64,000 nucleotides of DNA. Source: Streptomyces ferrugineus. Its GTDB lineage: Bacteria > Actinomycetota > Actinomycetes > Streptomycetales > Streptomycetaceae. The translations under genes were made by a program, and so were the position numbers. The stretch spans positions 744,001 to 808,000 of the forward strand of contig NZ_CP063373.1 of NCBI RefSeq assembly GCF_015160855.1. Reading direction: 5' to 3'. The notes beneath the pieces were generated by a model. That model was not told where the DNA came from. It did no database searches and saw nothing but the letters and a program-made list of their open reading frames with translations. Each line of letters opens with the position of its first letter. The stretch's first letter is position 1. Positions 1 to 64,000 of the stretch are shown one piece after another.

Positions 1-115
1 CGTCCGCCTTGACCTCGTGCAGCCTGGCGTCCGGCGTGTCGGAGGTCAGGGCCTCGCCGTGCTCGCCGAGGAGGCGGAGGGCTCGGCCCAGGGCGGTGAG
101 TTGGGCGTGGTTCAT
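1..115 (-). CDS. N-terminal part of a small hypothetical protein, cut by the window edge
   Basis: Only the first 38 codons are present; the gene continues beyond base 1. The ATG is at 113-115 on the minus strand and the product begins MNHAQLTALGRALRLLGEHG. A GGAG motif lies about 8 bases upstream of the start. The visible part is helical, with alternating hydrophobic and charged residues, has no signal peptide or membrane segment, and no catalytic motif. I do not recognise a named family. The remaining 197 bases to the next gene hold only its probable promoter region. Confidence 0.6.
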   Translation of the reverse strand, partial: MNHAQLTALGRALRLLGEHGEALTSDTPDARLHEVKAD

Positions 116-312
116 GGGGCGGCTCCGGGGCTGGCGGGGGCCTTGGTCAGGTGGTGTGGCCGACCCTCAGCATGCACATGGGGGGTCCTGTGCTTCCGAG
201 CGGGTCATGAACTCCCTTGAGCTTCTCGGTGTCGAGGGTGAGACCTGGCGGGGGCTCGAGACCCTTGGGTGGCAGGAGGAACAGGAGTTGCTCGGCATAC
301 GGAACCGCCGTG

Positions 313-1143
313 TTAGGCGTTCAGGCGGGCGTACTGTTCCGGCGTGAGGCGGACCGTGTCCGCGCCCAGGTTCTCCTCCAGGTGTGCGATGCTCGCCGTT
401 CCCGGGATCGGGAGGATCACCGGGGAGTGGGCGAGGAGCCAGGCGAGGGTGACCTGGGTCGGTGTGGCGTCGAGTTCCCCGGCCACGGCGGCGATCTCCG
501 ACGACCGCCCGCCCGACTGTCCCGCCGCCACCGGCCGCCACGGCAGGAACGCGATGCCCGCCTCCTCGCACGCGGCGAGGACGGGCTCGTGCTCGCGGTC
601 GAGGGGGTTGTAGCGGTTCTGGACGCTCGCGATGTCCACGACGGCGCGGGCGTCGGCGAGTTCGGCGGCCGTCACCTCGGAGAGGCCGATGTGGCCGATC
701 TTGCCCTCGTCGCGCAGGTCGCGCAGGGCGCCGAGCTGGTCGGGCAGCGGCACGTCCGGGTCGAGGCGGTGGAGCTGGAGGAGTCCGATGCGGTCCAGGC
801 GGAGGCGGAGCAGGGCCTCGTCGACCTGGTCGCGCAGGTCGGCCGGTTCGCCGGCGTGCCGCCAGCCCTCACCGTCGGTGGTGTGGCGGATGCCGACCTT
901 CGTGGCGATCACGAGGTCCTCGGGGTACGGGTGCAGGGCCTCGGCGAGGAGGTCCTCGTTGCCGCCCCAGCCGTACATGTGCGCGGTGTCGATGAGTGTG
1001 ACGCCGAGTTCGACGGCTCGGCGGGCGACCGCGAGGCAGGTGGCACGGTCCTCGGCGGTCTCCGGTCGTAGGTGCATCGCCCCGAAGCCGAGCCGCCGTA
1101 CTTCCAGTTCGCCGCCGATGCGGAACGTCGTCGGTGCCGTCAT
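313..1143 (-). CDS. Aldo/keto reductase
   Basis: A 276-residue cytosolic NADPH-dependent carbonyl reductase of the aldo/keto reductase superfamily, close to the usual 270-320 residues. The catalytic tetrad is visible: Asp52 in IDTAHMYG, Tyr57, Lys82 in ATKVG and His125 in LLQLHRLD. The C-terminal cofactor-binding region has the typical PIPGT motif. ATG start at 1143. The physiological substrate cannot be told from sequence. It is followed on the same strand side by no obvious partner; murQ lies 27 bases upstream and is read in the same direction, so it could be a distal gene of the murR-murQ transcript, but nothing in its sequence links it to amino-sugar metabolism. Confidence 0.92.
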   Translation of the reverse strand: MTAPTTFRIGGELEVRRLGFGAMHLRPETAEDRATCLAVARRAVELGVTLIDTAHMYGWGGNEDLLAEALHPYPEDLVIATKVGIRHTTDGEGWRHAGEPADLRDQVDEALLRLRLDRIGLLQLHRLDPDVPLPDQLGALRDLRDEGKIGHIGLSEVTAAELADARAVVDIASVQNRYNPLDREHEPVLAACEEAGIAFLPWRPVAAGQSGGRSSEIAAVAGELDATPTQVTLAWLLAHSPVILPIPGTASIAHLEENLGADTVRLTPEQYARLNA

Positions 1144-1170
1144 ACGGCCACGCTAACAGGGGAGTCGACG

Positions 1171-2106
1171 TCAGCTCCCCGCCGTTTCCAGCGCGGCTCG
1201 GAGGTGGCCGTCGGCCGCGGCCAGGAGTCCGTTCGCCGTGGCGCCGTCCACGTCCGCCAGCAGGATCAGGATCGCCGTCTTCACCTCGCCGCCCGCCTCG
1301 GTCAGGGCGCGCTCGATGTCGGTGTCGGCGGCCCCGGTGGCGAGGGCGACGATGCGGCGGGAGCGGGCCCGGAGTTTGTCGTTGGAGGCGCGGACGTCGA
1401 CCATGAGGTTTCCGTAGGTCTTGCCGAGCCGGATCATCGTGATCGTCGACAGCATGTTGAGGACCAGCTTCTGGGCGGTGCCGGCCTTGAGGCGGGTCGA
1501 GCCGGTCAGCAGTTCGGGGCCGACGACGATCTCGATGCCGTGCTCGGCTGCGGAGGCGAGGGTGCTGCCCGGGTTGCAGGACAGGCCGATCGTCAGCGCG
1601 CCCTGCTGACGGGCGTGTTCGACCGCGGCGATGGCGTACGGCGTGCGTCCGGAGGCCGAGATGCCGACCACCGTGTCCGCCGGGGTGAGTGCGAGGGCGT
1701 CGAGGTCGGCGTGGGCCAGCTCCACGGAGTCCTCGGCGCCCTCGACGGAGGTGACCATCGCCGCCGGGCCGCCCGCGATGAGGCCGACGACCTGGGCGGG
1801 GTCGGTGTTGAAGGTGGGCGGGCACTCGGAGGCGTCGAGGATGCCGAGGCGGCCGGCGGTGCCGGCGCCCGCGTACAGGAGTCGGCCGCCGCGTGCCATC
1901 CGTTCCGCGACGGCGTCGATCGCGGCGGCGATCTCGGGGAGGCGGGCGGCGACGGCGGCGGGCACGGAGGCGTCCTCGCCGTTCATGAGCCGGGCGATGT
2001 CGAGGGTGGGGAGCTGGTCGATCTCGGCGAGTTCGGGGCGGAACGCCTCGGTGGTCAGGGTCTCCAACTCGGCACGCAGATCACGGGGGTTGGATGTCGA
2101 GGTCAT
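1171..2106 (-). CDS. murQ: N-acetylmuramic acid 6-phosphate etherase
   Basis: MurQ cleaves the D-lactyl ether of MurNAc 6-phosphate to give GlcNAc 6-phosphate and lactate, a cytosolic step of peptidoglycan recycling. The 311-residue length fits the family. The SIS-domain signature is present (YAGAGTAGRLG, residues 78-88). Glu94 (in DASECPPTF) and Glu125 (in VEGAEDS) have the same 31-residue spacing as the two catalytic glutamates of Escherichia coli MurQ (Glu83 and Glu114). The gene lies 42 bases downstream of the RpiR/MurR regulator on the same strand, so the two form an operon probably induced by MurNAc 6-phosphate. No dedicated MurNAc PTS transporter is in the window. Confidence 0.95.
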   Translation of the reverse strand: MTSTSNPRDLRAELETLTTEAFRPELAEIDQLPTLDIARLMNGEDASVPAAVAARLPEIAAAIDAVAERMARGGRLLYAGAGTAGRLGILDASECPPTFNTDPAQVVGLIAGGPAAMVTSVEGAEDSVELAHADLDALALTPADTVVGISASGRTPYAIAAVEHARQQGALTIGLSCNPGSTLASAAEHGIEIVVGPELLTGSTRLKAGTAQKLVLNMLSTITMIRLGKTYGNLMVDVRASNDKLRARSRRIVALATGAADTDIERALTEAGGEVKTAILILLADVDGATANGLLAAADGHLRAALETAGS

Positions 2107-2148
2107 GAGAGACGGCTCTTTCTGATGTGCTGTGTCCGGTCCGACCTG

Positions 2149-3060
2149 CTATCGGCGATGCCGGTGGGCCAGTGCCTCGTAAGACGCGGCCAGCGCCGGC
2201 GCCGCCGTCTCGTAGGTCCGCTGGGCGACCCCGACGAACAGACAGTCCACCACCAGCAACTGGCTGGTCCGCGACGACATCGCCGCCGGCCGCAGCTCAC
2301 TCTCCCGCGCGGTGGACGTCGTGAGGATGTGGTCGGCGTACTGGGTGACCGCCCCGTCCGGGCGTCCGGTGATGGCGACCGTCGTGGCCCCGTGCTCGAA
2401 CGCGACCCGCAGTGGCTCGATGACATCGCCGGTCGTCCCGGAGTGCGTGATCGCGATGGCCACGTCACCGGCCCGCAGCTGCACCGCGTTCGTCACGGCG
2501 AGATGCGGATCGCTGTGGGCGTGGGCTATCAGCCCTATCCGCAGCAGCTTCTGCGTCAGGTCCTGGGCGACCAGCCCCGACGCCCCGACGCCGTACACAT
2601 CGATACGGCGGGCCCCGGCGGCGGCCGACACCGCGGCACCGAGCTGGACCGTGTCGAGTCCGGCCGCCGTGTCCGCGAGGGTCTGCTGCTCGTCGTACGC
2701 GAGTTTCGTGACGACGTCCGCGATGGGGTCGTCCACCGCGATGTCGGTCGTGATGGCCGGGGCGCGGCCCGACTGCTGCTGGGCGGCGAGGCCGGCGAGG
2801 GCGAGGCGCAGATCGCGGTAGCCGGGGTAGCCGAGAAGGCGGGCGGTGCGTACGACCGTGGCCTCGCTGGTGCCGGTGAGCTCGGCGAGGCCGGTGACCG
2901 TGAGGGCCGCGCAGCCCGCCGGGTCGTTCGCGACCGCTTCGGCGACGCGCTGCATGGAGCGGGTCATCGACGGTGCGAGCGTGCGGACCTTGGCCGCGAG
3001 GGCGGCGGGCGCCGGTGCCGTGCTCGCCCGGCCGAAAGTTTCCTTCACTTCATGGGTCAC
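2149..3060 (-). CDS. MurR/RpiR family transcriptional regulator
   Basis: A 303-residue sugar-phosphate-responsive regulator. The N-terminal RpiR-type helix-turn-helix occupies about residues 30-105 (motif GTSEATVVRTARLLGYPGYRDLR region), and the SIS ligand-binding domain about 125-270 (ARRIDVYGVGASG, ITHSGTTGD). In this family the effector is usually a sugar phosphate; the coupling to murQ points to MurNAc 6-phosphate. The start is GTG at 3060 with AAGG just upstream. A perfect TGAAA-N5-TTTCA inverted repeat lies 4-18 bases before the start codon, which suggests autoregulation by blocking transcription or initiation. Confidence 0.9.
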   Translation of the reverse strand: MTHEVKETFGRASTAPAPAALAAKVRTLAPSMTRSMQRVAEAVANDPAGCAALTVTGLAELTGTSEATVVRTARLLGYPGYRDLRLALAGLAAQQQSGRAPAITTDIAVDDPIADVVTKLAYDEQQTLADTAAGLDTVQLGAAVSAAAGARRIDVYGVGASGLVAQDLTQKLLRIGLIAHAHSDPHLAVTNAVQLRAGDVAIAITHSGTTGDVIEPLRVAFEHGATTVAITGRPDGAVTQYADHILTTSTARESELRPAAMSSRTSQLLVVDCLFVGVAQRTYETAAPALAASYEALAHRHRR

Positions 3061-3063
3061 CCT

Positions 3064-3078
3064 TGAAAGGTATTTTCA
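3064..3078. promoter_or_regulatory. Probable MurR/RpiR operator (TGAAA-N5-TTTCA)
   Basis: TGAAA (3064-3068) and TTTCA (3074-3078) are perfect inverted arms around a 5-base spacer, immediately upstream of the RpiR-family gene start and between it and the divergent 125-residue gene. AT-rich islands like this stand out in the GC-rich background. Assignment to MurR is inferred from position and symmetry. Confidence 0.6.
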
Positions 3079-3115
3079 GATCCGAGGTGTGGTCAAGGGT
3101 GCGCACAATAGGAGC

Positions 3116-3493
3116 ATGGAACCTGTAAGTCCGCTCAGCCCGCTGGAGCAGGCGCTGCACACCGCCCGCGCCCTCGTGCTCGCCGACCTGGTCGCGGGCG
3201 AGGTCGCCGAGGCGGACGTGGTGTCGTTGGTCGAGGAGTCGGTCGTACAGCGACGCTGGTGGGTGGAGCAGTGGCCGGACGGTGTCGAGTACGTGGCCGG
3301 GCTGGTCGCCCAGGACGTCCAGGACGCGCTGCTGGACAAGTACGGCCGCTGGCCGCTGTGCCCGGTGTGCGGAGCCGGCGACCCGCACGCGCTGGAGGTC
3401 GAGCCGGAGCTCGGGCCCGATCCGCACTGGGTGTGCCACAAGGCGGGCGTGAAGGTCGCCGCGGTGGGATCGCTGGGGCCCGCGACCTCGTGA
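3116..3493 (+). CDS. Hypothetical protein with CxxC zinc-ribbon-like motif
   Basis: A 125-residue cytosolic protein starting at ATG 3116, with GGAG six bases upstream. The N-terminal 80 residues are helical and rich in Trp/Val (RRWWVEQWPDG). A CPVCG motif near residue 84 and a WVCHKAG segment further on look like a partial zinc ribbon; only three cysteines are seen, so metal binding is uncertain. Its stop TGA overlaps the GTG start of the downstream DUF4031 gene by four bases (GTGA), implying translational coupling. Function unknown; the fixed pairing with DUF4031 is the best clue. Confidence 0.8.
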   Translation: MEPVSPLSPLEQALHTARALVLADLVAGEVAEADVVSLVEESVVQRRWWVEQWPDGVEYVAGLVAQDVQDALLDKYGRWPLCPVCGAGDPHALEVEPELGPDPHWVCHKAGVKVAAVGSLGPATS

Positions 3494-3759
3494 CGATCTA
3501 CATAGACCCGCCCACCTGGCCGGGCCACGGCCGGATGTGGTCCCACCTGGTGAGCGATGTGTCGTACGACGAACTGCACGCGTTCGCCGAGGCGTTGGGC
3601 GTGCCGCGGCGGGCCTTCGAGCGGGATCACTACGACATCCCGTCCCACCGCTACGCCGACGTGGTGCGCGCCGGCGCGGTGGAGGTCAGCAGTCGTGAGG
3701 TGGTGCGGTTGCTGCGGGGGGCGGGGCTGCGCAGGGCGAAGGGGCGGGGATGGGGCTGA
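3490..3759 (+). CDS. DUF4031 domain protein
   Basis: An 89-residue protein beginning VTIYIDPPTWPGHGRMWSHL, which is the hallmark of DUF4031 proteins: the conserved start TIYIDPPxWPxHG and later SHRYADVVRAGA segment fill the whole length. The GTG start at 3490 overlaps the upstream stop by four bases. There is no signal peptide or membrane segment. The biochemical role of DUF4031 is not established. The coupling suggests it acts together with the zinc-ribbon-like protein encoded upstream. Confidence 0.88.
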   Translation: MTIYIDPPTWPGHGRMWSHLVSDVSYDELHAFAEALGVPRRAFERDHYDIPSHRYADVVRAGAVEVSSREVVRLLRGAGLRRAKGRGWG

Positions 3760-3796
3760 CGCCCGCCCGTTCCGCCTCGCGCGAGGCCCCTGCCGG

Positions 3797-4273
3797 TTAC
3801 GCGAACTGGCCGGGCCGGTAGGAGCCGGCCGGCTGCTGGACCAGGACGTTCAGCCGGTTGAAGGCGTTGATCAGCGCGATCAGGGACACCAGCGCGCCGA
3901 GCTGCTCCTCGTCGTAGTGCTTGGCGGCGTTCTCCCACACCTCGTCCGGTACGCCGCCGGCCGCGTCGGCGATGCGGGTGCCCGCCTCGGTCAGCTCCAG
4001 CGCGGCGCGCTCGGCCTCGGTGAAGAGGGTGGCCTCGCGCCAGGCGGCGACGAGATTGAGACGGACGGTGTCCTCGCCCGCGGCGACGGCGTCCTTGAAG
4101 TGCATGTCGGTGCAGAAGCCGCAGCCGTTGATCTGGCTGGCGCGCAGCGTCACCAGGTTCTGCGTCGAGACGGGCAGCGGCGAGTCGTGGACCACCTTGC
4201 CCGCCGAGACGATGTGCTTCAGGAACTTGCCGACGGTCGGGATCTCAAAGGCGTTCAAACGGGCGGTGCTCAT
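3797..4273 (-). CDS. Carboxymuconolactone decarboxylase/AhpD-like protein
   Basis: A 158-residue member of the AhpD-like alkylhydroperoxidase fold. The redox motif CGFC (Cys51 and Cys54 from the start chosen) is followed by TDMHFKDA, the CxxC-x3-H arrangement of peroxidase-active members. Such proteins use a thiol partner to reduce peroxides or act as general redox carriers in the cytosol. I place the start at ATG 4273 (MSTARLN) because GAGGAG sits six bases before it; an ATG six codons upstream (4291) lacks a ribosome site. It stands alone, 92 bases from the next gene upstream. Confidence 0.9.
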   Translation of the reverse strand: MSTARLNAFEIPTVGKFLKHIVSAGKVVHDSPLPVSTQNLVTLRASQINGCGFCTDMHFKDAVAAGEDTVRLNLVAAWREATLFTEAERAALELTEAGTRIADAAGGVPDEVWENAAKHYDEEQLGALVSLIALINAFNRLNVLVQQPAGSYRPGQFA

Positions 4274-4365
4274 GGCGAACTCCTCAGTCATGGGCCGTGG
4301 TCGGTGGGTACACAGCTATGACGGAGCGGTTCGGCGGGATGTGACGTGGAGAGAAGTGACGTGAG

Positions 4366-4803
4366 TCACTCGGTCTGTGTTCCGGTGGAGTGCTCGGCCC
4401 GCCGCATCGGGTACCAGGTCTCGCCGGACGGGCGGGGCGGGTCCGACAGGTTCCAGCTCCACGACAGCGTCGGCGTGATGCGCAGGTAGTGGCCCGGGCC
4501 CACCATGCCGCTCCGCTCGACGGGGCCGTCGGCGACGCCGTACACCCGGATGCCGCGGGCGACGAACGGCTCGATGGAGATCAGCTCGTCCACGACGAAG
4601 GCCACCTTGTGGCGGCCGTGCTCGATGTTGCGGAACTTGCGGGTGCGCAGCACCTCCGCGCGCGGGCCGCCCACCCAGAAGCGGCTGCCGTCGAACTCGA
4701 GGGCCACCGGGACCACATCGGGCTGCCCGTTTGCGCAGAGGCTGGCGAAGCGGGCGAGCGGGTTCGTGCTGAGGTAGGCGATCTCCTCGTCGGTGAACGA
4801 CAC
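4366..4803 (-). CDS. PPOX-class F420-dependent oxidoreductase
   Basis: A 145-residue split beta-barrel protein of the pyridoxamine 5'-phosphate oxidase superfamily. Recognisable segments are FASLCANGQPDVVPVALEFD, FWVGGPRAEVLRTRKFRNI and the C-terminal ITPTLSWSWNL, the pattern of actinobacterial F420-binding members. These use reduced deazaflavin F420 to reduce small substrates; which substrate cannot be read from the sequence. GTG start at 4803. Length is normal. A second, distinct PPOX gene lies at 51985-52422. Confidence 0.9.
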   Translation of the reverse strand: MSFTDEEIAYLSTNPLARFASLCANGQPDVVPVALEFDGSRFWVGGPRAEVLRTRKFRNIEHGRHKVAFVVDELISIEPFVARGIRVYGVADGPVERSGMVGPGHYLRITPTLSWSWNLSDPPRPSGETWYPMRRAEHSTGTQTE

Positions 4804-4879
4804 GGCGGCTCCCTGGGGCGGCGGCGGTGCGGGTCGGTCCCGCCCCAGGCTAGGCCTAAGGTCAGGCCGCCGTATGCCG

Positions 4880-5998
4880 TCATCTGCGGACGTACAGCCT
4901 CAGCGACTGCTCCATGTCGTGCTCCTCGCGGGCCATGCGCTCCTCCTCGACGGTGGCCCGTACATAGCCCGCGCGGGTGACGACGGCCTGCGAGGGGACG
5001 TTGTCGTGCTCGATGGCCGCGTACAGCAACTGGACGTCGTCCCTGGCCAGGGCCGACTCGGAGAGGGCGGTCAGGGCCTCGGTCGCGTAGCCGTGGCCGC
5101 GGGCGGAGGCGGCGAGGTCGTAGCCGACCTCGGCCCGCCCCTCGTCGTCCGGTACGCCGTGGAAGCCCATGCCGCCGACCGCGCGGCCGTCCTCCCGTCG
5201 CACGAGCACGAACAGCCCCCACTCCGGCCGGTGCACGCCCCCCTCGTACGCCTTCGTCATCCACTTCGCGGCCTCCCGCGTGCCGTCGAACGGCCCGCCC
5301 TCGACCCACCGGAACCCGCCGTCGCCGCCGTCGCGCAGATCGGCGGCGGCCGCGGGGGTGACGCCCTGGAGGGTGAGGCGGTCGGTGGGGATGACGAGGT
5401 TGTTGTTCCAGCGCCACTCGGTGACCGGCGGGCGGCCCGGGAGGTCGGCGCGGCCGGTCGCCCACAGCAGGGTGCGCCAGTGGTCGGTGCCGGACTCCGG
5501 GCCGGGTTCGGGGCGGATGTGCGGGAAGATCGTCGTGAGGACGAACTCGGGGAGTTCGGCGGGCGGTTCGTACGTCAGGCCGAGGCCCTCGGCGATGTCG
5601 TGGGTGTGCAGCAGCACCTCGGCGACCCCCATCGCCGCGAAGCCCTCGCGGTCGGCGCTGCGGAACGGGTACGGGTGGAAGGCGCGCACCTCGCGCGGTG
5701 TGGTGCGGATGACGGCGGCGAACAGGGCGCCGGTCGTCTCGATGACCTGGAGCAGCCCTTCGTTGTCGGTGCCGTCGTCCAGGGTGATCTCGAAGGGGAC
5801 GTAATCGTCCTGTGCGCGGCCCGCCAACTGGCCGCCGTAGGCGATGAGGTCCTCGGCGATGTGGAACGCCGTCTTGTGACAACTCCACTCCAGCCGACCG
5901 GCCTTCACGCCTTCCCAGTCCTGGTCCACCGCGGTGCGCAGCAGTGCCACGCAGCTCGCCACGGCCTCGGTCGCGCGTTCCCCGCCCATGTGTCGCAT
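4880..5998 (-). CDS. Mycothiol-dependent isomerase-fold / GNAT acetyltransferase fusion
   Basis: A 372-residue two-domain protein. Residues about 1-210 have the maleylpyruvate isomerase/DinB-like four-helix fold used by mycothiol-dependent enzymes, with metal-ligand-like histidines (SCHKTAFHIAEDL and LLHTHDIAEGL). Residues about 215-370 are a GNAT acetyltransferase: motif A is AASARGHGYATEAL and the closing part is EHDNVPSQAVVTRAGY. The two activities are usually on separate polypeptides; their union suggests acetylation of a substrate handled by the thiol-dependent domain, or a detoxification role. ATG start at 5998; a second ATG three codons on is possible. Substrates unknown. Confidence 0.85.
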   Translation of the reverse strand: MRHMGGERATEAVASCVALLRTAVDQDWEGVKAGRLEWSCHKTAFHIAEDLIAYGGQLAGRAQDDYVPFEITLDDGTDNEGLLQVIETTGALFAAVIRTTPREVRAFHPYPFRSADREGFAAMGVAEVLLHTHDIAEGLGLTYEPPAELPEFVLTTIFPHIRPEPGPESGTDHWRTLLWATGRADLPGRPPVTEWRWNNNLVIPTDRLTLQGVTPAAAADLRDGGDGGFRWVEGGPFDGTREAAKWMTKAYEGGVHRPEWGLFVLVRREDGRAVGGMGFHGVPDDEGRAEVGYDLAASARGHGYATEALTALSESALARDDVQLLYAAIEHDNVPSQAVVTRAGYVRATVEEERMAREEHDMEQSLRLYVRR

Positions 5999-6025
5999 GC
6001 CGGGCAGGCTACGGGCGCCGGGCGC

Positions 6026-6724
6026 TCAGAGCGACAGCATTTCCAGTTCGGCGGCGAGGTTGTAGCGGGCCGTCGCCTCCCACTCCTTGCGGCCGTACGG
6101 CGTGCGGAACAGGCTCGGCAGGTCGAGGAGCTGACGCAGGATCGCGGCACGGCCCTCGCGGAAGGCGTCGTTCGGCACGAAGTGGTACTCCTCGCGGACG
6201 GCGGCCGTGTAGGCGGCGTACACGGAGGGCGGGGCGGCGAGGACGGCGAGGTCGGCGTCGCACAGGACCTGGCCGTCGCGGTCGTCCGGCGCCGGGTCGT
6301 GGGTGACGGTGAGACGCACGAGACGGGCGACCTCGGCGGTGCGCTCCGCGGGGACACCGGCCTCGGGGAGGGCGCGTTCGGCGAGACGGGCGGAGCGCTC
6401 CTCGTTCTCGGAGCGGTCCGGGAGGTAGACGGCGTCGTGGAACCAGGCGGCGAGGCGTACGACGTCCGGGTCGTCGGCGTGGTCGGCCAGCTCGTCGATG
6501 CGGTCCAGGACGGCGGTGAGGTGGGTGAGGGTGTGGTAGCGGCGCTGGGGTTCCCGCCAGCGGGTGAGGAGGTTGTCGGCGTAGGGGGTCGGGTCGGGGG
6601 CGGTGGCGGGGGAGCGGGTGGCGTCGAGGGCTTGGGCGAAGCGGGTGCGCAGGGCGTCGAGGGCGTTGGGGGAGACGGGGGAGTCGGGGGTGTTGGGGGT
6701 GCTCGGGGTGCGGGGATCGGCCAT
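6026..6724 (-). CDS. HD-superfamily predicted metal-dependent phosphohydrolase
   Basis: A 232-residue protein of the COG4339-type HD family. The first 35 residues are a low-complexity Pro/Ser/Thr-rich leader; then comes the signature RRYHTLTHL near residue 67 and the HD dyad in AAWFHDAVY near residue 95, with SENEERSA and later TVTHD and DADLAVL providing further metal ligands. These enzymes are predicted to hydrolyse phosphate esters with divalent metal; no substrate is known. I chose ATG 6724 (MADPRTPS) because upstream sequence in the same frame has no coding character. It is transcribed divergently from the isomerase at 6811. Confidence 0.85.
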   Translation of the reverse strand: MADPRTPSTPNTPDSPVSPNALDALRTRFAQALDATRSPATAPDPTPYADNLLTRWREPQRRYHTLTHLTAVLDRIDELADHADDPDVVRLAAWFHDAVYLPDRSENEERSARLAERALPEAGVPAERTAEVARLVRLTVTHDPAPDDRDGQVLCDADLAVLAAPPSVYAAYTAAVREEYHFVPNDAFREGRAAILRQLLDLPSLFRTPYGRKEWEATARYNLAAELEMLSL

Positions 6725-6810
6725 GGCGCCATTCTGGCGGGTGCGCCGGGGTGGGGCCGGGTGTGTCGGCGTTCTCCCCGGGGGCGCGCCCGGCGGCCTA
6801 GCGTGGGGCC

Positions 6811-7485
6811 ATGACTTCTGCTGACGTGCACGATGTACGGGATCCCGAACTGCCGGGGCGGCTGCTGGTCGTCGAGCGGGACGCGCTGGTTCCGCTGCTG
6901 CGGGCGCGGCCGGACGCGGACTTCGCGCTGCCGACCGTCGCGTGTCCGGGGTGGTCGGTGCGGGATGTGCTGGCGCACTGTTCGTCCGCCCTGATGCGGG
7001 TGGTGGAGAGCCGGTTCGAGGAGGGCGTGTTCTCGCCCGAGTGCAACGACCGGGACATCGCCGAGCGCGCCGACTGGACCAACGCGCGGGTCGTCGACGA
7101 GCTGGAGCGCGGGATGACCGAGGCGGGGCCGGTGATCGCCAAGGCCGGCGGGGCGCTGGACGGCGTCGCGCTCGGGGAGTGGGTGCACGCCGGTGACGTA
7201 CGGGAGGTGTTCGGGGAGCCGGGTGCGTACGCCGGGGCCGGGCTGCCCGACGCGCTCCGGCTGCTGGCGTGGCTGACCCGTGAGCGGCGGCACGTCCCGC
7301 TGCACGCCGACCTGGACGACGTGGACGAGCCCCTGCGGCTGGGGGAGGCGGCGGCGCCGAGGCCTCCGGCGCGGTACATCGGGGAGGCGGCGACGCTGAT
7401 GCGGATCTACGCCGGGCGGCCGGTGGACGGGGCGGACTACGAGCTGGTGGGGGTGGAGGCGGGGGAGCTGAACATCTTCGGGTGA
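6811..7485 (+). CDS. Maleylpyruvate isomerase family mycothiol-dependent protein
   Basis: A 224-residue protein of the mycothiol-dependent maleylpyruvate isomerase family. Typical features are TVACPGWSVRDVLAHCSS (His of the metal triad), a central GVALGEWVHAGDVREVFG (second His), and the C-terminal half in the SCP2/MDMPI-C style. Members use mycothiol, the actinobacterial low-molecular-weight thiol, to isomerise or conjugate substrates. ATG start at 6811 with GTGGGG upstream. It is monocistronic; the substrate is unknown. Confidence 0.85.
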   Translation: MTSADVHDVRDPELPGRLLVVERDALVPLLRARPDADFALPTVACPGWSVRDVLAHCSSALMRVVESRFEEGVFSPECNDRDIAERADWTNARVVDELERGMTEAGPVIAKAGGALDGVALGEWVHAGDVREVFGEPGAYAGAGLPDALRLLAWLTRERRHVPLHADLDDVDEPLRLGEAAAPRPPARYIGEAATLMRIYAGRPVDGADYELVGVEAGELNIFG

Positions 7486-7533
7486 CGGGGCGGGGACATG
7501 GGGTGAGCCGGTCCTCGGTGGGTAAGCGTAGGC

Positions 7534-7556
7534 TGGACCAGAATTGGACTAGACCT
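7534..7556. promoter_or_regulatory. Tandem DasR/chitinase-box-like repeats before cutC
   Basis: TGGACCAGAAT (7534-7544) and TGGACTAGACC (7545-7555) abut as an imperfect 11-base direct repeat; the second copy with its flanks resembles the DasR element (ACTGGTCTAGACCACT) at 12 of 16 positions and the chitinase promoter box TGGTCCAGACCT at 10 of 12. They lie 66-88 bases before cutC. Binding by DasR or another GntR protein is an inference. Confidence 0.4.
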
Positions 7557-7566
7557 GTGCGGGTCG

Positions 7567-7590
7567 GGTCTGTAGGTCTGTAGGTCTGTA
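7567..7590 (+). repeat. Three tandem copies of GGTCTGTA
   Basis: Three perfect head-to-tail copies of the octamer GGTCTGTA fill 7567-7590, ending 31 bases before the cutC start codon. Each carries GGTCT, the half-site of the DasR-type element found just upstream. The array probably lies in the 5' leader of the mRNA. Confidence 0.7.
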
Positions 7591-7621
7591 GCCGCCGTCG
7601 AATGCCGAGGAATGGGGTCCC

Positions 7622-8317
7622 ATGAGCAAGCGTGCAGTCCTGGAGGTGATCGCCCTCGGGGTCGAGGACGCGGTCGCCGCCCAGGCCGGAGGTGCGGATC
7701 GGCTCGAACTGGTCACCGACATGGCGGCCGACGGGCTCACCCCACCGGTCGAGACCTTCGCCGGGATCCGGGCCGCCGTCGACATCGACCTGCGCGTGAT
7801 GCTGCGGCTGGCGGACGGGTTCGCGGCGGGGGACGTGGGGGAGCTGGTGCGGACGGTGCGCGAGATGCGGGGGGCCGGGGCCGAGGAGTTCGTGCTCGGG
7901 TTTCTGGACGGCGACGGCGGGGTGGACCTCGGGGCCGTCGAGCGGGTGGTGGGGGAGCTGGACGGGTGCCGGTGGACGTTCCACCGGGCGATCGACCGGG
8001 CCGCTGACCGGGATGCGCTGCGGAAGCAGTTGGACGGGTTGCCGGGGCTGGACACGTATCTGACGGCCGGGTCGGCGGTGGGGGTGGACGAGGGGCTGCC
8101 GGTGCTGCTCGCCGAGGCGGCGCGGAGTGGGGAGCCCGGGTATGAGCAGCGGATTCTGGTGGGGGGCGGGTTGCGGCTCGATCATGTGCCGGGGTTGGTG
8201 GCGGCTGGGATCGACGCGTTTCACATCGGCGGGGCGGCGCGGCCACGGGGGTGGGACGGGCCGGTGTCCGTCGCCGCGGTGGCGGAGTGGCGGGCTGCGC
8301 TGGACGGGGTTTCGTAG
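7622..8317 (+). CDS. cutC: CutC family copper homeostasis protein
   Basis: A 231-residue TIM-barrel protein of the CutC family, full length. The conserved N-terminal LEVIALGVEDAVAAQAGGAD, the VETFAGIRAAVDIDLRVMLR strand-helix, the FHRAID motif with its histidine and arginine, and the C-terminal GFHIGG-type loop (here DAFHIGGAARP) are all present. Copper binding in the family is disputed; a role in copper tolerance is by homology only. ATG at 7622 with a weak ribosome site. Its promoter carries DasR-like boxes and an octamer array. A tandem imperfect repeat follows the stop codon. Confidence 0.9.
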   Translation: MSKRAVLEVIALGVEDAVAAQAGGADRLELVTDMAADGLTPPVETFAGIRAAVDIDLRVMLRLADGFAAGDVGELVRTVREMRGAGAEEFVLGFLDGDGGVDLGAVERVVGELDGCRWTFHRAIDRAADRDALRKQLDGLPGLDTYLTAGSAVGVDEGLPVLLAEAARSGEPGYEQRILVGGGLRLDHVPGLVAAGIDAFHIGGAARPRGWDGPVSVAAVAEWRAALDGVS

Positions 8318-8322
8318 GCGGG

Positions 8323-8398
8323 GGGCTGGCGGCCGAAGGGTGGTCGCGTGGCCCGGAGTGAGGGCTGGCCGGGGGTGGGTCGCGCGGCCCGGCACTGA
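8323..8398. repeat. Two imperfect 38-base tandem repeats in a convergent 3' region
   Basis: Unit 1 is 8323-8361 and unit 2 is 8362-8398; both begin GGGCTGGC, share a GGGTGG(G)TCGCG(T/C)GGCCCGG core and end in TGA. They fill the gap between the stop codons of cutC and the convergent helicase gene and may serve as a bidirectional terminator. The sequence is too GC-rich to call a classical terminator. Confidence 0.5.
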
Positions 8399-8429
8399 CG
8401 GGGTGCCGCCCGCGCCCACCCGAGGCCCC

Positions 8430-10469
8430 TCACCCCAACTGTTCCGGCAACCCCGCCGCGTGTGTCACCAGCAACCCCGACACCGCTCGCGTCAGCGCGA
8501 CGTACAGCCGGCGCAGGCCCGTTCGCTCGTCCGGTTCGCCGTCGATCACCGCCTGGGGCTCGTCCAGGACGACGTAGTCGTACTCCAGGCCCTTCGCCAG
8601 GGACGCCGGGACCAGGGTCAGGCGGGTCTGTTCCGTCGTCTCCTCGCCGGGAGCCAGGTACGCCAACCCCGCCGCGCCCAGCGCCTGCGACAGCGCCGGA
8701 ACGCGCGCGTCCGCGGCGATCAGGCCGATGGAGCCCTCGTTGCGCAGCAGCTCCTCGCACGCAGCCACGACCTCCGCCGTCCGCGACACCGCACGCACCT
8801 CGAAGAACCCCGGGTTCTCGCGGATCGACTCCACCGGCGTCAGACCCGGCGCGATGTGCGGGAGGAGGCGGGAGGCGTAGGTGATGACGTCCGTCGGGAC
8901 GCGGAAGCCGGCCGTCAGTTCCTCGATCACGCCCTCCGACTTGCCGAGGTGGGCCAGCGCCTCGTCCCAACTGCGCGTCGCCCACGGCGTCGTGCCCTGC
9001 GCCAGGTCACCGAGGATCGTCGCCGAACCGGTGGTGCAGCGGCGCCCCACCGCCCGGTACTGCATGGGGGACAGATCCTGGGCCTCGTCGAGCACGACGT
9101 GGCCCAGCGAGGGCGTGCGCGCCACGATGTCGTTGGCTTCGTCGATCAGCACCGCGTCCGCCGCCGACCACTTGGCCGACTTCACCGACCGCGCCGGCCT
9201 CGCCCACAGGATCGCCTTCTGCTCGTCCTCGTTCAGCACCCCCCGCGCGTGCTCGGCCAGGAAGTCCGCGTCCGCCAGCAGCCGCAGCACGAGCTTCGCC
9301 GGATCCACCGGCGGCCAGATCGCCTTCACGGCCGCCTTCACCGCGCTGTTGCGGGCCACCGCGTCCTGCACCCGGTCGTCCGGCGCCTCACCCGACCGCT
9401 CCATCTGCACCAGCACGGCATGCGCGATGCGCTGCGGAAGGGCCTCGCGGGCCGCGCCGTAACGGATGTCGCGGGTGAGCAACTCACGGACGGTCTCTTC
9501 GAGTTCGTACGCCGGGATCCGCCACCGCCGCGACCCGCGGACGACGACCACCGGCTCCGTCGGCATCGTCACATGCGAGTAGACCGCGCGCCGCAGCACC
9601 TCCGCCATCCTCGCGTCGCCCTTGATCACGGCCGCCGCCGCGTCGTCCGTGCCGCGCACCTCCACATGGGCCACCAGGTCGTCCACCGTCGCCTGCCGGA
9701 CCGTCAACTCACCCAGCGCCGGGAGCACTTGCTCGATGTAGTGCAGGAAGGACCTGTTCGGGCCGATGACGAGCGTGCCGGTGCGGGCGAGGCGCTCGCG
9801 GTGGGCGTAGAGGAGATACGCGACCCGGTGCAGGCCCACCGCGGTCTTTCCGGTGCCCGGGCCTCCCTGCACACAGACCGTGCCGCCGAGACCGGACCGT
9901 ACGATCTCGTCCTGCTCCGGCTGGATCGTCGCCACGATGTCCCGCATCGGGCCCACGCGCGGGCGCTCGATCTCCTGCTGGAGCAGCCTGCTGGTGCGGG
10001 CGGCCTCCGCCGGGTCGGACAGGTGCTCGTCCTCGTACGCCGTGAGGTCGCCGCCGGTGTAGCCGAAGCGGCGGCGCAGCGCGACGTCCATCGGGTCCTT
10101 CTTGGAGGCCCGGTAGAAGGGTTGGGACACCGGTGCGCGCCAGTCGATGACCATCGGGTCGCCCTCGGCGTCGTGCACATGCCGCCGCCCGATGTAGAAG
10201 AGTTCCCCTTCCGCGCCCTCCGCCTCCTCGGCGCCGGGTGCGTGCAGATAGTCGAGGCGGCCGAAGAACAGCGGGGTGTCGCTGAGATCGGCCAGGGACT
10301 TGATGCGCTCGTCGATCTGGCGGGAGAGGACTTCGGCGTTGACCCAGTTCGCGGTGACGTCGCTGATGTCGAGCGACTCGACGTCCTCGCGCATGGCGCG
10401 CAGGGCGGCACGGGAGGAGGCGAGGTGGGAGCGCTCATGCGCGAGGGGGTCGTCGACGGGCGTGGACAA
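8430..10469 (-). CDS. HelD/HelR-type RNA polymerase-recycling ATPase (UvrD-like superfamily 1)
   Basis: A 679-residue superfamily 1 ATPase. The N-terminal coiled region (about residues 10-60, rich in charged helices) precedes Walker A GGPGTGKT at residues 202-209, and the Walker B box VVLDEAQDLS lies near residue 465; motif VI is LRRLYVALTRAV near the C-terminus. The N-terminal arm and the FYIGRRHVHD / VIDWRAPVSQPFYR segment are typical of HelD rather than of UvrD/PcrA DNA helicases. HelD binds stalled RNA polymerase and releases it from DNA; the Streptomyces homologue HelR protects against rifamycins. The start is TTG 10469 with GGAGG seven bases away. Whether this copy confers drug tolerance is not visible. 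Confidence 0.85.
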   Translation of the reverse strand: MSTPVDDPLAHERSHLASSRAALRAMREDVESLDISDVTANWVNAEVLSRQIDERIKSLADLSDTPLFFGRLDYLHAPGAEEAEGAEGELFYIGRRHVHDAEGDPMVIDWRAPVSQPFYRASKKDPMDVALRRRFGYTGGDLTAYEDEHLSDPAEAARTSRLLQQEIERPRVGPMRDIVATIQPEQDEIVRSGLGGTVCVQGGPGTGKTAVGLHRVAYLLYAHRERLARTGTLVIGPNRSFLHYIEQVLPALGELTVRQATVDDLVAHVEVRGTDDAAAAVIKGDARMAEVLRRAVYSHVTMPTEPVVVVRGSRRWRIPAYELEETVRELLTRDIRYGAAREALPQRIAHAVLVQMERSGEAPDDRVQDAVARNSAVKAAVKAIWPPVDPAKLVLRLLADADFLAEHARGVLNEDEQKAILWARPARSVKSAKWSAADAVLIDEANDIVARTPSLGHVVLDEAQDLSPMQYRAVGRRCTTGSATILGDLAQGTTPWATRSWDEALAHLGKSEGVIEELTAGFRVPTDVITYASRLLPHIAPGLTPVESIRENPGFFEVRAVSRTAEVVAACEELLRNEGSIGLIAADARVPALSQALGAAGLAYLAPGEETTEQTRLTLVPASLAKGLEYDYVVLDEPQAVIDGEPDERTGLRRLYVALTRAVSGLLVTHAAGLPEQLG

Positions 10470-10522
10470 GGGGGTGCCTCCGGAGGACCTGCGAGTGAGT
10501 GGTCGACAGAGCCGACCGGTTT

Positions 10523-10553
10523 CCGTCCGGACGGCGGCACTCCGTGAACGGAG
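10523..10553. promoter_or_regulatory. Two palindromes upstream of the HelD/HelR-type gene
   Basis: A perfect 12-base palindrome CCGTCCGGACGG (10523-10534) is followed by CTCCGT-GA-ACGGAG (10540-10553). Both lie 54-84 bases upstream of the start codon, inside a 291-base intergenic stretch that otherwise holds CCCCTAGGGG (10637-10646) and nothing coding. They are candidate operator or leader-hairpin elements. Confidence 0.4.
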
Positions 10554-10760
10554 GCGGGCAAGAGCGGAGATTTTAGGTGAGCGGGTACGCCGGAAGCCAA
10601 CGAATTTTCCGCGCCCCCGCCCATTCCCCTGTCCGTCCCCTAGGGGATGCCGCCCTCCTCCCTGGGGGCAAGGGGTCCGCCCCGAGATGTACGCGGGCAG
10701 TGCACGGCTTGGGACCGCAGGCCGATGCCGTCTTTATGCCCGCGAACCCATCATGGAGAC

Positions 10761-10940
10761 ATGAGCGCAGCAACCATCCACCCAGCCCCTGCGGGTCCCC
10801 GCGGCGCGACAGCGCTCCAGGGGAGCCACCGCCACCGCCTCGGCGAAGCCCTGCGTGCCGTCAGGGTGTTCGCCGGCGCGGCCTTCGACGTGATCATCCT
10901 CGGTGAGTACGGTGAGGAAGCGGGCGTTCGCCGTAAGTGA
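10761..10940 (+). CDS. Small uncharacterised protein (59 residues)
   Basis: ATG 10761 is preceded by GGAG at a good distance. The product MSAATIHPAPAGPRGATALQ... has a basic, proline-rich first half and a hydrophobic patch VRVFAGAAFDVIILGEYGEE in the second half. It is too short and amphipathic to call a membrane protein with confidence. It lies convergent to the XPB gene, 29 bases from its stop. No function is known to me; the good start signal and high third-position GC support that it is real. Confidence 0.6.
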   Translation: MSAATIHPAPAGPRGATALQGSHRHRLGEALRAVRVFAGAAFDVIILGEYGEEAGVRRK

Positions 10941-10969
10941 CGCCCGGGCCGCCCGGCACACGCGGTCGC

Positions 10970-12613
10970 CTACCCCTCGGTGAGGAGCTCGTCCGCGTCC
11001 ACGATCCGGTACGCGTAGCCCTGTTCCGCCAGGAACCGCTGGCGGTGGGCGGCGAAGTCCTGGTCGAGCGTGTCGCGGGCGACGACCGAGTAGAAGTGGG
11101 CCTGATGGCCGTCCGCCTTCGGCCGCAGTACCCGCCCCAGCCGCTGCGCCTCCTCCTGGCGCGACCCGAAGGTCCCCGACACCTGGATGGCGACCGTCGC
11201 CTCCGGCAGGTCGATGGAGAAGTTCGCGACCTTGGAGACCACGAGGACGCTGATCTCGCCCTCCCGGAAGGCGTCGAAGAGCTTCTCGCGCTGGGCGTTG
11301 GAGGTCTCGCCCTTGATGACGGGGGCGTTCAGATGCTCGCCCAGCTCGTCCAGCTGGTCGATGTACTGGCCGATCACCAGGATCTGCTGGCCCGCGAAAC
11401 GCCTGACGAGCGCCTCCGTCACCTTCCGCTTGGTGTCGGTCGTCGCACAGAAGCGGTACTTCTCCTCCTGCTCGGCGGTGGCGTACGCGAGGCGCTCGGA
11501 GTCGGTGAGGTTGACCCGGACCTCGACGCAGTCGGCGGGCGCGATGTAGCCCTGCGCCTCGATCTCCTTCCAAGGAGCGTCGAACCGCTTCGGACCGATC
11601 AGTGAGAACACATCCGACTCCCGCCCGTCCTCCCGCACGAGCGTCGCCGTCAGCCCGAGCCGTCGCCGCGCCTGAAGATCCGCCGTGAACTTGAAGACCG
11701 GCGCGGGCAGCAGGTGCACCTCGTCGTAGACGATGAGCCCCCAGTCCCGGGAGTCGAAGAGTTCGAGGTGCGGGTAGACGCCCTTCCGCTTCGTCGTCAG
11801 CACCTGGTATGTGGCGATGGTGACGGGCCGGATCTCCTTGCGCGTCCCGCTGTACTCACCGATCTCGTCCTCCGTCAGCGACGTTCGCTTCACCAGCTCG
11901 TGCTTCCACTGCCGGGCCGAGACGGTGTTGGTGACGAGGATGAGGGTGGTCGACTTGGCCTGAGCCATGGACCCGGCGCCGACGAGGGTCTTCCCGGCAC
12001 CGCACGGCAGGACGACGACCCCGCTCCCGCCGTGCCAGAAGTTCTCCACGGCCTGCTTCTGGTACGGCCGCAGCGCCCACCCGTCCTCCGCCAGCTCGAT
12101 CGGGTGTGCCTCGCCGTCGACATATCCGGCGAGGTCCTCGGCCGGCCAGCCCAGCTTCAGCAGCGTCTGCTTGATCTGCCCGCGCTCGGAGGGGTGCACG
12201 ACCACGCTGTCCGGGTCGATGCGGGCGCCGACGAGGGGCGCGACCCGCTTCGAGCGCAGCACCTCCTCCAGCACCGGCCGGTCGGTGGTGGTGAGGACGA
12301 GGCCGTGCGCCGGATGCTTGCTCAGCGTCAGCCGGCCGTAGCGGTCCATCGTGTCGGCGATGTCGACGAGCAGCGCGTGCGGCACCGGGTACCGGCTGTA
12401 CGTCACCAGCGCGTCCACGACCTGCTCGGCGTCGTGCCCGGCCGCCCGCGCGTTCCACAGCCCCAGCGGCGTCACCCGGTAGGTGTGGATGTGCTCGGGA
12501 GCCCGCTCCAGCTCCGCGAACGCCGCGATCGCCCGACGGCACTCGTCGGCCTGCTCGTGATCGACCTCCAGGAGCAGGGTCTTGTCCGACTGGACGATCA
12601 GTGGTCCGTTCAC
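10970..12613 (-). CDS. XPB-family DNA repair helicase
   Basis: A 547-residue superfamily 2 helicase, the size of the actinobacterial XPB/ERCC3 homologues. Domains in order: N-terminal damage-recognition-like region (1-170), RecA domain 1 with Walker A PCGAGKT near residue 205, DEVH box in LIVYDEVHLLP, the XPB-specific RED motif (REDGRESD, near 320), and RecA domain 2 with motif VI EAQRLGRVLRPK. XPB unwinds or translocates on DNA in repair. GTG start at 12613. In mycobacteria XPB is encoded beside a helicase-C-domain protein; here that partner lies at 14600-17224, separated by the UPF0114-IstB fusion and two small secreted genes. Confidence 0.95.
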   Translation of the reverse strand: MNGPLIVQSDKTLLLEVDHEQADECRRAIAAFAELERAPEHIHTYRVTPLGLWNARAAGHDAEQVVDALVTYSRYPVPHALLVDIADTMDRYGRLTLSKHPAHGLVLTTTDRPVLEEVLRSKRVAPLVGARIDPDSVVVHPSERGQIKQTLLKLGWPAEDLAGYVDGEAHPIELAEDGWALRPYQKQAVENFWHGGSGVVVLPCGAGKTLVGAGSMAQAKSTTLILVTNTVSARQWKHELVKRTSLTEDEIGEYSGTRKEIRPVTIATYQVLTTKRKGVYPHLELFDSRDWGLIVYDEVHLLPAPVFKFTADLQARRRLGLTATLVREDGRESDVFSLIGPKRFDAPWKEIEAQGYIAPADCVEVRVNLTDSERLAYATAEQEEKYRFCATTDTKRKVTEALVRRFAGQQILVIGQYIDQLDELGEHLNAPVIKGETSNAQREKLFDAFREGEISVLVVSKVANFSIDLPEATVAIQVSGTFGSRQEEAQRLGRVLRPKADGHQAHFYSVVARDTLDQDFAAHRQRFLAEQGYAYRIVDADELLTEG

Positions 12614-12650
12614 GTGGGTCCGTCCTTCCGCTCACCACTCGACCAAACGT

Positions 12651-12667
12651 CCAGTGTGCCGCACTGG
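12651..12667. promoter_or_regulatory. Inverted repeat CCAGTG-N5-CACTGG between divergent genes
   Basis: Perfect 6-base arms (12651-12656 and 12662-12667) with spacer TGCCG lie 38 bases upstream of the XPB start and 140 bases upstream of the fusion gene. A candidate operator for either gene; no regulator is suggested by the sequence. Confidence 0.35.
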
Positions 12668-12806
12668 TCCTCTTTCGGGGTGGGGAGCAGGTCACATCTA
12701 CGGCAGCCGGTGGGTGAATGTGGCTGATCGATTCCGAAGTCCTACAGGATGTCTTTTCATTCCTGTGAGTGGTGCGGTTTCACCTGAACGGCGGCGGCTG
12801 CGAAGA

Positions 12807-14033
12807 ATGCCGGGCGTGCAGGCCATCAGTCATGAACCGTCCCCGCCGACCACCACCCTCGGGTACGCGCTGTTCGCCACCCGCTGGCTGCAGGCGCCGC
12901 TCTACTTCGGCCTGGTGGCCGCGCAGGGGGTGTACGTCTACAAGTTCTTCAACGAGCTCTGGGCCTTAGTCCTCCGCTGTGTGACCGGGCAGGCGACGGA
13001 GACGTACGTCATGCTCGCCGTGCTCAAGCTCGTCGACGTCGTGATGATCGCCAATCTGCTGATCATGGTGATCGTCGGCGGCTATGAGACGTTCGTCTCG
13101 CGGATCGGGCTGCAGGGACACCGTGACCAGCCCGAATGGCTCTCGCACGTCAATTCCAACGTGCTGAAGGTCAAGCTCGCCACCGCCATCGTGGGGATCT
13201 CCTCGGTCCATCTGCTGCAGATGTTCGTGGACGTCCACCACACGTCCCGCCACTCGCTGCTGTGGGGCACGGTGATCCACATGGCGTTCATCGTGTCGGC
13301 GGCGATCCTGGCCTACATGTCGGGGCCGATGGCCGCGCACGGTGAGCGGTCGGCGTCGCAGCCTGCGGCGCAGCACGAGTGCCGCTTCGAGGGGACCGTC
13401 GCCGAGAAGGTCGTCGTGCCGGCGCAGGCCGCTCCGCGGGAGGACGAGCCGAGCGCCGAGGAGCGGGTGCGGGCCGCCGGGTTCCCGGCGCGGAAGCTGC
13501 TGGAGGACTTCGACTCCGAGTACCCGCGTTCCTTCGACCGGGAGACCGTGGCCCGGCTCGGCAAGCTGGACTTCGTCGGCGCCGGACGCAACGTGGTCTT
13601 CGTGGGGCCGCCCGGCACCGGCAAGACGCATCTGGCCGTGGGTCTCGGCGTGCGGGCCTGCCAGGCCGGGCACTCGGTGCTGTTCGCGAGCGCCGCGCAG
13701 TGGGCCGCGCGGCTGGCCGGGGCGCGGGACGCCGGGCGGCTCGCCCAGGAGCTGGTCGCGCTCGACGAGCACCCCCTGCTGATCGTCGACGAGGTCGGCT
13801 ACACCCCCTTCGACGCCGAGACCGCCGCGCTCTTCTTCCAGCTGGTCGCGCACCGCTACGAACGGGCCTCGCTGATCGTGACCAGCGACCGTCCGCTCGG
13901 CCGCTGGGACGAGGTCTTCGGCGGCCCCTCGGCCCTGGCGATGGTGGACCGGCTGGCCCACCACGCCGAGCTGGTGCGGATCGAGGGGGAGAGCTACCGG
14001 CTGCGCCGCGCTACTTCAGCGTGGGCAGACTGA
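12807..14033 (+). CDS. UPF0114 (YqhA-type) membrane domain fused to IstB-type AAA ATPase
   Basis: A 408-residue chimera. Residues 1-175 are a complete UPF0114/YqhA (TIGR00645) membrane protein with four hydrophobic segments near 28-48, 68-92, 124-141 and 152-172 and the family motif MVIVGGYETFVSRI. After a charged linker (176-215) residues 216-400 are an IstB-like ATPase: VRAAGFPARKLLEDFD, Walker A GPPGTGKT (267-274), Walker B LLIVDEVG (324-331), sensor-type IVTSDRPLGRWDEVF and the closing ESYRLR. The N-terminal helical domain of IstB that contacts the IstA transposase or DNA is missing. No istA is nearby, so this is a domesticated, membrane-tethered ATPase rather than a working IS21 helper. 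The start ATG 12807 has only a weak ribosome site; GTG 12765 is in frame. Function unknown. Confidence 0.85.
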   Translation: MPGVQAISHEPSPPTTTLGYALFATRWLQAPLYFGLVAAQGVYVYKFFNELWALVLRCVTGQATETYVMLAVLKLVDVVMIANLLIMVIVGGYETFVSRIGLQGHRDQPEWLSHVNSNVLKVKLATAIVGISSVHLLQMFVDVHHTSRHSLLWGTVIHMAFIVSAAILAYMSGPMAAHGERSASQPAAQHECRFEGTVAEKVVVPAQAAPREDEPSAEERVRAAGFPARKLLEDFDSEYPRSFDRETVARLGKLDFVGAGRNVVFVGPPGTGKTHLAVGLGVRACQAGHSVLFASAAQWAARLAGARDAGRLAQELVALDEHPLLIVDEVGYTPFDAETAALFFQLVAHRYERASLIVTSDRPLGRWDEVFGGPSALAMVDRLAHHAELVRIEGESYRLRRATSAWAD

Positions 14034-14199
14034 GGTTGTTGATCAGCGGTCCCTCGACGGTGAGCCCCTCGGTGACCAGGGGCCCGGCGCCGGCCGCCGG
14101 GAGGGGCAGCGGCAGGGCGGCGGCCGGGGCGGTCCCGGCGGCGAGGACGCCTGCCAGGACGGCGGCGGCGACGGTGAGGCGGGCACGCGTGGTGCGCAT
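14011..14199 (-). CDS. Secreted microprotein, 62 residues
   Basis: MRTTRARLTVAAAVLAGVLA begins a clear Sec signal peptide with an AxA-type cleavage site near TAPAAA. The mature peptide is about 35 residues, rich in Leu, Pro and Gly, cysteine-free, and ends EGPLINNLSLPTLK. The gene overlaps the 3' end of the convergent fusion gene by 23 bases. It resembles the next upstream microprotein in its MRT start, size and signal region. No family name is known to me; a cell-envelope or aerial-surface peptide is possible but unproven. Confidence 0.7.
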   Translation of the reverse strand: MRTTRARLTVAAAVLAGVLAAGTAPAAALPLPLPAAGAGPLVTEGLTVEGPLINNLSLPTLK

Positions 14200-14296
14200 G
14201 GGTATGACGGGCCTTTCACAAGTCGGCGTTGGCTGGAACCTGAGGACCGGGCCGGCCCAGCGGGGCTGGTACCGGCCCGGGAGGGCGCGGGACGCG

Positions 14297-14413
14297 TCAG
14301 AGCGTCACGCCCCCGCCGAGATCGACGCCGACCGCCGCGGCCTGGGCGGCGAAGGCGCCGATCATGGTGGCCGCGGCGGTCAGCACGGTGGCGATGCGAC
14401 GAGCAGTGCGCAT
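14297..14413 (-). CDS. Secreted microprotein, 38 residues
   Basis: ATG 14413 is preceded by GAGAGG nine bases upstream. The product starts MRTARRIATVLTAAATMIGA, a signal peptide whose cleavage near AQAAA would leave a tail of only about 11 residues (VGVDLGGGVTL). It is 97 bases upstream of the 62-residue microprotein on the same strand, so the two may be co-transcribed. Such a short mature part argues for a leader or membrane-retained peptide. It could also be a decayed copy of its neighbour. Confidence 0.5.
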   Translation of the reverse strand: MRTARRIATVLTAAATMIGAFAAQAAAVGVDLGGGVTL

Positions 14414-14599
14414 GGGACAACTACCTCTCTGCTGCGCTCACTTGAGCGTGATCAGGACACCGGGTGGCTGCCCTGCGCCCCGCGGCGCAATGCGGAGAGG
14501 CCCTCAAGGTCCCTCAAGAGTTGGAAGAGCCCGGCGTGGCGTGCATGAATCGCCGCGTGCGCCCGGACGGGTGAGCGGACCGGGACATCCGTCACCGCC

Positions 14600-17224
14600 C
14601 TAGTCGTCCGCCAGCTCCGCCACGCCCGTGATCCGGTGCAGTGGATACGTCCGTACCTCGTCCGCGGTGTGGTCGTACGCCGTCACGAACCCGCCCTCGA
14701 CCCGCACCGGTGCGATCACCCGCTGACTGGCGGTGCCCTCGGCGTTGACGTACCCGATCCACAGCGCCTCGCCGGTCAGCACGGCGGCCTGCATGGTGGC
14801 GAGGGTCTCGGCGGAGGTCGTGCGGGGCAGTTCGCCGCCGGTCACCGCGGGGGCCGCCCCGCTCGGCCTGCGCGGGGTCGTGGAGGCGAGGTCGCCCGCC
14901 CGGATGGCGCGGATCGCGGCCGCCAGCAGTGTGGCGTCCGGCGTCGGCGGGCCGTCCGGAACCGGCTGGGGTGCGGTGCGCGGCGGGGTGCGGTGGGCGT
15001 CGGCGCGGGTGATCAGGACGTCGCCCTCGGCCGACTCGGCGGCCGGCGCGAAGCCCATCGCGCGCAGGCCCTCCAGCAGCGCGGCCGGGTCCGCCTGGGC
15101 GGCGAGCACCGTCGGCGCCAGGCGGCGCAGGCGCAGGCCGGCGGCTCGCTTGTCGGCGAGGATCTCGTTCAGCATCGCGTCGTCGTCGCAGCGGACGTAC
15201 GCCGACGCCGCGCCCACCCGCAGATGACCGTGCTTGCGGGCCACGTCGTCGATCAGATACGCCAGCGGCTGCGGCACCGGCGTACGTGAGTGCTCGGCGA
15301 GGAAGGCGTGCAGATCGGAGGCGCTGCGGCCGGCGTCGAGCGCGCGGCGCACCGAGCCGGGTGTGAAGCGGTACACCGTCGCCCCGCCCTTCGACTCCAC
15401 GTCCGCGAGCACGCCCAGCATGTCGGCGAGCGGCCGCCGCAGCGGACCGGGCGCCACGGCCGTGAGGTCGGCCTGGAGCAGCACGTGGTCGAGGGGCTCG
15501 GGGAGGAGCGGGGCGAGGAGGCGGGCGGCGGTGGCGGAGGCCACGGCCTGTTCGGCGGGGGAGAGGGGCTCGGGCGCGGGGGCCGGGCGGGGGTGCTCGT
15601 GGTGGACGGGGAGCTTGTCGCCGGGGCCGGCGGGGGCGTCCTCGGGCGTGGCCGGGGGCGGGGGTGCGGTGTCGTGGGTCGCCGCCGAGGGGCCCGTGGC
15701 CGACGGGCCCGCGGCTCGGCCGCCGCGCGCCCCGGGTTTCCCGGGCGCCGGCGCCCCCAGCAGCGCCCGCCCATGCCCGGACAACGCCCCCCGCCCCGTC
15801 ACCCCCAGCATCTCCGCCTCGTTCAGCGTCCACTGGGCGAGGCGGCTGCGCAGGTCGTCGTCCTGTTGAGGCCCGCGCAACGGCCGTTCCCAGCGCAGCC
15901 GGGCCAGCACCGACTCCGCCGCCGGTGACGTGCCCTCCGGCAGCCCGGCCAGCAGGGTCAGCACCCGGTGCCGCACCTCCGGCGCGGCGGAGCGGTCCAG
16001 GCCCGGGCCCAGCGCTGACAGGGTGCGGTCCTTGGCGTCCCGGCCGCCGACCACGCCGGCCGTGCGCGTCGCCGTCAGCCAGGCCTCCGCCAGCCGGGCC
16101 CAGCGCTCGGCGGAGGGCTGCTCCAGCCACTCGTCGTAGGCGGGCGTCGCCGCGTACCGCTCGTCGGCCTCGCCGTCGGAGGCCAGCAGGCCCGCGGCGT
16201 AGGCGAGTTCGACCCAGAAGGCGGCGACCGGCTCGGGCACGTCGAGGGCGACGGCGGTGCGCTTGAGGTCGCGCACGCTCAGGCCGCCCGCGCGCAGCAC
16301 CGTCGGACCGCCCTCGTCCCAGTCCTTCAGCAGTTCCTCGACGGTGGCCAGCGCCGTGTACGCCTGCCCGGCCGCCGTGGCGTCCACAACCTGTGGACGG
16401 TGCGTCGCGCTCGGCTCGACGGTCGGCGGCAGCGGCTCGGTGGCGCGGTGCGCGCGGCCGGCGCGCAGGTGCAGGGCCACCTCGCGGGGGAGTACGACCG
16501 TGCCGGGCGTCGTGGGCAGGAGCAGGCCGCGGTCCAGCAGCCAGCGCAGCCGGGGCGCGGGATCGGCGGTGACCTGGCCGTACGGCGGGCCCCACACCAG
16601 GCGGGACAGCACCTCCCGGGACTCCTCCGGCGCGTCGGCGAGCAGCGCCGTCATCCGCCGCCGGTCGGTGAACAGCGCGGTGAGCGACGACACGGCCGAC
16701 ACGGCGTCGTGGGTCGTGGGCAGCCCGGCCGTCGTGACGATCTCCTGGATGCGGCCCGGCGACATGCCGGCCACCGCCTCGCGCACCGTCGGTCCCAGGC
16801 CGGTCGGCGACGGGTGCTGCGGCGAGGGCGTCAGCAGCTCGCGTGCGGTGCGCACCAGGCGCAGCCGGTCGTCGCCGCCCCACACCAGGGCCTGCTCGCG
16901 CAGGGTGCCGAGGGCGTGCGGCAGGGCGCCGGCGACCGCCGGGTCGCCCTCGTCGCCGGCCATCAGGGCGAGCAGTTCGTCGTACGTCGCCGGATCCGCC
17001 GCCACGGCCAGCGCCTCCGCCGTCTGCAGCGCGAACCGGTCCAGCCGCTCAAGGGCGCGCACCACCGAGGCCCGGGTGCCGGCGCGGGTCGCCAGCTGGG
17101 TGAGGTCGGTGGGGACGGGGGTGATGAGGTCGGGCCGGCTGCGCAGCAGCACGGCCAGCGAGGCGTCGTCCCGCACGCGAAGCGCTTCCGCGAGGGAACG
17201 GGGCGGGGTGGCCGGGTCGCTCAT
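14600..17224 (-). CDS. Helicase C-terminal-domain protein (XPB partner type) with WYL-like tail
   Basis: An 874-residue protein without Walker motifs, so not itself a helicase. The N-terminal 450 residues are winged-helix-like repeats (SLAEALRVRDDASLAVLLRSRPDL opening), a Pro/Ala-rich linker spans about 490-560, and residues about 570-730 form the Helicase_C_3-type domain (DHVLLQADLTAVAPGPL ... RTPVPQPLAYLIDDVARKHG). The last 60 residues look like a WYL fold (GEALWIGYVNAEG ... RVEGGFVTAYDH). In Mycobacterium tuberculosis the homologue Rv0862c lies next to XPB (Rv0861c), which suggests a partner role in DNA repair. I prefer ATG 17224 (MSDPAT); GTG 17233 is in frame. Confidence 0.85.
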   Translation of the reverse strand: MSDPATPPRSLAEALRVRDDASLAVLLRSRPDLITPVPTDLTQLATRAGTRASVVRALERLDRFALQTAEALAVAADPATYDELLALMAGDEGDPAVAGALPHALGTLREQALVWGGDDRLRLVRTARELLTPSPQHPSPTGLGPTVREAVAGMSPGRIQEIVTTAGLPTTHDAVSAVSSLTALFTDRRRMTALLADAPEESREVLSRLVWGPPYGQVTADPAPRLRWLLDRGLLLPTTPGTVVLPREVALHLRAGRAHRATEPLPPTVEPSATHRPQVVDATAAGQAYTALATVEELLKDWDEGGPTVLRAGGLSVRDLKRTAVALDVPEPVAAFWVELAYAAGLLASDGEADERYAATPAYDEWLEQPSAERWARLAEAWLTATRTAGVVGGRDAKDRTLSALGPGLDRSAAPEVRHRVLTLLAGLPEGTSPAAESVLARLRWERPLRGPQQDDDLRSRLAQWTLNEAEMLGVTGRGALSGHGRALLGAPAPGKPGARGGRAAGPSATGPSAATHDTAPPPPATPEDAPAGPGDKLPVHHEHPRPAPAPEPLSPAEQAVASATAARLLAPLLPEPLDHVLLQADLTAVAPGPLRRPLADMLGVLADVESKGGATVYRFTPGSVRRALDAGRSASDLHAFLAEHSRTPVPQPLAYLIDDVARKHGHLRVGAASAYVRCDDDAMLNEILADKRAAGLRLRRLAPTVLAAQADPAALLEGLRAMGFAPAAESAEGDVLITRADAHRTPPRTAPQPVPDGPPTPDATLLAAAIRAIRAGDLASTTPRRPSGAAPAVTGGELPRTTSAETLATMQAAVLTGEALWIGYVNAEGTASQRVIAPVRVEGGFVTAYDHTADEVRTYPLHRITGVAELADD

Positions 17225-17369
17225 CCCGCCCACGTTAGCGGGTCACCTCCGGCGGCCGGGCCGACCAGGCGCGGGGGAACACTGCCCGATCCGAGGCACC
17301 TGACCCACCCTGTGCTGCGCTAACGTCGTCCCGAGGGGTATCCAACACACCCACCCCGGAGGGGACTTC

Positions 17370-18383
17370 GTGGGGATCGAGAGCGACCAGGTCGTCTACG
17401 AGTATCTGAGCCGCGTCGGCGACGTGGCCCAGCAGCGGCAGTTGCCGTCGTCCACCCGCATGCGCCTGGTGAACGAGCTGCGCGGCGAGATCGACCGCCG
17501 CCGCGCCAAGGCCCCCGTCGACAGCCCCGCCGCCGTCCGCCGCATCATCGCCCGCCTCGGCACCCCCGACGAGGTCGTCGAGGCCGCCGGGGGAGGCACC
17601 GCCCCGGCCCCGCAGGCACCGATCACCCCCGTGCCCGTACAGCCGGACAGCGGCACCAGCGAGACCGCCGGGGAACGCCCCAAGGGCCTGCGCCGCCTGG
17701 TGCCCCGCCCACGCCCCGCCGAGCCCTCCGCGCCCGCCGCCGACGACGCACCTCCGCCGCCCCACCTCGCCGGCACCGCGGACCTCGGCGGCAGCGCGCT
17801 CCAGCCGGACTGGTGGCGGGTGGACAGCAGCCCCTTCGGCCCCGGCGAGGACGTTCCGGGCTTCGTCGGCGGCATCGAGATCCCGGAGATGCTCAGGCGC
17901 CCGCCCGCGAAGGAGGGGACACGGCTCGAGAAGAAGGCGCCCGAAGAGGAGCCGGAGGCCCCGGCCGCAGTGGAGAAGGCCGAGGAGGAGGAAGATCCGC
18001 AACCCTCTCGCCGCCGTCTCATCCGGCGCCCGGCCCTCCCCGCCGGCCGCTGGAGCAACCCCCTCCTCCTGCTCTCCGCCGCCCTCCTCGTCACCGGCGC
18101 CATCCTCGGCAACCTCATCGTCCTGCTCGTCGGCTGGCTCATCGCCTGGGGCTCCCGCCGTCTGACCGACACCGAGACCAAGTGGGCGGTCATCATCATC
18201 CCCGGCCTCTCCGTCACGGCCGGCATCACCTGGCTCTGGGGCCGCGCCACCGAACGCTGGGGCGCCCCCCTCGTAGAGGGCCAGACGAACGCCGCGATCA
18301 CCGAGACCTGGCCGTGGGTGGTGCGGGGCGCGGCGCTGGCATCGGCGCTGTTCATCGTCTGGCGTTCACAGAAGCGCCCCTAA
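17370..18383 (+). CDS. Membrane protein with HAAS-like N-terminal domain
   Basis: A 337-residue protein starting at GTG 17370 with GGAGGGG upstream. Residues about 1-75 (VYEYLSRVGDVAQQRQLPSSTR ... RIIARLGTPDEVVEAA) resemble the HAAS domain of sporulation and cell-envelope membrane proteins that pair with PadR-type regulators. A long Pro/Ala/Glu-rich cytoplasmic linker follows (80-215), then three to four transmembrane helices between 230 and 330. No partner regulator is adjacent. Function unknown. Its stop codon sits inside a strong hairpin. Confidence 0.75.
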   Translation: MGIESDQVVYEYLSRVGDVAQQRQLPSSTRMRLVNELRGEIDRRRAKAPVDSPAAVRRIIARLGTPDEVVEAAGGGTAPAPQAPITPVPVQPDSGTSETAGERPKGLRRLVPRPRPAEPSAPAADDAPPPPHLAGTADLGGSALQPDWWRVDSSPFGPGEDVPGFVGGIEIPEMLRRPPAKEGTRLEKKAPEEEPEAPAAVEKAEEEEDPQPSRRRLIRRPALPAGRWSNPLLLLSAALLVTGAILGNLIVLLVGWLIAWGSRRLTDTETKWAVIIIPGLSVTAGITWLWGRATERWGAPLVEGQTNAAITETWPWVVRGAALASALFIVWRSQKRP

Positions 18384-18419
18384 GGGGCGCGGGGCTGTAT
18401 CGATTTGCGGCTCCGCCGC
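18374..18419 (+). terminator. Two hairpins over and after a stop codon; copy of a dispersed 3' element
   Basis: GCGCCCCT-A-AGGGGCGC (18374-18390) is a perfect 8-base stem that includes the TAA stop, and GCGGC-TCC-GCCGC (18407-18419) follows. The sequence CTAAGGGGCGCGGGG recurs at 35428-35442 after another gene. I read it as a terminator-like element dispersed in the genome. Confidence 0.55.
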
Positions 18420-18501
18420 GTGGGCGCGATCAACCCCCACAGACCCGCACTCGCCAAACGACGCACTGAACCGAGTCATTAGGCGCAGGCACAATAACCG
18501 C

Positions 18502-19119
18502 ATGGCACTCACCGTCGGCTTCGACCTCGACATGACCCTCATCGACTCCCGCCCCGGCATCCACGCCTGCTACACGGCCCTGTCCGACCGCACCGGCACG
18601 CACATCGACGCCGACCTGGCGATCACCCGGCTCGGCCCGCCGCTGGAGGAGGAGTTGGTCAACTGGTTCCCGACGGAGCAGGTGGCGGCCATGGCCGAGC
18701 TCTACCGTGCGATGTACCCGGCGCACGCGATCACCGGCACCCTCGCCCTACCCGGTGCCCACGAGGCGATAGCCGCCGTAGGGCAGGCGGGCGGACGCTC
18801 GATCGTCGTCACCGCCAAGTACGAGCCGAACGCCAAGCTGCACCTGGAGCACCTCGGCATCCAGCCCGACGCGGTCATAGGCGACCTGTGGGCCGAGCAG
18901 AAGGCGACGGCCCTGCGCGAGCACGGCGCGAGCGTCTACGTCGGCGACCACCGAGGAGACATCCGCGCCGCCCGCGCGGCGGACGCCCTGTCGGTCACCG
19001 TGGCCACCGGCCCGTTCGGCGCCGATCAGCTCGGCGAACTCGGCGCGGACGTGGTCCTCGCGGACCTCACCGAGTTCCCCGACTGGCTCGCCGGCTATCG
19101 CGAAGCGCCCCGCGCCTGA
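18502..19119 (+). CDS. HAD-family hydrolase (phosphatase)
   Basis: A 205-residue haloacid dehalogenase-like phosphatase. Motif I is [11 protein letters not shown] (nucleophile and acid/base Asp near residues 8 and 10), motif II is IVVTAK near residue 95, the conserved Lys lies in the KATALREHG region and motif III/IV is [17 protein letters not shown] helical cap lies between motifs I and II, as in phosphoglycolate phosphatase-like members. Cytosolic; substrate unknown. ATG at 18502 after a short leader that follows the dispersed hairpin element. Confidence 0.9.
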
Positions 19120-19346
19120 CGCCGGCCCGCGGCGATCGAGCGGAACACTCCCGCGCCGGCGACGAGGAATCCGACGCCCATCAGCATGCTCAGCCCGAAC
19201 ATATAGGTCGGAAATGGCGTCGTGCCGAGCAGGAACGGGGTCACCGTGACCAGAGTGGCCACTGCACCGATGAAGAACACGACCGCTCCGGCACGGATCA
19301 GTCGGTCACCGGGAGCGGCGGAATTCGTTTGGGTTTTGTCACGCAC
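19095..19346 (-). CDS. Small two-helix membrane protein
   Basis: An 83-residue protein with a polar N-terminus and two predicted transmembrane helices ([20 protein letters not shown] and [20 protein letters not shown]) and a basic C-terminus (RRQARGASR). I chose GTG 19346 (VRDKTQTNS); a TTG at 19379 is in frame. Its 3' end overlaps the HAD gene by 25 bases in opposite orientation. A perfect inverted repeat lies just upstream of the start. Function unknown. Confidence 0.7.
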
Positions 19347-19358
19347 CGGACCAGGGTA

Positions 19359-19377
19359 GTTCCCTGCGCGAGGGAAC
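19359..19377. promoter_or_regulatory. Inverted repeat GTTCCCT-N5-AGGGAAC
   Basis: Perfect 7-base arms (19359-19365, 19371-19377) with spacer GCGCG lie 13 bases upstream of the GTG of the small membrane protein and about 135 bases upstream of the cold-shock gene. The position fits an operator in the shared divergent promoter region. Confidence 0.45.
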
Positions 19378-19428
19378 AACCGGGCGACGTCTTGTCACCG
19401 GCCCGGGGACCATTAGCCTTGGTACCGG

Positions 19429-19446
19429 CGGGTCGTGGTCGACCCG
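19429..19446 (+). promoter_or_regulatory. Inverted repeat CGGGTCG-N4-CGACCCG upstream of the cold-shock gene
   Basis: Perfect 7-base arms around TGGT, 66 bases before the cold-shock gene start. It could be an operator or the first hairpin of a structured 5' leader, as cold-shock mRNAs often have; the following 65 bases are comparatively AT-rich. Confidence 0.35.
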
Positions 19447-19511
19447 CTGTAGTGCTATCAAGAGCCGTTTTCAGAAGCAGTTTTCCGACGAGTACGAGGA
19501 CGAGGACAGAC

Positions 19512-19895
19512 GTGCCTACCGGCAAGGTCAAGTGGTTCAACAGCGAGAAGGGCTTCGGCTTTCTCTCCCGCGACGACGGCGGCGACGTCTTCGTCCATTC
19601 CTCGGTCCTCCCCGCCGGAGTTGACACACTCAAGCCGGGACAGCGAGTGGAGTTCGGCGTCGTCGCCGGTCAGCGAGGTGACCAGGCGCTCTCGGTCACC
19701 CTTCTCGATCCGACCCCGTCCGTCGCGGCCGCCCAGCGCAAGAAACCGGACGAGCTCGCCTCCATCGTCCAGGATCTGACGACCCTCCTCGAGAACATCA
19801 CGCCGATGCTGGAGCGGGGCCGCTACCCCGACAAGGCCGCCGGCAAGAAGATCGCCGGCCTGCTGCGGGCGGTCGCCGACCAGCTCGACGTATAG
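19512..19895 (+). CDS. Cold-shock domain protein with C-terminal helical extension
   Basis: A 127-residue protein: residues 1-65 form a cold-shock OB-fold with both RNA-binding motifs, [14 protein letters not shown] (RNP1 part) and DVFVHSSVL (RNP2). About 60 further residues ([20 protein letters not shown] ...) form a helical tail not present in the 67-residue CspA class. It should bind single-stranded RNA or DNA in the cytosol. The GTG start at 19512 is the first codon of the family's VPTGKVKW. Nearby mqnD is convergent. Confidence 0.92.
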
Positions 19896-19905
19896 CCGTA
19901 GAGCC

Positions 19906-20766
19906 TCAGGGGAAAACCAGCGCATCCGGGCCGAGGGGCGGCACCAGCCCCTCGGCCGCCGCACGTGTGAGCAGCCCGCGCACCGCGGCATAGCCGTCCT
20001 CGCCGAGGTCGTGCGTGAACTCGTTGACGTACAGGCCGATGTGCTGGTCGGCGACGGCCGGGTCCATCTCCTGGGCGTGCTCCATGACGTACGGGCGGGA
20101 GGCCTCGGGGTCGTCCCAGGCGGCCCGGACCGACGTACGGATCGAGTCGGCGAGCAGGGTCAGCATGCCCGTGCCCAGTGACCGCCTGGCGATGATCGCG
20201 CCCAGCGGGATCGGCAGGCCGGTGGTGTTCTCCCAGTGCTCGCCCATGTCGGCGAGCTTGTGCAACCCGTAGTTCTGGTACGTGAAACGCGCCTCGTGGA
20301 TGACGAGTCCCGCGTCGACCTTCCCGTCCCGCACGGCCGGCATGATCTCGTGGAAGGGCATGACGACGATCTCGCCGACCCCGCCGGGGACGGTGTCCGC
20401 GGCCCAGAGCCGGAACAGCAGATACGCCGTCGACTTCTCGCTCGGCACCGCGACCGTGCGTCCGGTGAGGTCCACGCCCTCCTCCCGGGTCAGCACCAGC
20501 GGTCCGCAACCCCGGCCCAGCGCACCCCCGCAGGGCAGCAGCGCGTACTCGTCGAGGACGTACGGCAGCACCGCGTACGACACCTTCAGTACGTCGAACT
20601 CGCCGCGCTCGGCCATGCCGTTGGTGATGTCGATGTCGGCGAAGGTGACGTCGAGGGCGGGGGCGGCGGGGATGCGGCCGTGGGCGAGGGCGTCGAAGAC
20701 GAAGGTGTCGTTCGGGCAGGGGGAGAAGGCGATCTGCAGCGGCTCACTGGCCATGGGGGCGGTCAT
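19906..20766 (-). CDS. mqnD: 1,4-dihydroxy-6-naphthoate synthase (futalosine pathway)
   Basis: MqnD converts cyclic dehypoxanthinyl futalosine to 1,4-dihydroxy-6-naphthoate, a late cytosolic step of the futalosine menaquinone route found in Streptomyces. The 286-residue protein has the diagnostic IAFSPCPNDTFVFDALAHG near the N-terminus, the periplasmic-binding-protein-like two-lobed pattern, TVAVPSEKSTAYLL and a conserved His in VIHEARFTYQ. The ATG at 20766 lies inside the 3' end of mqnB (23-base overlap), so the two are translationally coupled. It is the last gene of a lipoprotein-mqnB-mqnD operon. Confidence 0.93.
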   Translation of the reverse strand: MTAPMASEPLQIAFSPCPNDTFVFDALAHGRIPAAPALDVTFADIDITNGMAERGEFDVLKVSYAVLPYVLDEYALLPCGGALGRGCGPLVLTREEGVDLTGRTVAVPSEKSTAYLLFRLWAADTVPGGVGEIVVMPFHEIMPAVRDGKVDAGLVIHEARFTYQNYGLHKLADMGEHWENTTGLPIPLGAIIARRSLGTGMLTLLADSIRTSVRAAWDDPEASRPYVMEHAQEMDPAVADQHIGLYVNEFTHDLGEDGYAAVRGLLTRAAAEGLVPPLGPDALVFP

Positions 20767-21433
20767 ATGCGTTCCAACTCTCCAGTACGGGCGCGAGCTT
20801 CCCGAAGCCCTCCGTCAGGGCGGCCAGCGCGTCGCCGATGCGCCAGGCGGCGCGGTCGCGGGGGCCGACCGGGTTGGAGACGGCCCGTATCTCCAGCACG
20901 GGCACCCCGTGCGCGGCGGCGGCCTCGGCGACGCCGAATCCCTCCATGGCCTCCGCGAGGGCCGTGGGGTGACGCTCGCGCAGGCGCGCGGCGCGCTCGG
21001 CGGTGCCGGTCACGGTGGAGACGGTGAGGACGGCGCCGCGGCGGGCGCCGGTGGCGGCCGCGACCTCCCGCACGAGTGCTTCCGGCGGGCGGTGGGTGAC
21101 GGTGCCGAAGCCCAGCTCGGTGACGGGCACGAAGCCGTCGGGCGTCTGAGCGCCGAGGTCGGCGGCCGTGATCTCGTCGGCGACGACGAGGGAGCCGACG
21201 GGGGCGTCGGGTGCGAAGCCGCCCGCGATGCCGGCCGAGACGACGAGGGCGTACGGGGCGCCTTCGAGGGCGGCCCTGGTGAGGGCCGTGGCGGTGGTGG
21301 CGGCGGCGAGCGCGGGGCCCACTCCGGCGGCGATCACCTCGGTGCCGGGGAGCCCGAAAGCCGCCCTGGCCACCGCGTCCCGCTCTGCGGGGACCGCGGT
21401 GGCCACCAGGACACGTACGACGGACGTGATCAG
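20744..21433 (-). CDS. mqnB: Futalosine hydrolase
   Basis: MqnB removes hypoxanthine from futalosine to give dehypoxanthine futalosine. The protein of about 229 residues has the nucleoside phosphorylase/MTA-SAH nucleosidase fold: RVLVATAVPAERDAV, VVSAGIAGGFAP, the catalytic-type VTGTAERAARLRERH and EAMEGFGVAEAAAAHGVP. No ATG, GTG or TTG gives a full N-terminus: the family start RVLVATAVPAE is preceded by GTA. The likeliest start is CTG at 21433, which overlaps the stop of the lipoprotein gene (CTGA) with AAAAGGA upstream; GTG 21406 would remove the first strand. It is coupled at its 3' end to mqnD. Confidence 0.88.
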   Translation of the reverse strand: MITSVVRVLVATAVPAERDAVARAAFGLPGTEVIAAGVGPALAAATTATALTRAALEGAPYALVVSAGIAGGFAPDAPVGSLVVADEITAADLGAQTPDGFVPVTELGFGTVTHRPPEALVREVAAATGARRGAVLTVSTVTGTAERAARLRERHPTALAEAMEGFGVAEAAAAHGVPVLEIRAVSNPVGPRDRAAWRIGDALAALTEGFGKLAPVLESWNAYDRPHGQ

Positions 21434-21903
21434 CTGTCCTTTTCCAGCTTGAAGGACCACAGGCCCGTCACGTCCTGCTCGCCCTCCTTGATGGTCACCA
21501 GCGTCGAGCTGCCGCTGGCGCCGTACTGGGCGTTGAAGAACACGCTGCCCGGGACGGTGCGGTAGGTCTTCTTGCTGGAGTCGGTGAGCGGCTGGCCGTT
21601 CATGAGGATGGTCCAGCCCTCGTCGGCGATCTCCGGGTCGACACCGAAGCGCACGGTCTCCTCGGGGTCCACCTTGATGGACTCGATGCCCTTGTCCTTC
21701 AGGCACTTCGACAGTTCCGAGGTCTTCAGGGCGTCGCCCTCACCACCGCAGGTGGCCTCCGAGTGCACGGACGCGGTGCCGGTGGTGATCGTGGCCAGCG
21801 GCGTCGGCTTGTCGCAGGCCGACAGAACGAGCAGTCCGGCGGATACGGCGCCGGCGGCGGCGAACGCGCGGCGGCGTCGCGAAGCGGATTGCAGCGTGGT
21901 CAT
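21430..21903 (-). CDS. DUF2771 family lipoprotein
   Basis: A 157-residue exported lipoprotein. The N-terminal part has a basic start (SRRRRAFAAAG), a hydrophobic core and a lipobox LSAC near residue 30, so it should be lipid-anchored on the outer face of the membrane. The mature part has two further Cys (ATCGGEG and LSKCLKD) that may form a disulfide, and beta-rich segments (TVPGSVFFNAQYGASGSS) of DUF2771. Function unknown. It is the first gene of the operon with mqnB and mqnD. Confidence 0.85.
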   Translation of the reverse strand: MTTLQSASRRRRAFAAAGAVSAGLLVLSACDKPTPLATITTGTASVHSEATCGGEGDALKTSELSKCLKDKGIESIKVDPEETVRFGVDPEIADEGWTILMNGQPLTDSSKKTYRTVPGSVFFNAQYGASGSSTLVTIKEGEQDVTGLWSFKLEKDS

Positions 21904-21969
21904 GGCGGAAGGCTATCGGGCGCGTGTGACGCTCTCTCCATGTGGGGGCGTGTCATGGCGGGCCATGCC

Positions 21970-23397
21970 CTAGGTGACCCGTGGCCGTGCGTGCCCGCCG
22001 TGCCGGGCCGAGCCGAGCAGGCCCTTGACGGTGGTCAGCCAACCCGTGGCGACGATCGCCGCGCCGACCAGCAGGCCGAAGGAGCCCTTCAGCGGCAGCA
22101 CGATGCCGATCGCGCCGCCCAGCACCCAGGACACCTGCAGCAGCGTCTCCGAGCGCGCGAACGCCGACGTACGGACCAGCTCGGGCACGTCCCGCTGGAT
22201 CAGCGCGTCCAGCGACAGCTTGGCCAGCGCCTGCGCGAACCCCGCGACCGCCGCGAGGAAGGCCACCAGGACCGCGCCGAAGAAGACCGCCGCCGTGATC
22301 GCCACGCTCAGCACGAAGCCGACGACGGTCACGATGATGATCTCCGGCGCCCGGGACCTCAGCCACGCCCCGACGGCCGTACCGAGCGCGTTGCCGGCGC
22401 CGGCCGAGACGGCGACTATCCCCAGCGAGACGGCGGCGCTCTGGCCGGACATCGGGTGCTCGCGCAGCAGGAACGCCAGGAAGAAGATCAGGAAGCCGGT
22501 CAGGCAGCGGATGGAGGCGTTGGCGCCGAGGGCGTGGGTGACGGCGATGCCGACCGTGCGCAGTCCGGGGCGCTTGACGGGCTTGCGGTGCGGCCCGTGC
22601 AGATGCTGCTCGTCGGCCGCCAGCAGCGCGGTGTCCTCGCCCTTGGCCGAGTCGACCTTGTGCGGCAGCGTGAAGGACAGGAACGTACCGGCGATGAAGA
22701 TCACGAAGGCGCCGTAGAGCGGCCAGCGCGGTCCGATCGCCTGGAGCCCCGCGCCGACGGGCGCCGCGATACCGGTGGCCAGGAGTCCGCCCAGGGTGAC
22801 CCGGGAGTTGGCCTTCACCAGGGAGAAGCGGGGTGGGAGCAGACGGGGCACCACGGCGCTTCTGACGACCCCGTACGCCTTCGAGGCGACCAGCACCCCG
22901 AGCGCGGCCGGATAGAGCTGGAGGTCGCCGCTGACGACGGCGCTGGACAGCACCAGGGCGAGCAGCGCCCGCGCCAGCATCGCACCGGCCATCGCGGCGC
23001 GGCGGCCGTGCGGGAGACGGTCCAGGAGGGGGCCGATGACGGGGGCGAGGAGCGTGAACGGCGCCATGGTGATGCCGAGGTAGAGCGCGACCCGTCCGCG
23101 CGCCTCGTCGGTCGGGACGGAGAAGAACACCGTGGAGGCGAGGGCGACGGTGATCATCATGTCCCCGGCGCCGTTCACACCGTGGAGCTCGATCAGCTTG
23201 CCCAGTCCGGACTCACCGGCGCCCTGCGCGTGGGTGGCCCTGCGGATGCCGCGGGCGGGGCCGGTGAGCGGGAAGTGCAGGGCACGGCCGACCGCGCGGA
23301 GGGAGCCGCCCATCCGGCCCGACCCGCCACCTCGACTGCGGCCCCCCTTGGCCCCACCGACACCGGTGGCTCCTTGGGGCGGCCTCGCGGTTGCCAC
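21970..23397 (-). CDS. MFS transporter
   Basis: A 475-residue major facilitator with about 12 transmembrane helices. The first 55 residues are a Gly/Arg-rich cytoplasmic tail, after which IELHGVNGAGDMMITVALAS begins helix 1; GPLLDRLPHGRRAAMAGAML is the loop 2-3 motif. The central loop has a charged stretch (KVDSAKGEDTALLAADEQHL). I set the start at GTG 23397; several later in-frame starts are possible. No substrate is evident. It is 66 bases upstream of the lipoprotein-mqnBD operon on the same strand and could share transcription. Confidence 0.85.
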   Translation of the reverse strand: MATARPPQGATGVGGAKGGRSRGGGSGRMGGSLRAVGRALHFPLTGPARGIRRATHAQGAGESGLGKLIELHGVNGAGDMMITVALASTVFFSVPTDEARGRVALYLGITMAPFTLLAPVIGPLLDRLPHGRRAAMAGAMLARALLALVLSSAVVSGDLQLYPAALGVLVASKAYGVVRSAVVPRLLPPRFSLVKANSRVTLGGLLATGIAAPVGAGLQAIGPRWPLYGAFVIFIAGTFLSFTLPHKVDSAKGEDTALLAADEQHLHGPHRKPVKRPGLRTVGIAVTHALGANASIRCLTGFLIFFLAFLLREHPMSGQSAAVSLGIVAVSAGAGNALGTAVGAWLRSRAPEIIIVTVVGFVLSVAITAAVFFGAVLVAFLAAVAGFAQALAKLSLDALIQRDVPELVRTSAFARSETLLQVSWVLGGAIGIVLPLKGSFGLLVGAAIVATGWLTTVKGLLGSARHGGHARPRVT

Positions 23398-23689
23398 GAC
23401 GCAATAGTGCCCCGAGATGGGGGTGGGTAGTGCCGTTACGGCGCGTATGGGGGGCAACGTTTCAGAACCCGGCGGGCACCGCGGAGCGCCGAGAAGCAAC
23501 GTCGGTGTAGGCCCAGCGCTCGCGAACAGGTAGCGTGCGTATCTCAGCCATCCCGCACAATGGATGACGTAGGTGCGCCCGAGCGCGATTCGGACGCGGA
23601 CGTCGACGCGGCCCACAGGTCCGCTCCGTTCGCTCCGCCGCCTTTAGGCAACCGCACCCGAGAGACGGCGTAGGAGAGAAGCGATACCT

Positions 23690-24616
23690 GTGAGCGCAGC
23701 GACAACGCGAAGCCGCACCCCCGACCGTCTGTGCGCCGAGGCCGTCGACCTCGCCCGCAGCGCCGCCGAGGAGGCCGCCGCGCCCGGCGTAGTGGGCGAG
23801 CACGCGGGCCTGCTCTCCGAAGGCGACCGCGTTGTCACGCACTTCTTCGAGTGCAAGGAACTCGGGTACCGCGGCTGGCGCTGGGCGGTGACGGTGGCCC
23901 GGGCGTCGCGCGCGAAGATCGTCACGCTCGACGAGGTGGTCCTGCTGCCCGGCCCGGACGCCCTGCTGGCCCCCGAGTGGGTGCCGTGGAGCGAACGGCT
24001 GCGCCCCGGCGACATGGGCCCCGGCGACCTGCTGCCCACCGACGCCGAGGACCTGCGCCTGGAGCCGGGTTTCTCGGGCGAGGACGAGCCGACGCCGAGC
24101 GCCGCCGTCTCGCACGAGATGGCGGAGCTGGTGGAGGCGGAGGACGCGGAGGTCACGGCGGGCGCCCCCGCGAACCTGCCGGTGGCCCCCTCCCGCGGCT
24201 CGATCGCCGCCGTCGCCGAGGAACTGGGCATGCGCCGCGCCCGGGTGCTCTCCCGTTACGGCCTCCATGTCGCCGCGGACCGCTGGGAGGAGGCGTTCGG
24301 CGCGAAGACCCCCATGGCACAGGCGGCCCCCGCCTCCTGCGTCACCTGCGGTTTCCTCACCCCGATCGGCGGCTCCCTGGGCCAGGCGTTCGGCGTCTGC
24401 GCCAACGAGTTCTCCCCGGCGGACGGCCGCGTGGTGTCGTTGACGTACGGCTGCGGCGGCCACTCCGAGGCCGCGGTGATGCCGAAGCCCCCGCGTCCGG
24501 CTCCGCCGGTGATCGACGAGACCCGGGTGGATCCGTTCCCGCTGCGGCCGGCGGCGGATTCGGGGTCGGTGTCGGTGACGGGAGACGAGGAGTCGGCGGA
24601 GCTCGGGCACTCGTAG
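23690..24616 (+). CDS. DUF3027 domain protein
   Basis: A 308-residue actinobacterial DUF3027 protein. Typical segments are RLCAEAVDLARSAAEEAA, the hydrophobic-aromatic HFFECKELGYRGWRWAVTVAR, PEWVPWSERLRPGDMGPGDLLP, and a Cys cluster CVTCGFL ... FGVCANEFSP ... YGCGGHSEA that could bind zinc. The C-terminal 50 residues are disordered. Function is unknown. ATG start is preceded by GGAGAGAAG. The 292-base gap upstream contains its promoter; a 37-codon reading frame there (23560-23673) is not convincing. Confidence 0.88.
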   Translation: MSAATTRSRTPDRLCAEAVDLARSAAEEAAAPGVVGEHAGLLSEGDRVVTHFFECKELGYRGWRWAVTVARASRAKIVTLDEVVLLPGPDALLAPEWVPWSERLRPGDMGPGDLLPTDAEDLRLEPGFSGEDEPTPSAAVSHEMAELVEAEDAEVTAGAPANLPVAPSRGSIAAVAEELGMRRARVLSRYGLHVAADRWEEAFGAKTPMAQAAPASCVTCGFLTPIGGSLGQAFGVCANEFSPADGRVVSLTYGCGGHSEAAVMPKPPRPAPPVIDETRVDPFPLRPAADSGSVSVTGDEESAELGHS

Positions 24617-24646
24617 GGGAGCTACGAGGCGGTCGGCAGGGCCGTC

Positions 24647-25366
24647 TCATCCGCGCTCGCGCAGGTACGCCTCCAGCTCCGCGGCCCCGGTCAGCATCGC
24701 GCGCCCACGGGCGGACAGCCGGCCGTGCCAGTCGCGCAGTGCGGCCTCCAGCGGCTCCAGGCCGCCGGCCGCCCGCACCCGCGCGATCAGCGGGGCGATC
24801 TGCTCCAGCAGGTAGCCGCCCCGCCTGAGCTGGTGGGCCAGCCGGGCATCGCGTACGGCGGCCTCGTCGTAGACGCGGTACCCGGTCCGTGGGTCGCGGC
24901 GCGGGTGCAGCAGGCCCGCGCGCTCCCATTTGCGCAGCGTCGCGGGGCGGATGCCGAGCTCGTCCGCCAGCGGCCCGATGAACATGCCACCACCGGGCTC
25001 CGACGCCGCCGTGACGGGCTCCAGGTCGCCGAGGGCGCTCTCCACGGCCCGGAGGGTGCGGCGGTCGTCGAGGAGCTGGGCGTGGCTCTCGTCGATGAGC
25101 CGGAACGCCTCGCCGACCGCGCCCCGGTTCACCGCCCGCATGATCGACGTCGCCGTCTGATGGCCGTGGCCGGGCACCAGGGCGAGGAACGCGCGCAGGG
25201 CGCCCGCGTGCAGCGAGGTGTAGGTCCGGTAGCCGTGGGCGGTGCGAGCGGCGGCCGGAAGGACGCCGGCCTCCTCGTAGTTCCTGACCGCCTGCGTGGA
25301 CAGACCGTGCCCACGCGCCAGATCAACCGGCCTGAGCCGCGCCCCGCTTTGAAGGTTTCGCCCCAT
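24647..25366 (-). CDS. TioE-family MerR regulator with two MerR-like HTH domains
   Basis: A 239-residue regulator with a first MerR-type helix-turn-helix at about residues 10-60 (VDLARGHGLSTQAVRNYEEA ... GYRTYTSLHAGALR) and a second at about 128-190 (LADELGIRPATLRKWERAGLL ... GYRVYDEAAVRDARLAHQLR). The duplicated arrangement marks the TioE subfamily. ATG at 25366. It is divergent from the erythromycin esterase-like gene with only 79 bases between start codons and a perfect 18-base palindrome next to that gene, so it most likely controls it. Confidence 0.88.
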   Translation of the reverse strand: MGRNLQSGARLRPVDLARGHGLSTQAVRNYEEAGVLPAAARTAHGYRTYTSLHAGALRAFLALVPGHGHQTATSIMRAVNRGAVGEAFRLIDESHAQLLDDRRTLRAVESALGDLEPVTAASEPGGGMFIGPLADELGIRPATLRKWERAGLLHPRRDPRTGYRVYDEAAVRDARLAHQLRRGGYLLEQIAPLIARVRAAGGLEPLEAALRDWHGRLSARGRAMLTGAAELEAYLRERG

Positions 25367-25424
25367 GGACGAACAGTATCGCGAGGTAATGACGCTACTG
25401 CTCTGAAAAAGTCTCAACCGAAAG

Positions 25425-25442
25425 TTCAACGATACCGTTGAA
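25425..25442. promoter_or_regulatory. Operator TTCAACG-N4-CGTTGAA in the MerR/esterase gap
   Basis: Perfect 7-base arms (25425-25431, 25436-25442) around ATAC; a third, imperfect copy CTCAACCG lies at 25414-25421. The palindrome ends only three bases before the esterase ATG, so binding would block transcription or translation start. Assignment to the adjacent MerR protein is by position. Confidence 0.6.
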
Positions 25443-25445
25443 GGC

Positions 25446-26681
25446 ATGGCTGCTGACATCGCTGCGCACATTGCCGCTGACATCAAGGACGCCGCCCATG
25501 CCGTCGAGGCCGCCGCCGTCATGAGGCTGCTCCCGGCCCGGCCCCGGATCCTCGCGCTGGGCGAGCCCACCCACGGCGAGGAGACCCTGCTCGAGGTGCG
25601 CAACGAGCTCTTCCGGCAACTCGTCGAGCAGCAGGGCTACCGGACGATCGCGATCGAGAGCGACTGCCTGAAGGGCCTGGCCGTGGACGACTACGTCACC
25701 TCGGGCACGGGCACGCTCGACGAGGCCATGGAGCACGGATTCAGCCACGGTTGGGGCGCTTTCGAGGGCAACCGCGAGCTCGTGCGCTGGATGCGCGCCC
25801 ACAACGTCCGCGCCGACCGCGACGACCGGCCCGCGTCCGAGCGGCTCCGCTTCGCCGGTTTCGACGGCCCACTGGAGATCACCGCCGCCGCGAGCCCCCG
25901 GCAGGCCCTCACCGCACTGCACGGCTACCTCGCGGCCCGGGTGGACGCGGACCTGCTCCCTTGCACCGGGGAGACGCTCGACCGCCTGCTCGGCGCGGAC
26001 GACCGGTGGACCGATCCCGCCGCGATGACGGACCCGGCCCGATCCGTGGGCCAGTCGGCCGACGCCGCTCGCCTGCGCCTGCTCGCCGACGACTTGGCGG
26101 CGCTGCTCGACACGCAGACGCCGCACCTGATCACGGCGACCTCGCGGGCCGAGTGGGACCGGGCGCGCCTGTACGGCCGTACCGCGACCGGCCTGTTGCG
26201 CTATCACCACTGGATGGCCGACCTCTCACCGGCCCGCATGACCCGACTGGTGAGCGTCCGGGACCAGATGATGGCCCACAACCTCCTCGCCCTCGCCGAA
26301 CGGGGCCCGGCACTCGTCCACGCCAACAACGGCCACCTCCAGCGGAGCAGGAGCGCGATGCGGATGTGGCAGGGACCGGTGGAGTGGTGGAGCGCCGGCG
26401 CGCTGGTGCACGCCCATCTGGGCGAGGAGTACGCCTTCGTCGCCACGGCCCTCGGCACCATCCGGCACCAGGGAGTGGACACGCCACCGCCGGACACCGT
26501 CGAGGGACTCCTCTACACCCTCCCGGAGGACCGCTACGTCATCGACGCCCGCCGCCTGGCCACCGCCCTCGACGCCACACGGCCCGCGCCCCGCGAATCC
26601 CCCTGGTTCGGCTACGCCCCGCTCGACCCGGCCCGCCTGGCGGACAGCGACGGCATCGTGTTCGTCAAGGATGTCTCCTGA
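25446..26681 (+). CDS. Erythromycin esterase family protein
   Basis: A 411-residue hydrolase of the erythromycin esterase (Ere/EreA-like) family. Family landmarks are LALGEPTHGEETLLEVRNEL with the catalytic-type His and Glu, IAIESD, RFAGFDGPLE, the MAHNL motif, and LVHANNGHLQ containing the conserved His. Ere enzymes open the macrolactone ring; many actinobacterial members have other or unknown substrates. There is no signal peptide, so it acts in the cytosol. It is divergent from a TioE-type MerR regulator, a natural drug-sensing partner, and is followed by a truncated deaminase 36 bases later. Confidence 0.88.
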   Translation: MAADIAAHIAADIKDAAHAVEAAAVMRLLPARPRILALGEPTHGEETLLEVRNELFRQLVEQQGYRTIAIESDCLKGLAVDDYVTSGTGTLDEAMEHGFSHGWGAFEGNRELVRWMRAHNVRADRDDRPASERLRFAGFDGPLEITAAASPRQALTALHGYLAARVDADLLPCTGETLDRLLGADDRWTDPAAMTDPARSVGQSADAARLRLLADDLAALLDTQTPHLITATSRAEWDRARLYGRTATGLLRYHHWMADLSPARMTRLVSVRDQMMAHNLLALAERGPALVHANNGHLQRSRSAMRMWQGPVEWWSAGALVHAHLGEEYAFVATALGTIRHQGVDTPPPDTVEGLLYTLPEDRYVIDARRLATALDATRPAPRESPWFGYAPLDPARLADSDGIVFVKDVS

Positions 26682-26717
26682 CACCCGACGAAGGCAGAGA
26701 AGACGAAGGCAGCGAAG

Positions 26718-27134
26718 ATGACCACGCGGACCCATCCCGTCGACCACGAACTCATCCAGGCCGCGGCGCATTTAGCTCGCACACGCTGCCGGGGCGACAA
26801 CCACACCATGGCCGCGGCGGCCCGCGCGCGGGACGGCCGGATCGTCACCGCGGTGAACGCCTACCACTTCACGGGAGGCCCCTGCGCCGAGCTGGTCGTC
26901 ATCGGCACGGCGGCCGCGCAGGGCGCCTACGAGCTGGACACCATCGTCGCCGTGGGCGACCGCGACCGCGGGGTCGTTCCGCCGTGCGGCCGGTGTCGGC
27001 AGGTCCTTGGACCGCGTCCCTGTTGGGCACCAAATCACGTTGACGGGCTGGCTCAGGCCTCGCCCTCGGCCTTGTACCGCGGCAGGTTCTCCGTCGAGAT
27101 CGTCCAGTCGGCGATGGTGACATCCTCACCGTAG
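26718..27134 (+). pseudogene. Cytidine/blasticidin-type deaminase truncated at a junction
   Basis: Residues 1-96 match the cytidine deaminase superfamily: [19 protein letters not shown], the CAE zinc-glutamate motif in [11 protein letters not shown] and the second zinc motif [10 protein letters not shown]. Right after VL (about 27005-27008) the family sequence stops and the frame runs through unrelated codons ([10 protein letters not shown] ...) that are antisense to the 3' end of the Uma2 gene. About 30 C-terminal residues of the fold are lost, so the product is probably inactive. Its ATG follows the esterase gene closely. I read it as a gene cut by recombination at the border of the accessory block. 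Confidence 0.7.
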
Positions 27135-27628
27135 ACGAAGTCCTTGCGGGTGGCGTAGCGAGGGCCGTCGGGGGTGGAGTGGATGTCGGTGAGGACGGCG
27201 CTGGTGGCGGTGCGGGGGTCGAAGACCGCGTAGACGGGAATGCCCATCAGGGGGTAGTCGCGCATCTTGGTGACCCAGTCGTTGTCGGGGTTGGAGCGAG
27301 AGATGATCTCAATGGCGGCGATGAGCGTAGATGGGTCGAAGGAGCCGTCTCCCTCCATGTCGGCTTCGGCGATCACCATCACGTCAGGGCGGCGGAGGAT
27401 GCCCTTGGGCTCGTCCTCCACGTCGGGCTCGCCCGTGTGGGCCACGTTCTCCTGGGGCATCGCCCTTTCCAGACGCCTCCGCAGGTGCGCCCTGGTGAGT
27501 TCGTGAGGGGCGTTGGGCGAGAGCAGATCGTGGACGATTCCTGCTTTGGTGATTTCGAACTTGCCCGGAACGGTGTCGTCCAGTGATTGAACCAGGTCCC
27601 GCATGGCTCGGTACCGGTGCGAGCTCAT
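27053..27628 (-). CDS. Uma2 family protein (PD-(D/E)xK nuclease fold)
   Basis: A 191-residue protein of the Uma2 (DUF820) family. The nuclease-core residues are visible: Asp in [10 protein letters not shown], Glu in IAAIEIIS, and Lys in [12 protein letters not shown], followed by PVYAVFDP. Uma2 proteins are abundant in Streptomyces and cyanobacteria; a nuclease role is inferred from the fold only. ATG at 27628, three bases after the stop of the 85-residue gene, so it is the last gene of a tightly packed three-gene unit. Its 3' end overlaps the broken deaminase frame. Confidence 0.85.
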
Positions 27629-27631
27629 GGT

Positions 27632-27889
27632 TCAGAAACCCGGGTAGGTCATTTGGACGACGTAGACACGCTCGCTGCGTACGACGACCTGATACATGAA
27701 CCATCCGCCGGAGACGATGATGTGGCCGCCCTTCGGGTCGAGGCCCTCATGGGCCCGGCCGTGGACATGAAGAGCTTCGGCTGCCCTGACCAGTTCGTCG
27801 GCGGCGCGTTCGACGGTGGCCAGGAAGTCTGACGGGAGGGAACGGGCAGCCTCTTCAGCTCCGAAGGCGTACTCCCATTTCCAGCTCAC
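27632..27889 (-). CDS. Small RelE/ParE-fold-like protein of the Uma2 triad
   Basis: An 85-residue protein from GTG 27889. An N-terminal helical half (SDFLATVERAADELVRAAEA) is followed by a beta-rich half (GGHIIVSGGWFMYQVVVRSE, then RVYVVQMTYPGF). The order helix-helix-strands and the final aromatic strand recall RelE/ParE-superfamily toxins, but the usual catalytic or basic signature is not clear. The GTG overlaps the stop of the 115-residue gene (GTGA), and Uma2 starts three bases after its stop. A toxin role is only a hypothesis. Confidence 0.7.
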   Translation of the reverse strand: MSWKWEYAFGAEEAARSLPSDFLATVERAADELVRAAEALHVHGRAHEGLDPKGGHIIVSGGWFMYQVVVRSERVYVVQMTYPGF

Positions 27890-28233
27890 TCGCGAACTGC
27901 CTTCATCGCCTCGTCCAGAACGGCGCTCAGCTCGCGAAGTGCTTCCCACGCGATGGCTGGATCCTCGTGTTCCAGGTGGCTCTGCGCATGGGTGTAGCGG
28001 GTGGACAGGTCCCGCCGACGGGCGATCTCGATCTCCTTGGCCCAGATCAGGACCCAGCTCTGGACAGGGCTCAGAGACTGCCACTCGACTGCCTTGGCGA
28101 AGGCTTCGTCCTTCATGGCCTGCATCTCGTCCAGACGACCTGGAGCGACGACGGCAAGGGCCGCACGCAGGGCATCAGGGGTCTGCTCGGGTCGAGGGAT
28201 CAGTTCGTTTCCGTGGTCGGCCTGAGTGCTCAT
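27886..28233 (-). CDS. Helical 115-residue protein, first gene of the Uma2 triad
   Basis: ATG 28233 with GGAGG at a good distance. The product is highly helical and charged (DEMQAMKDEAFAKAVEWQSL, IWAKEIEIARRRDLSTRY, ALRELSAVLDEAMKAVRE) and begins with a flexible polar tail. No DNA-binding motif is seen. It overlaps the next gene by four bases. In toxin-antitoxin terms it sits where an antitoxin would, but that is positional inference; it may instead be a helical subunit of a complex with the Uma2 protein. Confidence 0.7.
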   Translation of the reverse strand: MSTQADHGNELIPRPEQTPDALRAALAVVAPGRLDEMQAMKDEAFAKAVEWQSLSPVQSWVLIWAKEIEIARRRDLSTRYTHAQSHLEHEDPAIAWEALRELSAVLDEAMKAVRE

Positions 28234-28294
28234 GGTGTCCTCCGGAGGGTGCCCCGGCCAGAGTATCCGGCCGGAGGGCACGCGACGGGTGGGC

Positions 28295-29146
28295 TCAGGC
28301 GGCAGCGGGAAGGGGAGTGCGGCAGTCACGGCAGCGTCCTGGGGTGGGTGCGCGGAAGGCGCGGTCGCAGCCTTCGCAGGTCTGGAAAGGGAGACGGACG
28401 GTCGGTGGTGTTGGTGCGCGGAATGGAGGTGAGGGCGGCAGTTGGGTGGTCAGGCGGTGGGCCAGGAGGGCTGCCGGGCGGCACAGGGGCTCGGGTGGCA
28501 GGTCGGTGGTCAGGGTGTGGCGTATGGCCGTGGGGGTGACGTCGCGTTCCAGCCAGGCCGCGACCCCGGGGGCGAGGTGGGCCGTGTCGCGGGCGGAGAG
28601 CAGGAGGCGGGGGTCGTGGCGGCGGAGGTCTGCGAGGAGGTCGGTGGCCTGCTGGAGGAGGGTGGCGGCCGGGTAGGCGGGGCGCGGTACGGCGGGGAGG
28701 GGCTTGCGGGGTCCCGGGGTGCGCTTCTTCCGGGCCGGCGGCGGGTGGTCGTCGGTGTCGCGGCGGCCGGGCTGGTTGCAGGAGATCGTGCGGGTGACGA
28801 TGCGGCCGGCGGGGGTGCGCTGGCGTTCGCGGCGCAGGTAGCCGTGGGCTTCCAGTTCGCGCAGGGCGGCGGCGATACGAGTCGTGCCCTCGGGGAAGCG
28901 GGCGGCGAGGGTCTTGATGTCGGCGCGGGCGCCGGTGGGGAGCGACTGGATGTAGACGGCCAGTCCGATGGCGAGGCCCGACAGATCCGGGTGCTGGGCG
29001 AGGTGGTTGCCGATCACCGTGAAGCGGGTGGTGTGGCGGGTGTTGTCGTGGACGAGACCGCCGCCCGCGTGGGAGTCACGGGGGTGGTTTTTTCCCGCGA
29101 TTCGGGACTGGTGGCGCGTGGGCGCGCTAGGGTTTTGGGTGTCCAT
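28295..29146 (-). CDS. Helix-turn-helix protein with C-terminal zinc-ribbon-like motif
   Basis: A 283-residue protein. After a polar N-terminal tail, residues about 50-120 form a winged helix (LSGLAIGLAVYIQSLPTGAR, DIKTLAARFPEGTTRIAAAL). A Pro/Arg-rich linker follows and the C-terminus has CEGCDRAF ... GRCRDCRTPLP, four cysteines arranged as a small zinc ribbon. The architecture recalls plasmid- or element-borne regulators common in Streptomyces accessory regions. The start is ATG 29146 without a clear ribosome site; 29185 is an alternative. Target unknown. Confidence 0.75.
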   Translation of the reverse strand: MDTQNPSAPTRHQSRIAGKNHPRDSHAGGGLVHDNTRHTTRFTVIGNHLAQHPDLSGLAIGLAVYIQSLPTGARADIKTLAARFPEGTTRIAAALRELEAHGYLRRERQRTPAGRIVTRTISCNQPGRRDTDDHPPPARKKRTPGPRKPLPAVPRPAYPAATLLQQATDLLADLRRHDPRLLLSARDTAHLAPGVAAWLERDVTPTAIRHTLTTDLPPEPLCRPAALLAHRLTTQLPPSPPFRAPTPPTVRLPFQTCEGCDRAFRAPTPGRCRDCRTPLPAAA

Positions 29147-29356
29147 CGGGAAGGCGCTACTTCCTTGGTGGTCAGGCCCTCGCATTGGGATGCCAGTCCC
29201 GGCGAGGGCCGTTGCATGTCTGGTGCATGCCTGCGGTCGTGTCGCGCTGAGCGTAAGGCAGGCAACAGCTTCCGAATCCAGCCGAGTTGGTGATGTTCAC
29301 CCGCTTGGGTGAGTTTGCGCCGTGGGCGGGAGGGGTGGGGCTTGGTGGGGGTTCTT

Positions 29357-29830
29357 TCACCGGTGTGTTTCTTGAGGGAGACGGCCCGTGCCACCGGAGC
29401 GCGATTCCCCGGGCTCCGGTGAGAGGCCGACTTCGGCCCAGACCGTCTTGCGCGGCGGCAGCCCCGGGGAGACGCCCCAGCGGTCGGCCAGGGCGTCGAC
29501 GATCGCGAGGCCACGGCCCGACTCCGCGTCGGGGGCGGGTTGTTCGGCATGCGGTAGCCGGTCGGCTCGGGTGTCGGTGACCTCGATACGGAGGGTGTCG
29601 CCGACGACGTACACGAGGAGCAGGAAGTCCCGTCCCGGGATCCGGCCGTGCGTCACCGCGTTGGCCGCCAGCTCGGCGACCACATGCGCCGCAGGGTCCA
29701 GCGGCAGGCCCCAACTGCGGAGTTGTTCGGTGGCGAGGAGGCGGGCGAGGCGTGCGCCGCGTGGGGTGGAGGAGAGCTGCAGGCTGAAGTTGCGGATGGG
29801 GGAGACGAGTTCGGGGGATTGCTGATTCAC
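29357..29830 (-). CDS. HATPase_c_2 ATP-binding protein (anti-sigma-factor-like kinase)
   Basis: A 157-residue GHKL-fold protein of the RsbW/SpoIIAB-like class that is abundant in Streptomyces. The N box is VVAELAANAVTHG (residues about 49-61), the G1 box is IEVTDTRAD and the G2 region is GRGLAIVDALADRWG. Such proteins act as regulators, often beside DUF397 and Scr1-type HTH genes, and this one is divergent from exactly such a pair. The C-terminal tail is polar. Partner sigma factor unknown. Confidence 0.88.
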   Translation of the reverse strand: MNQQSPELVSPIRNFSLQLSSTPRGARLARLLATEQLRSWGLPLDPAAHVVAELAANAVTHGRIPGRDFLLLVYVVGDTLRIEVTDTRADRLPHAEQPAPDAESGRGLAIVDALADRWGVSPGLPPRKTVWAEVGLSPEPGESRSGGTGRLPQETHR

Positions 29831-29856
29831 GTCACTCAGCGTGGTGGTGCGTGCCT

Positions 29857-29868
29857 ACTGTGAACAGT
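29857..29868. promoter_or_regulatory. Palindrome ACTGT-GA-ACAGT between HATPase and Scr1-type genes
   Basis: A 12-base perfect inverted repeat lies 26 bases upstream of the HATPase gene start and 116 bases upstream of the divergent HTH gene. It may be the binding site of the HTH protein, by position only. Confidence 0.4.
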
Positions 29869-29984
29869 GACTCAGTGGGTGCGTACGGTGACTGTCCGGA
29901 GCTTGTCCGGTGGTGTCCGGGCTGTCGGGACGGGCGGGTGGGTACGGCGCTGCTGCATCGCGGTGTACGACGGAGGGGTACGGG

Positions 29985-30860
29985 ATGACAGCCGAGGCGG
30001 ACACGGGGCGGCTCAAGACGGAGGCGGACGAGCCGGGGTGGGAGGTGGATCCGGACGATGAGTGGGGCGTGGCGGTGATCGCGACCGTCGGGCGGCAGTT
30101 GAAGCTGCGGCGGGAGGCGGTCGGGATGCGGGCCGCCGACTTCGGAAAGGCCGTCGGGTACGGCGAGGACATGGTCTACAAGATCGAGGGCGGGAAGCGG
30201 ATTCCCCAGCCCCAGTATCTGGACAATGCGGACCGGGTGTTGAGGGCGGGCGGGTTGCTCTCGGCGATGAAGGTGGACGTGGAGAAGGTCCGGTACCCGA
30301 AGAAGGTGCGTGCGCTGGGGGAGATGGAGGCCAAGGCGGTCGAGATCGGCCTGTACGAGTGCAACATCATCGCCGGGTTGTTGCAGACGCCGGAGCATGC
30401 CCGGGCGGCAATTGAGGCGGCGCAGCCTCCGTACTCGCAGGACGATGTGGAACGCATGGTGGCCGCTCGTGTGGCCCGCCAGTCCATTTTTGAGCGCGAC
30501 CCTGCACCTGCGCTCGGCTTCGTGCTGGAAGAGGCGCCGCTGAGGCGCCCTCTCGGAGGCACAATGGTGTGGCGACGGCAGCTCGAACGTCTGCTGGAGG
30601 TGGGCCAGATGCGGAACGTCACACTCCAGGTGATGCCTACGCACCGCGAGGTCCATTCCGGTCTGGACGGCAGGATCGAGTTGCTGAAGTTCGCGGACGG
30701 TACGGCAGTGGGCCGCTCCGACGGTGCGTTCAGTGGCCGTCCTGTCTCTGATCTCAGGCAGCTACGCATCCTTGAGCTGCGGTATGGCACCATCCGAGCG
30801 CAGGCTCTCCCTCCAGGGGAGTCGCTGGTCTTCATCGAGCATCTGCTGGGAGAAACATGA
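29985..30860 (+). CDS. Scr1/DUF5753-family helix-turn-helix regulator
   Basis: A 291-residue regulator of the WhiJ/Scr1 class. An XRE-type helix-turn-helix lies at about residues 33-85 (VGRQLKLRREAVGMRAADF, GYGEDMVYKIEGGKR) and DUF5753 fills residues 110-285 (EIGLYECNIIAGLLQTPEHA ... LVFIEHLLGE). ATG 29985 has GGAGGGG upstream. It overlaps the DUF397 gene by four bases (ATGA). In this paralogous family the HTH protein and the small DUF397 partner act together to influence development or antibiotic production. Confidence 0.92.
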   Translation: MTAEADTGRLKTEADEPGWEVDPDDEWGVAVIATVGRQLKLRREAVGMRAADFGKAVGYGEDMVYKIEGGKRIPQPQYLDNADRVLRAGGLLSAMKVDVEKVRYPKKVRALGEMEAKAVEIGLYECNIIAGLLQTPEHARAAIEAAQPPYSQDDVERMVAARVARQSIFERDPAPALGFVLEEAPLRRPLGGTMVWRRQLERLLEVGQMRNVTLQVMPTHREVHSGLDGRIELLKFADGTAVGRSDGAFSGRPVSDLRQLRILELRYGTIRAQALPPGESLVFIEHLLGET

Positions 30861-31069
30861 TCCGCAAGGCCTCCGCCGGGAACGCCTCCGAACTGGCATG
30901 GTTCAAGAGCAGCTACAGCGGCGGCAACGACGGCAACTCCTGCGTCGAGATCGCGGTAGCCCCCCGCACCATCCACATCCGCGACTCCAAGTACCGCGAC
31001 ACCAGCCCCCGCCTCGCCCTCACTCCGCAGGCCTGGGCCGCATTCGTCCCGTACGCCGCCGAGAGCTGA
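30857..31069 (+). CDS. DUF397 domain protein
   Basis: A 70-residue DUF397 protein, complete: AWFKSSYSGGNDGNSCVEIA is the family signature, followed by IHIRDSKYRDTSPRLALTPQAWAAFV. It overlaps the Scr1-type regulator gene by four bases and is the usual small partner in WhiJ-like clusters. It has no export signal and probably modulates the DNA-binding protein encoded upstream. Confidence 0.93.
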   Translation: MIRKASAGNASELAWFKSSYSGGNDGNSCVEIAVAPRTIHIRDSKYRDTSPRLALTPQAWAAFVPYAAES

Positions 31070-31239
31070 AGCGCCCCGGCGCTCCCGTGCAGATGAGACG
31101 TCTACGTGATCAACCGGCCCAGCTCAAGAACCCTTGACCGAGTGACGCGAACCGTCTCCACCCCATGCGCGCGCATCCTGTGCTCCGTGGCCCGCTCCCC
31201 AGGCGGTACCTTCATCGACAGCCGATGAGGAGAGTCAAC

Positions 31240-34200
31240 GTGAGCAAGTTCGTGCGGCCCGCACCCGAAGGTGCCGACCCCTTCGGTACGGTCCGTCTGC
31301 GCCGCGGAGTGCTGGACGCCTGGGCCACCAGCCCCGCCCGTTTCCGGGAGGACGCCAACGCCGAGGAGGACCTCGTCCTCGGCGGGTACCGGGACCGGCT
31401 CGTCGTCGAGCTCGCTCAGAACGCCGCCGACGCGGCCGCCAGGGCCGGGGTGCCCGGGCGGCTTCGGCTCACCCTGCGTGAGGGGGTGCTCTTCGCCGCC
31501 AACACCGGTGCGCCCCTGGACGCGGCCGGTGTCGAGTCGCTGTCCACCCTGCGCGCCTCCGCCAAGCGGGACACGGCGTCCGTGGGGCGCTTCGGCGTCG
31601 GCTTCGCCGCCGTGCTCGCCGTCACCGACGAGCCCGCGGTCGTCGGGCGGCACGGCGGTGTGCGGTGGTCGCTCGCCGAGGCTCGGGAGCTGGCGACGGA
31701 GACCGCGCGGCACAGCCCCGGGCTAGGGGACGAGATCCGGCGCCGCGACGGGCACGTCCCGCTGCTGCGGCTGCCGTTCGCCGCCGAGGGCACCGCCCCG
31801 GACCCGTACGACACGGTCGTCATCCTTCCGCTGCGCGACACCGCCGCCGCCGACCTCGCCGAGCGGCTGCTGCACGCCGTGGACGACGCCCTGCTGCTCG
31901 CCCTGCCCGGCTTGGAGGAGGTCGTGGTCGAAATCGGCGACGATCCGTCGCGCACGCTGCGCCGCAGCGTCGACGGTCCCTTCACCGTCGTGGAGGACTC
32001 GCGCGACGGGTTCACCCACTGGCGTACGTCGGCCGCCCACGGCCCGCTCACGCCCGAGCTCCTCGCCGGCCGACCGGTCGAGGAGCGGCTGCGCCCGCAC
32101 TGGTCGCTCACCTGGGCCGTGCCCGTGCACGCCGCCGACAGCACCCCGGCCCGCCCCCGCACCGCCCCCGTCGTCCACGCCCCCACGCCCAGCGACGAAG
32201 CCCTCGGCGTCCCGGCTCTCCTCATCGCCTCCTTCCCCCTCGACACCACCCGCCGGCACGCCGCCCCTGGCCCGCTGACCGACTTCCTCGTGCAGCGCGC
32301 GGCCGACGCCTACGCCGAACTGCTCGCCGACTGGCGTCCGGTGGGCGAGGGCATCATCGGGCTGGTACCCGGGCCGCTGGGGAAGGGGGAGCTGGACGGG
32401 GCCCTGCGTCAGGCGATCCTGGAGCGGCTGCCCCGGACCTCCTTCCTCCCGCCCGCCGTCGAGCCGCGCGAGGCCGACTCCGAGCTGCCCGAGTCGCTGC
32501 GGCCACGGGACGCCGAGGTCGTCGAGGGCGCGGGTGCCGACACCGTGCGGGTCCTCGCCGAGGTGCTGCCCACTTTGCTGCCCGCCGGGCTCGAACGGCG
32601 CGTGGAGCTGCGCACCCTGGGGGTCGCCCGCGTCCCGCTCACCGACGCGATCGACCGGCTGGCGGGGCTGGAGAAGGAGCCCGGCTGGTGGCGACGGCTC
32701 TACGACAGCCTCGCCGGGGTCGACCCGGACCGGCTGTCCGGCCTGCCCGTGCCGCTCGCCGACGGACGGACCACCATCGGGCCCCGGCAGATCCTGCTGC
32801 CCACCCCCGACGCGGCCGGTATCGCCCCGGAGATGCTGGCCCGCCTCGGCCTCAAGGTCGCCCACCCGGACGCCGCGCACCCCCTTCTGGAGAAGCTCGG
32901 CGCGCTGCCGGCCACGCCCCGCGCGGTCCTCACCACGCCCCAGGTGCGTGCCGCCGTCGCCGCCTCCCTCGACGAGGACGGCGGGACGGGGATGGGCTGG
33001 GAGGAGGACGCTCCTGACGCCGAGGAGCTGGCCGACACCGTGCTCGCCCTCGTGCGTGACGCCGGCCTGGAGCCCGGTGACGAGCCGTGGCTGGGTGCCC
33101 TCGCGCTGCCGGACGAGGAGGGGGAGCCGGCGCCCGCCGGTGAACTCGTCCTCCCCGGCAGCCCCTTCGCCCAGGTCATGCGGGAGGACGAACTCGCCAC
33201 CGTCGACGCCGAGCTGGCGCGGAAGTGGGGCGAGCAGCCGCTGGCCGCCTGTGGTGTGCTCGCCAACTTCGCCCTCGTCCGGGCGACCGACGTCGTGCTG
33301 GACCCGGATGAACTGGAGCCGCGCGAAGGGGACTTCGCCGAGCCCGACGACGCGGGTCTGCTGGACGCCGTGGACGTGTGGTGCGAGGACATCCTCGACC
33401 GGTTCCCGGACACGCCCGTACCGCCCGTCGCCACCGAGCTGATCGCCGTACGTGATCTCGACCTCGTGGACGACGACAAGTGGCCCCAGGCCCTCGCCCT
33501 GCTCGCCCAGCCGCCGCTGCGCGACGCGCTCACCCAGCAGGTGCGGATCCTGCTGCCCGACGGCACCCATGAAGTCGTACGGCCGTACACGGCCTGGTGG
33601 TTGCGGGGGCACCCGGTGCTGGACGGCCGTCGCCCCGCCGGCCTGCTCGCCTCCGGCGGCGACCCCCTCCTGCGCGGCCTGTACGACGAGGCCGACGCGA
33701 CCGGCTTCGACGACGAGCAGGTGCTGCGGGCGCTGGGCGTGCGCACCTCGGTCGCCGCGCTGCTCGACGAGCCGGGCGGCGCCGCCGAACTGCTGGACCG
33801 CCTCGCCGACCCGGAGCGCGAGGTCACCGGCGCCCAACTGCACGCCCTTTACGGTGCCCTGGCGGACCTCGACCCCGATCAGGTGACCCTGCCGGACGAG
33901 CTGCGGGCCGTGGTCGACGGGCGGATCGAGGTCGTGGACGCGGCCGACGCGGTGGTCGTCGACTCGCCGGACCTGCTGCCCTTCACCGACGGCGTCCCGC
34001 TGCTTCCGGTACGGCCGGCCCGGGCGGCCGAGCTGGCCGAGCTGTTCCAGGTGCGGCGGCTGAGCGAGTCCGTCACCGGGGAGGTGACGAGCGAGGGCAC
34101 CGAGCACGACGTACCGGAGTCGGTGCGGGTGCTGCTCGGGGCGCGGACGCCTCAGTCGTATGTCGAGCACGAGGAACTCGTCGTCGACGGTGTGGAGATC

Positions 34201-34368
34201 GACTGGCGGCTCACCGACGACGGCGCCCTGCACGCCGCCACCCTGGAGGGCGTGGCCGCGGGGCTCGCCTGGGCGGCGGGGCAGTGGCCGCGGCGGTTCG
34301 AGGTGGCGGCGCTGCTGGAGGATCCGTCGCGGACGGGGGAGTTGGCGCGGGACCGGTGGTTCGACTGA
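31240..34368 (+). CDS. Sacsin-like GHKL ATP-binding protein
   Basis: A 1042-residue cytosolic protein. Residues about 35-200 form a Bergerat (HSP90-like) ATP-binding fold: N box VVELAQNAADAAARAG, G1-type VLFAANTGAPLDAAG and G2 box GRFGVGFAAVLAV, as in the sacsin N-terminal domain. The remaining 800 residues show no motif I can name and are acidic. GTG 31240 was chosen because GAGGAG precedes it; an ATG five codons upstream (31225) is less well placed. Similar large proteins are common in actinobacteria, with a presumed chaperone-like role that remains unproven. It is monocistronic, 170 bases after the DUF397 gene. Confidence 0.85.
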   Translation: MSKFVRPAPEGADPFGTVRLRRGVLDAWATSPARFREDANAEEDLVLGGYRDRLVVELAQNAADAAARAGVPGRLRLTLREGVLFAANTGAPLDAAGVESLSTLRASAKRDTASVGRFGVGFAAVLAVTDEPAVVGRHGGVRWSLAEARELATETARHSPGLGDEIRRRDGHVPLLRLPFAAEGTAPDPYDTVVILPLRDTAAADLAERLLHAVDDALLLALPGLEEVVVEIGDDPSRTLRRSVDGPFTVVEDSRDGFTHWRTSAAHGPLTPELLAGRPVEERLRPHWSLTWAVPVHAADSTPARPRTAPVVHAPTPSDEALGVPALLIASFPLDTTRRHAAPGPLTDFLVQRAADAYAELLADWRPVGEGIIGLVPGPLGKGELDGALRQAILERLPRTSFLPPAVEPREADSELPESLRPRDAEVVEGAGADTVRVLAEVLPTLLPAGLERRVELRTLGVARVPLTDAIDRLAGLEKEPGWWRRLYDSLAGVDPDRLSGLPVPLADGRTTIGPRQILLPTPDAAGIAPEMLARLGLKVAHPDAAHPLLEKLGALPATPRAVLTTPQVRAAVAASLDEDGGTGMGWEEDAPDAEELADTVLALVRDAGLEPGDEPWLGALALPDEEGEPAPAGELVLPGSPFAQVMREDELATVDAELARKWGEQPLAACGVLANFALVRATDVVLDPDELEPREGDFAEPDDAGLLDAVDVWCEDILDRFPDTPVPPVATELIAVRDLDLVDDDKWPQALALLAQPPLRDALTQQVRILLPDGTHEVVRPYTAWWLRGHPVLDGRRPAGLLASGGDPLLRGLYDEADATGFDDEQVLRALGVRTSVAALLDEPGGAAELLDRLADPEREVTGAQLHALYGALADLDPDQVTLPDELRAVVDGRIEVVDAADAVVVDSPDLLPFTDGVPLLPVRPARAAELAELFQVRRLSESVTGEVTSEGTEHDVPESVRVLLGARTPQSYVEHEELVVDGVEIDWRLTDDGALHAATLEGVAAGLAWAAGQWPRRFEVAALLEDPSRTGELARDRWFD

Positions 34369-34385
34369 GGGGCTGTCGGCGTCGG

Positions 34386-34401
34386 CGTGACGAAGCTCAC
34401 G
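34386..34401. promoter_or_regulatory. Inverted repeat CGTGA-N6-TCACG, Crp-like
   Basis: The sequence contains GTG-N8-CAC in the spacing of Crp-type sites and lies 124 bases upstream of the secreted protein gene. It matches the general Crp pattern (GTG-N6-GNCAC) except for one base. Regulation by Crp is an untested inference. Confidence 0.3.
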
Positions 34402-34524
34402 TAAATTCCCCGGGGGGCGCACAACCGGCAACGCCCGCCTCATATCTGATCACTTGAGTCATCAGGCTCGACGATCACCCGGGCCCCGACGCGACCAGCG
34501 GGGCCCCTTTCCGCAGGGGAACGC

Positions 34525-35418
34525 ATGCGCATCCGAGCCACCGTGGCCGCCGTCTCCGGCGCCCTGGCCGTCTCCGCCCTCGCCGTCCCGGCCGCGCAGG
34601 CCGACGACTCCGCCGCGTCCTACCGCGCGGACGTGGCCAAGGTCCGCAAGGCCGCGTCCACCAGGGCCGCGGGCAAGCCGTACGCCCTGAACGTCTCCTT
34701 CTCCAACGTCAAGATCGCCAAGGCGGTCAAGGTGGGCACGAGCGGTCACGTCGCCACGACCGTGACGTACACGCTGACCCACGGTGCGGACGTCGACATC
34801 ACCGCCCGCGACTTCGTCACCGACGCCCTCGTCTACCGGGGCTCCGCCGCCGCGCCGGACAACATGCTGTACGGCAACAAGCCGGCCAAGTGCACGGCCG
34901 CCTCCGCGACCACCGCCCACTGCAAGGGCACGATCGACGTCTACCCGGGCGACCACGAACTGCGCAACACCGACGCCGGCACCTGGCGGGCCGCGGCGGA
35001 GGCCACCGCGTTCAACGGGCAGGACCCGGCGGGCGAGACCTTCGACATCACCAAGGTCGGCTACAAGAAGCAGAGCGGTCTCGGCACCACGCTGATGCAG
35101 CGCTACTCGAAACTGACGGTCAACGCCTCGCCGGAGCCGGTGAAGAAGGGCAAGACCATCACGGTCACCGGCAAGCTCTCCCGGGCCAACTGGGAGGACA
35201 ACAAGTACCACGGTTACGTCAGCCAGCCCGTGAAACTGCAGTTCCGCAAGAAGAACAGCGACACCTACACCACGGTGAAGACCATCAGGACCAACGCGAC
35301 GGGCAACCTGAAGACGACGGTCACCGCGACGCGGGACGGCTACTTCCGGTTCGTTTTCGGGGGTACGACGACAACTCCGGCGGTCAAGGCGACGGGCGAC
35401 TTCGTGGACGTCCGGTAG
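34525..35418 (+). CDS. Secreted protein, uncharacterised, beta-sandwich C-terminus
   Basis: A 297-residue exported protein. The signal peptide MRIRATVAAVSGALAVSALA ends at PAAQA-DD. The mature protein is beta-rich and polar; two cysteines (AKCTAAS, AHCKGT) could form a disulfide. Residues about 195-295 (SKLTVNASPEPVKKGKTITV ... FVFGGTTTTPAVKATGDFV) look like an immunoglobulin-like beta-sandwich of the kind found in cell-surface proteins. No enzyme motif is visible. It precedes a copy of the dispersed hairpin element and the convergent P-type ATPase gene. Confidence 0.8.
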   Translation: MRIRATVAAVSGALAVSALAVPAAQADDSAASYRADVAKVRKAASTRAAGKPYALNVSFSNVKIAKAVKVGTSGHVATTVTYTLTHGADVDITARDFVTDALVYRGSAAAPDNMLYGNKPAKCTAASATTAHCKGTIDVYPGDHELRNTDAGTWRAAAEATAFNGQDPAGETFDITKVGYKKQSGLGTTLMQRYSKLTVNASPEPVKKGKTITVTGKLSRANWEDNKYHGYVSQPVKLQFRKKNSDTYTTVKTIRTNATGNLKTTVTATRDGYFRFVFGGTTTTPAVKATGDFVDVR

Positions 35419-35427
35419 TACAACGAC

Positions 35428-35449
35428 CTAAGGGGCGCGGGGAACCGCG
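35428..35449 (+). terminator. Second copy of the dispersed CTAAGGGGCGCGGGG element
   Basis: The 15-base sequence at 35428-35442 is identical to 18380-18394. Here it includes the stem CGCGG-GGAA-CCGCG (35436-35449), ten bases after the stop of the secreted protein gene and between convergent genes. Probably a transcription terminator. Confidence 0.55.
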
Positions 35450-35485
35450 CGACCAGCCACAACGGCCCCGCAGACGAGCGACGGC

Positions 35486-37903
35486 CTATCGCGGCACAAC
35501 CAGCGGAGCGCTCAGGCGGTCGACCCACTTCCACGCGAGTTCCAGGACGACCGCCGCCCCCGCCGCGATCCCCACCGCGATCCACGGCATCGTCACCCCG
35601 ACCAGCCGCAGGGCGAAGAACTCCTGCAGCCACGGCACCACCAGCACCAGCAGGAAGCCGAGGCCCATCGCGGCCACCAGGGCGACGCGCCACCAGGTGT
35701 ACGGCCGGGCGATGATGGCCAGGACCCACATCGAGATCAGGAAGAGCGTCAGCGTGGCGACGCTCGTCTCGGCGTCCAGGGCGCCCTCGCCCGAGTAGTA
35801 GTGCCGGGCGATCAGATACGTCCCGAAGGTCGCCACCGCGGCCACGAACCCGCCCGGGACCGCGTACCGCATGACCCGCCGCACGAAGTGCGGTTTCGCG
35901 CGCTCCTTGTTGGGCGCGAGGGCCAGGAAGAAGGCCGGGACGCCGATGGTGAGGGTGGACAGGAGGGTCAGATGGCGGGGCAGGAAGGGGTACTCCACCT
36001 GCCAGAACACCACCATCAGGGCCAGGAGCACCGAGTAGACCGTCTTGACCAGGAACAGCGTCGCCACGCGCGTGATGTTGCCGATGACCCGGCGCCCCTC
36101 GGCCACCACCGACGGCAGCGTCGCGAAGCTGTTGTTCAGCAGCACGATCTGCGCCACCGCCCGGGTCGCCTCCGACCCCGAGCCCATCGCCACGCCGATG
36201 TCGGCGTCCTTGAGGGCCAGGACGTCGTTCACGCCGTCACCCGTCATCGCGACGGTGTGCCCGTGGGACTGGAGCGCGCCCACCATGTCCCGCTTCTGCT
36301 GCGGGGTGACCCGCCCGAACACGGTGCCGTCGTCGAGGGCCGTCGCCATCCCGTCCTTGTCGTGCGGGAGGGTGCGGGCGTCGACCGTGGTGCCGGTCAG
36401 GCCCAGCTTGGTCGCGACCGCGCCCACGGACACCGCGTTGTCCCCGGAGATCACCTTGGCGCGGACGTTCTGCTCCGCGAAGTAGCGCAGGGTGTCGGCG
36501 GCGTCGGGCCGCAGCCGCTGTTCCAGTACGACGAGGGCGGCGGGCTTGGCGCCGTCGGCCACGTCGGGATCGTCGAGGTCGCGGCCGGCGCGGGCGAGCA
36601 GCAGGACCCGCAGTCCCTGTTCGTTGAGGCGATCGGTTTCGGCCAGGGCCGGGTCGTCGGCGGGGAGGAGGACGTCGGGGGCGCCCAGCAGCCAGGTACT
36701 GGCCTCGCCGTCGCCCTCGTTGAAGGTGGCGCCGCTGTACTTGCGGGCGGAGGAGAAGGGCAGCGACTCGGTGCAGCGCCAGTCCTCGGCGTCGGGGTAG
36801 GCGTCGATGATGGCCTGCAGGGAGGCGTTCGGGCGGGGGTCGGACTCGCCGAGGGCGCCGAGCACCTTGCGTACGTAGTCCTCGTCGGTGCCGTTGAGCG
36901 ACCGCAGCTCCGTGACGTCCATGCCGCCCTCGGTGAGGGTGCCGGTCTTGTCCAGGCAGACGGTGTCGACGCGGGCGAGGCCCTCGATGGCGGGGAGTTC
37001 CTGGACCAGGCACTGCTTGCGGCCGAGCCGGATGACGCCGATGGCGAAGGCGACGGAGGTGAGGAGGACGAGCCCCTCCGGGACCATGGGCACGATGCCG
37101 CCGACGGTCCGGGCGATCGAGTCGTCGAGGTCCCTGTTCTTCACGGTCAGCTGGGTGACGATCAGACCGATCGCGGCCGGGATCATCATCCACGTCACGT
37201 ACTTGAGGATGGTGGAGATCCCGGAGCGCAGCTCGGACTGGACGAGCGTGAACCGGGAGGCCTCCTCGGCGAGCTGGGCGGCGTAGGCCTCCCGCCCGAC
37301 CTTGGTGGCCTGGAAGGCACCGCCGCCGGCGACCACGAAACTGCCCGACAGGACCGGATCCCCGGGGCGTTTGACGACCGGGTCGGCCTCCCCGGTGAGC
37401 AGCGACTCGTCGATCTCGAGACCGTCGGCCTCGACGCACACCCCGTCCACGACGGCCTTGTCGCCGGGCCCGATCTCTATCAGGTCGTCCAGCACGATCT
37501 CGGACGTACTGACCTCGGCGGCCGCCCCGTCCCTGCGCACGGTGGGGCGTGCCTCACCGATCACCGCGAGCGAGTCGAGGGTCTTCTTCGCCCGCCACTC
37601 CTGGATGATCCCGATGCCGGTGTTGGCGAGGATCACGAAGCCGAACAGGCTGTCCTGGATCGGCGCGACGAACAGCATGATCAGCCAGAGCACGCCGATG
37701 ATCGCGTTGAACCGGGTGAAGACGTTGGCGCGGACGATGTCCGCCATGGACCGGCTGCTGCGCACCGGTACGTCGTTGATCTGCCCGCGCGCGACCCGCT
37801 CGGCCACCTCGGCGGCGGTCAGGCCGCCCGTCGCCACCGGGACGACGTCCGGCCGCACAGGGTTGTCGACTTCGGTTTCGGTGCCCGCGTCGGCATGCGT
37901 CAT
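35486..37903 (-). CDS. P-type cation ATPase, CtpE-like
   Basis: An 805-residue P-type ATPase with the phosphorylation motif CLDKTGTLTEGG, the actuator loop SLLTGEADPV, the hinge GDGVNDVLALKDADIGVAMG, and about ten transmembrane segments. Helix 4 reads PMVPEGLVLLTS, the sequence characteristic of mycobacterial CtpE, which transports calcium; that makes Ca2+ import or export the best guess. It lacks N-terminal heavy-metal-binding domains and the CPC motif of copper pumps. ATG at 37903. Length is normal for the family. It stands alone and is convergent with the secreted protein gene. Confidence 0.9.
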   Translation of the reverse strand: MTHADAGTETEVDNPVRPDVVPVATGGLTAAEVAERVARGQINDVPVRSSRSMADIVRANVFTRFNAIIGVLWLIMLFVAPIQDSLFGFVILANTGIGIIQEWRAKKTLDSLAVIGEARPTVRRDGAAAEVSTSEIVLDDLIEIGPGDKAVVDGVCVEADGLEIDESLLTGEADPVVKRPGDPVLSGSFVVAGGGAFQATKVGREAYAAQLAEEASRFTLVQSELRSGISTILKYVTWMMIPAAIGLIVTQLTVKNRDLDDSIARTVGGIVPMVPEGLVLLTSVAFAIGVIRLGRKQCLVQELPAIEGLARVDTVCLDKTGTLTEGGMDVTELRSLNGTDEDYVRKVLGALGESDPRPNASLQAIIDAYPDAEDWRCTESLPFSSARKYSGATFNEGDGEASTWLLGAPDVLLPADDPALAETDRLNEQGLRVLLLARAGRDLDDPDVADGAKPAALVVLEQRLRPDAADTLRYFAEQNVRAKVISGDNAVSVGAVATKLGLTGTTVDARTLPHDKDGMATALDDGTVFGRVTPQQKRDMVGALQSHGHTVAMTGDGVNDVLALKDADIGVAMGSGSEATRAVAQIVLLNNSFATLPSVVAEGRRVIGNITRVATLFLVKTVYSVLLALMVVFWQVEYPFLPRHLTLLSTLTIGVPAFFLALAPNKERAKPHFVRRVMRYAVPGGFVAAVATFGTYLIARHYYSGEGALDAETSVATLTLFLISMWVLAIIARPYTWWRVALVAAMGLGFLLVLVVPWLQEFFALRLVGVTMPWIAVGIAAGAAVVLELAWKWVDRLSAPLVVPR

Positions 37904-38027
37904 GCATTCGACGGTACGTGCGGATTTACGGCTTCACCCGCCGAGTGGGCGGAAGTTCCGACTCGGGGAGGACGGGGTGTCGTGCCCCGGTAGTAGGGCG
38001 TGGCACCTCAGGACCACTCGGGAAGAC

Positions 38028-38327
38028 TCAGGACGACTGGGGTTCGCCGGTGGTCTCCCGGGGCTCCGCCGGGACGGCCGCCGCCCTCTTGATCGCCGCG
38101 TCGCGCTTGCGGACGTACCAGATGCCGATCAGCCCCAGCCCGCCGCCGGCCAGGCAGGTCCACAGCCACCAGGTGTGGCCGTGGTCGTCGAACCAGCCGT
38201 AGAAGGGGAGCTGGACGACGAAGAGGACGAACCAGAGGATCGTGCCGCCGGTGATGGTCGCGACCACGGGCCCTTCCAGGGGCTCCGGCGCCTCGTGCTT
38301 GGGGGATCCCGAAAAGAACGTGGCCAT
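38028..38327 (-). CDS. DUF2530 membrane protein
   Basis: A 99-residue protein with two transmembrane helices (ATITGGTILWFVLFVVQLPF and TWWLWTCLAGGGLGLIGIWY) and a basic cytoplasmic tail. The sequence PLEGPVVATITGGTILWFV is typical of DUF2530, an actinobacterial membrane family of unknown function. ATG at 38327. It is 124 bases upstream of the P-type ATPase gene in the same orientation and divergent from the NCS2 permease. Confidence 0.88.
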   Translation of the reverse strand: MATFFSGSPKHEAPEPLEGPVVATITGGTILWFVLFVVQLPFYGWFDDHGHTWWLWTCLAGGGLGLIGIWYVRKRDAAIKRAAAVPAEPRETTGEPQSS

Positions 38328-38446
38328 GGGGCACAGCTTACGAGGCCGTCGGGTCTACGCGCGGAGATGGCCGATCCCGCCTTCATATGTTCATACTGAA
38401 ACGGTTTTATGTCTGACCACTTCTCATCGTAGGAAACAACAAACGC

Positions 38447-39847
38447 ATGCCCGCATACGGCGCACTCGACCGCTTCTTCAAGATCTCGGAGCGGGGCAGC
38501 ACCCTGCCCCGCGAGATCCGCGGCGGTTTCGCCACCTTCTTCGCGATGGCGTACATCATCGTGCTGAACCCGATCATCCTCGGCAGCGCGAAGGACATGT
38601 ACGGCCATCAGCTGGACAACGGCCAACTGGTCACCGCGACCGCCCTGACGGCGGCGTTCACCACGCTGCTGATGGGCGTCATCGGCAACGTGCCGATCGC
38701 GCTCGCCGCCGGTCTCGGAGTGAACTCGGTCGTCGCGCTCCAGCTCGCGCCCCGGATGTCCTGGCCGGACGCGATGGGCATGGTGGTGCTGGCCGGTTTC
38801 GTGGTCATGCTGCTCGTGGCCACCGGTCTGCGCGAGCGGGTCATGAACGCCGTGCCCTTCAGCCTGCGCAAGGCGATCTCCATCGGTATCGGCCTGTTCA
38901 TCATGCTGATCGGCCTCGTCGACTCCGGCTTCGTCTCCCGCATCCCGGACGTCGCCCGGACGACGGTCCCGCTCCAGCTCGGCCTCGACGGGCACCTCAA
39001 CGGCTGGCCGGTCCTCGTCTTCATCCTCGGCGCCCTGCTCACCCTCGCGCTGATGGTCCGCAAGGTACCCGGCGCGATCCTGATCTCGATCGTCGCGATG
39101 ACCGTGCTCGCGGTCGTCATCGAGGCGGTCGCCAAGGTGCCCTCCTGGGGCCTGACCACCCCGAAGTGGCCCGGCAACCCGGTCGCGAGCCCCGACTTCG
39201 GCCTGATCGGCGAGGTCAGCCTCTTCGGCGGCTTCGACAAGGTCGGCGCGCTGACCGGCACCCTCTTCGTCTTCACGGTCCTGCTGTCCTGCTTCTTCGA
39301 CGCCATGGGAACGATCATGGGCGTCAGCGACGAGGCGAAGCTGACCGACGCCCAGGGGCAGATGCCGGGCATCAACAAGGTCCTGTTCGTGGACGGCCTC
39401 GCCGTCGCCACGGGCGGTGCCGGCTCCGCCTCGGCGACCACGGCCTTCGTGGAGTCCACGGCCGGCGTCGGCGAGGGCGCACGTACCGGATTCGCCAACG
39501 TCGTCACCGGTGCCCTCTTCGGCGTGGCGCTGTTCCTGACGCCGGTCGCCACCATGGTCCCGTCGCAGGCGGCCACCCCGGCCCTGCTCGCGGTCGGCTT
39601 CCTGATCCTCGCGAACTCCGTCAAGGAGATCGACTGGGCCGACTACACGGTCGCCGTCCCGGCCTTCGTGACGATGGTGATGATGCCGTTCACCTACTCG
39701 ATCACCAACGGCATCGGCATGGGCTTCATCACCTTCGCGGTGCTGCGCCTGGCCGCCGGGCGCGGCCGTGAGGTGCCGGTCGCGATGTACGTGGTGGCGG
39801 CGGTCTTCGCCTTCTACTACCTGATGCCGGCGCTGGGACTGACGTAG
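38447..39847 (+). CDS. NCS2-family (AzgA-like) purine permease
   Basis: A 466-residue polytopic membrane protein of the nucleobase-cation-symport-2 family, AzgA-like branch. Recognisable segments are FFKISERGSTLPREIRGGFA TFF at the N-terminus, MGVIGNVPIALAAGLGVNSV, the FDAMGTIMGV motif of helix 8 and the GSASATTAFVESTAGVGEGART signature. AzgA-like proteins import hypoxanthine, guanine and adenine with protons. ATG 38447 follows AGGAAAC. No riboswitch-like structure is evident in the 119 bases upstream. Confidence 0.92.
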   Translation: MPAYGALDRFFKISERGSTLPREIRGGFATFFAMAYIIVLNPIILGSAKDMYGHQLDNGQLVTATALTAAFTTLLMGVIGNVPIALAAGLGVNSVVALQLAPRMSWPDAMGMVVLAGFVVMLLVATGLRERVMNAVPFSLRKAISIGIGLFIMLIGLVDSGFVSRIPDVARTTVPLQLGLDGHLNGWPVLVFILGALLTLALMVRKVPGAILISIVAMTVLAVVIEAVAKVPSWGLTTPKWPGNPVASPDFGLIGEVSLFGGFDKVGALTGTLFVFTVLLSCFFDAMGTIMGVSDEAKLTDAQGQMPGINKVLFVDGLAVATGGAGSASATTAFVESTAGVGEGARTGFANVVTGALFGVALFLTPVATMVPSQAATPALLAVGFLILANSVKEIDWADYTVAVPAFVTMVMMPFTYSITNGIGMGFITFAVLRLAAGRGREVPVAMYVVAAVFAFYYLMPALGLT

Positions 39848-39868
39848 GCCGACCCCCGCGGGCCGGTC

Positions 39869-40057
39869 TCACGTGAGCCCGTAGAACTTCTCGGTCTCCT
39901 CGACCGCGGACTGGAACCGCTCGTCGAAGTCATCGCGAATGAGCGTCCGCACGACGTAGTCCTGGACGCTCATTCCTCTTTTCGCCGCATGCTCTCGGAG
40001 TCGTTCGAGCAGCTCGTGGTCTATCCGCAGGCTGAGCACGCTGGTCCCCATGGACAC
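39869..40057 (-). CDS. Ribbon-helix-helix protein
   Basis: A 62-residue protein with a MetJ/Arc-type ribbon-helix-helix: strand SVLSLRIDHELL, helix RLREHAAKRGMS, helix VQDYVVRTLIRDDF. The last 20 residues form an acidic tail. It begins at GTG 40057 or ATG 40051. Such proteins are antitoxins or plasmid repressors; no toxin gene is adjacent, so it is an orphan whose target is unknown. Confidence 0.75.
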   Translation of the reverse strand: MSMGTSVLSLRIDHELLERLREHAAKRGMSVQDYVVRTLIRDDFDERFQSAVEETEKFYGLT

Positions 40058-40137
40058 GAGGGTTGCCGCATCCGTCGGTGCGATGGGTCACGTTTCGCCA
40101 CTGGATCACCCGGATGAGTGATAGTGCGCCGAGTGGT

Positions 40138-40167
40138 CTTTAGTCAGGGTAATGAGGTATGCTAAAG
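40138..40167. promoter_or_regulatory. Inverted repeat CTTTAG-N18-CTAAAG at the marR start
   Basis: Perfect 6-base arms (40138-40143, 40162-40167) flank an AT-rich core and end three bases before the ATG at 40171. The location over the start of a MarR-family gene is the usual place for its autoregulatory operator. Confidence 0.5.
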
Positions 40168-40170
40168 AAC

Positions 40171-40608
40171 ATGTCGGACCTTACCCATGGCGACGACGCT
40201 GCCGCCGTGAACTCCCTGCGCTCCGCCGTGATGCGACTGTCGCGCCGGCTCAAGCACCAGCGGGTCGACGAGTCGCTGAGTCCCACCGAGATGTCGGTGC
40301 TGGGCACCCTCTCCCTCTGTGGCCGGGCCACCCCGGGTGAGCTGGCCCGCAAGGAGCACGTCCAGCCGCCGTCGATGACCCGCATCGTGGCCCTGCTGGA
40401 GGCCAAGGGACTGGTCCGCCTGGAGCCGCACCCCGAGGACCGGCGCCAGAAGGTCGTCACGAAGACCGAGCAGGCCGAGGCGATGCTCGAAGAGAGCCGC
40501 CGCAAGCGCAACGCCTTCCTGGCCACCCTGGTCGAGGGTCTCGACGAGGACGAGTGGGCGAAACTGCGCGCCGCCGCCCCCGTGCTGGAGAAGCTCGCAC
40601 ACCTGTAA
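40171..40608 (+). CDS. MarR family transcriptional regulator
   Basis: A 145-residue dimeric winged-helix regulator. The HTH core is LSPTEMSVLGTLSLCGRATPG ELARKEHV, and the wing carries the family motif PHPEDRRQKVV. The start is ATG 40171 (MSDLTHG); ATG 40159 would add four residues. The gene is followed 27 bases later by an MFS transporter with its own strong ribosome site, so the pair forms a drug-efflux-type operon that the regulator most likely represses. A symmetric element overlaps its promoter and start. Confidence 0.9.
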   Translation: MSDLTHGDDAAAVNSLRSAVMRLSRRLKHQRVDESLSPTEMSVLGTLSLCGRATPGELARKEHVQPPSMTRIVALLEAKGLVRLEPHPEDRRQKVVTKTEQAEAMLEESRRKRNAFLATLVEGLDEDEWAKLRAAAPVLEKLAHL

Positions 40609-40635
40609 GCCGTTTCGCGAGGAGGCGAACCCCCA

Positions 40636-41994
40636 TTGAGTACGGGATCCGGAGCAGCTTCCGCCCCCGCACCGACCACCCCTTCTACCGCCGTTCCCCG
40701 CAAGTCCTCGATGTTCAGCTCGCTGAAGGTCAGGAACTACCGCCTCTTCTTCCTCGGCCAGGTCGTCTCCAACACCGGCACCTGGATGCAGCGCATCGCC
40801 CAGGACTGGCTGGTGCTCACCCTCACCGGCTCCTCGGCCGCCGTCGGCATCACCACGGCCCTGCAGTTCCTGCCGATGCTGCTCTTCGGCCTCTACGGCG
40901 GCGTCCTCGTCGACCGGCTGCCCAAGCGCCGTACGCTGCTCGTCACCCAGTCCGCGATGGCGGTCACGGGTCTCGTTCTGGCCTTTCTGACGCTCACCGG
41001 ACATGTCCAGGTCTGGCACGTCTACCTCGCCGCCTTCGCCGTCGGCCTCGCCACGGTCGTCGACAACCCGGCCCGCCAGTCCTTCGTGAGTGAGATGGTC
41101 GGCCCCGACCAGCTCCAGAACGCGGTCAGCCTGAACTCCGCGAACTTCCAGTCGGCCCGGCTGATCGGCCCCGCCGTGGCCGGCCTGATGATCACCGGCG
41201 TCGGCACCGGCTGGGCGTTCCTAGCCAACGGCCTGTCCTTCGTGGCGCCCATCACCGGACTGCTGCTGATGCGGGCGCGTGAGCTGCACGCCGTCGAGCG
41301 GGCGCCGCGCGGCAAGGGGCAGCTGCGGGAGGGACTGCGCTATGTCGCCGGGCGCCCGGAGCTGATCTGGACCATCGTCCTCGCGGGTTTCGTCAGCACC
41401 TTCGGCTTCAACTTCCCGGTCTACCTCTCCGCCTTCGCCGACGACGTCTTCCACGCCGGCGCGGGCTCCTACAGCCTCTTCAACACGCTGATGGCGGTCG
41501 GCTCCCTGGCGGGAGCGCTGCTCGCGGCCCGGCGCGGTACGGCCCGGATGCGGGTGCTGATCGCGGGCGCGGTGGCCTTCGGCACGATGGAGATCGTGGC
41601 CGCGTTCGCCCCGTCGCTGTGGCTGTTCGCCCTGCTCATGGCCCCGATCGGGATGTTCGGCATGACGGTGAACGTCACCGCCAACAGCAGCATCCAGATG
41701 GCCACCGACCCGGGCATGCGGGGCCGTGTGATGGCCCTGTACATGATGGTGTTCATGGGCGGAGCACCGCTGGGAGCCCCGATCGCCGGCTGGATCACCG
41801 ACACCTACGGCGTCCGGGCGGGCCTGGCGGTGGGCGGCGCGATCACGGCCGTCGCCGCCGTGACGATCGCCCTGGCCCTGGCCCGCGTGGGCGGCCTGCG
41901 GCTGTCGGTCGGCTGGAACCACGGGCATCCGCAGGTGCGGTTCGTGCCGCGCGAGCGGGAGCGGGAGGCGGAGCGGTTGGCGACGGTGGCCTGA
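40636..41994 (+). CDS. MFS exporter (EntS/MFS_3 type)
   Basis: A 452-residue transporter with twelve transmembrane segments. The first is preceded by SLKVRNYRLFFLGQVVSNTG, and the loop 2-3 motif is GVLVDRLPKRRTLL. These belong to the MFS_3 group that exports siderophores, drugs and other small molecules. The start is TTG 40636 with GAGGAGG nine bases upstream. It is co-transcribed with the MarR-type regulator, so its substrate is likely the ligand of that regulator. The tail (EREREAERLATVA) is highly charged. Confidence 0.9.
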   Translation: MSTGSGAASAPAPTTPSTAVPRKSSMFSSLKVRNYRLFFLGQVVSNTGTWMQRIAQDWLVLTLTGSSAAVGITTALQFLPMLLFGLYGGVLVDRLPKRRTLLVTQSAMAVTGLVLAFLTLTGHVQVWHVYLAAFAVGLATVVDNPARQSFVSEMVGPDQLQNAVSLNSANFQSARLIGPAVAGLMITGVGTGWAFLANGLSFVAPITGLLLMRARELHAVERAPRGKGQLREGLRYVAGRPELIWTIVLAGFVSTFGFNFPVYLSAFADDVFHAGAGSYSLFNTLMAVGSLAGALLAARRGTARMRVLIAGAVAFGTMEIVAAFAPSLWLFALLMAPIGMFGMTVNVTANSSIQMATDPGMRGRVMALYMMVFMGGAPLGAPIAGWITDTYGVRAGLAVGGAITAVAAVTIALALARVGGLRLSVGWNHGHPQVRFVPREREREAERLATVA

Positions 41995-42051
41995 GGGCCG
42001 GTGCGCGGCCCGGAGGGCGAACCTCAGGGCCGGCGGGTCAGCACCTGCGGA

Positions 42052-42582
42052 TCAGACTCTGCGGGCCAGCACCTGCCCCGGCCAGTCGTCCTTGCCGGTG
42101 TAGGTCTCGGTGCGGACGAAGCCGTGGCTCTCGTAGTAGCGGACGAGCTTGCCGTCGTCGCCCGCGTAGCAGTCCACCCGCAGCAGCGAGACGCCCGCCT
42201 GCCGGGTCACCTCGGCGGCGTGCGCCAGCAGGGCGCCGCCCACGCCGTACCCCTTGAAGCGGCGGTCGGAGGCGAGCCAGTGGATGTACCGCTCGGGCTC
42301 GCCGGGCGGCGGGAGGTGGGCCAGGTAGGCGCCGGGCGAGTCGGTGAGGGTGAGGGTGGCGGCGGGCACGCCGTCGACCTCGGCGATGAAGGCATGGCCC
42401 TCGTCCATGTGACGCGTCACCGACTCCGCCGTCGTCGGGCGCTGCGACAGCGGCTTCGTCCCCCACTGCCCCGGCCGCCCCTGTGCCACCAGCCACTCCA
42501 CGCAGCTGTCGAGCATGCCGAGTATCACGGGGAGGTCGTCGGGTCCGCCGTCTCTGATGGTGATCGTGCTCCCGTTGTCCAT
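42052..42582 (-). CDS. GNAT family N-acetyltransferase
   Basis: A 176-residue acetyltransferase with the GNAT core: motif A RRFKGYGVGGALLAHAAEV (acetyl-CoA binding R/Q-x-x-G-x-G/A), motif B RVDCYAGDDGKLVRYYESHG, and FVRTETYTGKDDWPGQVL. The N-terminus begins MDNGSTITIRDGGPDDLPVI. The substrate cannot be assigned. The ATG lies at 42582, 28 bases downstream of the Uma2 gene on the same strand. Confidence 0.9.
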   Translation of the reverse strand: MDNGSTITIRDGGPDDLPVILGMLDSCVEWLVAQGRPGQWGTKPLSQRPTTAESVTRHMDEGHAFIAEVDGVPAATLTLTDSPGAYLAHLPPPGEPERYIHWLASDRRFKGYGVGGALLAHAAEVTRQAGVSLLRVDCYAGDDGKLVRYYESHGFVRTETYTGKDDWPGQVLARRV

Positions 42583-42610
42583 GGCCCCATGATCTCCGGT
42601 GCGGAGCCGG

Positions 42611-43198
42611 TCAGCCGCGGGGGAATTCGTCGGTCTTGAGGACGAGGTCGACTACGGTCCCGGTCAGGTCGATCTCGTCGCCGAAGTCGAGGCTGAGCTC
42701 GCCTCGGTACTCGCCGTCCTTCGGCTGGGTGTGCAGGTGCCACTGCGCGGTGTACGGGTCCACGATCAGGTACACCGGCACCTCGGCGAGGGCGTAGGCG
42801 GTCTTCTTGGGGCCGTAGTCGTTGGCGGCGGTGTCCTTGGAGATGACTTCGGCGACGAATTCGACGTCCTTGTAGTGCCAGCGACCCTTGTCGTCCAAGT
42901 GCGCGTCGTCGGCGATCAGAGTCACGTCGGTGGCGAATCCATTGAGCCGGCCGGGGTAGTCGATGCGTACGTCGGACATCAGGCGCTGCCTGGGATACCT
43001 ACTGCGCAGCTGGTCGAGGATGTCGAAGATGATTTGCCAGTGAGTGCGGCGTTGCGGCGACATGCAGATCTGCCCCCCGACGATCTCGGTCTTGTATCCC
43101 TCGGGGATGGGCATCTTCTCCAGCCACCCGAACATCGTGTCGAGTGTGAGCTCGTCACTGCTTTCGGCCATCTCGATCCTGTCGTCAAGGACGGTCAT
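42611..43198 (-). CDS. Uma2 family protein (PD-(D/E)xK nuclease fold)
   Basis: A 195-residue Uma2 protein with the core acids Asp in GFATDVTLIAD, Glu in FVAEVIS and Lys in YGPKKTAYA, then PVYLIVDP. The N-terminal part LTLDTMFGWLEKMPIPEG is typical of the Streptomyces Uma2 subfamily. It is clearly divergent from the other Uma2 gene in this window and stands outside any obvious module. The start ATG 43198 (MTVLDDRIE) was chosen because the upstream frame lacks coding character. It is divergent from thpR. Function unproven. Confidence 0.88.
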   Translation of the reverse strand: MTVLDDRIEMAESSDELTLDTMFGWLEKMPIPEGYKTEIVGGQICMSPQRRTHWQIIFDILDQLRSRYPRQRLMSDVRIDYPGRLNGFATDVTLIADDAHLDDKGRWHYKDVEFVAEVISKDTAANDYGPKKTAYALAEVPVYLIVDPYTAQWHLHTQPKDGEYRGELSLDFGDEIDLTGTVVDLVLKTDEFPRG

Positions 43199-43312
43199 CG
43201 TGGCGCTCCTCCCCGGCTGCCGCTCGGTCACGGTCAGCCGCGCAGTACAACGATACGCACAGTGACCGGGACACGGGTGGGCGTACATGTGTTCGGCAGT
43301 GAGACTGGACGC

Positions 43313-43885
43313 ATGAGACTCTTCGCCGCCGTCCTGCCCCCCGAGGAAGTGATCCAGGAACTCGCCCTGGAAGTGGCCGCGCTGCGGAAGCTCCCCGGCG
43401 CGGACGGACTGCGCTGGACCGGCCGCCCGGGGTGGCACTTCACCCTCGCCTTCTACGGCGAGGTCGACGACGACGTCGTACCGGATCTGTCGGCCCGGCT
43501 GGAGCGCGCCGCGCACCGTACGCCGCCCTTCCGGCTGGCGCTGCGCGGCGGCGGCCAGTTCGGGCACGGGCGCGTCCTGTGGGCGGGCGCGGAGGGGGAC
43601 CTGGCGACCGTGCGCCTGCTGGCCGACCGGAGCGAGGCGGCGGCGCGGAAGGCGGGGGTGGACATGGGGGAGCACCGCCGTTACAAGGCCCACCTCACGG
43701 TGGCCAGGAGCCGGTCGGCGGTGAACGTACGGGCGTATCTCGCGGCCCTCGCCGAGTTCACGAGCCGTACCTGGACCGTGGGCGAGCTGGTGCTGATGCG
43801 CAGCAATCTGCCGACGTCCGGGATCGCGGGTGAGCAGCCCCGTTACGAGGCGGTCGCCCGCTGGCCGCTCGGGGCGCCCGGTTAG
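43313..43885 (+). CDS. thpR: RNA 2',3'-cyclic phosphodiesterase
   Basis: A 190-residue 2H phosphoesterase. Both HxTx motifs are present: HFTLAFYG near residue 43 and HLTVARS near residue 127. The family opens 2',3'-cyclic phosphates on RNA ends and can ligate tRNA halves in vitro. MRLFAAVLPPEEV at the start matches the family start (MRLFVAI-type). ATG 43313. It is followed ten bases later by a gene for a 29-residue membrane peptide. Confidence 0.92.
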   Translation: MRLFAAVLPPEEVIQELALEVAALRKLPGADGLRWTGRPGWHFTLAFYGEVDDDVVPDLSARLERAAHRTPPFRLALRGGGQFGHGRVLWAGAEGDLATVRLLADRSEAAARKAGVDMGEHRRYKAHLTVARSRSAVNVRAYLAALAEFTSRTWTVGELVLMRSNLPTSGIAGEQPRYEAVARWPLGAPG

Positions 43886-43895
43886 GCTCGTACCC

Positions 43896-43985
43896 GTGGA
43901 CCCGAAGACCCGGAACCGGATCATGGCCGGTGCGCTCGTGCTGATGTTCGTCGTCGTCGCCCTGGCCTCCGCGCTCGGCAGGTGA
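43896..43985 (+). CDS. 29-residue single-span membrane peptide
   Basis: GTG 43896 opens the frame VDPKTRNRIMAGALVLMFVV and it ends VALASALGR before TGA. A basic nine-residue N-terminus precedes one hydrophobic helix of about 18 residues, an N-in single-pass topology. Ten bases separate it from the thpR stop, which suggests cotranscription. Third-position GC is high and the hydrophobic pattern is clean, so I judge it real. Function unknown. Confidence 0.6.
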   Translation: MDPKTRNRIMAGALVLMFVVVALASALGR

Positions 43986-43999
43986 GCGCGGCGGCCCGC

Positions 44000-46186
44000 T
44001 CACGCGGTGCCGAAGACGCCGTCCGGATCGACGCGGCGGCGCAGTTCCGTCAGCCGGGCATGGGTCGGGGTGTCGTACGCCTCGGGCAGGCGGCCCCGGT
44101 CGTCCCGGTCGAGGAAATTGACGTACACCCCCTCGCCGTACGGCGTGAGGGCGGCGACGAAGTCCCGCGCCCAGGCCCGCTCGACGGCGCCGAGGGAGTC
44201 GTCCTGCCGGGGCAGCCACACCGCGTTGACGTTGAGGTGGTGGGGCACGGCCCGGTGGGCGAAGGAGGTGGCGGCGGGGTCGGTCTCGGCGACGGCGCCG
44301 CCGAGGTGGAAGAGGATCGCGTAGCTGCGCGTGGAACGGGCCCGGGCGGCGTGCTCGGTCATGGTGTCGATCACGTCGTCGTCCAGCTCCCGCAGTCCGG
44401 TCGACTTCCAGTAGTAGTGCCAGCCGGCCGGGACGACCGTGTCGAACATCGACTGGAGTGCCGTATAGGGGCGTCGGCGGACCAGGTCCAGCAGCGGGCG
44501 GCCCAGAGCGCGCAGCGGGGCCAGCAGTCGTTCCGCCGCGTCCCCGTCGGCCAGCGCCAGCATGGTGATCATGCAGACCGGGCGGCCGTGCGTCTCGACC
44601 GGCAGGAAGGGCGCGGCGGGCGCGCGGCGCAGCGTCACGACGGTGGCGACCTCGGGCGGTGCGCAGGCGGCGTGCTCCCGGTAGGCGCGCAGGACGGCGG
44701 GGGCGTCCTCGAGCGGCCACAGGACCGGCCCGGCGAGCACCTCCGGGCCCACCGGGTGGAGCCGGTACGTGAAGGAGGTGACCGCGCCCAGCCCGCCCCC
44801 GCCGCCCCGAAGTCCCCAGAACAGCTCCGGTTCGTCGTGCTCGTCGGCGGTCAGGGGCCGTCCGTCGGCGGTGATCAGCTCGGCCCGCGTGAGGTTGTCG
44901 ACCGTCAGACCGTGGCGGCGCATCAGCCAGCCCAGACCGCCGCCCAGGGTGAGCCCCGAGATCCCGGTGTGGGAGACGACCCCTCCGGTCACCGCGAGCC
45001 CGAACGCCTGGGCGGCGGTGTCGAGTTCGCCCCAGAGCGTGCCGGGCCCGGCGGTCGCCGTGCGCCGGGCCGGGTCGACGCTCACGCTCTTCATCGCGGA
45101 GAGGTCGACGACCAGCCCGTCGTCGCACAGCGCGTTCCCGGCCACCCCGTGCCCGCCGCCCCGCACCGTGACGGCCAGCCCCCGCTCGCGGGCGAACCCG
45201 ATGGCGGCGGCCACGTCGGAGGGGGAGAGACAGCGGGCGATGAAGCGTGGGCGGCGGTCGACGGCGCCGTTCCACACGGCGCGTACGGCGTCGTAGTCGG
45301 CGTCGCGCGGGGTGACGAGGCGGCCGCTGAAACCGGGGACGGTGGTGGAGCGGGTCCGTGTGCGCACCGTGCGCCAGGGCGGGTCGCGCCGCGGAGCCGT
45401 GGCGGACGGCACCGCCTCCGGGGGCAGCGGCTGCGGGCCGCCGGGCGCGCGGCGGTGTTCGGCCCGGCGCCGGGCCCGTGTCTGCGGGTAGGAGTTCCAG
45501 GTGGGCAGCGCCCGGCGCAGGTCGCGCGGGCCCTCGACCCGGATCGCGCCGGACTTGAGCGCCGTGGACCACTCGACCAGGCCGAGGTGCCAGCGCGCGA
45601 AGGCCAGCGGGTCGTCGACGGTGACCACCAGGTCGTCACCGAATCCGGGGTCGAACCCGCAGACCTCGCCCCGGCCCCGTTCCAGGAGCAGCCATACCCG
45701 GGTGAGGGCGCCGGGGGACCGGGAGCTGTGGGCCGCGCCTGAGCCGTCGGCCGCTCCGGAGCCGTCGGGCGCGAACTCGAACCGCACCACCACCCGCCGC
45801 TCGGGCAGCAGGTCGCGGCGCAGCGACGACTGGCACCAGGACCACACCACCAGGTCCGGATCGGCGTCCTCGGCGGTGACGTCCATCCAGCGCTCCGCCC
45901 AGTCACCGAGCGCCTGGAGCACCGGCCACAGCTCCCGGCCCGACGGGGTGGGCAGGTAGTACGAGCCCCGGCCGTCCGGCTTGGGGCGGACCGTGACGAC
46001 GCCGGCGCGCTCCAGCTCCCGCAGCCGCCGGGCCAGCAGCGCGCGCGACAGGCCGGGGGCGCCGGCCGCGATCTCGTTGAAGGTACGGCAGCCCAGCAGC
46101 ACGTTGCGCAGGATGATCGGCGTCCACCGCTCGGCGATGAGCCCGGAACCTCTCGCGATGGGGCAGAACTGCCCGTAGCTGCGCAC
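44000..46186 (-). CDS. HxlR-type regulator fused to FAD-linked (BBE-type) oxidoreductase
   Basis: One uninterrupted frame of 728 residues. Residues 1-105 form an HxlR winged helix (SYGQFCPIARGSGLIAERWT, RTFNEIAAGAPGLSRALLAR). Residues 110-235 are the SCP2-like domain often following HxlR in actinobacteria (FDPGFGDDLVVTVDD). A Pro/Arg-rich linker spans 236-285. Residues 290-480 are a PCMH-type FAD domain: RGGGHGVAGN with His347 for a covalent flavin, and HTGISGLTLGGGLGWL, which lacks the cysteine of bicovalent enzymes. The C-terminus (YVNFLDRDD ... VDPDGVFGT) is the berberine-bridge domain. The start is GTG 46186 without a clear ribosome site. Divergent from a methyltransferase across a perfect palindrome. 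Normally separate genes; a frameshift error joining two genes cannot be excluded. Confidence 0.8.
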   Translation of the reverse strand: MRSYGQFCPIARGSGLIAERWTPIILRNVLLGCRTFNEIAAGAPGLSRALLARRLRELERAGVVTVRPKPDGRGSYYLPTPSGRELWPVLQALGDWAERWMDVTAEDADPDLVVWSWCQSSLRRDLLPERRVVVRFEFAPDGSGAADGSGAAHSSRSPGALTRVWLLLERGRGEVCGFDPGFGDDLVVTVDDPLAFARWHLGLVEWSTALKSGAIRVEGPRDLRRALPTWNSYPQTRARRRAEHRRAPGGPQPLPPEAVPSATAPRRDPPWRTVRTRTRSTTVPGFSGRLVTPRDADYDAVRAVWNGAVDRRPRFIARCLSPSDVAAAIGFARERGLAVTVRGGGHGVAGNALCDDGLVVDLSAMKSVSVDPARRTATAGPGTLWGELDTAAQAFGLAVTGGVVSHTGISGLTLGGGLGWLMRRHGLTVDNLTRAELITADGRPLTADEHDEPELFWGLRGGGGGLGAVTSFTYRLHPVGPEVLAGPVLWPLEDAPAVLRAYREHAACAPPEVATVVTLRRAPAAPFLPVETHGRPVCMITMLALADGDAAERLLAPLRALGRPLLDLVRRRPYTALQSMFDTVVPAGWHYYWKSTGLRELDDDVIDTMTEHAARARSTRSYAILFHLGGAVAETDPAATSFAHRAVPHHLNVNAVWLPRQDDSLGAVERAWARDFVAALTPYGEGVYVNFLDRDDRGRLPEAYDTPTHARLTELRRRVDPDGVFGTA

Positions 46187-46229
46187 GACACCAGTGTCGG
46201 GCCGGGGGTGCGCGACGACCAGTTCTGTT

Positions 46230-46250
46230 TGTGAACCGCGGGGGTTCACA
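46230..46250. promoter_or_regulatory. 21-base operator TGTGAACC-N5-GGTTCACA
   Basis: Perfect 8-base arms (46230-46237, 46243-46250) around GCGGG, in the gap between the HxlR-FAD gene and the divergent methyltransferase gene. A further degenerate copy (GTTCTGTTTGTGAAC) overlaps its left side. Position and symmetry point to HxlR-type binding. Confidence 0.65.
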
Positions 46251-46358
46251 GAGTGTCCTGGCCCGCTCCCGCCGCCCGGTCGACGCTCGAAGGGAAGCGG
46301 GGGAAGCGGGGGAAGCGGGACAGCGCGAAAGCGCGAATGCGGGAAAGGGGTGAACGAC

Positions 46359-47174
46359 ATGACCACACGCATCGAGGCCGCCTGGGAGAAGTCCACCACC
46401 GCCGAGAACTACGAGCGCCACCTCGTCCCGGTGCTCTTCGAGCCGTGGGCGCGGACGCTGGTCGACCTCGTCGGCCCACGGCCGGGTGAGCGGGTGCTCG
46501 ACCTGGCCTGCGGGACGGGTGTGGTGGCCCGGAAGGCGGCTGCCGCGGTGGGGCCGACGGGCAGGGTGACGGGCGTCGACCTGAACGAGGACATGCTGAC
46601 CCTGGCCCGCCGGCACACCCCGTCCGGCGGCGCTCCGATCACCTGGAAGCAGGCCGACGCGCTGGACACGGGCCTGCCCGGCGACGCCTTCGACATCGCG
46701 TTCTGCCAGCAGGGGCTGCAGTTCTTCCCCGACCGGCTGCTGGCCCTGCGTGAACTGCGCCGGGTGATGGCTCCCGGCGGCCGGGTCGCGCTCAGTGTCT
46801 GGTGCGACGACCGGTCACCGGGGTTCCACCCCTTCGAGTCCGCCTTCGAGGAGACGCTGACGACTCCCGGTCCGGCGGTACGGTTCCTGCACGCGATCTT
46901 CGACCTGGCCGACCCGGCGGAACTGCACCGCCTGCTCACCGAGGCGGGCTTCACCGACGTGCGGGTCACCCGGGTCACCCGCACGGTCCGCTGCACCTCG
47001 GCCCACGCCTGGGTCGAGGCCTTCCTGGACGCGGCGCCGCTCCCGTCCATCCCCGGGCCCGAACGGGACACCGTCGCCTCGAAGGTGACGGGGCGTCTGA
47101 CGCCGTGCGTGGCCAACGGGTTGGCGTTCCCGGTGGCGGCGAACGTGGCGCTGGCGGAGCGCCGAGGATCTTGA
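46359..47174 (+). CDS. Class I SAM-dependent methyltransferase
   Basis: A 271-residue methyltransferase. Motif I is VLDLACGTGVVARKAA (residues about 46-60), the acidic loop is GVDLNEDML, motif II/III is GDAFDIAFCQQGLQFFPDR, and RRVMAPGGRVALSVW is the post-motif. These features match UbiE/Methyltransf_11 enzymes. The C-terminal third gives the substrate pocket, and no substrate is evident. ATG 46359 has AAAGGGG ten bases before. It is divergent from the HxlR-FAD fusion, probably under its control, which suggests a two-enzyme tailoring or detoxification step. Confidence 0.9.
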   Translation: MTTRIEAAWEKSTTAENYERHLVPVLFEPWARTLVDLVGPRPGERVLDLACGTGVVARKAAAAVGPTGRVTGVDLNEDMLTLARRHTPSGGAPITWKQADALDTGLPGDAFDIAFCQQGLQFFPDRLLALRELRRVMAPGGRVALSVWCDDRSPGFHPFESAFEETLTTPGPAVRFLHAIFDLADPAELHRLLTEAGFTDVRVTRVTRTVRCTSAHAWVEAFLDAAPLPSIPGPERDTVASKVTGRLTPCVANGLAFPVAANVALAERRGS

Positions 47175-47176
47175 CG

Positions 47177-47191
47177 CTAACTGGAAGTTAG
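47177..47191 (+). promoter_or_regulatory. Inverted repeat CTAACT-N3-AGTTAG upstream of the secreted SnoaL-like gene
   Basis: Perfect 6-base arms around GGA, 58 bases before the GTG of the next gene and directly after the methyltransferase stop; TTGACG just upstream (47171-47176) could be a -35 box. Likely the operator of the SnoaL-like gene; its regulator is not known. Confidence 0.5.
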
Positions 47192-47249
47192 TGCTTTCCT
47201 GTGGGGAGCGTCAGCTTGAACTTTCAATATCTATCGAGAGTGAGCACCC

Positions 47250-48194
47250 GTGACCCCCACCACGCCTGCCCGCAGGGCGCTCGTAGCAGCCGTCCTGGTG
47301 TCCACGGCCCTCCTGGGCGCCGCCACCGTCCCCGCCGCCGCGGCACCTTCCGCATCCGCCGCGTCCGACTACGCCGGTTACGCCGGCTACGGCGATCACG
47401 CCCGCCTCGGCTACCAGAAGGCCGTCACTGAGCGCGTCCTCAAGGGCGTGTTCGAGCAGGGCGACACCGAGGTCGTCGACCGCTACGTCCGCCCCGACTA
47501 CATCCAGCACAACCCGCTCGCGCCGGACGGGGCGGAGGCGCTGAAGAACCTGGGCGTCTCGATCCACCAGCAGTTCCCGGACGCCGAGTACGACATCGAG
47601 CGGGTCATCTCCGAGGGCGACCTGGTGCTGGTGCACTCGAACGTGGTGATGACTCCGGGCACGCGGGGCATGGCGGTCTTCGACATCTTCCGCTTCCAGG
47701 GCGGGAAGATCGCCGAGCACTGGGATGTGGGGCAGGCGGTCCCCGAGACTTCGGCCAACGGCAACGACATGTTCTCGACGGAGAGCTGGCCGCGGACCCA
47801 GCGGCCGGGGCCGGGGTGGCTGACGGCGTACAACAAGCGGCTCGTCACCGAGGCCTTCGACCAACTCCTCGTCCGCAAGGACCTGTCCGCGATCGACCGG
47901 TACTGGGGTCCCGAGTACCACCAGCACAACCCGGCCATCGCGGACGGCGTGGCGGGCGTGAAGGCCGGGCTGGGCGGGTACTTCGAGGCGTTCCCGCAGC
48001 TGACGGTCACGCCGAAGCGGGTGATCGCGCAGGGCGACCTGGTGGCGGTCCACAGCCACTATGTGAACGCGCCGGGGGAGCGGGGGCAGGCGATCGTGGA
48101 TCTGTTCCGGGTGCGGGGCGGGAAGATCGTGGAGCACTGGGACGTGATCCAGGACGTGCCGGCCTCGTCGGCGAACGACAACACCATGTTCTAG
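47250..48194 (+). CDS. Secreted protein with two tandem SnoaL-like domains
   Basis: A 314-residue exported protein starting at GTG 47250. The signal peptide (RRALVAAVLVSTALLGAATV) ends near AAA-APS. Two repeats of the NTF2/SnoaL polyketide-cyclase fold follow, residues about 55-165 and 190-312; each has a (Y/Q)HNP motif (YIQHNP, YHQHNP) and ends with GGKI(A/V)EHWDV. SnoaL-like domains bind or cyclise small molecules or hydrolyse epoxides. Two domains in one secreted chain is uncommon. Substrate unknown. Confidence 0.85.
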   Translation: MTPTTPARRALVAAVLVSTALLGAATVPAAAAPSASAASDYAGYAGYGDHARLGYQKAVTERVLKGVFEQGDTEVVDRYVRPDYIQHNPLAPDGAEALKNLGVSIHQQFPDAEYDIERVISEGDLVLVHSNVVMTPGTRGMAVFDIFRFQGGKIAEHWDVGQAVPETSANGNDMFSTESWPRTQRPGPGWLTAYNKRLVTEAFDQLLVRKDLSAIDRYWGPEYHQHNPAIADGVAGVKAGLGGYFEAFPQLTVTPKRVIAQGDLVAVHSHYVNAPGERGQAIVDLFRVRGGKIVEHWDVIQDVPASSANDNTMF

Positions 48195-48285
48195 TGCCAC
48201 AAAAAAATGTGGGTGGATGTCGATCCAGGGAGGCTCTGTACGACGCACAGGTGAGAGAAGGACACCCACACGAGAGGCGAAGGCC

Positions 48286-48924
48286 ATGCCCAAGGTCCGG
48301 GTACACAACGTGACGATCTCCCTCGACGGCTTCGCGGCCGGCCCGAACCAGCGGCTGGACGCTCCGTTCGGCGACGGCGTCGGCTGGGGCGACGACCTGC
48401 ACAGCTGGTTCATCTCCGCGACGCAGGACGCGGCCGCGGGGAAGACCGGGATCGACGTCGACTACTTCGTCCGCGGCGATCAGAACATCGGCGCCACGAT
48501 CATGGGGCGGAACATGTTCGGGCCGCAGCGCGGGCCGTGGCAGGACGAGTCCTGGCAGGGCTGGTGGGGCGACAACCCGCCCTACCACCACGACGTCTTC
48601 GTGCACACCCACCATCCGCGCCCGGCGCTGGAGATGGCCGGCGGAACCACCTTCCACTTCACCGACGAGCCGCTGGAGACGGTGCTCCGGCGCGCGTTCG
48701 ACGCCGCGGACGGCAAGGACGTCCGGATCGGCGGCGGAGCGGCGGTCATCCAGCAGTATCTGCGCGCCGGGCTGATCGACGAACTCCACCTGGTGATCGC
48801 GCCGATGCTCATCGGGCGCGGGGAGCGGCTGCTCGACAACCTGGGCGACGGGATCGACGGCTACCGGGTGTCCGAACTGGTCGGCTCACCGAACGTCACA
48901 CACGCGGTGCTGGTCCGCCGCTGA
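48286..48924 (+). CDS. Dihydrofolate reductase family protein (RibD-C like)
   Basis: A 212-residue protein of the RibD-C/dihydrofolate reductase-like fold: ISLDGFAAGPNQRLDAPFG at the N-terminus, IMGRNMFGPQRGPW, and the C-terminal VRIGGGAAVIQQYLRAGLIDEL HLVIAPMLIG. Members reduce pterin- or riboflavin-like substrates with NADPH; in actinobacteria most are uncharacterised and do not replace folA. ATG 48286. The gene follows a short A-rich hairpin and is independent of the SnoaL-like gene. Confidence 0.9.
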   Translation: MPKVRVHNVTISLDGFAAGPNQRLDAPFGDGVGWGDDLHSWFISATQDAAAGKTGIDVDYFVRGDQNIGATIMGRNMFGPQRGPWQDESWQGWWGDNPPYHHDVFVHTHHPRPALEMAGGTTFHFTDEPLETVLRRAFDAADGKDVRIGGGAAVIQQYLRAGLIDELHLVIAPMLIGRGERLLDNLGDGIDGYRVSELVGSPNVTHAVLVRR

Positions 48925-48940
48925 GAGCGCCGACGGGGAG

Positions 48941-49615
48941 TCAGGCCGCGTAGGGCTCGCCCAGGTCCCACGCCTGGTACATCGCCTCCGCGAACGCCTC
49001 CGCGATCCTGTGCTCGCCGCTCGCGTTCGGATGGGTGCCGTCGTAGGTGTCGAGATGGATGTCGTACGACGGTGGCGGCGACGCCAGGAGCAGGGGTGAG
49101 CGGGGCTCGTCCAGGTCCGCGACCGCCTTCGCCAGCAGTTCGTTGAAGCGGGCGACCTCGGCGGCGAAGGGCGCGTCCGACTCGGCGCGCACGTTCGGGA
49201 CGACGGGGAGGACGACCATGCGGACGCGTGGGTTCGCCGCGCGGGCCTCGGCGACGAACTCCCGCACGTTCCCCGCCGTCTGCTCGGCGTTCGTGTAGAA
49301 GCCCAGGTCGATCAGGCCCAGCGACACCAGCAGCACGTCCGCCCGGCACGACCGCACCGCCTCGCCGATGAGCGGCGCCATGTGCAGCCAGCCCTCGCCC
49401 CAGCCGGCCAGATGGGCGCGGGGGAAGGCGGGGTCGGCGTACTCGTACGACGTGGGTGCGTCGGTCGCCTTGTCGTACAGCGTCTCGCGCGGGCCGACGA
49501 GCGCGAAGGGGCCGCCGTACGTCTCACGCAGGTGCCGCCACATGCGGTAGCGCCATGTGTGTTCGCCGGCGCTGCCGATGGTCATGGAGTCGCCGACGGG
49601 CATGAACCTGAGCAT
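48941..49615 (-). CDS. SGNH/GDSL-type hydrolase
   Basis: A 224-residue esterase of the SGNH superfamily. The catalytic Ser is in MPVGDSMTIGS near residue 10, the Gly and Asn blocks are VLLVSLGLIDLGFYTNAE and VLPVVPNVR, and the Asp-His dyad is in YDGTHPNASGEHRIAEAF. With the ATG at 49615 there is no signal peptide. The longer in-frame reading starting upstream adds no recognisable export signal. The WYRM... residue pattern WRYRMWRHLRE resembles secreted lipases, so the export status is uncertain. Convergent with the DHFR-family gene. Confidence 0.85.
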   Translation of the reverse strand: MLRFMPVGDSMTIGSAGEHTWRYRMWRHLRETYGGPFALVGPRETLYDKATDAPTSYEYADPAFPRAHLAGWGEGWLHMAPLIGEAVRSCRADVLLVSLGLIDLGFYTNAEQTAGNVREFVAEARAANPRVRMVVLPVVPNVRAESDAPFAAEVARFNELLAKAVADLDEPRSPLLLASPPPSYDIHLDTYDGTHPNASGEHRIAEAFAEAMYQAWDLGEPYAA

Positions 49616-49769
49616 CCGCTCATGATGGACGATCGCTACCGGGCGGTAGGGGCGGGAGGGGTGTGAAGCGCGCCACGCTCCGAGAGGTCCACCCGCTCCG
49701 AGGGGCCGCCTCGCCGCCCGCCTCGCCGCCGAACCGCCGAATCGCCGGGCCGGATGGCAGTCTTGGGTC

Positions 49770-50744
49770 ATGCGTCGACCGTTCGCCCTTATCGCCGGGA
49801 TCCTGCTCGTGGGCACCTGTGCCCTGCCCGCCTCCGCCGCCGACGGCGACGAGGGCTTCACGATCAAGGACCCGCGCATCACGGAGTCCAGCGGCCTCGC
49901 CGCCTCACGTCAGCACCCGGGCATCTACTGGACGCACAACGACCAGGACAAGGGCGCCTACCTCTACGCCGTGGACAGCGGCACCGGCGAGACGGTCGCG
50001 ACGATCACCATGACGGGCGTCGGCACCCCGCGGGACGTAGAGGCGATCTCCATGGGCCCGAACAACGAGCTGTGGGTCGGCGACATAGGCGACAACGACG
50101 GTGTGCAGTGGCCGTATGTGTGGATCTACCGCCTCCCCGAGCCCAAGAACCTCAAGGACCAGACGATCCGGGCCACGCAGTACGTGGTGAAGTACTCCGA
50201 CGGCACCCGCGACGCCGAGTCGATGGCCGTGCACCCCAAGACCGGCCGGGTGTACCTCATCGACAAGCAGGAGGAGGGCGGCCACCTGTACGAGGGACCG
50301 GCCGAGCTCTCCCCCTCGGGCACCAACGTCTTCAAGCCCACGGTCCCCGTCGACCTGTGGGCCACCGACGCCGCCTTCTCCCCGGACGGCGACACGCTCG
50401 CCGTACGCGGCTACCTCGGCGGCATCGCGTACGACTGGAACGGCGGCGAACTCAAGCGCCTGGAGCGCATCAGCGTGACCCTCGGCACCCAGGGCGAGTC
50501 CGCCACCTACACCCCCGACGGCACCAAACTCCTGCTCGGCAGCGAGGGCGCCGACAGCGAGGTGGTGGCCAACGACGCCCCCGGCGCCGCGGGATCCTCC
50601 GACTCCTCCTCCGGCAACGGCAGTTCGGCCTCCTCCGACGACGACGACAACGGCCCCGCCGGCGACCTCAAGGTCGGCGCCGTGGCCGTGGTCGTCGCGT
50701 GCGTCGTCCTGTTCGGTCTGCGGCGGCTGTTCCGGCGGGGGTGA
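49770..50744 (+). CDS. Secreted, membrane-anchored beta-propeller protein
   Basis: A 324-residue type I membrane protein: signal peptide RRPFALIAGILLVGTCALPA with AxA site before ADGDEG; the ectodomain (residues about 28-265) has repeated beta-propeller-like blades (GIYWTHNDQDKGAYLYAVD, ELWVGDIGDNDG, RVYLIDKQEEGGHLY, DAAFSPDGDTLAVRG, SATYTPDGTKLLLG); then a Ser/Asp-rich linker and a C-terminal helix (VGAVAVVVACVVLFGL) ending RRLFRRG in the cytosol. An extracellular binding or sensing role is likely but unproven. ATG 49770. Confidence 0.82.
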   Translation: MRRPFALIAGILLVGTCALPASAADGDEGFTIKDPRITESSGLAASRQHPGIYWTHNDQDKGAYLYAVDSGTGETVATITMTGVGTPRDVEAISMGPNNELWVGDIGDNDGVQWPYVWIYRLPEPKNLKDQTIRATQYVVKYSDGTRDAESMAVHPKTGRVYLIDKQEEGGHLYEGPAELSPSGTNVFKPTVPVDLWATDAAFSPDGDTLAVRGYLGGIAYDWNGGELKRLERISVTLGTQGESATYTPDGTKLLLGSEGADSEVVANDAPGAAGSSDSSSGNGSSASSDDDDNGPAGDLKVGAVAVVVACVVLFGLRRLFRRG

Positions 50745-50813
50745 GGGGGCGGGCCCTGATAGCTTCACCGGTGCCCAGGACGCGATCTTGCACGAAGGTT
50801 CAACCGTCTCCCC

Positions 50814-51440
50814 ATGGACAATCCACCCATAGCCCCCGAAGCCGCGCTGGTGCTCAGACACAACCGCACGCTGCTCCACCGGCACATAGCTACGCGCCTC
50901 ACGCTGGCCGTCGCCCTCTTCGCCGTGCCGTATGTGGCGCACCTGGTCGGTTATGACGCCGCCCTGCCCGCGTTCGCCGTCCCGGCCGGTTTCTTCGTGC
51001 TGATCTTTCTCCTGCTCCGGTTGCGCCACGGGGCGCGGCTCAAGGTGTGCGAGAAGGTACTGCGCACCTACCCCATGGAGTACCGCACGCGGGTGTCCAA
51101 GAAGGGCTCGGAGTGGAAGTACCTCGGGGATGTGCACACCGTCCGGCTCTCGGTGCGCGGGCAGCACGGTGCCCCTTCGCTGCGCGCGGTCAACGCCTCG
51201 ACGGTGCGCCGCTGGCCGGAGGAGGCCGAAGGGGGCGGCTGTTGGTTCGCCGGTGACCCGGCCTTCGGCGGCGTCATGATCGTGCCGGGGAGCAACGCCA
51301 TGCTCTTCGTGCAGCCCGCGCCCTGGGCGAAGTACGAGCAGGAGCGCGCGCAGGCCGGTCCGCAGCGCAGGGCGCTTGCCGAACAGGCCGGAATCTCCCG
51401 GCTGCTGGAGAAGGAACCGAACATCATGGTGGGCGGATGA
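50814..51440 (+). CDS. Two-helix membrane protein, uncharacterised
   Basis: A 208-residue protein with two transmembrane helices between residues 28 and 72 (TLAVALFAVPYVAHLVGY, AFAVPAGFFVLIFLLLRL) and a cytosolic C-terminal domain of about 130 residues (PMEYRTRVSKKGSEWKYLGD ...) with no motif I can name. ATG 50814. Its stop overlaps the start of the next gene by four bases, so the two are coupled. Confidence 0.75.
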   Translation: MDNPPIAPEAALVLRHNRTLLHRHIATRLTLAVALFAVPYVAHLVGYDAALPAFAVPAGFFVLIFLLLRLRHGARLKVCEKVLRTYPMEYRTRVSKKGSEWKYLGDVHTVRLSVRGQHGAPSLRAVNASTVRRWPEEAEGGGCWFAGDPAFGGVMIVPGSNAMLFVQPAPWAKYEQERAQAGPQRRALAEQAGISRLLEKEPNIMVGG

Positions 51441-51988
51441 AGCGCGTCCTCGGGTGGGTGTGCGGTGTCGCTCTCGCCCTCGTCGGCACGTTCTGGCTCG
51501 TCACCGCCACCGCCGACCTCGCGCTGTCGGCCGGGATCTACGGCACAGCGGGCACGTACAAGGTGGAGCGCTGCTACGACACCGACCTCAGCGGCAAGAA
51601 CTCCGACTACGACTGCCACGGGAACTTCACGCCGGACGGCGGCACCGCTGCCGGCGCGGAATACGTGCGCCTGGAGAGCACCGGACACGACTACCCCGAC
51701 GGCTACGAGTTCGACGCACGGCAGGGCATCGAGCCGGACACGGTTCAGCGGTTCGGGTTCTGGGGCGTCGTGGGTGAGCTCTGGCAGGTCGCGGTCTGTG
51801 TGGTGGTCCTCGCGGTTCTCGCGTACCAGGCGATCAAGCCGCGCGGCCAGGCCGCCCGCCGCGAGTCCCACCGCCGGGAGCCGTCCCGGCGCCAGAAGGT
51901 GGCCGACCGAGTGGGCTACGCCGTCGTGGTCGCCCTCCCCGTGGCCGTCCTGAGCTGGATCGCCATGGTCGCCGAGCCGATGCCCTAG
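51437..51988 (+). CDS. Membrane protein, uncharacterised, three predicted helices
   Basis: A 183-residue protein coupled to the preceding gene (ATGA overlap). It has an N-terminal helix (VCGVALALVGTFWLVTAT), an extracellular loop with two cysteines (ERCYDTDLSG, DYDCHGNFT) that may form a disulfide, and two further C-terminal helices (LWQVAVCVVVLAVLAYQA and VGYAVVVALPVAVLSWIA). The pair may form a membrane complex. Function unknown. Confidence 0.75.
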   Translation: MKRVLGWVCGVALALVGTFWLVTATADLALSAGIYGTAGTYKVERCYDTDLSGKNSDYDCHGNFTPDGGTAAGAEYVRLESTGHDYPDGYEFDARQGIEPDTVQRFGFWGVVGELWQVAVCVVVLAVLAYQAIKPRGQAARRESHRREPSRRQKVADRVGYAVVVALPVAVLSWIAMVAEPMP

Positions 51989-52422
51989 CCCACTTGGCCC
52001 TGTCCCTGAGCAGGACCCTCCAGCGGCCGTACCTCGTAGTGCAGCGTCGGTGTCCCCATCAGCCGGTGTGTCAGCGGCACCACCACGCCCTGCAGGACGG
52101 GGTGCTTGTGGCGCAGGAGCTTCGCCGCGTGCTGGTCCTCCGCGCTGCCGGGGGCCAGCAGGCGGGCCCGGGCGTGGATCTCCGGGCCGGTGGGGCGGCC
52201 GCGGAAGGTGGCGGGGGCGACCTCGATCTCGGGGTCGCGGCGGAGGCGTTTGACCTTGCCCGCCTTGCCCGGGGTGCGGAAGTACGCGTGGTCGCCGTCG
52301 ACGGCGATGTTCACGGGGGTGCCGACGCCCGTGCCGTCCCTGCGGTGGCTGGTGAGCAGGACGGCCCACTGCTTGACGAAGCGGGCTAGCTCGGGGGCGG
52401 GCTCTGTGCGCGGAGTGTCCAT
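51985..52422 (-). CDS. PPOX-class oxidoreductase
   Basis: A 145-residue split beta-barrel protein of the pyridoxamine phosphate oxidase-like/F420 PPOX superfamily: FVKQWAVLLTSHRRDGTGVG, TPVNIAVDGDHAYFRTPGKAGKVKRLRRD, and VAPATFRGRPTGPEIHARAR. The arginine-rich KRLRRD segment matches F420- or F390-binding members. Substrate unknown. ATG 52422. It overlaps the 3' end of the convergent membrane protein gene by four bases. Confidence 0.88.
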   Translation of the reverse strand: MDTPRTEPAPELARFVKQWAVLLTSHRRDGTGVGTPVNIAVDGDHAYFRTPGKAGKVKRLRRDPEIEVAPATFRGRPTGPEIHARARLLAPGSAEDQHAAKLLRHKHPVLQGVVVPLTHRLMGTPTLHYEVRPLEGPAQGQGQVG

Positions 52423-52453
52423 GTCTCCATGGAGGCACCGTCCGCCCCGCTTG

Positions 52454-53245
52454 TCATCCCTCCCCGCCGCGCTCCTTGGCCCGTCGGGCGGCGAAGACCT
52501 CCAGCCCGTCCAGGATCCGCTGCAACCCGAACTCGAAGTGGTCGAAGTCGGGACCCCAGGTGTTCTCGTCGAGGGAGGCCATCAGGGGGTAGCGCCCGGA
52601 CGCCAGGACCTTCTCCAGGACCGGGGCCTGCGCCGCCCAGAACTCCGTGTCCGTCAGGCCCGTCCGGCGCTCCGCCTCCCGCTGGTACAGCTGGGTGCGC
52701 GCCGCGCCGACCACATAGCCGTCGATCATGATGATCGCGGAGACCAGCTCGACGTCGCTCAGGCCCATCGGACGGATGAGTGAGAGCACCTTCTCCATGC
52801 CGTCCAGCGCGCTCGGACCGAGGATCGGGCGGGACTGGTTGACCTGGAGCAGCCAGGGGTGGCGGCGGTAGAGGTCGAGGCTCGCGCGGCCCATCGCCTC
52901 CAGCGCCGAGCGCCAGCCGCCGTCCCCGAGGTCGGCCGGGTTCTCGGAGGGGCGCTGCACGCGGTCCAGCATCAGGTCGAGCAACTCGGCCTTGCCCGGC
53001 AGATAGCGGTACAGCGACATCGTGCCGGTGCCCAGCTCGGCGGCGACCCGGCGCATGGACACCGACTCCAGGCCCTCGGCGTCCGCGACCCGGACGGCCG
53101 CCTCCACGATCTTGTCCAGGGTGAGCGTCGGCTTCGGCCCCCGGCTCGGCCGTCGGCCCGTGTCCCACAGCAGCTCCAGCGTGCGGACGATGTCGCCGCT
53201 GCCACTGGTCTCCGTACCGCCGGTGCCGCCCTTGCCGCTCGTCAT
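52454..53245 (-). CDS. TetR/AcrR family regulator with tetracycline-type C-terminal domain
   Basis: A 263-residue regulator. The TetR HTH spans about residues 40-90 (LTLDKIVEAAVRVADAEGLE, VSMRRVAAELGTGTMSLYRYL) and the rest is the TetR-like C-terminal ligand domain (RASLDLYRRHPWLLQVNQSRP). ATG 53245 follows GAGG. It is divergent from the DrrAB-type ABC exporter with paired symmetrical operators in between, so it should repress the exporter and respond to its substrate. Confidence 0.92.
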   Translation of the reverse strand: MTSGKGGTGGTETSGSGDIVRTLELLWDTGRRPSRGPKPTLTLDKIVEAAVRVADAEGLESVSMRRVAAELGTGTMSLYRYLPGKAELLDLMLDRVQRPSENPADLGDGGWRSALEAMGRASLDLYRRHPWLLQVNQSRPILGPSALDGMEKVLSLIRPMGLSDVELVSAIIMIDGYVVGAARTQLYQREAERRTGLTDTEFWAAQAPVLEKVLASGRYPLMASLDENTWGPDFDHFEFGLQRILDGLEVFAARRAKERGGEG

Positions 53246-53276
53246 GGGCCTCAGCTTAAGTCCTCGGGAAAAAACT

Positions 53277-53312
53277 GGGTACGGTGTACTCGCAATCGGG
53301 TACGCTGTACTC
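53277..53312. promoter_or_regulatory. Paired operators GGGTACGGTGTACTC and GGGTACGCTGTACTC
   Basis: Two 15-base near-identical copies (53277-53291, 53298-53312) contain the palindrome GTAC-N3-GTAC. They start exactly 21 bases apart, two helical turns, on one face of the DNA between the TetR gene (53245) and the ABC gene (53337). A cooperative pair of TetR dimers is the natural reading. Confidence 0.75.
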
Positions 53313-53336
53313 AGTTTATGGAGAGGGGGACCGTCC

Positions 53337-54332
53337 ATGGGTGACGACGGATACGGCGACGGATGCGCGGTACGGGCCGAGGGACTGGAGAAGCGCTACG
53401 GCGACAAGCGCGCGCTCGACGGCTTCGACCTGACCGTCCGCGAGGGCACGGTGCACGGCCTGCTCGGGCCGAACGGCGCGGGCAAGACCACCGCCGTACG
53501 CATCCTGTCCACGCTGATCAGGCTGGACGGCGGCCGCGCCACGGTGGCCGGCCTGGACGTGGCCCGGCAGTCGCGCGAGGTGCGCGCGCGGATCGGCCTC
53601 ACCGGGCAGTACGCCGCGGTGGACGAGGTGCTCACCGGCCGGCAGAACCTGGAGATGTTCGGCCGGCTCTTCCACCTCGGCGGCCGGCGGGCCAAGCTGC
53701 GCGCCATCGAGCTGCTGGAGCAGTTCGACCTGACCGACGCCGCGGACAAGGGAGTCGGCAAGTACAGCGGCGGCATGCGGCGCCGCCTCGACCTCGCCGC
53801 CTCGATGATCCTCGCCCCGGCCGTCCTCTTCCTGGACGAGCCGACGACGGGGCTCGACCCCCGCAGCAGGGGCGAAGTCTGGGAATCGGTACGGGCGTTG
53901 GTGGCGAGCGGCACGACCGTACTGCTGACGACCCAGTACCTGGAGGAGGCCGACAAGCTGGCCTCGCGCATCACCGTGATCGACCAGGGCCGGGCCATCG
54001 CCGACGACACCCCGGACGGGCTCAAGGGCCTCGTCGGCGGCGACCGTATCGAGGTCGTGGTCGCCGAGCGGTCCGACATCCCGCGCGTGGCGAAGGTCGT
54101 GGCCCGGGTCTCGGACGGCGAACCCGAGGCGGACGAGGAGGAGGCGCGGGTGCACGCCCCGGTCGTCGACCGGGTCTTCGCCCTGACGGAGGTCGCGCGC
54201 ACGCTCCAGGACGAGGGCGTCCAGGTCGAGGACATCGGGTTGCGCAGGCCGAGCCTCGACGACGTGTTCCTGCGCCTGACCGGACACCGCACCGAGAAGA
54301 CCGACCAGACCGAGAAGGGGGCCGTCGCATGA
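53337..54332 (+). CDS. DrrA-type ABC transporter ATPase
   Basis: A 331-residue ATP-binding subunit for drug export. Walker A GPNGAGKT is near residue 46, Q-loop near the [11 protein letters not shown] segment, ABC signature YSGGMRRR near residue 145, and Walker [13 protein letters not shown] near residue 165; the C-terminal regulatory extension ([20 protein letters not shown]) is typical of DrrA. It overlaps the permease gene by four bases (ATGA). A probable substrate is a hydrophobic drug; the adjacent TetR regulator fits an inducible exporter. ATG 53337. Confidence 0.93.
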
Positions 54333-55156
54333 CCGCCGTCGACCTGACCGTCCCGGCCGAGCGCAGCCGCCTGTACTGGACCCTCGCCGACGTCTGGAAC
54401 GTCGTCCGCCGCGGTCTGACCCACTACCAGCGCCAACCGGTCAACATCGCCTGGCAGCTGGGCTTCCCGATCCTGTCCGTCCTGCTCTACGGCTATGTCT
54501 TCGGCAGCGCCATGAAGGTGCCCGGCGGCGGGGACTACACGCCCTACCTGATGCCGGGCATGTTCGTGATGACGATGGCGTTCGGCTTCATCAACACCGC
54601 CACGCTCGTCGTCTACGACTCGACGAAGGGCGTCATCGACCGTTTCCGCTCCATGCCGATGGCCTCGTCCGCGGTGGTCGCCGGGCGCGGCATCACCGAT
54701 CTGCTCGCCGCCTGCGCGGAGTTGGCGATCATGATGCTGACCGCCCTCGCGATGGGCTGGCGGCCGGACGGCGGACTCGGCTTCCTCGGCGCCTTCGGTC
54801 TGCTGCTGTGGCTGCGGTTCGCGCTGATCTGGATCGGGGTGTGGCTGGGCCTGCTGGTCCCCAACCCGGAGGCCGCGGGCGGCCTGTTCGCCGTCGCCTT
54901 CCCACTCACGATGATCTCCAGCATCTTCGTCGCGCCGGTGCTGATGCCCGACTGGCTCGGCTGGGTGGCGGCCTGGAATCCGATCTCCTCCACGGCGGCG
55001 GCCACCCGCGAGCTGTTCGGAGTGCCGCCCGGGGCCCTGGCCGGGGACTCCTGGGTCGAGCAGCACGCACTGCTGATGGCGGGGGTGTGGCCGGTGATCC
55101 TGACGGCGATCTTCCTGCCGCTTGCGGTGCGCAGGTTCCAGAAGCTGAGCCGGTGA
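54329..55156 (+). CDS. DrrB-type ABC-2 permease
   Basis: A 275-residue membrane protein with six transmembrane helices of the ABC-2/DrrB type: the first is in [20 protein letters not shown], and the later ones in [20 protein letters not shown]. The conserved cytosolic [15 protein letters not shown] segment couples to the ATPase. It pairs with the preceding DrrA-type gene by ATGA overlap, making a complete homodimeric or heterodimeric drug exporter. The end of the gene is 117 bases upstream of the GH5 gene. Confidence 0.92.
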
Positions 55157-55195
55157 CGTCGTAAAGCCGCCGTAGTTCTTGACGTGTTCATGTGA

Positions 55196-56805
<1,610 letters not shown>

Positions 56806-56806
<1 letters not shown>

Positions 56807-56903
56807 GGGGTGTTTGGAAGGTCCAGTGCGGTGCCCGCGCCCGCCGCGGCGAGGGTGCGTGCCGGGCGTCGCGGGTGCCGTGCGGGACTCTCACAACACC
56901 CCC
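56806..56903. repeat. Inverted repeat GGGGGTGTT ... AACACCCCC in a convergent gap
   Basis: Perfect 9-base arms (56806-56814 and 56895-56903) are separated by 80 bases of GC-rich sequence between the stop codons of the cellulase and the FG-GAP protein. A long-range hairpin could serve as a bidirectional terminator. No gene lies between. Confidence 0.4.
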
Positions 56904-56940
56904 TGGTGCCGTGGTGGTGTCGGCCGGCCGTCTCCCGGGA

Positions 56941-58500
56941 TCAGTGCGCCAGCGCGATGCCGAAGGCGTCGCCGTCGCTGCCCGCGGTGAAACCGAGGTC
57001 GGCTTCGGCGAGGGCCGTGGCCGATTCCAGGGTGCCGGGCCTGACCTTGAGCACGGTGACCGTGCCGGCCGCGTTGCCCGGGGCGCCGACCAGCGGTTCG
57101 ACGCGGCCGTTGCCGTCGGTGTCCAGGGCGCCGACCGTCCAGCCGAAGTGGTCGGCGGCGGCCACGGCGCCCGGAACTCCCGCGGTGTCCTGGTCGATCC
57201 ACAGCACGCCCTTGGTGGTGATGCCGCCGGTGGCGTTGCCGAAGAGGATCATGGCGGCGCCGGAGCCGGTGGCCGAGCCGGCGGCCTCGTTGCGCATGCC
57301 GATGACGAGGTCGTCCACGCCGTCGCCGTCGAAGTCGCCCGCGGCGAGTGAGGAGGCGAAGGAGTCCTCGGACTCGGGTCCGCCGGAGACGCCGGGCGAG
57401 GACTGGTCGAAGAGCTTCACGCGGCTGGTGGCGGACAGTCCCTGGGAGCCGCCGTAGAGGACGGCGAGCCGTCCGGCGGCACCCTTGGCGCCGACCTGCT
57501 GGTCGGAGACGCCGACGGCGACGTCGGCGTATCCGTCGTCGTTGAAGTGGCCGACGGCCAGCGCGCTGCCCGCGAACTCGCCGATGCCGGTGACGTTTCC
57601 GGAGTCGACGTATCCGCCGGATGCAGGGGCTCCGCTCTTGATGGGCCCGTACAGAATGTGCAGTGAGCCGCGGTCCGAACTGCCCGAGATCTGTTCGCCG
57701 ATGGTGGCGGAGATCAGGTCGCCGACACCGTCGCCGTTGACGTCCGCGACGGCGAGCTGCTCGCCGAAGCGGTCCTCGGCCTCGGGGACGCCGGGGACGT
57801 TGGCGGTGGTCTGGTCGATCTGGACGGTGTCTGCGGCGTTGAGTCCGCTGGACGTGCCCAGCATGATCTTGACGGTGCCGGCGTTCGACGCGCCGTCGGC
57901 GCTGTCGAGGGGCTGGCCGACGGCGAGGTCGCAGTAGCCGTCGCCGTTGACATCGCCGGCGGCCAGCGAGTGGGCGAGGATCTCGTCCTTGGCGACGGAG
58001 CCGGGGTAGCCGGTGGTGTCCTCGGTGAAGACCTCGCTCGGCGAGTTGTAGATCCCGCCGGAGCTGCCGTAGTGCACGCTCAGCAGGCCGGCGCCCTCGG
58101 TGGTGCCGACGGCCTCCAGGGGGACGGAGACCGCCAGGTCGGCGTAGCCGTTGCTGTCGAAGTCGCAACTCGCCACCGACTGGCCGAAGCTGTCGTCCGC
58201 CTCCGGGTCGCCGGAGACGCCCGGGGACGCCTGGTCGATGCGGACCGCGCTGCTCGCCGGGCCGGTCGAGGTGCCGTTGGCGATGATGACCGATCCCGCG
58301 CGCGCGTGACCGCCGACGGTGTTCCCGGGCAGGCCGACGGTGAGGTCCGGCTTGCCGTCGCCGTTGAAGTCGTACGGCGCGGCAGCCCCGCCGGATCCGG
58401 CGACGAGCGCGACCGTGGCCGCCGCACCCGCGCACACGAGCAGGGCGACGGCCGTGTGCCATGCCCTGGGCCGACGTCTGGTTGCCTTCTCTTCGGCCAT
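56941..58500 (-). CDS. FG-GAP repeat (integrin-alpha-like) surface protein
   Basis: A 519-residue exported protein. A basic start (RRRPRAWHTAVALLVCAG) and a hydrophobic segment to residue 35 anchor or export it. The rest is a run of FG-GAP blades, each with a calcium-binding DxNGDGxxD loop (DFNGDGKPDL, DVNGDGYCDL, DVNGDGVGDL, DFDGDGVDDL) followed by a V-G-x-P-type strand, forming a seven-bladed propeller. These proteins bind ligands or matrix; no enzyme motif is visible. It is convergent with the cellulase gene. ATG 58500. Confidence 0.9.
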   Translation of the reverse strand: MAEEKATRRRPRAWHTAVALLVCAGAAATVALVAGSGGAAAPYDFNGDGKPDLTVGLPGNTVGGHARAGSVIIANGTSTGPASSAVRIDQASPGVSGDPEADDSFGQSVASCDFDSNGYADLAVSVPLEAVGTTEGAGLLSVHYGSSGGIYNSPSEVFTEDTTGYPGSVAKDEILAHSLAAGDVNGDGYCDLAVGQPLDSADGASNAGTVKIMLGTSSGLNAADTVQIDQTTANVPGVPEAEDRFGEQLAVADVNGDGVGDLISATIGEQISGSSDRGSLHILYGPIKSGAPASGGYVDSGNVTGIGEFAGSALAVGHFNDDGYADVAVGVSDQQVGAKGAAGRLAVLYGGSQGLSATSRVKLFDQSSPGVSGGPESEDSFASSLAAGDFDGDGVDDLVIGMRNEAAGSATGSGAAMILFGNATGGITTKGVLWIDQDTAGVPGAVAAADHFGWTVGALDTDGNGRVEPLVGAPGNAAGTVTVLKVRPGTLESATALAEADLGFTAGSDGDAFGIALAH

Positions 58501-58944
58501 GACTGCCCTTCACTTCTCTGCGGCCGTACGGGAGTCCCCGTGACGGGAAATCGCTGTGGAGACCCGTGACCGGAGGGTGCGGACCACTGTCACGGAGACC
58601 CGGCCGCGCGGTCGACGACGCAGGTTATCCCGGCTTTCATCTCGACTTGATCACGGCTGGAAGCATGCCGGACGAGCCGATCTGGTGCTGGCCGAAAACG
58701 TTTGTGCCTGATCAGAGGGGGCAGTCACCTGTCTGGAGATCCCGTGACCACCGTGTGCGGGGCGGACGTAGCGGGTGATCTCGTTATAAATCCGTTGTCA
58801 TGGGCATAGTCAGGGCGCTTCTGATCATCTACCGTGTACGCCGCTCGGGTGCGTCTGCCCTCCGGTACCGACCGCATCCGGCTCCCCTGCTCCCGGCCGA
58901 TCGTCTCCACGCGGGCGATCGGCCTTGTGGTTTGAAGGAGTGCC
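58501..58944. other. 444-base intergenic leader region
   Basis: No convincing gene is found between the FG-GAP and RHS starts. The stretch includes an AT-rich island (58786-58800, GTTATAAATCCGTTG region) likely to contain the RHS promoter and a stem-loop just before the RHS ribosome site. A 70-codon reading frame at 58566-58778 has no ribosome site or coding bias and is not called. Confidence 0.5.
58895..58924 (+). terminator. Stem-loop GGCCGATCG-N12-CGATCGGCC in the RHS leader
   Basis: A perfect 9-base-pair stem with a 12-base loop (58904-58915), followed by TTGTGGTTT. It ends ten bases before the GAAGGAG ribosome site of the RHS gene. It could be an attenuator or a structure that hides or insulates the start. 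Attenuation is an inference. Confidence 0.5.
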
Positions 58945-61900
58945 GTGCCCAGCCCCTCTCGCCGCCGCTCGCTCGCGGGTGTCCGGCGCCATCGCGCCGG
59001 ACGTCCCGCGCGTGCCGTCGCCCTGACGTCCGGCAGTGTGCTGCTGGCACTGTGCGCCACCTTGTTGCCGTCGCCCGTGCTGACGCCGTTCGCCCAGGCC
59101 GCCCCGGGCGTGTCCGGGGACGACAGCGCCCCGCCCGAGCAGCGCACCGGCACCGCGGCGGGCCGGGGCCACGAGGTGGGCGCCGGGCGCACCGACGCCA
59201 CCGGAAGAGACACGCTGGACGCCGAGGACCTGAAGGCGGCCAAGGGCGCGCTGCGGCTGCACGAGTCCGGCCCCGGGTTCACTCCCGTCGAGCCGAAGGT
59301 GAAGACCCAGAAGCTCGAACCCACCACCACGGGCGGCTCGGACGGCTCCACGGGCTTCGACGCGGGGCGCAGCGTCGAGCTGTCCGGGGAACGGACCGCG
59401 AACTCCAAGGAGTTCCGCAACCCCGACGGCACCCGCACCACCCGCGTCTACACCGAGCCGGTGCACTACCGGGACGACTCCGGGACCTGGAAGGAGATCG
59501 ACACCTCCCTGGTCCCGGCCGCCAGGGCCGAGGGCACGCCGGAGGAGGCGGGCGGCGACCGGCTCGCCGCCAGCGCCGACGACACCGGACTCACCCTGGC
59601 CACCCGTGGTGACGACGCCGCGCTGGCCGAGCTGAAGGTCGACGACGGCCGGCACAAGGTCGGCTTCGGACTGGCGGGCGCCTCCGGCAGCACCGCCGAG
59701 GTGCACGACGACGCCGCGCTCTACGAGGACATCCGGCCCGACTCGGACGTGGTGCTGGAGGCGGCGCACGGGGCCGTCAAGGAGACGATCGTCCTCAACT
59801 CGCCCGACGCGCCGCGGGACTGGACCTTCCCGCTCGACCTCGACGGGCTCACCCCGTCGCTCGACGAGCACGGGGCCGTGCTGCTGAAGGACGCCCGGGG
59901 CAAGGCCCAGGCCGTCATCCCGAAGGGGTGGATGGAGGACTCCGGCCACGACCCGGAGACCGGCGGCCCGGCCCTCTCCGGGGACGTCGACTACCGCCTG
60001 GTGAAGCGCGACGGCCGCTGGTCGCTGAAGGTCGAGCTGGACGACGCCTGGCTGGACGCGCCGCAGCGCGTCTACCCCGTGCGGGTCGACCCCAGCGTCG
60101 ACGACATCGACACCAACGGCGACTCCTTCGTCCAGGACACCTGGCCGGACGGCAACTTCGCCGGTGACGACGAGCTGAAGATCGGCAGCTACGACGGCGG
60201 CACCAACCGGGCGATCAGCTACATGCGGTTCGACAACGTCACCAGCCAGCTGAAGAATCGTTACGTCCTCAACGCCGACCTCGGCCTGTACAACGTCTGG
60301 TCCTCCAGCTGCACCGCGAAGGAGATGACGGTCAACCAGGTCACCGGCTCGTGGAGTTCCACCACGGTCACCTGGAACAACCGTCCGCCGAGCGCCGCCA
60401 ACGTGATCGCCTCCGACTCCTTCGCCTACGGCGAGAACTGCGGCGGCTCCAAGTGGCGCGTCATCGACCTGGGCAAGAAGGGCACCGACCTCGTCGAGGG
60501 CTGGGTCAACGGCTCGGTCACCAACCACGGCCTGGCGATGTGGGCCGACTTCGCCTCCTCCGGCCCCTGGAAGCGCTTCGGCAGCGCCAACTCCGCCAAC
60601 AAGCCCTACCTGGCCATCACACACAGCGCATACGGCGCCCAGTACAGCGTCGGCTCACAGACCGCCCCCCTGACCGGTGGCCAGAGCGGCGAGGTCACCG
60701 TCAACGTCAAGAACCTCGGCGACTTCACCTGGGAGCCGCTCGGCTGGAACGAGGTCCGCCTCGGCGCCCGGGTCCGCGACTACGCCACCGGCGCGCTGAA
60801 GAGCCAGGTCGCCTTCACCCGTCTCAACGAGCGGCTGACGCCCGGTGACGACACGACCCTCAGCGCCCGCATACCCGCGCTGCCACCGGGCCAGTACAAA
60901 ATCAACTTCGACATGCAGCGGCTGCGGGACCAGAAGTGGTTCTCCAGCGAGGACGTCCCCGTCGCCACGGTCACCGTCACCTCGCAGGACGTCGGCCCGC
61001 GCATCACCGACGTCTACCCGAACCCGGGCGGTCAGGTCGGCAGCCTGACCCCGGCGCTGTACATGTCCGCAGAGTCCATCGACGACTACCCGGCGGGTGC
61101 CGCCCTCAACTACTACTTCGAGGTCTGCGAGGGCACCGCCGGCACCCCGACCGGCTGTGTCAACTCCGGCTGGCTGACCAAGCGCACCTGGAACGTCCCG
61201 GCCGGCAAGCTGACCTGGGGCAAGCAGTACATCTGGCGCGTCAAGGCACGCGAGAACGGCCTGGCGACCCCGCTGAGCCCCTTCTACACCTTCACCACCG
61301 CCGTCGAGCAGCCCGCGATCACCTCGCACCTGGGCGGGCAGGGCCTGTCCGGTTCAGGCCGTGAGGTCGACCCGGGCATCGGCAACTACACCACCACCGA
61401 CACCGACGCCACGGTCGCCACGGCCGGCCCCGGCCTGACCGTCACGCGCACCTACAACAGCCGCGACCCGCGCTCCGACAACGCCTTCGGCGCCGGCTGG
61501 TCCACCCGCTACGACATGCGGATCGAGCCCGACGCCGACGGCACCGGCAACGTCGTGGCCACCCTTCCGACGGGCCGTCAGGTCCGCTTCGGCAAGAACC
61601 CCGACGGCAGCTACGCGCCCCCGTACGGCAGCTTCTCCACCCTCACCGCCGTCACCGGCGGCGGCTGGAAGCTGACCGACAAGGAGCAGACGACCTACGC
61701 CTTCGACGACGGCGGCCGGCTCACCGGGGTCACCGACTACCGGGGCCGCGAACAGACCCTCACCTACAACACCTCCGGCGAGCTGACCACCGTCACCGTC
61801 ACCGGCGGCCGCGCTCTGCACCTGACCTGGTCGGGCGGCCACGTCGCCACCGTCACCACCGACGCCCCCGCCGCCGGCGCCGACCCGCTGACCTGGTCGT

Positions 61901-64000
61901 ACACCTACGACGGGGACAAGCTCACGCTGGTCTGCGGCCCGGAGGACAGCCTCGGCGCCTGCACCGCGTACGGCTACGGCGACGGCTCCCACCACCGCAC
62001 GGTCGTCCGTGACGCCGGGCCGTTCTCCTACTGGCGCCTGGACGAGCAGGACGGCGCCACCGACGCCGCCAGCGACCTGCCGCTGGACCGCGACGCACAC
62101 GCCGGCACCTACCGGGACGTCCAGCTCGGCACCGCCGGCGCCCTCGCGGGCAGCGCGGACACGGCGGCCACCTTCAACGGCAGCACCTCCTATGTGCGGC
62201 TGCCGGACCAGCTGGTCACCGACACCCCGTATCTGACCGCCGAGCTGTGGTTCCGCACCACCGGCAGCGGTGTGCTCCTCAGCTACCAGAACCACACCCT
62301 GGAGGAGGCCACCACCGGCAAGTACACCCCGGCCCTGTACGTGGGCACGGACGGCAAGCTGCGCGGCGAGTTCTGGAACGGCGCCGCCGCACCGATCACC
62401 TCCGGCTCCGCCGTCAACGACGGCACCTGGCACCACGCGGCCCTGGCCGCCGCCGGCAACACCCAGACGCTGTACCTGGACGGTGCGAAGGTCGGCAGCC
62501 TGACCGGCGACATCACCCAGGACGACCAGCGCTTCGTCTACCTGGGCGCCGGCTACTGGAACAACTGGCCCGCCACCACCGGCACCATCGGCCACTTCAC
62601 CGGCGACATCGACGAGGCCGCGGTCTACAGCCGCCCCCTCGGCGCCCGCACCGTCGCCGAGCACCACGCCGCAGCCCGGGTCGCCCAGCAGCTCACCAAG
62701 GTGACCCTGCCCAGCGGCCGGGTGCATGCCCAGGTGGCGTACGACACCGTGCACGACCGGGTGTCGTCCTACACCGACGCCGGCGGCGGCACCTACGCCC
62801 TGTCGGCGCTGAAGGTCACCGGCACCGAGGCCAAGCCCGCCACCGACGACGCTCCGGCCGTCGCCGGGACCACCACCCTCACCGCCACGGTCACCGACCC
62901 CGACCAGCGCAAGTCCAGCTACACCTACGACCCGTTGCAGGGCAACCGGCTGATCGAGCAGACCGACGCGCTCGGCAACACCGCGCACTTCGCGTACGAC
63001 ACCGGCGGCTTCCTGGCGGCCACCACCGGCCCCGACGGCTCGGTCACCCGCCTCGGCCACGACGAGCGCGGCAACAAGATCTCGCAGACCACGTGCCGCG
63101 ACACCGCTGACGAGAACACCTGCCGCACCTCGTACTACAGCTACCACCTGAACACCGCCGACCCGCTCGACCCGCGCAACGACCAACTCACCGCCGTACG
63201 CGACGCCCGTTCGTCGAGCGCGAGCGACGACACGTACCGGACGAGCTACGGCTACAACGCCTACGGCGACCGGACGTCCACCACGACCCCGGCCACCGCG
63301 GACTTCCCCTCCGGCCGCACCGAGTCGTTCACCTTCACCGACGGCACGGAGACCGCGGTCGGCGGCGGCACGGTCCCGGCGGGCCTGCTCGCCACCAGCA
63401 CCGACATGCGCGGCAAGGTGACCACGCGGCAGTACACGGCGGCCGGCGACCTCGCCAAGGTGACCGACCCGGCCGGTGTCGTCACCGAGTACACCTACGA
63501 CGCGCTCGGCCGGGAGACCGGCAACAAGGTGATCTCGGACGCGCACCCCGACGGCGTGGCGTCGGCCACGACGTACGACGGCGAGTCCCGCCCGGTCACG
63601 GTGACCGGTCCGGCCATGGCCAACGCGGTCACGGGCACCGATCACCAGGCGCGCACCACGTACACCTACGACGAGGACGGTCGCGTCCTGACCGAGTCCG
63701 TCGCCGACCTCCTCGGCGGCGACCAAACGCGCACCACCACCCGCACGTACGACACCCACGGCCGCCTCGCCACCCGCACCGACCCCGAGGGCAACCAGGA
63801 GACGTACGCCTACGACGTCTACGGCCACCAGACCAGCCGCACCCTGCCCGGCCAGGGAACCTTCCGGTACGCCTACACGGCCCTGGGCAGACTGGCGACG
63901 GTCACCCTCACCGGCTACACCGGCGACCCGAACAACCCGGCCGCGGCGAAGGACGTGGTGCTGGACTCCTACGCGTACGACCCGGCCGGCCGCCTGGCCG
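58945..64000 (+). CDS. N-terminal part of a secreted RHS/YD-repeat protein with DNRLRE and LamG domains
   Basis: The frame is open from GTG 58945 (ribosome site GAAGGAG) to the window end, 1,685 codons, and continues beyond it. Residues about 20-52 form a signal peptide (SGSVLLALCATLLPSPV ... AQA). A DNRLRE-type beta-helix module lies at about residues 385-560 (DIDTNGDSFVQDTWPDGN ... CTAKEMTV). An Ig-like segment follows, then the RHS entry domain at about 800-880 (HLGGQGLSGSGREVDPG, LTVTRTYNSRDPRSDNAFG AGW). A LamG module is inserted at about 1018-1240 (GPFSYWRLDEQDGATD). YD repeats resume to the end (TYDALGRETGNKV, TYDEDGRVLTESV). The C-terminal effector and any immunity gene lie outside the window. 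Confidence 0.9.
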   Translation, partial: MPSPSRRRSLAGVRRHRAGRPARAVALTSGSVLLALCATLLPSPVLTPFAQAAPGVSGDDSAPPEQRTGTAAGRGHEVGAGRTDATGRDTLDAEDLKAAKGALRLHESGPGFTPVEPKVKTQKLEPTTTGGSDGSTGFDAGRSVELSGERTANSKEFRNPDGTRTTRVYTEPVHYRDDSGTWKEIDTSLVPAARAEGTPEEAGGDRLAASADDTGLTLATRGDDAALAELKVDDGRHKVGFGLAGASGSTAEVHDDAALYEDIRPDSDVVLEAAHGAVKETIVLNSPDAPRDWTFPLDLDGLTPSLDEHGAVLLKDARGKAQAVIPKGWMEDSGHDPETGGPALSGDVDYRLVKRDGRWSLKVELDDAWLDAPQRVYPVRVDPSVDDIDTNGDSFVQDTWPDGNFAGDDELKIGSYDGGTNRAISYMRFDNVTSQLKNRYVLNADLGLYNVWSSSCTAKEMTVNQVTGSWSSTTVTWNNRPPSAANVIASDSFAYGENCGGSKWRVIDLGKKGTDLVEGWVNGSVTNHGLAMWADFASSGPWKRFGSANSANKPYLAITHSAYGAQYSVGSQTAPLTGGQSGEVTVNVKNLGDFTWEPLGWNEVRLGARVRDYATGALKSQVAFTRLNERLTPGDDTTLSARIPALPPGQYKINFDMQRLRDQKWFSSEDVPVATVTVTSQDVGPRITDVYPNPGGQVGSLTPALYMSAESIDDYPAGAALNYYFEVCEGTAGTPTGCVNSGWLTKRTWNVPAGKLTWGKQYIWRVKARENGLATPLSPFYTFTTAVEQPAITSHLGGQGLSGSGREVDPGIGNYTTTDTDATVATAGPGLTVTRTYNSRDPRSDNAFGAGWSTRYDMRIEPDADGTGNVVATLPTGRQVRFGKNPDGSYAPPYGSFSTLTAVTGGGWKLTDKEQTTYAFDDGGRLTGVTDYRGREQTLTYNTSGELTTVTVTGGRALHLTWSGGHVATVTTDAPAAGADPLTWSYTYDGDKLTLVCGPEDSLGACTAYGYGDGSHHRTVVRDAGPFSYWRLDEQDGATDAASDLPLDRDAHAGTYRDVQLGTAGALAGSADTAATFNGSTSYVRLPDQLVTDTPYLTAELWFRTTGSGVLLSYQNHTLEEATTGKYTPALYVGTDGKLRGEFWNGAAAPITSGSAVNDGTWHHAALAAAGNTQTLYLDGAKVGSLTGDITQDDQRFVYLGAGYWNNWPATTGTIGHFTGDIDEAAVYSRPLGARTVAEHHAAARVAQQLTKVTLPSGRVHAQVAYDTVHDRVSSYTDAGGGTYALSALKVTGTEAKPATDDAPAVAGTTTLTATVTDPDQRKSSYTYDPLQGNRLIEQTDALGNTAHFAYDTGGFLAATTGPDGSVTRLGHDERGNKISQTTCRDTADENTCRTSYYSYHLNTADPLDPRNDQLTAVRDARSSSASDDTYRTSYGYNAYGDRTSTTTPATADFPSGRTESFTFTDGTETAVGGGTVPAGLLATSTDMRGKVTTRQYTAAGDLAKVTDPAGVVTEYTYDALGRETGNKVISDAHPDGVASATTYDGESRPVTVTGPAMANAVTGTDHQARTTYTYDEDGRVLTESVADLLGGDQTRTTTRTYDTHGRLATRTDPEGNQETYAYDVYGHQTSRTLPGQGTFRYAYTALGRLATVTLTGYTGDPNNPAAAKDVVLDSYAYDPAGRLA

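Follow-up and report, generated by a model that had tools for sequence, protein, structure and literature searches.

Results

Organization of the locus

The window, by which we mean the whole stretch of 64,000 nucleotides that was analyzed (744001-808000 of the single-contig, 9.96-Mb genome of Streptomyces ferrugineus), contains a gene in which an HxlR-type regulator, a domain with an SCP2-like fold and a flavoenzyme related to EncM are joined in one frame, preceded by a putative operator and promoter and flanked by a divergent methyltransferase gene (Table 1). The initial annotation had already proposed a single uninterrupted frame with the order HxlR, SCP2-like domain and FAD enzyme. The frame is borne out, with the same fusion found in eight other distinct genomes, and the domain order is recovered from Pfam, from predicted folds and from relatives. 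In a scan of genome contigs, Streptomyces regalis is the nearest named record for the fused gene.

Table 1. Coordinates of the features described in the text (positions in the window; residues are those of the fused protein).
Feature	Position	Strand	Basis or remark
Presumed MarR-like regulator, then presumed MFS-type transporter	40159-41994	+	named from translation
Fused gene, HxlR + SCP2-like + EncM-like flavoenzyme	44000..46186	-	open frame, 728 codons plus stop
EncM-like BBE/PCMH flavoenzyme, residues 285-725	44012..45334	-	PDB match to EncM
Linker, residues 232-284	45335..45493	-	Pro/Arg/Ala-rich, variable in length
SCP2-like domain, residues 105-231	45494..45874	-	predicted fold
HxlR winged helix-turn-helix, residues 16-103	45878..46141	-	Pfam PF01638
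-10-like hexamer GACACT	46193..46198	-	at -12 from start codon
Putative operator GGTTC-N7-GAACT	46221..46237	-	inverted repeat, -51 to -35 from start codon
21-bp palindrome TGTGAACC-N5-GGTTCACA	46230..46250	+	overlaps putative operator
Class I SAM methyltransferase, UbiE-like, divergent neighbor	46359..47174	+	Pfam PF01209, PF13649 (in-frame scan beginning at 46332)
Protein containing two SnoaL-like stretches, shortly after methyltransferase	47250-48194	+	Pfam

Regulatory head and SCP2-like domain

The match of the head to the HxlR family scores 60.7 bits against a cut-off of 20.8, its nearest solved relatives are HxlR-type regulators, and the winged helix is conserved across relatives. The Bacillus subtilis HxlR/DUF24 regulators YodB, HypR and HxlR are much shorter (PDB chains of 110-131 residues), with neither an SCP2-like domain nor an enzyme. 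Just ahead of the winged helix, Cys8 is invariant (36 of 36 aligned rows) and aligns with an N-terminal cysteine of YodB; in HypR, YodB and CatR, a conserved N-terminal cysteine is described as sensing quinones, HOCl and diamide (PMC6943732). The predicted fold of the following domain is a moderate match to SCP2 domains (target TM-score 0.50-0.55), and it also matches residues 541-650 of Pisa1, part of an alkylsulfatase. Pfam gives no SCP2 family for this domain at E 0.001 or better, so that the label SCP2-like, which the initial annotation had chosen and which the predicted fold justifies, is used by fold only. Its Cys176 is also invariant (36/36). We infer a pocket in this domain, probably for a hydrophobic ligand.

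An EncM-like flavoenzyme

The C-terminal part matches FAD_binding_4 at residues 313-446 (Pfam), and a PDB search places EncM, an FAD oxygenase of enterocin biosynthesis, as its nearest solved enzyme (E 5.5e-112), with 45% identity and a target TM-score of 0.90-0.91 in structural alignment (Foldseek; PDB 3W8W, 4XLO). The earlier description as a complete berberine-bridge oxidoreductase holds insofar as a complete BBE-type flavoenzyme is present, but this enzyme is closer to EncM than to plant berberine-bridge enzymes. More distant solved enzymes with the same fold are 6-hydroxy-D-nicotine oxidase and McrA (27% and 31% identity), whose PDB chains of 453 and 441 residues carry no DNA-binding part. 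EncM is likewise without one, unlike the window protein, and belongs to a polyketide pathway (PMC7662398).

In EncM, as PMC7662398 describes it, FAD is held on His78, mutations of L144, L116, H138 and L117 harm catalysis, and the T139V variant has oxidase activity. Counting along the alignment, H78, H138, T139, L144 and L116 of EncM correspond to H346, H406, T407, L412 and L384, so that the window protein shares with EncM the FAD-attachment histidine and these equivalents, besides the fold. His346, predicted to link FAD by an 8-alpha attachment, is a histidine in all 27 aligned enzymes, and the C-terminal YxN motif (residues 688-690) is present in 26 of them; residues 404-412 of the window protein hold no cysteine for a second link to the flavin. 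Four of the five residues of the O2 pocket (L116, L117, H138, T139, L144) are kept, EncM L117 being Trp385 here, and the fused protein of Streptomyces TRM64462 has an arginine at the position of H138. According to a 2024 review (PMC11375781), no BBE-like enzyme other than EncM is yet known to employ the flavin-N5-oxide. Since most aligned relatives share the EncM-type residues, N5-oxide chemistry is possible in the fused enzyme.

Fused genes in other genomes

One scan of genome contigs returned 43 loci, six of them with both halves whole, in order and on the same strand: S. regalis (L009), Streptomyces TRM64462 (L010), Virgisporangium (L011), a Nitriliruptoraceae MAG (L012) and two actinomycete MAGs (L013, L014). 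Whole-genome surveys add L069 and L101. The nine distinct fused genomes thereby comprise the window's, three other Streptomyces, Virgisporangium, the Nitriliruptoraceae MAG and three other Actinomycetota. The frame is uninterrupted in 8/9; L014 has a frame change at residue 405, about 120 residues inside the enzyme and away from the junction. A stop codon between the SCP2-like and FAD domains, a possibility raised in the initial annotation, occurs in none of the nine.

With the regulator half as query, and counting the window's own genome in each sample, fused genes were found in 3/392 genomes of the genus (E 1e-50), in 2/394 of the class (E 1e-60) and in 3/396 of the phylum (E 1e-35, with 30 of 34 matches checked for fusion). 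The fusion is rare and scattered, and may have moved laterally. As a separate observation, a MAG labelled Chloroflexi (L051:4001-4478) contains HxlR and flavoenzyme pieces with 67-78% identity, in two frames and with the middle missing, which points either to the decay of a fused gene or to a contig that was binned wrongly.

A conserved inverted repeat and promoter

The putative operator is an instance of the pattern RGTTC-N7-GWACT; seven of the nine fused loci and four of the six near stand-alone HxlR loci have this pattern, beginning 50-52 nt ahead of the start codon. A search of 21 loci on both strands (194.3 kb) finds 12 distinct sites, 11 of which lie at -50 to -52, and in none of 42,000 shuffled upstream stretches does the pattern occur at that distance, counts that are a description and no independent test, because the pattern was read off these same related sequences. 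The twelfth site is symmetric and lies at -75 in L034. The repeat is missing in 10 of the 21 loci, namely the fused L069 and L101 (the latter having it with one mismatch, at -52), L030 and L037 among the near stand-alone loci, and every one of the six more distant HxlR loci examined. With its centre near -43, it fits an activator as well as a repressor.

The initial annotation had singled out the 21-bp palindrome. This exact and rare sequence does lie in a region of interest and overlaps the conserved element, but the spacing of its arms is variable: 5 nt as well in L009 (with one arm imperfect) and L011, and another spacing or a degenerate form in L010, L012, L013 and L014. The conserved element is the RGTTC-N7-GWACT repeat. 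Closer to the gene, the -10-like hexamer begins at -12 in seven of the eight fused loci compared, the exception being L012; in L101, counting from the sequence, GAGACT lies one base further up. Such a position would let transcription begin at the start codon or close to it and suggests that the transcript of the fused gene may be leaderless.

Neighboring genes

The methyltransferase is divergent from the fused gene in the window, L009, L010, L013, L101 and, weakly (30%), L014, and it faces a stand-alone HxlR gene in L029, L030 and L048. No such gene turned up around L011 and L012 with a cut-off of E 1e-12 or, in the DNA examined, around L067 (a duplicate of L012) and L069 with one of 1e-6. A search of the relatives' loci at 1e-12 gave no match to the SnoaL-like protein. 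In Streptomyces sp. CC208A (L047:3803-4447) the C-terminal ends of a methyltransferase (65%) and a flavoenzyme (66%) are all that remains, on opposite strands and pointing outward from a single spot, which looks like the outcome of a deletion that took the shared promoter together with the regulator part.

Unfused relatives and the history of the fusion

Homologues of the two halves exist as separate genes, on which the initial annotation had also speculated. The close pairs are divergent and not tandem, in 14/14 loci (L015-L028) and in ten more (L064, L070, L074, L078, L082, L088, L092, L098, L099, L102). In L015-L028 the regulator is 45-48% and the enzyme 52-56% identical to the corresponding half of the window protein, and the constant divergent arrangement of these 14 loci shows that regulator and enzyme go together even where they are not fused. 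Both forms, fused and divergent, occur in S. regalis and in Streptomyces TRM64462. One locus, L037, has regulator and enzyme genes on the same strand about 1.9 kb apart, each of them broken.

The divergent HxlR-SCP2/EncM-like pairs differ from the fused genes in being two genes on opposite strands and in their inverted repeat. By eye, most of L015-L028 have a repeat approximating GAAGTC-N9-GACTTC at the corresponding place, and a -10-like GACACT is seen near the regulator start, suggesting that these regulator transcripts may be leaderless too. The recognition-helix stretch also differs, reading SRTLLS or SRTVLA in the divergent pairs against mostly SRALLxRR, with the fused L013 and L069 intermediate. 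The divergent pair of L019, in a record labelled Variovorax paradoxus (Pseudomonadota), groups with actinomycete ones and reflects either lateral transfer or contamination.

The eight fused enzymes included in a 51-enzyme tree form one clade (support 100/99), which meets the main divergent-pair enzymes and a few others at an unsettled fork. The regulator tree, with 53 rows, has six stand-alone regulators (L029, L030, L034, L037, L048, L068) nested among the fused. An AU test on 27 of the 53 rows, which we chose ourselves, argues against a single clade of fused regulator halves and rejects it (p 0.0012, 8 fused versus 19 others); the group was set by gene structure, and the test was run after the tree had shown it split. 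Among these rows, the branching order of L013 and L069 versus the stand-alone L071-L073 and L076 is unsettled. With the enzymes in one clade and stand-alone regulators nested among the fused, the likeliest history, as far as these sequences tell, is a single fusion event, after which the enzyme was lost in some lineages. Repeated fusion is possible, but less economical given the single enzyme clade. A tandem two-gene ancestor that lost a stop codon is not supported, the close unfused pairs being divergent. That the nested stand-alone regulators survive without an enzyme implies that the enzyme is unnecessary for a working regulator.

As to the scope of these comparisons, the structure alignments leave out L037 (stop in frame), alignments A1-A3 are without L014 (frame change), and L101 is absent from alignments and trees. 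Alignments A2 (45 rows) and A3 (36 rows) are our selection from the available loci. The trees are without the duplicates L052, L062, L063, L066, L067 and L075 and without matches below 75% coverage, except the L014 enzyme.

Discussion

To our knowledge, few enzymes double as transcription factors. PutA is an example among flavoenzymes. It is described as a trifunctional flavoenzyme whose N-terminal DNA-binding domain is an autogenous repressor (PMC5293562), built from ribbon-helix-helix and proline/P5C dehydrogenase domains. Neither a ribbon-helix-helix nor a proline dehydrogenase domain was found in the window protein (Pfam, E 0.001), and the likeness is one of analogy, with no homology claimed. 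By this analogy, the best reading of the window protein is an autoregulating enzyme that would work like PutA while being built from unrelated domains; enzyme and regulator share one chain in both, and autoregulation, described for PutA, is suggested here by the upstream repeat.

We hold it to be probable, if by no means assured, that the fused gene encodes a bifunctional autoregulator with sensing by the SCP2-like pocket or Cys8. The HxlR head would bind the putative operator, which would lie between the two divergent promoters, and would control both its own promoter and that of the methyltransferase. The EncM-type enzyme, with a His-linked FAD, would oxidize or oxygenate an aromatic or polyketide-like compound. 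This substrate or a reactive product, lodged in the SCP2-like pocket or reacting with Cys8, would then alter DNA binding, and the supply of enzyme would follow that of substrate. We infer DNA binding, the covalent flavin, the sensing route and the substrate alike, and regulatory coupling within the fused protein is plausible.

The most serious competitor, which we nevertheless consider rather unlikely, is that the domains are merely tethered, an autoregulated HxlR-SCP2 regulator and an enzyme being co-expressed with no signal between them and the regulator responding only to a ligand of its SCP2-like domain or Cys8. It fits well with the linker, which is partly disordered and fast-changing. 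Residues 250-279 have a pLDDT below 50 in the predicted structure (pTM 0.64), and a linker so long and disordered offers no hint that the domains are in fixed contact. The dN/dS of the linker versus L009 and L010 (0.48 and 0.50) is the highest of the four parts of the protein, still below 1, while the other three range from 0.13 to 0.29, values that indicate purifying selection throughout in these two comparisons. Also in line with tethering, the stand-alone L029 and L048 have no enzyme but retain both the RGTTC-N7-GWACT repeat and the methyltransferase neighbor. However, the fusion has been kept in Streptomyces, Virgisporangium, the Nitriliruptoraceae MAG and other Actinomycetota, with identity to the window protein down to 61%, which suggests an advantage beyond co-expression, something that divergent pairs could already give.

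A bolder proposal, and to our mind a doubtful one, is that the flavin active site gates the DNA-binding head in cis, so that turnover at an N5-oxide-capable flavin would release the operator. The signal would be either the redox state of the flavin or a reactive product handed on to Cys8 or to the SCP2-like pocket within that polypeptide. For the sensor role that the initial annotation proposed, the SCP2-like part or Cys8 would be as likely a site as the flavin. If gating in cis were true, a single protein would serve as a switch that gauges its own catalytic activity and governs both itself and the divergent methyltransferase.

It is quite improbable that the locus yields a second product beside the full chain, a free flavoenzyme made from an internal start in the linker. 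In-frame start codons are present in the linker region of seven of the eight fused loci compared, and in the window a GTG at residue 259 directly follows a GGAGG. However, this GGAGG is just 2 nt from the GTG and is not kept in L009, the linker of L011 has no ATG, GTG or TTG, and the positions of start codons are not conserved among the fused loci. We reject a Shine-Dalgarno-led internal start on the grounds that its arrangement is not conserved across them.

That two genes merely look joined, through a frame open by chance or an error of assembly, is hardly credible and we reject it: high GC keeps alternative frames open too, all three being open in the window linker, and one MAG copy (L014) has a frame change, so that an open frame proves little by itself and one-gene status is decided by comparison with relatives, but separate assemblies agree in 8/9 loci, the L014 frame change is far from the junction, and a lost stop could not join the close unfused relatives, which are divergent. 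On this comparative evidence the fusion is real, conserved and no sequencing artefact.

The constituent families are known; the combination and its evolutionary setting are the new part, and among the matches listed we found no published description of an HxlR-flavoenzyme fusion in the open-access literature. The fused protein, read as an autoregulating enzyme, is a second and differently built candidate beside PutA, in which a winged helix and a likely ligand pocket have been placed on an EncM-related enzyme. With fused, divergent and enzyme-less versions all present among related bacteria, the effect of fusing is testable by direct comparison. For the unstudied HxlR-SCP2 and EncM-like genes of actinomycetes, the neighboring genes may hint at substrates.
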